From contig CALWWS010000085.1 in NCBI GenBank assembly GCA_944385305.1, positions 1 through 15,784 of the forward strand: a DNA stretch of 15,784 nucleotides, given 5' to 3'. Both the position numbers and the translations under genes were made by a program. How positions within the stretch are numbered: position 1 is the first letter of the stretch; every line of letters starts with the position of its first letter. The stretch is from an uncultured Oscillospiraceae bacterium (GTDB taxonomy: Bacteria > Bacillota > Clostridia > Oscillospirales > Oscillospiraceae). Below are positions 1 to 15,784 of this stretch, one piece after another. The notes beneath the pieces are model-generated. The model saw only the letters and a program-made list of their open reading frames with translations. It was not told the origin of the DNA and ran no database searches.

Positions 1-447
1 TTTGGCCAAATCCGCTTTAATCAGACTCTCAAGCAGCTTCCCATCTCGGAGAAGGTACTGGCTCAGCAGCTGCGGGAGCTGATAAGGGATGGGCTGATTC
101 GCCGGATTTCCTACGACACCATTCCACCCAGGGTGGAGTATGTGCTCACCCGCAGCGGAGAAAAGCTTATCCCCGCCCTGGACATTTTGTATATCTGGAG
201 CATTCGGGAGATGGATGCCAGAGAGATCCCCATTGACGCGGACAACTTCGCGGTGCACCGCTCGGAGAAGTACGTGGACGCCCTGGGGGACATTATGGAG
301 GCCAACCATTTCTGGCCGGATCGTGGAACACCAGCGCAGCGGAAAACGCCGGGAGGAGCCGTAAAAGCGCCATTCAGCGGCAAAAAAGCCGCCGCCCGTA
401 AGGGCGGCGGCTTTTTCATTTTGGTTACTGCTGGCGGAAGCGGCTGA
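1..447 (+). CDS. HxlR-family winged-helix transcriptional regulator, 5' end missing
   Basis: The first base is in frame and the gene starts left of the window. The visible residues 1-70 match the second half of an HxlR winged helix: a recognition-helix stretch ([13 protein letters not shown]), a wing (PPRVEYVL) and the dimerisation helix beginning [13 protein letters not shown]. HxlR proteins are small DNA-binding regulators, often redox- or toxin-responsive, acting as dimers. The frame stays open to a TGA at 445-447, but the last 35 or so codons run through a strong terminator hairpin and into the 3' end of the convergent ATPase gene. That is unusual for this compact family. A shift into the next frame near 311-330 would end at a TAA at 362-364 with a basic tail (SGKRREEP), before the terminator. 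The 3' end is therefore uncertain. Family assignment is fairly sure; its target is unknown. Confidence 0.7.
383..416. terminator. bidirectional intrinsic terminator
   Basis: A perfect 15-bp stem (383-397 with 402-416) closes on a GTAA loop. The GC core is GCCGCCGCCC, flanked by five A on the left and five T on the right, so it gives a U-run in both directions. It lies between the convergent HxlR-like gene and the amino-acid ABC ATPase, and can serve both. Confidence 0.9.
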
Positions 448-1165
448 GGAACTCCTGGGTGCGCTGCTCCCGCGGGTTTTGGAAGATCTGGGCGGGAGGC
501 CCGGCCTCGCAGATCACCCCGTCGGACATGAACACCACACTGCTGCTCACATCCCGGGCGAAGGCCATCTCGTGGGTGACCACGATCATGGTCATCCCCT
601 CCTGGGCCAGATCCCGCATGACGGAGAGCACCTCGCCCACCATCTCGGGGTCCAGGGCGGAGGTGGGCTCGTCAAAGAGGAGCACCTCCGGATCCATGGC
701 CAGGGCGCGGGCAATGGCCACCCGCTGCTTCTGGCCGCCGGAGAGCTGCTTGGGCTTGGCGTTGATATAGGGGGCCATGCCCACCTTCTCCAGATACTTC
801 ATGGCGTTGTCCCGGGCCTGCTCAGGGCTGCGTTTGAGCACCTTGGTCTGGCCCACCATGCAGTTTTTCAGCACCTTCATATTCTCAAAGAGGTTGAAGG
901 ACTGGAAGACCATACCCACCTTGGCCCGGTAGGAGGTAACATTTACTCCCCGTTCCATAATGTTTTTGCCATGGTAGACAATTTCGCCGCCGGAGGGCGT
1001 CTCCAGCAGATTGATACAGCGCAGCAGGGTGGACTTGCCCGAGCCGGAGGGGCCGATGACGCATGTCACGTCCCCCTTGGACACGGTGAAGTCGATGTCC
1101 CGCAGCACCTCGTTGTTTCCAAAGGATTTGGACAGGTGGTTGACCTGTAAAATCATCTCGCCCAT
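425..1165 (-). CDS. polar amino-acid (probably lysine) ABC transporter ATP-binding protein
   Basis: This 246-residue protein is the ATPase of a PAAT-family importer (GlnQ/ArtP/HisP type) and energises uptake at the inner face of the membrane. Visible motifs are Walker [10 protein letters not shown] (38-46), the Q-loop glutamine (88), the signature LSGGQKQR (141-148), Walker B VLLFDEP (161-167), a D-loop SALD and the switch histidine in VVTHEM (198). Length is normal for the family. It is the last gene of the operon: the permease TGA ends one base before this ATG, so the two are translationally coupled. A second ATG four codons in (position 1156) is possible but less likely. Substrate cannot be read from the ATPase; lysine is inferred from the riboswitch ahead of the operon. 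Confidence 0.93.
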
Positions 1166-1166
1166 C

Positions 1167-2051
1167 TCAGCGATCCCCCCTGTTGCGGCCGTACTTCAGC
1201 TCCTGGGATACCCGCTCCTGGTGCTCCTTGCTGTGCTCGTCAAAGGGCGTGCCCTTGGAGGGGTGGGAGTAGGTGCCCGCGCTCATGGTCAGGGTGTCCC
1301 CCGCGGCCAGCTCAAAGTTGGCCGGGCCGTCCATATGCTTTTCAATCTTGCGCAGAATGAAGGAGGCCACCAGGGTCATGATGAGGTAGCCCACCATCTC
1401 AATGGCGGCGGAGGGGAAGTACATGTTGTTCACGCCGGTGATGTACCGGTGGGAGGCGAAGAACTCGGTGAAGCCGATGATGAACATCACCGAGGTGTCC
1501 TTCACGTTGATGATGAAGTTGTTGCCGATCTGGGGCATGATGTTGCGCAGGGCCTGGGGCAGGATAATGCTGGTCATGGTCTGCACATGGTTCATGCCGA
1601 TGGCCTTGGCGCCCTCCGTCTGCCCCACAGGGATGGAGATGATGCCGCCCCGCACCGACTCAGCCATATAGGCGCCGGTGTTAATGGAGACGATGATGAT
1701 GGAGGCAATCCACATGCCCGAGTAGCCGGAAAACTGTACGCCGCCGTCGGTAAAGTAGGGCAGGCCGTAGAAGATAAACACCGCCTGGAGCATCATGGGG
1801 GTGCCCCGGAATACCTCCACGTAGATGCGCACGATAACCCGCACCAGCTTGAGGATAAAACGCTTGGGAAGGGGGTCGTGCTTGGCATAGGGGATGGTGT
1901 TCAGGATGCCGCACACCAGGCCGATGACGCAGCCGATGGCGGTGGCCACCAGGGCCAGAATCAGGGTATTTTTAATGCCGTCCAGGTAGCGGGGGTAGTA
2001 GTTCTCCCACAGCAGGGCCATGTCCTGACCCAGCTTGACCAGCTTGTCCAT
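1167..2051 (-). CDS. polar amino-acid (probably lysine) ABC transporter permease
   Basis: This is a 294-residue integral membrane protein of the HisM/GlnP type. Hydrophobic segments lie near residues 27-50, 72-98, 112-131, 177-200 and 214-235. The EAA loop that docks on the ATPase is at about 143-169 (GAKAIGMNH ... LPQALR). FRGTPMMLQ (81-89) is typical of amino-acid permeases of this group. The start ATG follows AAAGGAG with 11 bases of spacing, 27 bases after the binding-protein stop. After HMDGP (239-243) the protein carries about 50 further hydrophilic residues rich in H, E, K and R, which ordinary family members of about 215-240 residues lack. Only one permease gene is present, so it would act as a homodimer. 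Confidence 0.92.
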
Positions 2052-2078
2052 GGAGAAGCAGGCTCCTTTCTGTGCGTT

Positions 2079-3014
2079 TTAGACCTCGGGCTGGATGGAG
2101 ATGGCCTCCTCCATCAGGGCGTTGAAGTCGTCCACGGTCATGGTGGAGAGCACGCTGTTCATGGCGTCCAGCAGCTGGGTGTTGCCCTTGACCACGGACA
2201 TGCCGATGTTCACATTCTCAGCCCGCTCCTCCTCGGTGGCAAACTGGAAGTCGCCCTCAGTGCCGGAGAAGTCCAGAATCACCAGATCGGAGTTCTTGGC
2301 CACGGCGCCCTGAGCGGTGGGCATATCGGTGCAGATGAAGTCCACCATGCCGCTCTCCAGGCTCATGATCATGGCGGGGGCGGTGTCGGCGGGGGACTGG
2401 ATCTGGGCGTCGGGGATCTGGGGCAGGCAGGTGTCATACCAGATGGTGCCGGACTGGGCGGTGCAGCTGCCGCCGGAGAGCTCAGCAATGGAGGTGGCGG
2501 AGGCGTACTCGCTGTCGGCGGTGGTGACGCACACGATGGTGGCGTAGTAGTAGGGGCCCGCCATGTCCACCTCAGCCATGCGGGTGGCGGTCATGGACTG
2601 GCCGGCGATGGCCGCGTCAATGGTGCCGCTCTGCAGGGAGGGAGTGAGAGAATCCCAGGCGCTGGAGACAACCTCCAGTTCCCAGCCGTTGGCCTCGCAG
2701 ATCTTCTTGGCGATCATCACATCGTAGCCGTTGGCGTAGGAGCCGGGCACGTTGGAGATGGGCACCGCGCCGTTGGAGTCGTCCATCTGCATCCAGTTGT
2801 AGGGGGCGTAGGCGCACTCCATGCCCACGGTGAGCACCCCGTCCTCCACGCCGGAGGCCACGGCGGCGCTGCCGGTCTCGGAGGGGGCGGGAGAGCTGAC
2901 GGGGGTGGTGTTGGCGGGGGTGTTGGCGGCGCCCTCATCGCTGCTGTTGCCGCAGGCGGCCAGGGACAGGCCCATGCCCAGGGCAAGGGCCAGCGCAAGA
3001 ATTCTTTTCTTCAT
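2079..3014 (-). CDS. polar amino-acid (probably lysine) ABC transporter substrate-binding lipoprotein
   Basis: This 311-residue protein is of the SBP_bac_3 (family 3) type. The N-terminus is a lipoprotein signal: MKKR, a hydrophobic stretch, then the lipobox LAAC with the lipidated cysteine at 21. A low-complexity Ala/Ser/Thr/Pro linker follows to about residue 55. The binding domain begins at LTVGMECAYAPYNW (about 60) and includes GYDVMIAKKIC and a hinge region near DAAIAGQSMTATR, as in arginine/lysine/glutamine binders. It should capture the amino acid outside the membrane and hand it to the permease. It is the first gene of the operon, with AAAGGAAAGAGG ahead of the ATG, and the leader carries a lysine riboswitch. 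Lysine specificity is inferred from that leader; arginine/ornithine cannot be excluded from the protein alone. Confidence 0.93.
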   Translation of the reverse strand: MKKRILALALALGMGLSLAACGNSSDEGAANTPANTTPVSSPAPSETGSAAVASGVEDGVLTVGMECAYAPYNWMQMDDSNGAVPISNVPGSYANGYDVMIAKKICEANGWELEVVSSAWDSLTPSLQSGTIDAAIAGQSMTATRMAEVDMAGPYYYATIVCVTTADSEYASATSIAELSGGSCTAQSGTIWYDTCLPQIPDAQIQSPADTAPAMIMSLESGMVDFICTDMPTAQGAVAKNSDLVILDFSGTEGDFQFATEEERAENVNIGMSVVKGNTQLLDAMNSVLSTMTVDDFNALMEEAISIQPEV

Positions 3015-3043
3015 GGTGATCGTTCCTCTTTCCTTTCATTTGT

Positions 3044-3089
3044 AAAAAAGAATTGCCATGCCGCTCCGGCGGAGGAGCGTTCATGGCAA
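3044..3089 (-). terminator. riboswitch-controlled intrinsic terminator
   Basis: On the - strand, TTGCCATG (3089-3082) pairs with CATGGCAA (3060-3053), with an inner CGCTCC/GGAGCG stem, followed by UUCUUUUUU (to 3044). It lies 30 bases ahead of the binding-protein start. The 5' arm can instead pair with TCATGGTA (3121-3114) at the 3' edge of the aptamer, giving an 8-bp antiterminator that is incompatible with the aptamer P1 stem. Lysine binding should stabilise P1, release the arm and stop transcription. Confidence 0.9.
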
Positions 3090-3116
3090 CAGCGCGGGCA
3101 GCCCGCAGCGGGATAC

Positions 3117-3278
3117 CATGATAGTGCTCCACCGTTGGTGACAGTCCGGCGGATATTCTCCGCCGGCCCAGAAGAAGCGCCCCAGACAAAGCGCCCTCCT
3201 TCGGCGGCTTCCCCTTTCCGACGGGACAGGTGTCTGCCTGTGTCCCGGCCTACTGATGGTCGCCGCGCCTCTATCATG
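3117..3278 (-). promoter_or_regulatory. lysine riboswitch (L box) aptamer
   Basis: Read on the - strand, the leader carries the conserved L-box blocks in order. They are GATAGAGGCGCG (P1/J1-2), ATCAGTAG, GAAAGGGGAAGCCGCCGAAG (the most diagnostic block), TCTGGGCC, GGACTGTCACC and GGTGGAGCACTATC. The P1 arms CATGATAG (3278-3271) and CTATCATG (3124-3117) are perfectly complementary. The 162-base length fits the class. The aptamer starts about 10 bases after the predicted transcription start and is followed by a mutually exclusive antiterminator and terminator, so lysine should switch the downstream transporter off. L boxes control lysine biosynthesis and lysine uptake genes; here the target is the ABC importer. 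I regard this as near certain from motif identity, although no covariance model was run. Confidence 0.95.
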
Positions 3279-3295
3279 ACGATTCAATTTGCACT

Positions 3296-3324
3296 ATCCT
3301 ATCACGCACCGGGGTGAGTGTCAA
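3296..3324 (-). promoter_or_regulatory. sigma-A promoter of the lysine transporter operon
   Basis: On the - strand, TTGACA (3324-3319) is followed by a 17-base spacer and TAGGAT (3301-3296). Transcription would begin near 3289, leaving a leader of about 275 bases that holds the riboswitch and its terminator. Confidence 0.8.
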
Positions 3325-3339
3325 GTGCCGCAGGGGGAG

Positions 3340-3351
3340 ATTGTGCACAAT
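3340..3351. promoter_or_regulatory. 12-bp perfect palindrome upstream of the transporter promoter
   Basis: ATTGTGCACAAT is a perfect palindrome centred 21-22 bp upstream of the -35 element of the transporter promoter. The placement suits an activator or repressor site, but I do not recognise the motif. It also lies downstream of hydA. Confidence 0.3.
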
Positions 3352-3352
3352 T

Positions 3353-3389
3353 GGGGCAAAAGGTCGGAAAAAATCCGGCCTTTTGCCCC
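3353..3389. terminator. long inverted repeat after hydA, possible terminator
   Basis: A 15-bp inverted repeat (3353-3367 with 3375-3389, one T-G position) starts GGGGCAAAAGG and closes on a 7-base A-rich loop. It sits about 40 bases past the hydA stop and just before the transporter promoter, so it is placed to end hydA transcription. No U-run follows the stem in the - direction (next bases are AATTGTG), so it is not a textbook intrinsic terminator. It may instead stabilise the mRNA 3' end. Confidence 0.5.
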
Positions 3390-3428
3390 AGTGTGTCAAA
3401 AAAGTGGGAGAAAGCGCTCTGCCCGGCG

Positions 3429-5189
3429 TTAGTTCACCCGGTACTTCTTCTGCTTGATGTAGGAGCAGTGGAGCAGGCTGTGGGCCTTGTGTCCGCCGGG
3501 CTCGCCCAGATACTCCTGGTAAATGGCGTTGACCATGGGATTTTGATGGCTGCGGCGCAGGGTCATACCCTCGTCCTGCTTGTACAGGGCGGCGGCCCGC
3601 AGGGCCTTGATGTCGGTAAAGTTGCGCACGTCGGCGTGCTGGAGGGGCTGGCCGCCTCCGTTGATGCACCCGCCGGGGCAGGCCATAAACTCGATGAAAT
3701 CGTACTGCATCGTGCCGCTGCGCACCCCGTCCAGCACCAGCTTCACGTTATGCAGCCCCGAGGCCACGCACACCCGCACGGTTTTGCCCGGCAGGTCATA
3801 GCTGGCTTCCTTCACACCATCCATGCCCCGCACCTCGTGGTACTCCAGCGGGGCCATCTCCGCTCCCACAACTTTTTCCACCACCGTGCGCAGAGCGGCC
3901 TCCATTACGCCGCCGGTGGCGCCGAAGATCACCGCCGCGCCGGTGGAGACGCCCAGCATCTCGTCAAACTCCCCGTCGGGCAGGTGGTCGAAGAGCAGAC
4001 CCGCCTGGGTGATCATGCGCCCCAGCTCCCGGGTGGTGAGGGACACGTCCACCGGCATGCAGCCGTTGGGCAGGCGCTGCTCCTCCCGGAGCACCTCGTA
4101 CTTCTTGGCGGTGCAGGGCATGATGGACACCACAAAGATGTCCTGGGGCTCAATGCCCATCTTCTCGGCGTAGTAGGTCTTCACCAGACTGCCGAACATC
4201 TGCTGGGGGGACTTGCAGCTGGAGACATTGTGGATCATGTCGGGGGCGTGCTGCTCCATGTACCGGATCCAGCCGGGGGAGCAGGAGGTGATGAGGGGCA
4301 GGGTGCCGCCGTTCTGGAGCCGATCCAGAAACTCGGTGCCCTCCTCCAGAATGGTGAAGTCGGCGGCGTTGTCCACGTCGAACACCTTGTCAAAGCCCAG
4401 GCGGCGCAGGGCGGTGACCATCTTGCCCTCCACGTTGGTGCCGATGGGCATGCCGAAGCACTCCCCCAGGGTGACCCGGACGGAGGGGGCGGGGCCCACC
4501 ACCACGTGCTTGGTGGGGTCGGCCAGGGCGGCGAGCACCTTGCCGGTGTCGTCCTTCTCGCTCAGGGCGCCGGTGGGGCAGGCCACAATGCACTGGCCGC
4601 AGGAGACGCAGTCCACCTCCGCAAGATCCCGGTCAAAGGCGCAGCCGATGTGGGTGTCGAAGCCCCGGTCGTTGGGGCCGATGACCCCCACCTCCTGGGT
4701 CTGGCGGCACACGGCGGTGCACCGGCGGCAGAGCACGCACTTGGAGTTGTCCCGCACCAGGTGGGGGGCGGAGTCCTCGATGCGGGGCAGCAGGTCGTCC
4801 CCCCCGGCGTAGCGCACCGCGTCAATGCCCAGGTCGCTGGCCAGCTGGCGCAGCTCGCAGTGGCTGTTGCGGGAGCAGGTGAGGCAGTCCATCCGGTGGT
4901 TGGACAGGATGAGCTCCAGGGTGAGCCGGCGGGACTTACGTACCTTTTCAGTGTTGGTGTACACCTCCATGCCCTCGCTCACCGGGTACACGCAGGAGGC
5001 CACCAGGCTCTTGGCCCCCTTGACCTCCACCACGCAAATGCGGCAGGCGCCGATCTCGTTGACTCCCTTGAGATAGCACAGGGAGGGAATGTTGAAGCCC
5101 GCGGAGCGGGCGGCCTCCAGAACCGTGGTGCCGGCGGGGACGGTGACGGGAATATCGTTGATGCGCAGGGTTACCATCTTCTGTTCCAT
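3429..5189 (-). CDS. hydA: [FeFe] hydrogenase catalytic subunit of the electron-bifurcating complex (HydA/HndD)
   Basis: This 586-residue protein interconverts H2 with protons and electrons at the H-cluster. Counting from ATG 5189, it has an N-terminal [2Fe-2S] ferredoxin domain (C38, C49, C52, C66) and a His-Cys3 [4Fe-4S] site (H98, C102, C105, C111). Two ferredoxin [4Fe-4S] sites follow (C151/154/157/161 and C194/197/200/204), then the H domain with L1 TSCSPGW (301-307), L2 MPCTAKKYE (357-365) and L3 FMACPGGC (501-508). All four H-cluster cysteines are present (303, 359, 504, 508). In L1, serine 304 follows cysteine 303 where most enzymes have CC. Depending on alignment this changes either the relay cysteine or its neighbour. 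An upstream in-frame GTG at 5207 is less likely because GGGAGGAG sits six bases before ATG 5189. It is the last gene of hydCEDBA. The C-terminal extra [2Fe-2S] domain of Thermotoga HydA is absent. Confidence 0.93.
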   Translation of the reverse strand: MEQKMVTLRINDIPVTVPAGTTVLEAARSAGFNIPSLCYLKGVNEIGACRICVVEVKGAKSLVASCVYPVSEGMEVYTNTEKVRKSRRLTLELILSNHRMDCLTCSRNSHCELRQLASDLGIDAVRYAGGDDLLPRIEDSAPHLVRDNSKCVLCRRCTAVCRQTQEVGVIGPNDRGFDTHIGCAFDRDLAEVDCVSCGQCIVACPTGALSEKDDTGKVLAALADPTKHVVVGPAPSVRVTLGECFGMPIGTNVEGKMVTALRRLGFDKVFDVDNAADFTILEEGTEFLDRLQNGGTLPLITSCSPGWIRYMEQHAPDMIHNVSSCKSPQQMFGSLVKTYYAEKMGIEPQDIFVVSIMPCTAKKYEVLREEQRLPNGCMPVDVSLTTRELGRMITQAGLLFDHLPDGEFDEMLGVSTGAAVIFGATGGVMEAALRTVVEKVVGAEMAPLEYHEVRGMDGVKEASYDLPGKTVRVCVASGLHNVKLVLDGVRSGTMQYDFIEFMACPGGCINGGGQPLQHADVRNFTDIKALRAAALYKQDEGMTLRRSHQNPMVNAIYQEYLGEPGGHKAHSLLHCSYIKQKKYRVN

Positions 5190-5203
5190 TTCCGTCTCCT
5201 CCC

Positions 5204-7000
5204 TCACTGCTTGTAGATGGCGTCAAACCGGCAGTGATCCATACAGGCGCCGCATTTGATGCACTTGGACTGGTTGATGATATGGGGGGCGCGCACCGCG
5301 CCGGAGATGGCGCCGGTGGGGCAGCCCCGGGCGCAGCGGGTGCAGCCCTTGCATTTGCTGGGATCCACAATGTACTGAATCAGGGCCTTGCACACCCCGG
5401 CGGGACAGCGCTTTTCGTACACGTGGGCCTCGTACTCCTCCCGGAAGTGGCGCAGGGTGGAGAGCACCGGGTTGGGCGCGGTCTGGCCCAGGCCGCACAG
5501 GGCGCTGGCCTTGATGTGGTTGCACAGCTCCTCGATGGTGTCCAGATCCTCCGGCTCGCCGTTGCCCTCGGTGATCTTGGTGAGCAGCTCCAGCAGACGC
5601 TTGGTGCCGATGCGGCAGGGGGAGCACTTGCCGCAGCTCTCGTCCACCACAAACTCCAGGAAGAACTTGGCGATGTCCACCATGCAGTTGTCCTCATCCA
5701 TGACGATGAGGCCGCCCGAGCCCATCATAGAGCCGATGGCGCCCAGAGACTCGTAGTCGATGGGGGTGTCGATAAGGGAGGCGGGGATGCAGCCGCCGGA
5801 GGGGCCGCCGGTCTGGGCGGCCTTAAACTTCTTGCCGCCGGGCACGCCGCCGCCGATGTCCTCCACCACAGTGCGCAGGGTGGTGCCCATGGGGATCTCC
5901 ACAAGGCCGGTGTTGGTGATCTTGCCCCCCAGGGCAAAGACCTTGGTGCCCTTGGACTTCTCAGTGCCTACGCTGGCAAAGGCCTCAGGGCCGTTGTTGA
6001 GAATCCAGGTGATGTTGGCGTAGGTCTCCACATTATTGAGCAGGGTGGGCCGCTGCCCCAGGCCTTTGTTGGGGGGGAAGGGGGGGCGGGTGCGGGGCTC
6101 GCCCCGGTGGCCCTCGATGGAGGTGAGCAGGGCGGTCTCCTCGCCGCAGACGAAGGCTCCCGCGCCCAGGCGCAGCTCCAGATCAAAGCTAAAGCCGGAC
6201 TCAAAGATATTCTCCCCCAGCAGGCCGTACTCCTTAGCCTGGGCAATGGCGTGGTTGAGCCGCTGCACCGCGATGGGGTACTCGGCCCGGACGTAGATGT
6301 AGCCCTGGTGAGAGCCCACCGCATAGCCTGCGATGGTCATGGCCTCAATGACGCTGAAGGGGTCGCCCTCCAGCACCGAGCGGTCCATAAAGGCGCCGGG
6401 GTCGCCCTCGTCGGCGTTGCAGCAGACGTACTTAATCCCATCCTCGCTCACCGCGTCGTGGGTGAATTGCCACTTCATGCCGGTGGAGAAGCCGGCGCCG
6501 CCCCGGCCCCGCAGGCCGCTGGCCTTAATGTCGTTGATGACCTTCTGGGGAGGCACCTGCTCGGTGAGAATGCGGCCCAGGGCGGAATAGCCGTCCACGG
6601 CAATGTACTCCTCGATGTTCTCCGGGTTAATGACACCGCAGTTGCGCAGGGCGATGCGGCGTTGGTGCTTGTAGAAATTGGTGTCCGACAGGGAGGCGGC
6701 GGGAGCGGCGTCCACCTCGCCCCGGTGGAGCAGGCGCTTAACAATACGGCCCTTCACAATGTGCTCGGAGACAATCTCCTCCACGTCGTCGGGGGTGACG
6801 TGGACATAGCAGGCCCCCTCGGGGTAGACGGTGACGATGGGCCCCAGGGCACACAGGCCGAAGCAGCCCGTCTTGATGACCTTGGCCTCGTTTTCCATAC
6901 CCTGGAGGGAGAGCTGCTCTTCAAACTCCGCAATAATCTTGGGGCTGTCCGAGGAGGAGCAGCCGGTACCGGTACACACCAGAATGTGGGAACGAATCAA
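5204..7000 (-). CDS. hydB: NADH-binding flavoprotein subunit of the bifurcating hydrogenase (HydB/HndC, NuoF-like)
   Basis: This 598-residue protein carries the FMN/NAD(H) site of the HydABC complex, where electron bifurcation is placed in recent structures. Domains in order are a thioredoxin-like [2Fe-2S] domain (C9, C14, C46, C50), the NuoF core with the glycine-rich GLRGRGGAGFSTGMKW (162-177) and NADEGDPGAFMDR (195-207), and an SLBB region. The NuoF [4Fe-4S] site follows (C456, C459, C462, C502), then a C-terminal two-cluster ferredoxin (C550/553/556/560 and C580/583/586/590). The start is a TTG at 7000, chosen because GGAGGA lies six bases upstream and the protein then begins at the conserved SHILVCTGTGC. 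The frame stays open further upstream, but that translation is low-complexity and not conserved-looking. It follows hydD by 17 bases, and its TGA lies within the hydA ribosome-binding region. Confidence 0.93.
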   Translation of the reverse strand: MIRSHILVCTGTGCSSSDSPKIIAEFEEQLSLQGMENEAKVIKTGCFGLCALGPIVTVYPEGACYVHVTPDDVEEIVSEHIVKGRIVKRLLHRGEVDAAPAASLSDTNFYKHQRRIALRNCGVINPENIEEYIAVDGYSALGRILTEQVPPQKVINDIKASGLRGRGGAGFSTGMKWQFTHDAVSEDGIKYVCCNADEGDPGAFMDRSVLEGDPFSVIEAMTIAGYAVGSHQGYIYVRAEYPIAVQRLNHAIAQAKEYGLLGENIFESGFSFDLELRLGAGAFVCGEETALLTSIEGHRGEPRTRPPFPPNKGLGQRPTLLNNVETYANITWILNNGPEAFASVGTEKSKGTKVFALGGKITNTGLVEIPMGTTLRTVVEDIGGGVPGGKKFKAAQTGGPSGGCIPASLIDTPIDYESLGAIGSMMGSGGLIVMDEDNCMVDIAKFFLEFVVDESCGKCSPCRIGTKRLLELLTKITEGNGEPEDLDTIEELCNHIKASALCGLGQTAPNPVLSTLRHFREEYEAHVYEKRCPAGVCKALIQYIVDPSKCKGCTRCARGCPTGAISGAVRAPHIINQSKCIKCGACMDHCRFDAIYKQ

Positions 7001-7017
7001 CGCACTCTCCTCCTTCC

Positions 7018-7386
7018 CTATTCTGCCGCGCCGATGGTGTAGTCGGAGACCACACGGCCGTTGACCAGGTGCTCGCTGACCACGGTGGGCACCTTGTCCG
7101 GCGTCATCTTCACGTAGGTGACCTTCTCCTGGCCGGGCACGTAGACCTCCACAATGGGCTCCAGTCGGCACACACCGATGCACCCGGTCTGGGTGACAGC
7201 CACATTTTTCAGCTCCCGCTTCTCAATTTCCTCCAAAAAGGCGGTCAGTACAGGGCGGGCGCCCGCAGCAATGCCGCAGGTGGCCATGCCGACTACCACG
7301 CGGATGTGGTCGCCCTCGGTGTCCCGCAGGTTCATCTGCTGCTGCATCCGATCCCGAATCGCCTTCAAATCTGCAAGGCTTTTCAC
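7018..7386 (-). CDS. hydD: HydD/HndB-type [2Fe-2S] thioredoxin-like ferredoxin protein
   Basis: This 122-residue protein of the (2Fe-2S) ferredoxin family resembles HndB and the HydD found in acetogen hydCEDBA operons. Visible landmarks are VVVGMATCGIAAGARP (30-45), QTGCIGVCRLEPIVEV (66-81) and the C-terminal VVSEHLVNGRVV. Only three cysteines are in cluster positions (C37, C69, C73). The fourth ligand of a C-x4-C pair would fall at 42, which is glycine. The closely related N-terminal domain of HydB keeps all four. I recall this CGIAAGAR form as common in the family, so it is probably not a mutation. The start is GTG and overlaps the hydE TGA by four bases (GTGA), indicating translational coupling. 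It is likely an accessory or structural subunit; its exact role is not established. Confidence 0.88.
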   Translation of the reverse strand: MKSLADLKAIRDRMQQQMNLRDTEGDHIRVVVGMATCGIAAGARPVLTAFLEEIEKRELKNVAVTQTGCIGVCRLEPIVEVYVPGQEKVTYVKMTPDKVPTVVSEHLVNGRVVSDYTIGAAE

Positions 7387-7940
7387 AAGTTCATCCCCTT
7401 TTGTCCATTTAAAATAGTTTCCTGTTCCTGAAGATACTCCCGAATCCAGAGGGTCACCTCGGGAAGCGCCAGGGAGATCCCGTCTCCCAGCTGGGCGCGA
7501 ACCTGGGCGGTGTCAAAGAAGAAAAGCTGCCCATTCAACCGGTGGGTGTACCGCAGTTCAATCTCAGGCGAGCCCTGGAGGACCAGGGAGATGGTCTCTC
7601 CCATATCGCCCACGGGAGGGCAGTCAATGTGATTGGAATGAAACCGGGCAGTTAGAGTGGTGCCTGCTCCCAGGGCGCTTTCAAGATGTACCCACCCTCC
7701 TGTCTGCTCCGCTGCCATACGCAGCAGAGGAATGCCAAGCCCCATCTTTCGGGTGGTGCGGGTAGTGGTAAAGGGATCGCTGACCCGCGCCAGAAGCTCC
7801 GGTGACATGCCCCGGCCGTTATCTGCAACAGTGAAGGTTATCTCATCCCCCGCCTCATCCAGTGTGATCTGAAGCCGGGAGGCCTCCGCCGCCAGCGAAT
7901 TCTGGATGATATCCAGGGCGTGGAGTGCGATCTCTTTCAT
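7383..7940 (-). CDS. hydE: GHKL-type ATPase of the hydrogenase operon (HydE)
   Basis: This 185-residue protein has the ATP-binding fold of histidine kinases but no dimerisation/phosphoacceptor domain. The N box is HALDIIQNS (7-15; N14), G1 is DNGRGM (40-45), DPF is at 55-57, G2 is GLGIPLL (67-73) and GAGTT is at 91-95. The remaining 85 residues form a C-terminal part that I do not recognise. The same kind of gene sits between hydC and hydD in acetogen hydCEDBA operons, where it is not a core enzyme subunit. Known biochemistry is thin. It may be a protein kinase, an ATP-dependent maturation or assembly factor, or a regulatory partner of the sensory module upstream. It overlaps hydC and hydD by four bases at each end. 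This gene must not be confused with the radical-SAM maturase also called HydE. Confidence 0.88.
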   Translation of the reverse strand: MKEIALHALDIIQNSLAAEASRLQITLDEAGDEITFTVADNGRGMSPELLARVSDPFTTTRTTRKMGLGIPLLRMAAEQTGGWVHLESALGAGTTLTARFHSNHIDCPPVGDMGETISLVLQGSPEIELRYTHRLNGQLFFFDTAQVRAQLGDGISLALPEVTLWIREYLQEQETILNGQKGMNL

Positions 7941-8431
7941 TTGTACATATCCAGAATGGGGCCCACCTGGTCGGGAGTCAGCCGCCCGTAGACGTCATTG
8001 TTAATCATCATCACCGGCGCCAGGCCGCAGGCCCCCACGCAGCGGCAGGAGTCCAGGGAGAACTTGCCGTCCGGTGTGATGGAGCCGGGGGCGATGCCCA
8101 GCTTCTGCTCCACCGCGTTGAGAATGGCGGCCGCCCCCTTGACGTAGCAGGCCGTGCCCAGACACACGGAGATCTGGTATTTCCCCTTGGGATTCATGGT
8201 GAACTGGGCGTAGAAGGAGGCCACCCCGTAGACCTCGGACAGGGGGATGTCCAGCCCCTCGGCCACCATGATCTGAACCTCTTCAGGCAGGTAGCCGTAG
8301 ATCTCCTGGGCGGCTTGGAGCACCGGCATGGTGGCGCCGGGCTGGCCTTTATGAGCCTCAATCACCTGCGTCAGCCGTGCCTGCTGCTCGGGTGTCCCGC
8401 GGAAGGGGACAACGGTTTTGCAGTTTGGCAT
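7937..8431 (-). CDS. hydC: NuoE-like [2Fe-2S] subunit of the bifurcating hydrogenase (HydC/HndA)
   Basis: This 164-residue protein is of the complex I 24-kDa (NuoE) family, the third core subunit of HydABC. The N-terminal helical domain (1-80) contains YGYLPEE and YGVASFYAQF. The C-terminal thioredoxin-like domain binds a [2Fe-2S] cluster through C90, C95 (CLGTAC) and C131, C135 (CRCVGAC). Length is normal. It is the first gene of hydCEDBA. AAGGAAGG lies about eight bases before the ATG, and its stop overlaps the hydE start (ATGA). Transcription should start at a promoter at 8486-8513, perhaps also from a Rex-linked promoter further upstream. Confidence in family and role is high. Confidence 0.94.
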   Translation of the reverse strand: MPNCKTVVPFRGTPEQQARLTQVIEAHKGQPGATMPVLQAAQEIYGYLPEEVQIMVAEGLDIPLSEVYGVASFYAQFTMNPKGKYQISVCLGTACYVKGAAAILNAVEQKLGIAPGSITPDGKFSLDSCRCVGACGLAPVMMINNDVYGRLTPDQVGPILDMYK

Positions 8432-8485
8432 GTGTGAGTCCTTCCTTTCTTGAATAAACTGAAATGATAAGTTTAATTTTGGTAT

Positions 8486-8513
8486 ATTATAGCGCCTAAA
8501 AATAAAATGTAAA
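8486..8513 (-). promoter_or_regulatory. proximal hydC promoter
   Basis: On the - strand, TTTACA (8513-8508) is followed by 16 bases and a perfect TATAAT (8491-8486). The start would fall near 8480, leaving a leader of about 48 bases to the hydC ATG. Confidence 0.75.
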
Positions 8514-8587
8514 GACCTTCTAAAAACACAATTTTTAAACTATTTGGTTCAAAAATTAGCCCCTTTTCATTTCGAGGGTAGAAAAGA

Positions 8588-8642
8588 CGCCGCACTCCTG
8601 CTGGCGGACATGGAAGGGATGGCGGCAGGCGAAAGTGCGGCG
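8588..8642 (-). terminator. hairpin with T-rich 3' flank in the hydC upstream region (attenuator or sRNA end)
   Basis: A perfect 9-bp stem CGCCGCACT/AGTGCGGCG (8588-8596 with 8634-8642) encloses an inner CCTGC/GCAGG stem (8597-8601 with 8625-8629) and a 23-base loop. On the - strand the stem is followed by TCTTTTCT, as in a terminator; the + strand flank is not T-rich. It lies between a possible distal promoter and the proximal hydC promoter. It could end a short RNA or attenuate distal transcription. Confidence 0.45.
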
Positions 8643-8669
8643 CATATGGAGAGCGTTTTCTTAAAAATT

Positions 8670-8698
8670 AGTCTAGCAGACGCAGGGAGGGGTGTAAA
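8670..8698 (-). promoter_or_regulatory. possible distal promoter upstream of hydC
   Basis: On the - strand, TTTACA (8698-8693), a 17-base spacer and TAGACT (8675-8670) make a moderate promoter, with four of six matches at the -10. It starts 17 bp downstream of the Rex-type operator. No gene other than hydC lies ahead of it. Confidence 0.35.
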
Positions 8699-8714
8699 GA
8701 AAAAAGAGAAATAT

Positions 8715-8732
8715 TTGTGAATAATTTAACAA
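8715..8732. promoter_or_regulatory. Rex-type (redox-sensing repressor) operator
   Basis: TTGTGAATAATTTAACAA matches the Rex consensus TTGTTAANNNNTTAACAA at all but one defined position; the G variant in the left half is common. Rex senses the NADH/NAD+ ratio and represses fermentation and hydrogenase genes in Firmicutes. The site is 283 bp upstream of hydC in a gene-free stretch, so hydCEDBA is the obvious target. The rex gene itself is not in the window. Confidence 0.75.
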
Positions 8733-8739
8733 TTAGACA

Positions 8740-8757
8740 AAAAACCAAATGGTTTTT
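8740..8757. repeat. perfect inverted repeat next to the Rex-type site
   Basis: AAAAACCA and TGGTTTTT arms (8740-8747 and 8750-8757) flank two bases. A further ACCAAATG follows at 8760-8767, and a reverse-oriented ACCAAAT lies near 8541-8547. This could be a second operator. The region is AT-rich, so chance is a fair alternative. Confidence 0.35.
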
Positions 8758-8855
8758 CTACCAAATGATGCACAGAAACCGGTACAAAGCAGCCCTTAAT
8801 ATCCGCCGATATGCCCAACTTTGTCTGCTGCGCTAGAAGGAGCAGGGGAAAAGAT

Positions 8856-8892
8856 AAAAAGCCGCCCCCCGGAACGGATGCCGGGAGGCGGC
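8856..8892 (-). terminator. intrinsic terminator of the sensory hydrogenase operon
   Basis: On the - strand, GCCGCCTCCCGG pairs with CCGGGGGGCGGC (8892-8861) and is followed by UUUUUAUC. It lies 18 bases past the PHP gene stop and separates the sensory operon from hydCEDBA. Confidence 0.88.
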
Positions 8893-8910
8893 GGTTGGGC
8901 GGGCGTGAAT

Positions 8911-9624
8911 TCAAAAGCTGCGGCGGCGCAGGGCGTCCAGCACGCCCTGGGGGGTGGACTGGTCGGCCTCCAGGGCAAAGCGGGCGTCGGGGATCTGATG
9001 GAGATAGTGGGCGTCCGAGCCGGTGAGCAAGCCCACTCCGGCAAGATCAGGCTGCTGGGAGAAATGGGGTGGGGCGTTGCGGGAGAGCTCGGCCAGGGAG
9101 AAGCCAAGGTTGGGATCCCATATACCCAGCACGGACAAGAGGGAGAAGGAATCCCGGTCAATATGAGCCGGGTAGGCAAGCCCCCCGAACCGGGCAGCTA
9201 GAGTGCATGCCTCGTCAATCCCGATATCCGCAGCGGCGGCCAACAGCTTAGTCTCCTCTCCCAGCACCCTGTCCTCCGGGCCCATGTGGATCTGTCGGCC
9301 AAAGATCTCCGGGTTGTTGGGAATGGGGGGCAGGCGGTCCTGTACATAGCGGGAGAAGGGTTGGGCGGCCTGGGGAGTGGGGAAGAGGCAGATCACGTGG
9401 ATCTCCTCCCGGGTGCACAGCTCCATGCCTGCCAGGGCAATGAGCCCCAGCTTTTGGGCGGCCTGACAGAAGGCGGGGCAGTTGTCTGAGGTGTTGTGGT
9501 CGGTGAGAGCCACCACATTGAGCCCGGCCAGAGCGCACATGCCCGCCAGGTTGGCGGGAGTCATCTCCTCATCTCCGCAGGGGGACAGACAGGAGTGCAG
9601 GTGCAGATCGTAAAAGAGCTTCAT
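8911..9624 (-). CDS. PHP-domain metal-dependent phosphoesterase
   Basis: This 237-residue protein has the four PHP motifs that bind two or three metals: DLHLHS with H8 and H10, ALTDHN (39-44), the glutamate E68 with H76 (GMELCTREEIHVI), H154 (YPAHID) and GSDAH (202-206). PHP domains hydrolyse phosphoesters, including histidinol phosphate, nucleotides and DNA polymerase products. The substrate here is unknown. As the last gene of an operon holding a GHKL kinase-like protein and a sensory hydrogenase, it could act as a phosphatase of that pathway; this is inference. The start at 9624 is chosen because the fold begins there and the upstream gene ends eight bases earlier. The ribosome binding site is weak (GAGG), consistent with coupling. 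PHP genes occur beside [FeFe] hydrogenase genes in other anaerobes. Confidence 0.87.
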   Translation of the reverse strand: MKLFYDLHLHSCLSPCGDEEMTPANLAGMCALAGLNVVALTDHNTSDNCPAFCQAAQKLGLIALAGMELCTREEIHVICLFPTPQAAQPFSRYVQDRLPPIPNNPEIFGRQIHMGPEDRVLGEETKLLAAAADIGIDEACTLAARFGGLAYPAHIDRDSFSLLSVLGIWDPNLGFSLAELSRNAPPHFSQQPDLAGVGLLTGSDAHYLHQIPDARFALEADQSTPQGVLDALRRRSF

Positions 9625-9632
9625 GGGGGGCC

Positions 9633-9962
9633 TCATGCCAGCAGGGCGCCCATGCGTCCTGCTGCGGTAAAGGTGCTCTCCGGGGTGCCCAGCAGGTTGA
9701 CTCCCTTCTCCTGGGCCCGGGAGAGCAGGGTGGGGTCGGGCTGTACCCCCTCGGTGAGAATGACGCAGGCCACATCGGCCATCAGAGCCACGGCTGCCAC
9801 ATTCTGGTTGGACATAATGGTGAGCCACATGTCGCCGCTCTGGGCGCGGCCCATTACCCAGGAGAGCAGGTCGCCGGCATATCCGCCGGTTACCTGCCGC
9901 TGCGGGTCGGAGAGGGAAAAGACCGTAAGGGAGAGCGCGTCAATCAGCTGCTGTACAGTCAT
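9633..9962 (-). CDS. DRTGG-domain protein (second copy in the cluster)
   Basis: This small 109-residue protein has the signature VTGGYAGDLLSWVMGRAQ (24-41) and the segment NVAAVALMADVACVILTEG (54-72) of stand-alone DRTGG-domain proteins found next to clostridial hydrogenase genes. DRTGG domains occur between CBS and other domains and in phosphotransacetylase, and are thought to bind a small ligand or mediate protein contacts. No catalytic residues are evident. It has a good ribosome binding site (GGAGG, six to seven bases before ATG). A strong hairpin separates it from the upstream sensory hydrogenase gene. It is paired with a related protein at 11826-12164. Function is unknown; a regulatory or scaffold role in the sensory module is inferred. 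Confidence 0.75.
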   Translation of the reverse strand: MTVQQLIDALSLTVFSLSDPQRQVTGGYAGDLLSWVMGRAQSGDMWLTIMSNQNVAAVALMADVACVILTEGVQPDPTLLSRAQEKGVNLLGTPESTFTAAGRMGALLA

Positions 9963-9991
9963 GGCGGTTCCTCCAAATCATTTTTGTGAGA

Positions 9992-10026
9992 AAACAGGGG
10001 CGAACCCAACCGGTTCGCCCCTGTTT
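9992..10026 (-). terminator. strong hairpin inside the sensory operon, terminator-like
   Basis: A perfect 15-bp stem, AAACAGGGGCGAACC with GGTTCGCCCCTGTTT (9992-10006 with 10012-10026), closes on a 5-base loop. It starts two bases after the sensory hydrogenase TAA. On the - strand the stem itself ends GTTT and is followed by TCTC, a short and weak U-tract. It probably lowers readthrough into the second DRTGG and PHP genes or protects the upstream mRNA. Confidence 0.65.
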
Positions 10027-10028
10027 AG

Positions 10029-11360
10029 TTATCGATCGCTGCTGACGGTGCCCTGCTGGCGGCGGAAGGGCGGGGGCAGATACTCGTCCGCGCCGCTGAC
10101 TCCGGCCATGGTGCGCATACGCTCGCGCATCTTGAAGATGCAGTCGGCCTCGGAAGCCCGGCCCATCACCACATCCTCGGCAAAGGCATGGCAGGAGGGG
10201 GCGCCGCAGGAGCCGCACTGGAGACCGGGCAGATGGGACTCAAGTGCCTGGATGCGCAGATGCTTGGACATGGCCACCTCCCGGTCCTCGTCCAGCAACA
10301 GGGCGGGTAGGTACTGGGGCTGCTTATCCTGGAAAATAATATCCCGCTGGGCGCCCTGGAACAAAAAGCGGTTGCGGGAGACGGGCAGCCCGTGCATCAG
10401 GGTTTTCAGCCGCATTTTGGCGGCGTATGGGTTTTCCACATTGAAGCATCCGCCCACGCACCCCTGGGTACAGGCGGACAGCTCCAGAAAATCGGCCTCG
10501 GGCAGACGGCCGTCCTCAATCTCCTCCAGCATGCGGATGACATTTTCAATTCCGTCCACTGAGACGCACCGATCCCCCAGACGGGCAGCGCTCTCTCCTC
10601 CGCAGATGGCCCAGTTCAGGCCCAGAATGCCGGCGGAGGTCATGGGTTTAATTTCTGATTCCTCCAGCTGCTTCATGGGGGAGAGCAGGCGCAGGTAGAT
10701 ATCCCGGATGGCAAAGGCCCCATCCAGTACAGGGCGGGTGAGTCCTTCAGGACTGTGGGCGGCGGTGACCTTGGAGGAGCAGGGCACAATGGCAAACACC
10801 CCGATCTTCTCCGGGGGCAGACCGGTCTCCTCCGCTGCCTCCCGCCGGGCCAGAATGGCGGCCAGCTCCATGGGCAGAATGGTGCGGGCGGTATGTCCCA
10901 GCAGCTTGGGAAAGCGCAGGCAAATCAGGCGCAGCACGGTGGGACAGGAGATGGAGATGAGGGGGGTGAGCTTGGCCGGCCCCCCGGCGATGCGCTGGCG
11001 CTGAAAGTCGGAGAGCAGCTCACAGGCCCGGGCTACCTCCCATACCTTGTCAAAGCCAATCTTCAAAAGGGAGTTGAGCACGATGTCGATGCTGTCCAGG
11101 TTGTGAAACTGCCCGTAGAGGGCCGGCTCGGGCAGGGCCACCCGGTACTCAAACTCCTGCAGCTTGCCCAGGGAGTCGCCCACTGACTTGATGGCCTTGT
11201 GGGGACATACCCGGATGCAGTTGCCGCAGTCAATGCAACGGTTGGAGAGGATGGTGGCCTTGCGGGAACGAACACGGATAGCCTCGGTGGGACAGCACTT
11301 GATGCAGGAGGTGCAGCCCCGGCAGCGCTTGTACTCCAAAACCACAGAGTGCTTCGACAT
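10029..11360 (-). CDS. sensory-type (HydS-like) [FeFe] hydrogenase with C-terminal Fe-S domain
   Basis: This 443-residue protein resembles putative H2-sensing [FeFe] hydrogenases such as Thermotoga maritima HydS. Two ferredoxin [4Fe-4S] sites lie at the N-terminus (C13/16/19/23 and C42/45/48/52). The H domain keeps the four H-cluster cysteines (C139, C194, C297, C301). L1 reads SISCP (136-140), with serine in place of the proton-relay cysteine. L2 reads VPCSSK (192-197), and L3 reads LSACTQGC (294-301), lacking the methionine of FMAC. A C-terminal four-cysteine Fe-S motif of the RnfB/corrinoid-protein type follows (CGSCG at 382-386, C390, C407). There is no PAS domain. These changes argue for slow or no turnover and a sensing role, as inferred for group C/D enzymes. 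It is the third gene of a DRTGG, ATPase, hydrogenase, DRTGG, PHP operon lying just upstream of hydCEDBA. Confidence 0.87.
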   Translation of the reverse strand: MSKHSVVLEYKRCRGCTSCIKCCPTEAIRVRSRKATILSNRCIDCGNCIRVCPHKAIKSVGDSLGKLQEFEYRVALPEPALYGQFHNLDSIDIVLNSLLKIGFDKVWEVARACELLSDFQRQRIAGGPAKLTPLISISCPTVLRLICLRFPKLLGHTARTILPMELAAILARREAAEETGLPPEKIGVFAIVPCSSKVTAAHSPEGLTRPVLDGAFAIRDIYLRLLSPMKQLEESEIKPMTSAGILGLNWAICGGESAARLGDRCVSVDGIENVIRMLEEIEDGRLPEADFLELSACTQGCVGGCFNVENPYAAKMRLKTLMHGLPVSRNRFLFQGAQRDIIFQDKQPQYLPALLLDEDREVAMSKHLRIQALESHLPGLQCGSCGAPSCHAFAEDVVMGRASEADCIFKMRERMRTMAGVSGADEYLPPPFRRQQGTVSSDR

Positions 11361-11394
11361 GGGGGCGGTTCACCTTCCTTCCTTGGCGTGGTGC

Positions 11395-11820
11395 TTACTG
11401 TGGAATCTTGATAATCACCGTGACGGTGGTGCCCTTGCCCACCGTGGTGTCGATGGTGAGATCGTCGGAATAGCGCTTCATATTGGGCAGGCCCATCCCC
11501 GCACCGAAGCCCAGCTCACGAGCGGTGGGACCGGCGGTGGAGAAGCCCTCCTGCATGGCCTTCTCCACGTCGGGGATACCGGGACCGCTGTCGATCATGC
11601 GGATGGTGATCTGGTTCATGTCCACCTCCACCTCCGCCTGGCCGCCGTCGGCGTGAATGACCATGTTGATCTCGCCCTCGTACATGCAGATAGAGGCCTT
11701 GCGGATAATATCCTGGGGCAGGCCCAGCTTTTTCAGGGTGAGCTTCATCTTGCTGGAGGCCTCGCCCGCCTCAATCAGGTCGCCGCCCTCCACAGGGTAA
11801 ATCAGTTTAATTGTCTCCAT
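11395..11820 (-). CDS. anti-sigma-factor-type GHKL ATPase (RsbW/SpoIIAB-like)
   Basis: This 141-residue stand-alone ATP-binding domain resembles anti-sigma serine kinases. The N box is YEGEINMVIH (47-56; E48, N52), G1 is DSGPGI (77-82), G2 is GFGAGMGLPNM (104-114) and GKGT is at 128-131. Length fits the RsbW class (about 140-160). RsbW-type proteins phosphorylate an anti-anti-sigma partner on serine. No STAS-domain partner or sigma factor is encoded in the window, so its target is unknown. It lies between the first DRTGG gene and the sensory hydrogenase and is likely their signalling partner. ATG 11820 is preferred over the adjacent TTG at 11823; GAGAGG lies about nine bases upstream. The previous gene stops only five bases before the ATG. 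Confidence 0.87.
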   Translation of the reverse strand: METIKLIYPVEGGDLIEAGEASSKMKLTLKKLGLPQDIIRKASICMYEGEINMVIHADGGQAEVEVDMNQITIRMIDSGPGIPDVEKAMQEGFSTAGPTARELGFGAGMGLPNMKRYSDDLTIDTTVGKGTTVTVIIKIPQ

Positions 11821-11825
11821 CAAAA

Positions 11826-12164
11826 TTAACCTCTCAATCCATTGGAATATAAGAGGCCGCAGGCCTCATACATGCGTTTGTCGGAGGACAGGAGCACGAT
11901 ATCCCGCGCTCTGGCCAGTTCTACAATCTCCGGGGTGGGGTGCTTACCCCGCACAAAGGTTACGCAGATGATGTCCGTCATGTCCGCTGTGCGGATCACC
12001 TGAGGGTTGACCAAACCGGTGAGAAGGACGGCCTGCTTTTTTACATAGGCCAGCACGTCGCTCATAAAATCGCTTCCGCAGGCGCTGGCGGCATCGCGGT
12101 CCAGCAAATCTTTCCCATAGATTACCGTTGCATCCAGTATTTTTGCAATTTCGCCAAGCCTCAT
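11826..12164 (-). CDS. DRTGG-domain protein (first gene of the sensory operon)
   Basis: This 112-residue protein shows the pattern of the hydrogenase-linked DRTGG proteins: CGSDFMSDVLAYVKKQAVLL (29-48), NPQVIRTADMTDIICVTFVR (53-72) and a C-terminal SSDKRMYEACGLLYSNGL. It is a distant paralogue of the protein at 9633-9962. No catalytic residues are visible; ligand binding or protein contact is the likely role. The frame is open upstream to 12263, but the start at 12164 is chosen because GAGGAGG lies about nine bases before it and the upstream codons overlap the promoter. Its last codon is five bases from the ATPase start, indicating coupling. The function of this family in hydrogenase clusters is not established. 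Confidence 0.78.
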   Translation of the reverse strand: MRLGEIAKILDATVIYGKDLLDRDAASACGSDFMSDVLAYVKKQAVLLTGLVNPQVIRTADMTDIICVTFVRGKHPTPEIVELARARDIVLLSSDKRMYEACGLLYSNGLRG

Positions 12165-12221
12165 AGGCCCTGTCCTCCTCTTTCTCAGGAGCAAAATTAA
12201 ACTTCCCAGTAACACAAGCGT

Positions 12222-12250
12222 ATTGTACCACAGAATCCTCCTGTGTGCAA
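12222..12250 (-). promoter_or_regulatory. promoter of the sensory hydrogenase operon
   Basis: On the - strand, TTGCAC (12250-12245), a 17-base spacer and TACAAT (12227-12222), with TGG just before it forming an extended -10 (TGnTACAAT). The start would be near 12215, giving a leader of about 50 bases. Confidence 0.65.
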
Positions 12251-12255
12251 AGGGT

Positions 12256-12273
12256 TCGTTCAAACATTCACAA
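12256..12273 (-). promoter_or_regulatory. degenerate Rex-like site upstream of the sensory promoter
   Basis: On the - strand, TTGTGAATGTTTGAACGA resembles TTGTTAANNNNTTAACAA. The left half matches six of seven; the right half has two mismatches. It lies five bases upstream of the -35. Weak evidence, reported because a stronger Rex-type site serves the neighbouring hyd operon. Confidence 0.25.
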
Positions 12274-12314
12274 AGTTTTTAAAGGGAACTATACAGTTTT
12301 CGGCAATCCTCGCA

Positions 12315-12344
12315 TTGACACCGCCGCGCTATACGGGATATAAT
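12315..12344 (+). promoter_or_regulatory. serC-serA promoter
   Basis: A perfect TTGACA (12315-12320), an 18-base spacer and a perfect TATAAT (12339-12344). The start would be near 12351, giving a leader of about 75 bases. The leader contains the near-repeat AAAGTGGGC twice (12360-12368 and 12370-12378) but no riboswitch or T-box that I recognise. Confidence 0.85.
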
Positions 12345-12424
12345 CAACTTTATCAAAATAAAGTGGGCGAAAGTGGGCCTATCCCCAACTTTTACACACA
12401 AATCTTTGGAGGAGGCTGTCTTTT

Positions 12425-13510
12425 ATGGGAGATCAGCGGGTATATAATTTTTCTGCCGGTCCGTCCATGCTGCCGCTGGAGGTGCTGGAGCGGGCAGGAG
12501 CCGAGATTACCAATTACCAGGGCAGTGGTATGTCTGTCATGGAGATGAGCCACCGCTCTAAGGTGTTTCAGAAGATTTTTGACGATACCCGGGACAAGCT
12601 CTGCCGCGCTCTGTCTGTGCCCGAGGGGTACAAGGTGCTTTTCCTCCAGGGGGGCGCCTCCAGCCAGTTCTCTATGGTGCCTCTGAACCTTATTGGAAAG
12701 ACCCGCCGGGCGGACTACGCCGTCACCGGTAACTTTGCCCAGATCGCCTATGAGGAGGCCAAGAAGTACGGCCAGATCAGCCTGGCCGCCTCCAGTGCGG
12801 ACAGGAACCACACCTATATTCCCGGACAGGAGCAGCTCAAGCTGGATCCCCAGGCCTCCTATTTCTACTACTGCGCCAACAACACCATCTACGGTACTGA
12901 GTGGCAGTACATTCCCCAGACCGGGGATGTGCCTATTGTGTGCGATATGTCCTCCGACATTCTCTCCCGGCCGGTGGATGTGAGCCGCTACGGCATCATC
13001 TTTGCCGGCGCCCAGAAGAACATGGCTCCCGCCGGACTGACAGTAGTGATCATCCGGGAGGATCTGGCGGGCGGGCAGCTGCCCTTTACCCCCCTGATGA
13101 TGGACTACAAGATCATGATCGACAAGGACTCCATGTACAACACCCCGCCCTGCTGGTGCATCTACATCCTGGGCCTGGTGCTGGACTGGCTGGAGGAGCA
13201 GGGGGGCGTGGCCGGCATGGAGGCCATCAAGCACAAGAAGGCCCAGATGCTTTATGACGTGATTGACAGCTCCCGCCTGTTTACCTGCGCGGTGGAGCCC
13301 GGCTCCCGCTCGGACATGAACGTGGTATTCCGCACTGGGAATGACGAGCTGGACGCCAAGTTTGTGGCCGAGAGCACTGCCGCCGGCTTTACCAACCTGA
13401 AGGGCCACCGCAAGGTGGGCGGTATGCGCGCCTCGATTTATAACGCTATGCCCATGGAGGGCGTGGAGAAGCTGTGCGACTTCATCCAGGCCTTCGACAA
13501 GGCCAACTGA
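12425..13510 (+). CDS. serC: phosphoserine aminotransferase
   Basis: This 361-residue PLP enzyme of class V converts 3-phosphohydroxypyruvate and glutamate to 3-phosphoserine and 2-oxoglutarate, the second step of serine synthesis. Landmarks are NFSAGPSMLP (8-17), SHRSK (42-46), GGASSQF (76-82), the PLP-contacting aspartate D174 (CDMSSD) and the PLP lysine K198 in GAQKNMAPAG. The C-terminus carries the conserved KGHRKVGGMRASIYNAMP. Length matches the usual 360 residues. GGAGGAGG lies nine bases before the ATG. It is followed 22 bases later by serA, so the two form one operon. No phosphoserine phosphatase is in the window. Confidence 0.97.
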   Translation: MGDQRVYNFSAGPSMLPLEVLERAGAEITNYQGSGMSVMEMSHRSKVFQKIFDDTRDKLCRALSVPEGYKVLFLQGGASSQFSMVPLNLIGKTRRADYAVTGNFAQIAYEEAKKYGQISLAASSADRNHTYIPGQEQLKLDPQASYFYYCANNTIYGTEWQYIPQTGDVPIVCDMSSDILSRPVDVSRYGIIFAGAQKNMAPAGLTVVIIREDLAGGQLPFTPLMMDYKIMIDKDSMYNTPPCWCIYILGLVLDWLEEQGGVAGMEAIKHKKAQMLYDVIDSSRLFTCAVEPGSRSDMNVVFRTGNDELDAKFVAESTAAGFTNLKGHRKVGGMRASIYNAMPMEGVEKLCDFIQAFDKAN

Positions 13511-13532
13511 ACAACGAACAGGAGGGACAACT

Positions 13533-14702
13533 ATGTTCCGAATCAAGACGCTGAATAAGATCTCACCCGCCGGCATCTCCGTGCTGGATCAGACCCGCTT
13601 TTCCATCAGCTCCGATGTGGAGAACGAGGACGGCATTCTGGTGCGCTCGGCGGATATGCATGAGTATGTCTTCCCCGAGGCCCTGCGGGCCATCGCCCGG
13701 GCGGGCGCGGGCACCAACAACATCCCCATTGACCGCTGCTCGGAGAACGGTATTGTGGTCTTCAACACCCCCGGCGCCAACGCCAACGCGGTGAAGGAGC
13801 TGGCCGTCTGCGCCCTGCTGCTGGCCAGCCGCAACGTGGTGGGCGGCGTGCAGTGGGTACGGGAGCAGGCCGGCGGCGGCGCCGACGTGGAGGCTGTGGT
13901 GGAGAAGGGCAAGAGCCAGTTTGTGGGCCCTGAACTCTCCGGCAAGATGCTGGGCGTGATTGGCCTGGGCGCCATCGGCGTGCAGGTGGCCAACATCGCC
14001 ACCAAGCTGGGCATGACCGTGTTCGGCTACGACCCCTTCCTGTCGGTGGACGCGGCCCTCTCCCTCTCCCGGCTGGTGCACCGGGCCATGGATCTGGAAA
14101 CCATCTATAAAAACTGCGACTACATCACCCTCCACGTCCCCCAGACGGCGGAGACCAAGGGGATGATCAACACTGACTCCATCAACATGATGAAGGGCCA
14201 CGTGCGCATCATCAACCTGGCCCGGGGCGGGCTGGTGAACGACGACGACATGCTCCTGGCCCTGGACTCCGGCCGGGTGGCCGCCTATGTCACCGATTTC
14301 CCCAACAACAAGATCATCCAGGGCAAGAATGTGGTGACCATCCCCCACCTGGGTGCCTCCACCCCGGAGAGCGAAGAGAACTGCGCGGTGATGGCCGCCC
14401 AGCAGCTGCGGGATTACCTGGAAAACGGCAACATCAAAAACTCGGTGAATCTGCCCACCCTGGTGCAGGAGTGGAGCGGTATCTCCCGGCTGTGCGTCAT
14501 TCACCGCAACGTGCCCGGTACCATCGCCAGCATCACCGGTGTGCTGTCCAAAGACGGGGTGAATGTGGAGAACATGACCAACAAGTCCAAGAAGGACTAC
14601 GCCTATACCGTGGTGGACATGGGCAGCCGCATCAGTGAGAGCGTGGTCAACGAGATCCGCGCCATTGACGGTGTGCTGCGGGTGCGGGTGCTCAACCACT
14701 GA
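13533..14702 (+). CDS. serA: D-3-phosphoglycerate dehydrogenase, short form with ACT domain
   Basis: This 389-residue enzyme oxidises 3-phosphoglycerate with NAD+ to start serine synthesis. The Rossmann motif is GLGAIG (144-149) with aspartate D167 (YDPF) after the second strand. Catalytic residues visible are R231 (ARGGLVND) and H272 (PHLGAST). The catalytic glutamate expected in a xxEP segment is not obvious: the region reads VTDFPNNKIIQGK, as I recall for the clostridial subfamily. A C-terminal ACT domain (about 318-389, starting SRLCVIHRNVPGTIASI) suggests feedback control by serine. GGAGGG lies six bases before the ATG. It is the last gene of serC-serA and ends 36 bases before a strong terminator. 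Confidence 0.94.
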   Translation: MFRIKTLNKISPAGISVLDQTRFSISSDVENEDGILVRSADMHEYVFPEALRAIARAGAGTNNIPIDRCSENGIVVFNTPGANANAVKELAVCALLLASRNVVGGVQWVREQAGGGADVEAVVEKGKSQFVGPELSGKMLGVIGLGAIGVQVANIATKLGMTVFGYDPFLSVDAALSLSRLVHRAMDLETIYKNCDYITLHVPQTAETKGMINTDSINMMKGHVRIINLARGGLVNDDDMLLALDSGRVAAYVTDFPNNKIIQGKNVVTIPHLGASTPESEENCAVMAAQQLRDYLENGNIKNSVNLPTLVQEWSGISRLCVIHRNVPGTIASITGVLSKDGVNVENMTNKSKKDYAYTVVDMGSRISESVVNEIRAIDGVLRVRVLNH

Positions 14703-14738
14703 TTAATTTATTCCCTGAGTCAATCAGAATAAAAACCG

Positions 14739-14773
14739 AACAGGCGCCGCCTCAATCCGAGGCGGCGCCTGTT
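14739..14773. terminator. bidirectional terminator between serA and the ABC-2 permease
   Basis: A perfect 15-bp stem (14739-14753 with 14759-14773; core CAGGCGCCGCCTC) closes on a 5-base loop. TTTTA follows on the + strand, and a run of five A at 14731-14735 gives a U-tract on the - strand. It can serve both convergent genes. Confidence 0.88.
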
Positions 14774-14785
14774 TTATGTTTGCCG

Positions 14786-15430
14786 TTAGAACTCCCGGCG
14801 AATGAATATGCCGCAGGAGATGTGGTAGGAGAGAAGCAGCACTGCCGACGTAATTGCGGCCAGCAGCAATATCAGAAGGGGAATGGGGAGGTAGAAAATG
14901 GAGGTAATATTAATACCTGAGAGGTTAAAAATTCCCATACCGATGGCAAAGGCGGCAAAGACCGCACCGAATATCGCCGACATGACAATGCGGCTTTTCT
15001 GGGTGCCGTATCGAAACAGAATGGGGTAGAGTATGGCGTTAAGAATCAGACCCAGAATGGCACATGTTGCACAGGCGAGCAGCAATCCGCTCAGGCTATC
15101 CTTTCCTGCACGTCCGGTGAGGGCGGCAAGCAGAACGATTATCACGGAGAGGATAAAGGCAGCGGCACACACTACCAGCAAAAACAGGTACTTGGCCTGT
15201 ACAATTCCCCGGCGGCCCACCGGCAGAGCAACGGCAAACCGATCCCAGCGGGCCAGTTCGTCGGCGGAGAAGGAGGACAGGGGAAGCACAAAAAGCATGA
15301 CTGACAGGATAGTGGTAAAAAAGGAGGGATTACCCCAAAAGGCAAATATGGCGTACAGCGCCAACAGCATCGCATAAGTCTTCCAGTAGCTTTTCAGAAT
15401 CAGTAAATCCTTGCGCAGCAGTCCCATCAT
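14786..15430 (-). CDS. ABC-2 type transporter permease
   Basis: This 214-residue hydrophobic protein has about six membrane segments (roughly 17-33, 36-52, 79-102, 113-139, 148-170 and 178-200). The N-terminus GLLRKDLLILKSYW and the loop DELARWDRFAVALPVGRR followed by IVQAKY are typical of the small ABC-2 permeases of Firmicutes that pair with a GntR-controlled ATPase. It should form the channel of an exporter of unknown substrate (lipids, peptides or antimicrobials are common for the group). The start at 15430 overlaps the ATPase TGA by four bases (ATGA). A purine-rich GAGGGGGG lies upstream. A further in-frame extension upstream was rejected because it would lie inside the ATPase gene. Confidence 0.85.
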   Translation of the reverse strand: MMGLLRKDLLILKSYWKTYAMLLALYAIFAFWGNPSFFTTILSVMLFVLPLSSFSADELARWDRFAVALPVGRRGIVQAKYLFLLVVCAAAFILSVIIVLLAALTGRAGKDSLSGLLLACATCAILGLILNAILYPILFRYGTQKSRIVMSAIFGAVFAAFAIGMGIFNLSGINITSIFYLPIPLLILLLAAITSAVLLLSYHISCGIFIRREF

Positions 15431-15784
15431 TGTACGTCCCCCCTCACGGTATAGACCATAATCTCTTCCAGCGTCACCGGATCCACCGGCAGGTCGGGAT
15501 AGCGCCGCCGGAAGGCCTGCCGATCCCGCACCAGGGCCTCGCACCCGAATTGGGTGCGCCGCACGCCCTGCAAAAGGGCGCCGTCCACCTGCTCCAGCTG
15601 GGCCGCCGTACAGGCCAGGCGGCCGTACCGTGAGAGGAGCACGTCCTTCTCCTCGGACAGCAGCAGCTCTCCCCGGTGGAGATAGGCGATGTAGTCCGCC
15701 GCCTTCTCCAGGTCGCTGGTGATGTGGCTGGAGAGGAGTACGGCGTGGGCTTCGTCCTGGATAAAGGCCAGCAGCTCCTCCAGA
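15427..15784 (-). CDS. ABC transporter ATP-binding protein, C-terminal part (window edge)
   Basis: This is the last 118 codons or so of an ATPase whose start lies beyond the right edge. The visible portion starts LEELLAFIQDE, then the switch (H-loop) region AVLLSSHITSDLEKAADYIA and YLHRGELLLSEEKDVL, followed by a C-terminal domain of about 70 residues ending YTVRGDVQ. SSHITSDLEK is characteristic of ATPases of the ABC-2 exporter class in Firmicutes. Walker A, the signature and Walker B lie outside the window. It is translationally coupled to the permease through an ATGA overlap, so the two make one transporter. The substrate is not known. Confidence 0.88.
   Translation of the reverse strand, partial: LEELLAFIQDEAHAVLLSSHITSDLEKAADYIAYLHRGELLLSEEKDVLLSRYGRLACTAAQLEQVDGALLQGVRRTQFGCEALVRDRQAFRRRYPDLPVDPVTLEEIMVYTVRGDVQ

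Follow-up and report, generated by a model that had tools for sequence, protein, structure and literature searches.

A cassette of DRTGG, GHKL-ATPase, HydS-like hydrogenase and PHP genes upstream of hydCEDBA in an Oscillospiraceae genome

Do the five genes directly upstream of a bifurcating [FeFe] hydrogenase operon form one signalling device, and what might each part do? The question is raised by contig CALWWS010000085.1 of an uncultured Oscillospiraceae bacterium (assembly GCA_944385305.1), analysed as one window of 15,784 nucleotides, for which a first-pass annotation had proposed a phospho-switch made up of a sensory hydrogenase, an RsbW-like ATPase, two DRTGG proteins and a PHP phosphoesterase. 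Features are collected in table 1.

Layout of the cassette and its intergenic sequences

Window ORFs and Pfam matches placed DRTGG1, AT (the kinase-like ATPase), HydS, DRTGG2 and PHP in this order on the minus strand, all upstream of hydC-E-D-B-A (8431-3429, same strand); the positions, strand, order and succession by hydCEDBA had been annotated correctly. The four- to nine-base spacing given with them, with a few short gaps excepted, holds for only some of the junctions, the measured gaps being 5 (2 with the AT start at TTG), 34, 66 and 8 bases. For DRTGG1, an upstream TTG start giving a 145-aa ORF was rejected; the ATG at 12164 has a ribosome-binding-like site and fits the start of its relatives. 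The description as one operon is uncertain because HydS and DRTGG2 are separated by a strong hairpin, and PHP and hydC by a terminator-like stem, a Rex-like box and a promoter-like site. The hairpin, inside the 66-base gap, has 15 pairs (-29.4 kcal/mol, z -6.8) and a short U run, and was absent from the terminator list of the pattern scan; the region had 6 terminator-like sites against 7.9 expected from shuffles, which is no excess. Since the other three elements all lie within the 479 bases between PHP and hydC, hydCEDBA may well have its own transcription start.

Rex-like boxes were scored against TTGTTAANNNNTTAACAA, which we take to be the Rex consensus. In a cross-locus scan with a relaxed consensus and up to 2 mismatches, 8 of 78 loci had a site upstream of DRTGG1 and 10 of 52 had one upstream of hydC, where 20 shuffle runs gave means of 1.5 and 1.0; at locus L192 a Rex gene lies immediately upstream of DRTGG1-AT. 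Rex was rejected as a firm regulator and retained as a lead, because the sites are enriched over shuffles yet missing at most loci.

HydA scored 867 against the NCBIfam model 'NADH-dependent [FeFe] hydrogenase, group A6' (cut-off 765), and HydE, a second ATPase inside the hyd operon, probably belongs to the module as a sixth member. In the 80%-complete genome of the window no HydF match exceeded its cut-off. Of the ten genes that run from DRTGG1 to HydA, none encodes a DNA-binding protein, a sigma factor or a STAS protein (antagonist), and the module therefore has no visible output, which counts against a signalling role; DRTGG proteins stand in the STAS place.

Table 1. Features of the cassette, the hyd operon and the intergenic sequences (window positions).
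Feature	Position	Strand	Description
DRTGG1	11826..12164	-	112 aa, DRTGG-fold protein, likely direct AT partner (AT fusions in other lineages)
AT	11395..11823	-	RsbW/SpoIIAB-related GHKL ATPase, putative Ser kinase / switch
HydS	10029..11360	-	PAS-less group-D-like [FeFe] hydrogenase, C-terminal Cx2Cx4Cx16C, putative input
DRTGG2	9633..9962	-	109 aa; HydS fusion in another lineage
PHP	8911..9624	-	Metallo-phosphoesterase, metal ligands conserved
HydC	7937..8431	-	NuoE-like 2Fe-2S subunit
HydE	7383..7940	-	Stand-alone histidine-kinase-like ATPase (distinct from the maturase so named), probable sixth module member
HydD	7018..7386	-	Thioredoxin-like 2Fe-2S-type protein, under Pfam cut-off
HydB	5204..7021	-	NuoF-like flavin subunit
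HydA	3429..5207	-	Catalytic subunit of bifurcating hydrogenase, NCBIfam group A6 over cut-off
Hairpin	9992..10026	-	15 pairs, HydS/DRTGG2 gap, possible terminator or attenuator
Terminator-like stem-loop	8861..8892	-	Downstream of PHP, pattern scan
Rex-like box	8715..8732	.	Upstream of hydC, 1 mismatch
Promoter-like TTTACA-16-TATAAT	8486..8513	-	For hydCEDBA, 11/12 matches
Promoter-like TTTGCA-18-TACAAT	12222..12251	-	Upstream of DRTGG1, 9/12 matches
Rex-like box	12256..12273	.	Just upstream of cassette promoter, 3 mismatches to the assumed consensus; weak alone

Domains and conserved residues of the products

AT matched PF02518 (48.3 bits) and PF13581 (41.5 bits) and is homologous to SpoIIAB (1til, E 2.1e-11) and RsbW (6m36, E 1.2e-4). 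When aligned with SpoIIAB, its N-box Glu and Asn were found in 100% of 155 sequences; these are E48 and N52 (E49/N53 in another numbering), the Glu standing four residues before the Mg Asn as in the GHKL motif, and from SpoIIAB/RsbW we take the Glu to be catalytic and the Asn to be the Mg ligand. The score against the NCBIfam SpoIIAB equivalog TIGR01925 was 51.2 bits, below the cut-off of 135, and by these matches AT is related to SpoIIAB and is not its orthologue. Its description as an RsbW-type kinase thus holds for the serine-kinase-type residues but not at equivalog level.

HydS carried Pfam matches to an N-terminal 4Fe-4S pair (Fer4-type, residues 6-60), PF02906 (72.5 bits) and a C-terminal PF04060; a PAS domain was rejected for want of a Pfam match. 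Two N-terminal [4Fe-4S] motifs (Cys 13/16/19/23 and 42/45/48/52) and the H-cluster cysteines C139, C194, C297 and C301 were invariant in 22 sequences. The position that we equate by motif with Cys299 in CpI numbering is residue 138, which is Ser in the window (among the 22: Ala 17, Ser 3, Lys 1, Cys 1). These features and the C-terminal Cx2Cx4Cx16C (C382, C385, C390, C407), present without PAS, are those of group D (M2e), the motif being taken from the available part of PMC8163306. At the Met353 position the window has Val192 (among the 22: Ser 13, Thr 4, Val 4, Ala 1) in place of the Ser/Thr that the same partial text terms well conserved in group D and does not give as defining. HydS is probably a group-D-like H2 or redox sensor. 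PAS-less [FeFe] hydrogenases of the HydS kind are known for low activity.

The DRTGG fold was found in both small proteins: DRTGG1, taken as the longer 145-aa ORF for this comparison, matched PF07085 at 28.3 bits against a cut-off of 25.2, and DRTGG2 gave a DRTGG match of 38.7 bits, with no match of its profile to PDB sequences. As candidate sites of phosphorylation, Ser35 of DRTGG1 (149 sequences) and Ser34 of DRTGG2 (148 sequences) were conserved at 100%, and each may equally be structural. A cysteine triad of DRTGG1 (C29, C67, C102), considered as a metal or disulfide site, was dropped because over the 149 sequences C102 alone (95%) exceeded the listing threshold of 93%.

PHP matched Pfam at 36.2 bits. 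Residues H8, H10, D42, H43, E68, H76, H154, D204 and H206, which we take from the PHP family pattern to be a full metal-ligand set, were kept at 97-100% of 139 sequences. The best matches were EndoQ, BAD_1165 and RNase AM; CpsB/YwqE were missing there, which excludes nothing. These matches place PHP closest to enzymes that hydrolyse nucleic acids or nucleotides; the proposed phosphatase part of the switch has intact ligands but nucleotide-acting closest relatives.

Conservation across genomes and alternative explanations

The neighbourhood comparison suggested by the first-pass annotation was strongly positive. All five domains were present at 44/60 loci from 49 families when fusions were counted, and at 40/60 as separate genes. 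Gene order was the same at near loci (n = 81), with DRTGG1 at 80, AT at 80, DRTGG2 at 76 and PHP at 75. Over 398 genomes, including that of the window, HydS and AT occurred together in 160 (HydS alone 1, AT alone 10), HydS and PHP in 150 (alone 11 and 7), and HydS and DRTGG1 in 145 (alone 16 and 12), as assessed by Fisher tests that ignore shared ancestry; co-occurrence of the cassette parts exceeds chance. A strong DRTGG1 match was lacking in eight HydS-bearing f50 genomes. Beside AT-HydS, DRTGG1 was missing at L125, L130, L133, L147, L149, L152, L158 and L162, and PHP at L124, L125, L130, L133, L135-L137, L158 and L162, so neither is always needed there.

Natural fusions in single ORFs were found for DRTGG1-AT (in many lineages), AT-HydS, HydS-DRTGG2, PHP-HydE and HydE-HydD, and an AT-HydS query returned both ATPase and hydrogenase domains in 40 of the best 120 database matches. 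The argument from fusions is weakened because adjacent operon genes fuse more easily. Synteny, phylogenetic profile and fusions together bear out the claim that the parts form one unit.

The claimed tie to hydrogenase fared differently. At five loci CBS-CBS-AT occurs with DRTGG1, DRTGG2, PHP and HydE in a module free of HydS, DRTGG1-AT also adjoins Rnf and Nfn-like genes, and DRTGG1-CBS-AT adjoins Rnf. The module is thus not hydrogenase-specific; the CBS-AT form supports HydS as an input, and the most plausible role of HydS is that of one exchangeable input feeding a DRTGG/GHKL switch. The module or its remainder was found without a nearby hydrogenase operon at L178-L185, whereas at L166, L168 and L173 hyd genes accompany HydS and DRTGG2, with AT, DRTGG1 and PHP not adjoining. 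Where cassette order was kept, hyd was divergent at 17/81 loci or not seen nearby at 28/81 (8 of these with 9 kb or more of flanking sequence on each side), and at L109 and L175 the cassette lies inside hyd. Together with the fusions among members, this retention of order makes it highly improbable that co-transcription with hyd is all that links the genes, with no interaction between them, although operons in Clostridia are often conserved and a profile that ignores kinship leaves room for such hitchhiking.

The same loci bear on an assembly role, in which the ATPases and DRTGG proteins would act as ATP-driven chaperones for cluster loading or for the assembly of HydABC and related complexes, with HydS as a scaffold. 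DRTGG1-CBS-AT beside Rnf would suit this role, as would HydE of Acetobacterium woodii, which the available text of PMC3315566 places outside the active enzyme with a possible assembly or signalling role. Loci L178-L185, the CBS input domains and the three loci with hyd genes but no adjoining AT, DRTGG1 or PHP argue against it, and we regard it as quite improbable. Nucleotide signalling in place of protein phosphorylation is also unlikely, if less so: DRTGG (with CBS) would bind a nucleotide, PHP would hydrolyse it and AT would read the ATP state, the switch following adenylate or alarmone level together with H2. This is favoured by the PHP relatives named above and an AMP-bound Chromobacterium enzyme; by the CBS domains fused to AT; and by a pyrophosphatase (3l2b/3l31) likewise controlled by a CBS and DRTGG region. 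That the nearest relatives of PHP (EndoQ, BAD_1165 and RNase AM) are no known protein phosphatases also counts against a phospho-switch. The nucleotide sites of that pyrophosphatase, however, are reportedly in CBS and not in DRTGG, no nucleotide synthase was seen in the module, and AT retains the kinase-type Glu.

Known systems and proposed mechanism

The first-pass statement that no described pathway joins the five parts agrees with a literature search, in which the whole module, the fusions and the sensor swap were not found, but the association of group D HydS with a kinase-like ATPase and a bifurcating hydrogenase has already been published (PMC3561251, PMC8163306, both as partly available). 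Excerpts of PMC13104023, PMC10055695, PMC9431212 and PMC3990059 contain nothing on the module. TamHydS of Thermoanaerobacter mathranii (group D/M2e), as described in the available part of PMC8163306, resembles the window protein in its two N-terminal [4Fe-4S] motifs, H-domain, loss of Cys299, C-terminal Cx2Cx4Cx16C and lack of PAS, and in its locus, where a bifurcating group A hydrogenase lies downstream and a histidine-kinase-like ATPase alongside; a difference is the Val of the window at the Met353 position, where that text has Ser/Thr as well conserved. Besides the hydrogenase, the text names no neighbours other than the ATPase and an AraC regulator; it terms group D enzymes 'putative sensory' and poses signal transfer without PAS as a question. 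To this picture the present analysis adds the DRTGG pair, PHP, HydE, the fusions and the CBS form. The hydCEDBA operon of A. woodii has the same five hyd genes, hydC first, and a HydE that resembles histidine-kinase ATP-binding domains and is no part of the enzyme; the upstream cassette is not mentioned in the accessible portion of PMC3315566.

Group C HydS/HfsB systems (Ruminococcus albus, Thermotoga maritima, Thermoanaerobacterium), in which hfsB deletion is described in partly available text as giving more ethanol, carry PAS, whereas the window has no PAS but a stand-alone GHKL ATPase, DRTGG and PHP. AT is like the ATPases of the SpoIIAB/SpoIIAA/sigma-F and RsbW/RsbT systems in homology, in the catalytic Glu and Mg Asn, and in being encoded after a small alpha/beta partner. 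Those partner-switching modules use STAS and a sigma factor, whereas the cassette has a DRTGG partner, no sigma factor, PHP in the phosphatase place and a metalloenzyme or CBS input. Several database relatives of DRTGG1-AT carry the name RsbT. TM1422 of T. maritima is, we presume, annotated as an anti-sigma factor.

We consider it fairly probable that the cassette is a signal-transduction module running from HydS through AT to a DRTGG switch. HydS would sense H2 or the ferredoxin redox state, and AT, its closest partner, would receive the signal, probably by way of the [4Fe-4S] domain at the C-terminus of HydS. AT and DRTGG1 would act like SpoIIAB/RsbW and their small partner, AT as a putative kinase binding and/or phosphorylating a DRTGG protein, its substrate or partner, in one state and releasing it in the other, with HydS as the docking site of DRTGG2. 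PHP, with HydE, would reset or read the signal, PHP reversing the mark, and the output, jointly with Rex, would tune the presumed target, the bifurcating hydrogenase, and the NADH/ferredoxin balance. Of the original phospho-switch proposal, the parts, their co-occurrence, the kinase-type residues and the HydS input are retained; what changes is that the module is not confined to hydrogenase, that HydE probably joins it, and that PHP is closest to nucleotide-acting enzymes. More tentatively, and with somewhat less than even confidence, we suggest a widespread undescribed form of bacterial energy-state signalling. Its core would be a DRTGG/GHKL switch that can take its input either from an [FeFe] hydrogenase, which responds to H2, or from a CBS pair, which probably responds to adenylates. 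A PHP hydrolase and a further ATPase would complete the system, DRTGG would fill the STAS role, and the whole would be coupled to various ferredoxin/NAD complexes (bifurcating hydrogenase, Rnf, Nfn) and to Rex.

The AT fusions, near-perfect AT co-occurrence and the exchange of CBS for HydS point to AT as the receiver of the signal from PAS-less HydS, which can be tested with purified proteins. If true, the orphan genes HydE, DRTGG and PHP in operons of many Clostridia would gain a role, and whether Clostridia form H2 or other products has consequences for guts, rumens and bioreactors.

Gene order and transcription units

The order that the first-pass annotation had given for the cassette, namely DRTGG1, AT (an RsbW/SpoIIAB-related GHKL ATPase), HydS (an [FeFe] hydrogenase), DRTGG2 and PHP (a phosphoesterase) upstream of hydCEDBA on a common strand, was confirmed in the window annotation. 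HydE denotes the histidine-kinase-like ATPase of the hyd operon, not the maturase of that name; L and P numbers denote loci in other genomes and protein database matches, respectively.

Cassette and hyd genes of the window
Gene	Position	Strand	Remark
DRTGG1	12164-11826	minus	first cassette gene
AT (GHKL ATPase)	11823-11395	minus	second cassette gene
HydS	11360-10029	minus	third cassette gene
DRTGG2	9962-9633	minus	fourth cassette gene
PHP	9624-8911	minus	fifth cassette gene
hydC, hydE, hydD, hydB, hydA (in this order)	after PHP, down to 3429	minus	

Intergenic gaps in the cassette were 5, 34, 66 and 8 bases in gene order, so that the four to nine bases previously described do not apply throughout, and the 66-base gap (HydS-DRTGG2) contained a 15-pair hairpin (-29.4 kcal/mol, z -6.8). 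In 141 annotated loci, median gaps were 1 for DRTGG1-AT (125 pairs), 34 for AT-HydS (131 pairs), 4 for HydS-DRTGG2 (128 pairs), 1 for DRTGG2-PHP (119 pairs) and 157 for PHP-hydC (65 pairs). As for the earlier description as one operon, the cassette looks like a single unit and hyd in many cases like a second one; in the window the 479 bases between the two contain a possible terminator stem, a box resembling a Rex site and a putative promoter. A Rex-type gene (PF06971) was located elsewhere in the same genome, which also encoded four [FeFe] hydrogenase H-domains; HydF was not found over its cut-off in this assembly, which is 80% complete.

A lysine riboswitch (window 3114-3281, minus strand, 93.9 bits) lay directly after hydA, and the genes downstream of it (3014-425) encode an ABC transporter of the amino-acid type. 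Inspection by eye gave serC- and serA-like genes at 12425-14702, which run divergently to the cassette and are preceded by a perfect TTGACA-18-TATAAT promoter-like site (12315-12344, plus strand).

Conservation of the cassette

The phylum sample consisted of 398 genomes drawn evenly, the window's own included, and HydS was matched at E <= 1e-40 in 184. Among the matches listed, 60 loci from 49 families were compared, all above 456 bits, with weak HydS relatives lying outside. All five genes were separately present in 40/60 loci. The first-pass annotation had asked whether the five families co-occur elsewhere; with fused ORFs counted they did so in 44/60 (DRTGG1 48, AT 56, DRTGG2 54, PHP 47). 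hydC/hydB were on the same strand in 42/60, divergent in 4/60 and not seen in 14/60. The four loci lacking AT (L166, L167, L168, L173) also lacked DRTGG1 and PHP, and three (L125, L130, L162) held only AT and HydS of the cassette, with an OmpR-type response regulator upstream and, in L125, a histidine kinase in addition.

Profiles over the 398 genomes used cut-offs set after score ranges were seen (HydS E <= 1e-100; AT, DRTGG1 and PHP E <= 1e-25) and gave, as both, HydS only, partner only and neither, 160, 1, 10 and 227 for AT, 150, 11, 7 and 230 for PHP, and 145, 16, 12 and 225 for DRTGG1. All four occurred together in 137/398 genomes (Fisher p < 1e-70 for the pairs, a statistic that ignores shared ancestry).

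A near set was obtained by HydS-alignment scan of genome_contigs; the best 80 of at least 547 relatives were kept with the window (81 loci), so that this set is biased to close kin. Within it, DRTGG1 and AT were each present in 80/81 loci, DRTGG2 in 76/81, PHP in 75/81 and the complete cassette in 74/81. Sequence ended early upstream in L107 and downstream in L036, L039 and L097; DRTGG2 and PHP were absent from L038 and L092, and PHP from L110, where sequence covered the place. In the same set hydC/hydB lay downstream on the same strand in 36/81 and divergently upstream in 17/81, and were not seen in 28/81, eight of these being flanked on both sides by 9 kb or more. In L109 and L175 the cassette was inserted within the hyd operon, between hydC and hydE. 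The five-gene cassette is real and conserved.

Fusions and other settings of the module

Single ORFs joined DRTGG1-AT (L126, L131, L165, L192), AT-HydS (L158, the same gene being held by L190), HydS-DRTGG2 (L132, L191), PHP-HydE (L157, L171) and HydE-HydD (L140). L191 and L192 belong to other genera of the same families as the first cases, and the fusions in L190, L191 and L192 were checked with Pfam. The best 120 database matches of the DRTGG1-AT query had 256-279 residues and 96-100% query coverage; some lacked the PF07085 label, and several bore the source names RsbT or anti-sigma regulatory factor. Of the best 120 AT-HydS matches, 40 contained both ATPase and hydrogenase domains and two (P0286, P0319) hydrogenase and DRTGG. 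No DRTGG2-PHP fusion was seen among the loci and matches examined. The fusions are strong but not conclusive indications of contact between cassette proteins, because adjacent genes fuse more readily.

In five loci (L181-L185) the consecutive genes were DRTGG1, an AT extended at its N-terminus by two CBS domains, DRTGG2, PHP and HydE, with neither HydS nor the hyd operon in the displayed stretch. Of 7999 candidates scored with the CBS-AT query, 6491 matched at E <= 1e-10; the 120 that were listed included 118 with CBS and ATPase domains, and one match (P0076) had DRTGG besides. DRTGG1-DRTGG2-PHP-HydE stood amid housekeeping-like genes in L178-L180, whose genomes retained AT-HydS at another site. 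In L199 and L200, DRTGG1-CBS-AT and a HydD-like protein were directly upstream of rnf genes; there the complex served by the module may be Rnf. Downstream of DRTGG1-AT in L198 came rex, a cytochrome whose NrfH-like match was below its cut-off, and an NfnA/NfnB-like pair.

The AT ORF next to HydS in L161 and L170 (~308 residues) has, by length alone, room for a CBS pair. By eye, a folC-like gene, often with a SPOR-like one, was seen upstream of DRTGG1 in L178-L180, L183, L184, L188, L197-L202 and L205; this may be where the module originally stood.

HydS type and function of the cassette

The window HydS comprised an N-terminal [4Fe-4S] motif pair, the H-domain and a C-terminal PF04060, with no PAS match in the domain search. 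In an alignment of 22 relatives the cluster cysteines were invariant, the C-terminal motif was Cx2Cx4Cx16C, and the proton-relay cysteine position held Ala (17), Ser (3, including the window), Lys (1) or Cys (1), a pattern equal to that of group C/D enzymes in excerpts of PMC8163306. Judged by motifs, the lack of PAS points to group D rather than C. HydS was two overlapping ORFs in L202 (3265-4643) and L204 (6597-7951; both in displayed orientation), either because the protein is truly split there or because of a frameshift or an error in sequencing. A 770-aa ORF beside the L132 cassette joined a second HydS-like protein to a HydE-like ATPase domain, possibly of the group C histidine-kinase type.

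According to excerpts of PMC5707799 and PMC11837493, the group C proteins HydS/HfsB contain PAS and have a regulatory role, together with a Ser/Thr kinase and a serine-phosphatase-like partner; PMC3315566, likewise in excerpt, places HydE outside the active enzyme and considers a part in 'assembly or signalling' possible. Provisionally, in a search with subscription literature mostly outside it, only a Desulfovibrio mutant screen mentioned both DRTGG and hydrogenase, once each; DRTGG as such was mentioned in 15 papers.

The cassette very probably works as a functional unit. That HydS would feed AT, and AT act with DRTGG1, is well supported on comparative grounds. Since CBS-AT occurs in loci that lack HydS and the module also occurs near rnf and Nfn-like genes, HydS is best taken as one among several inputs to a general switch.
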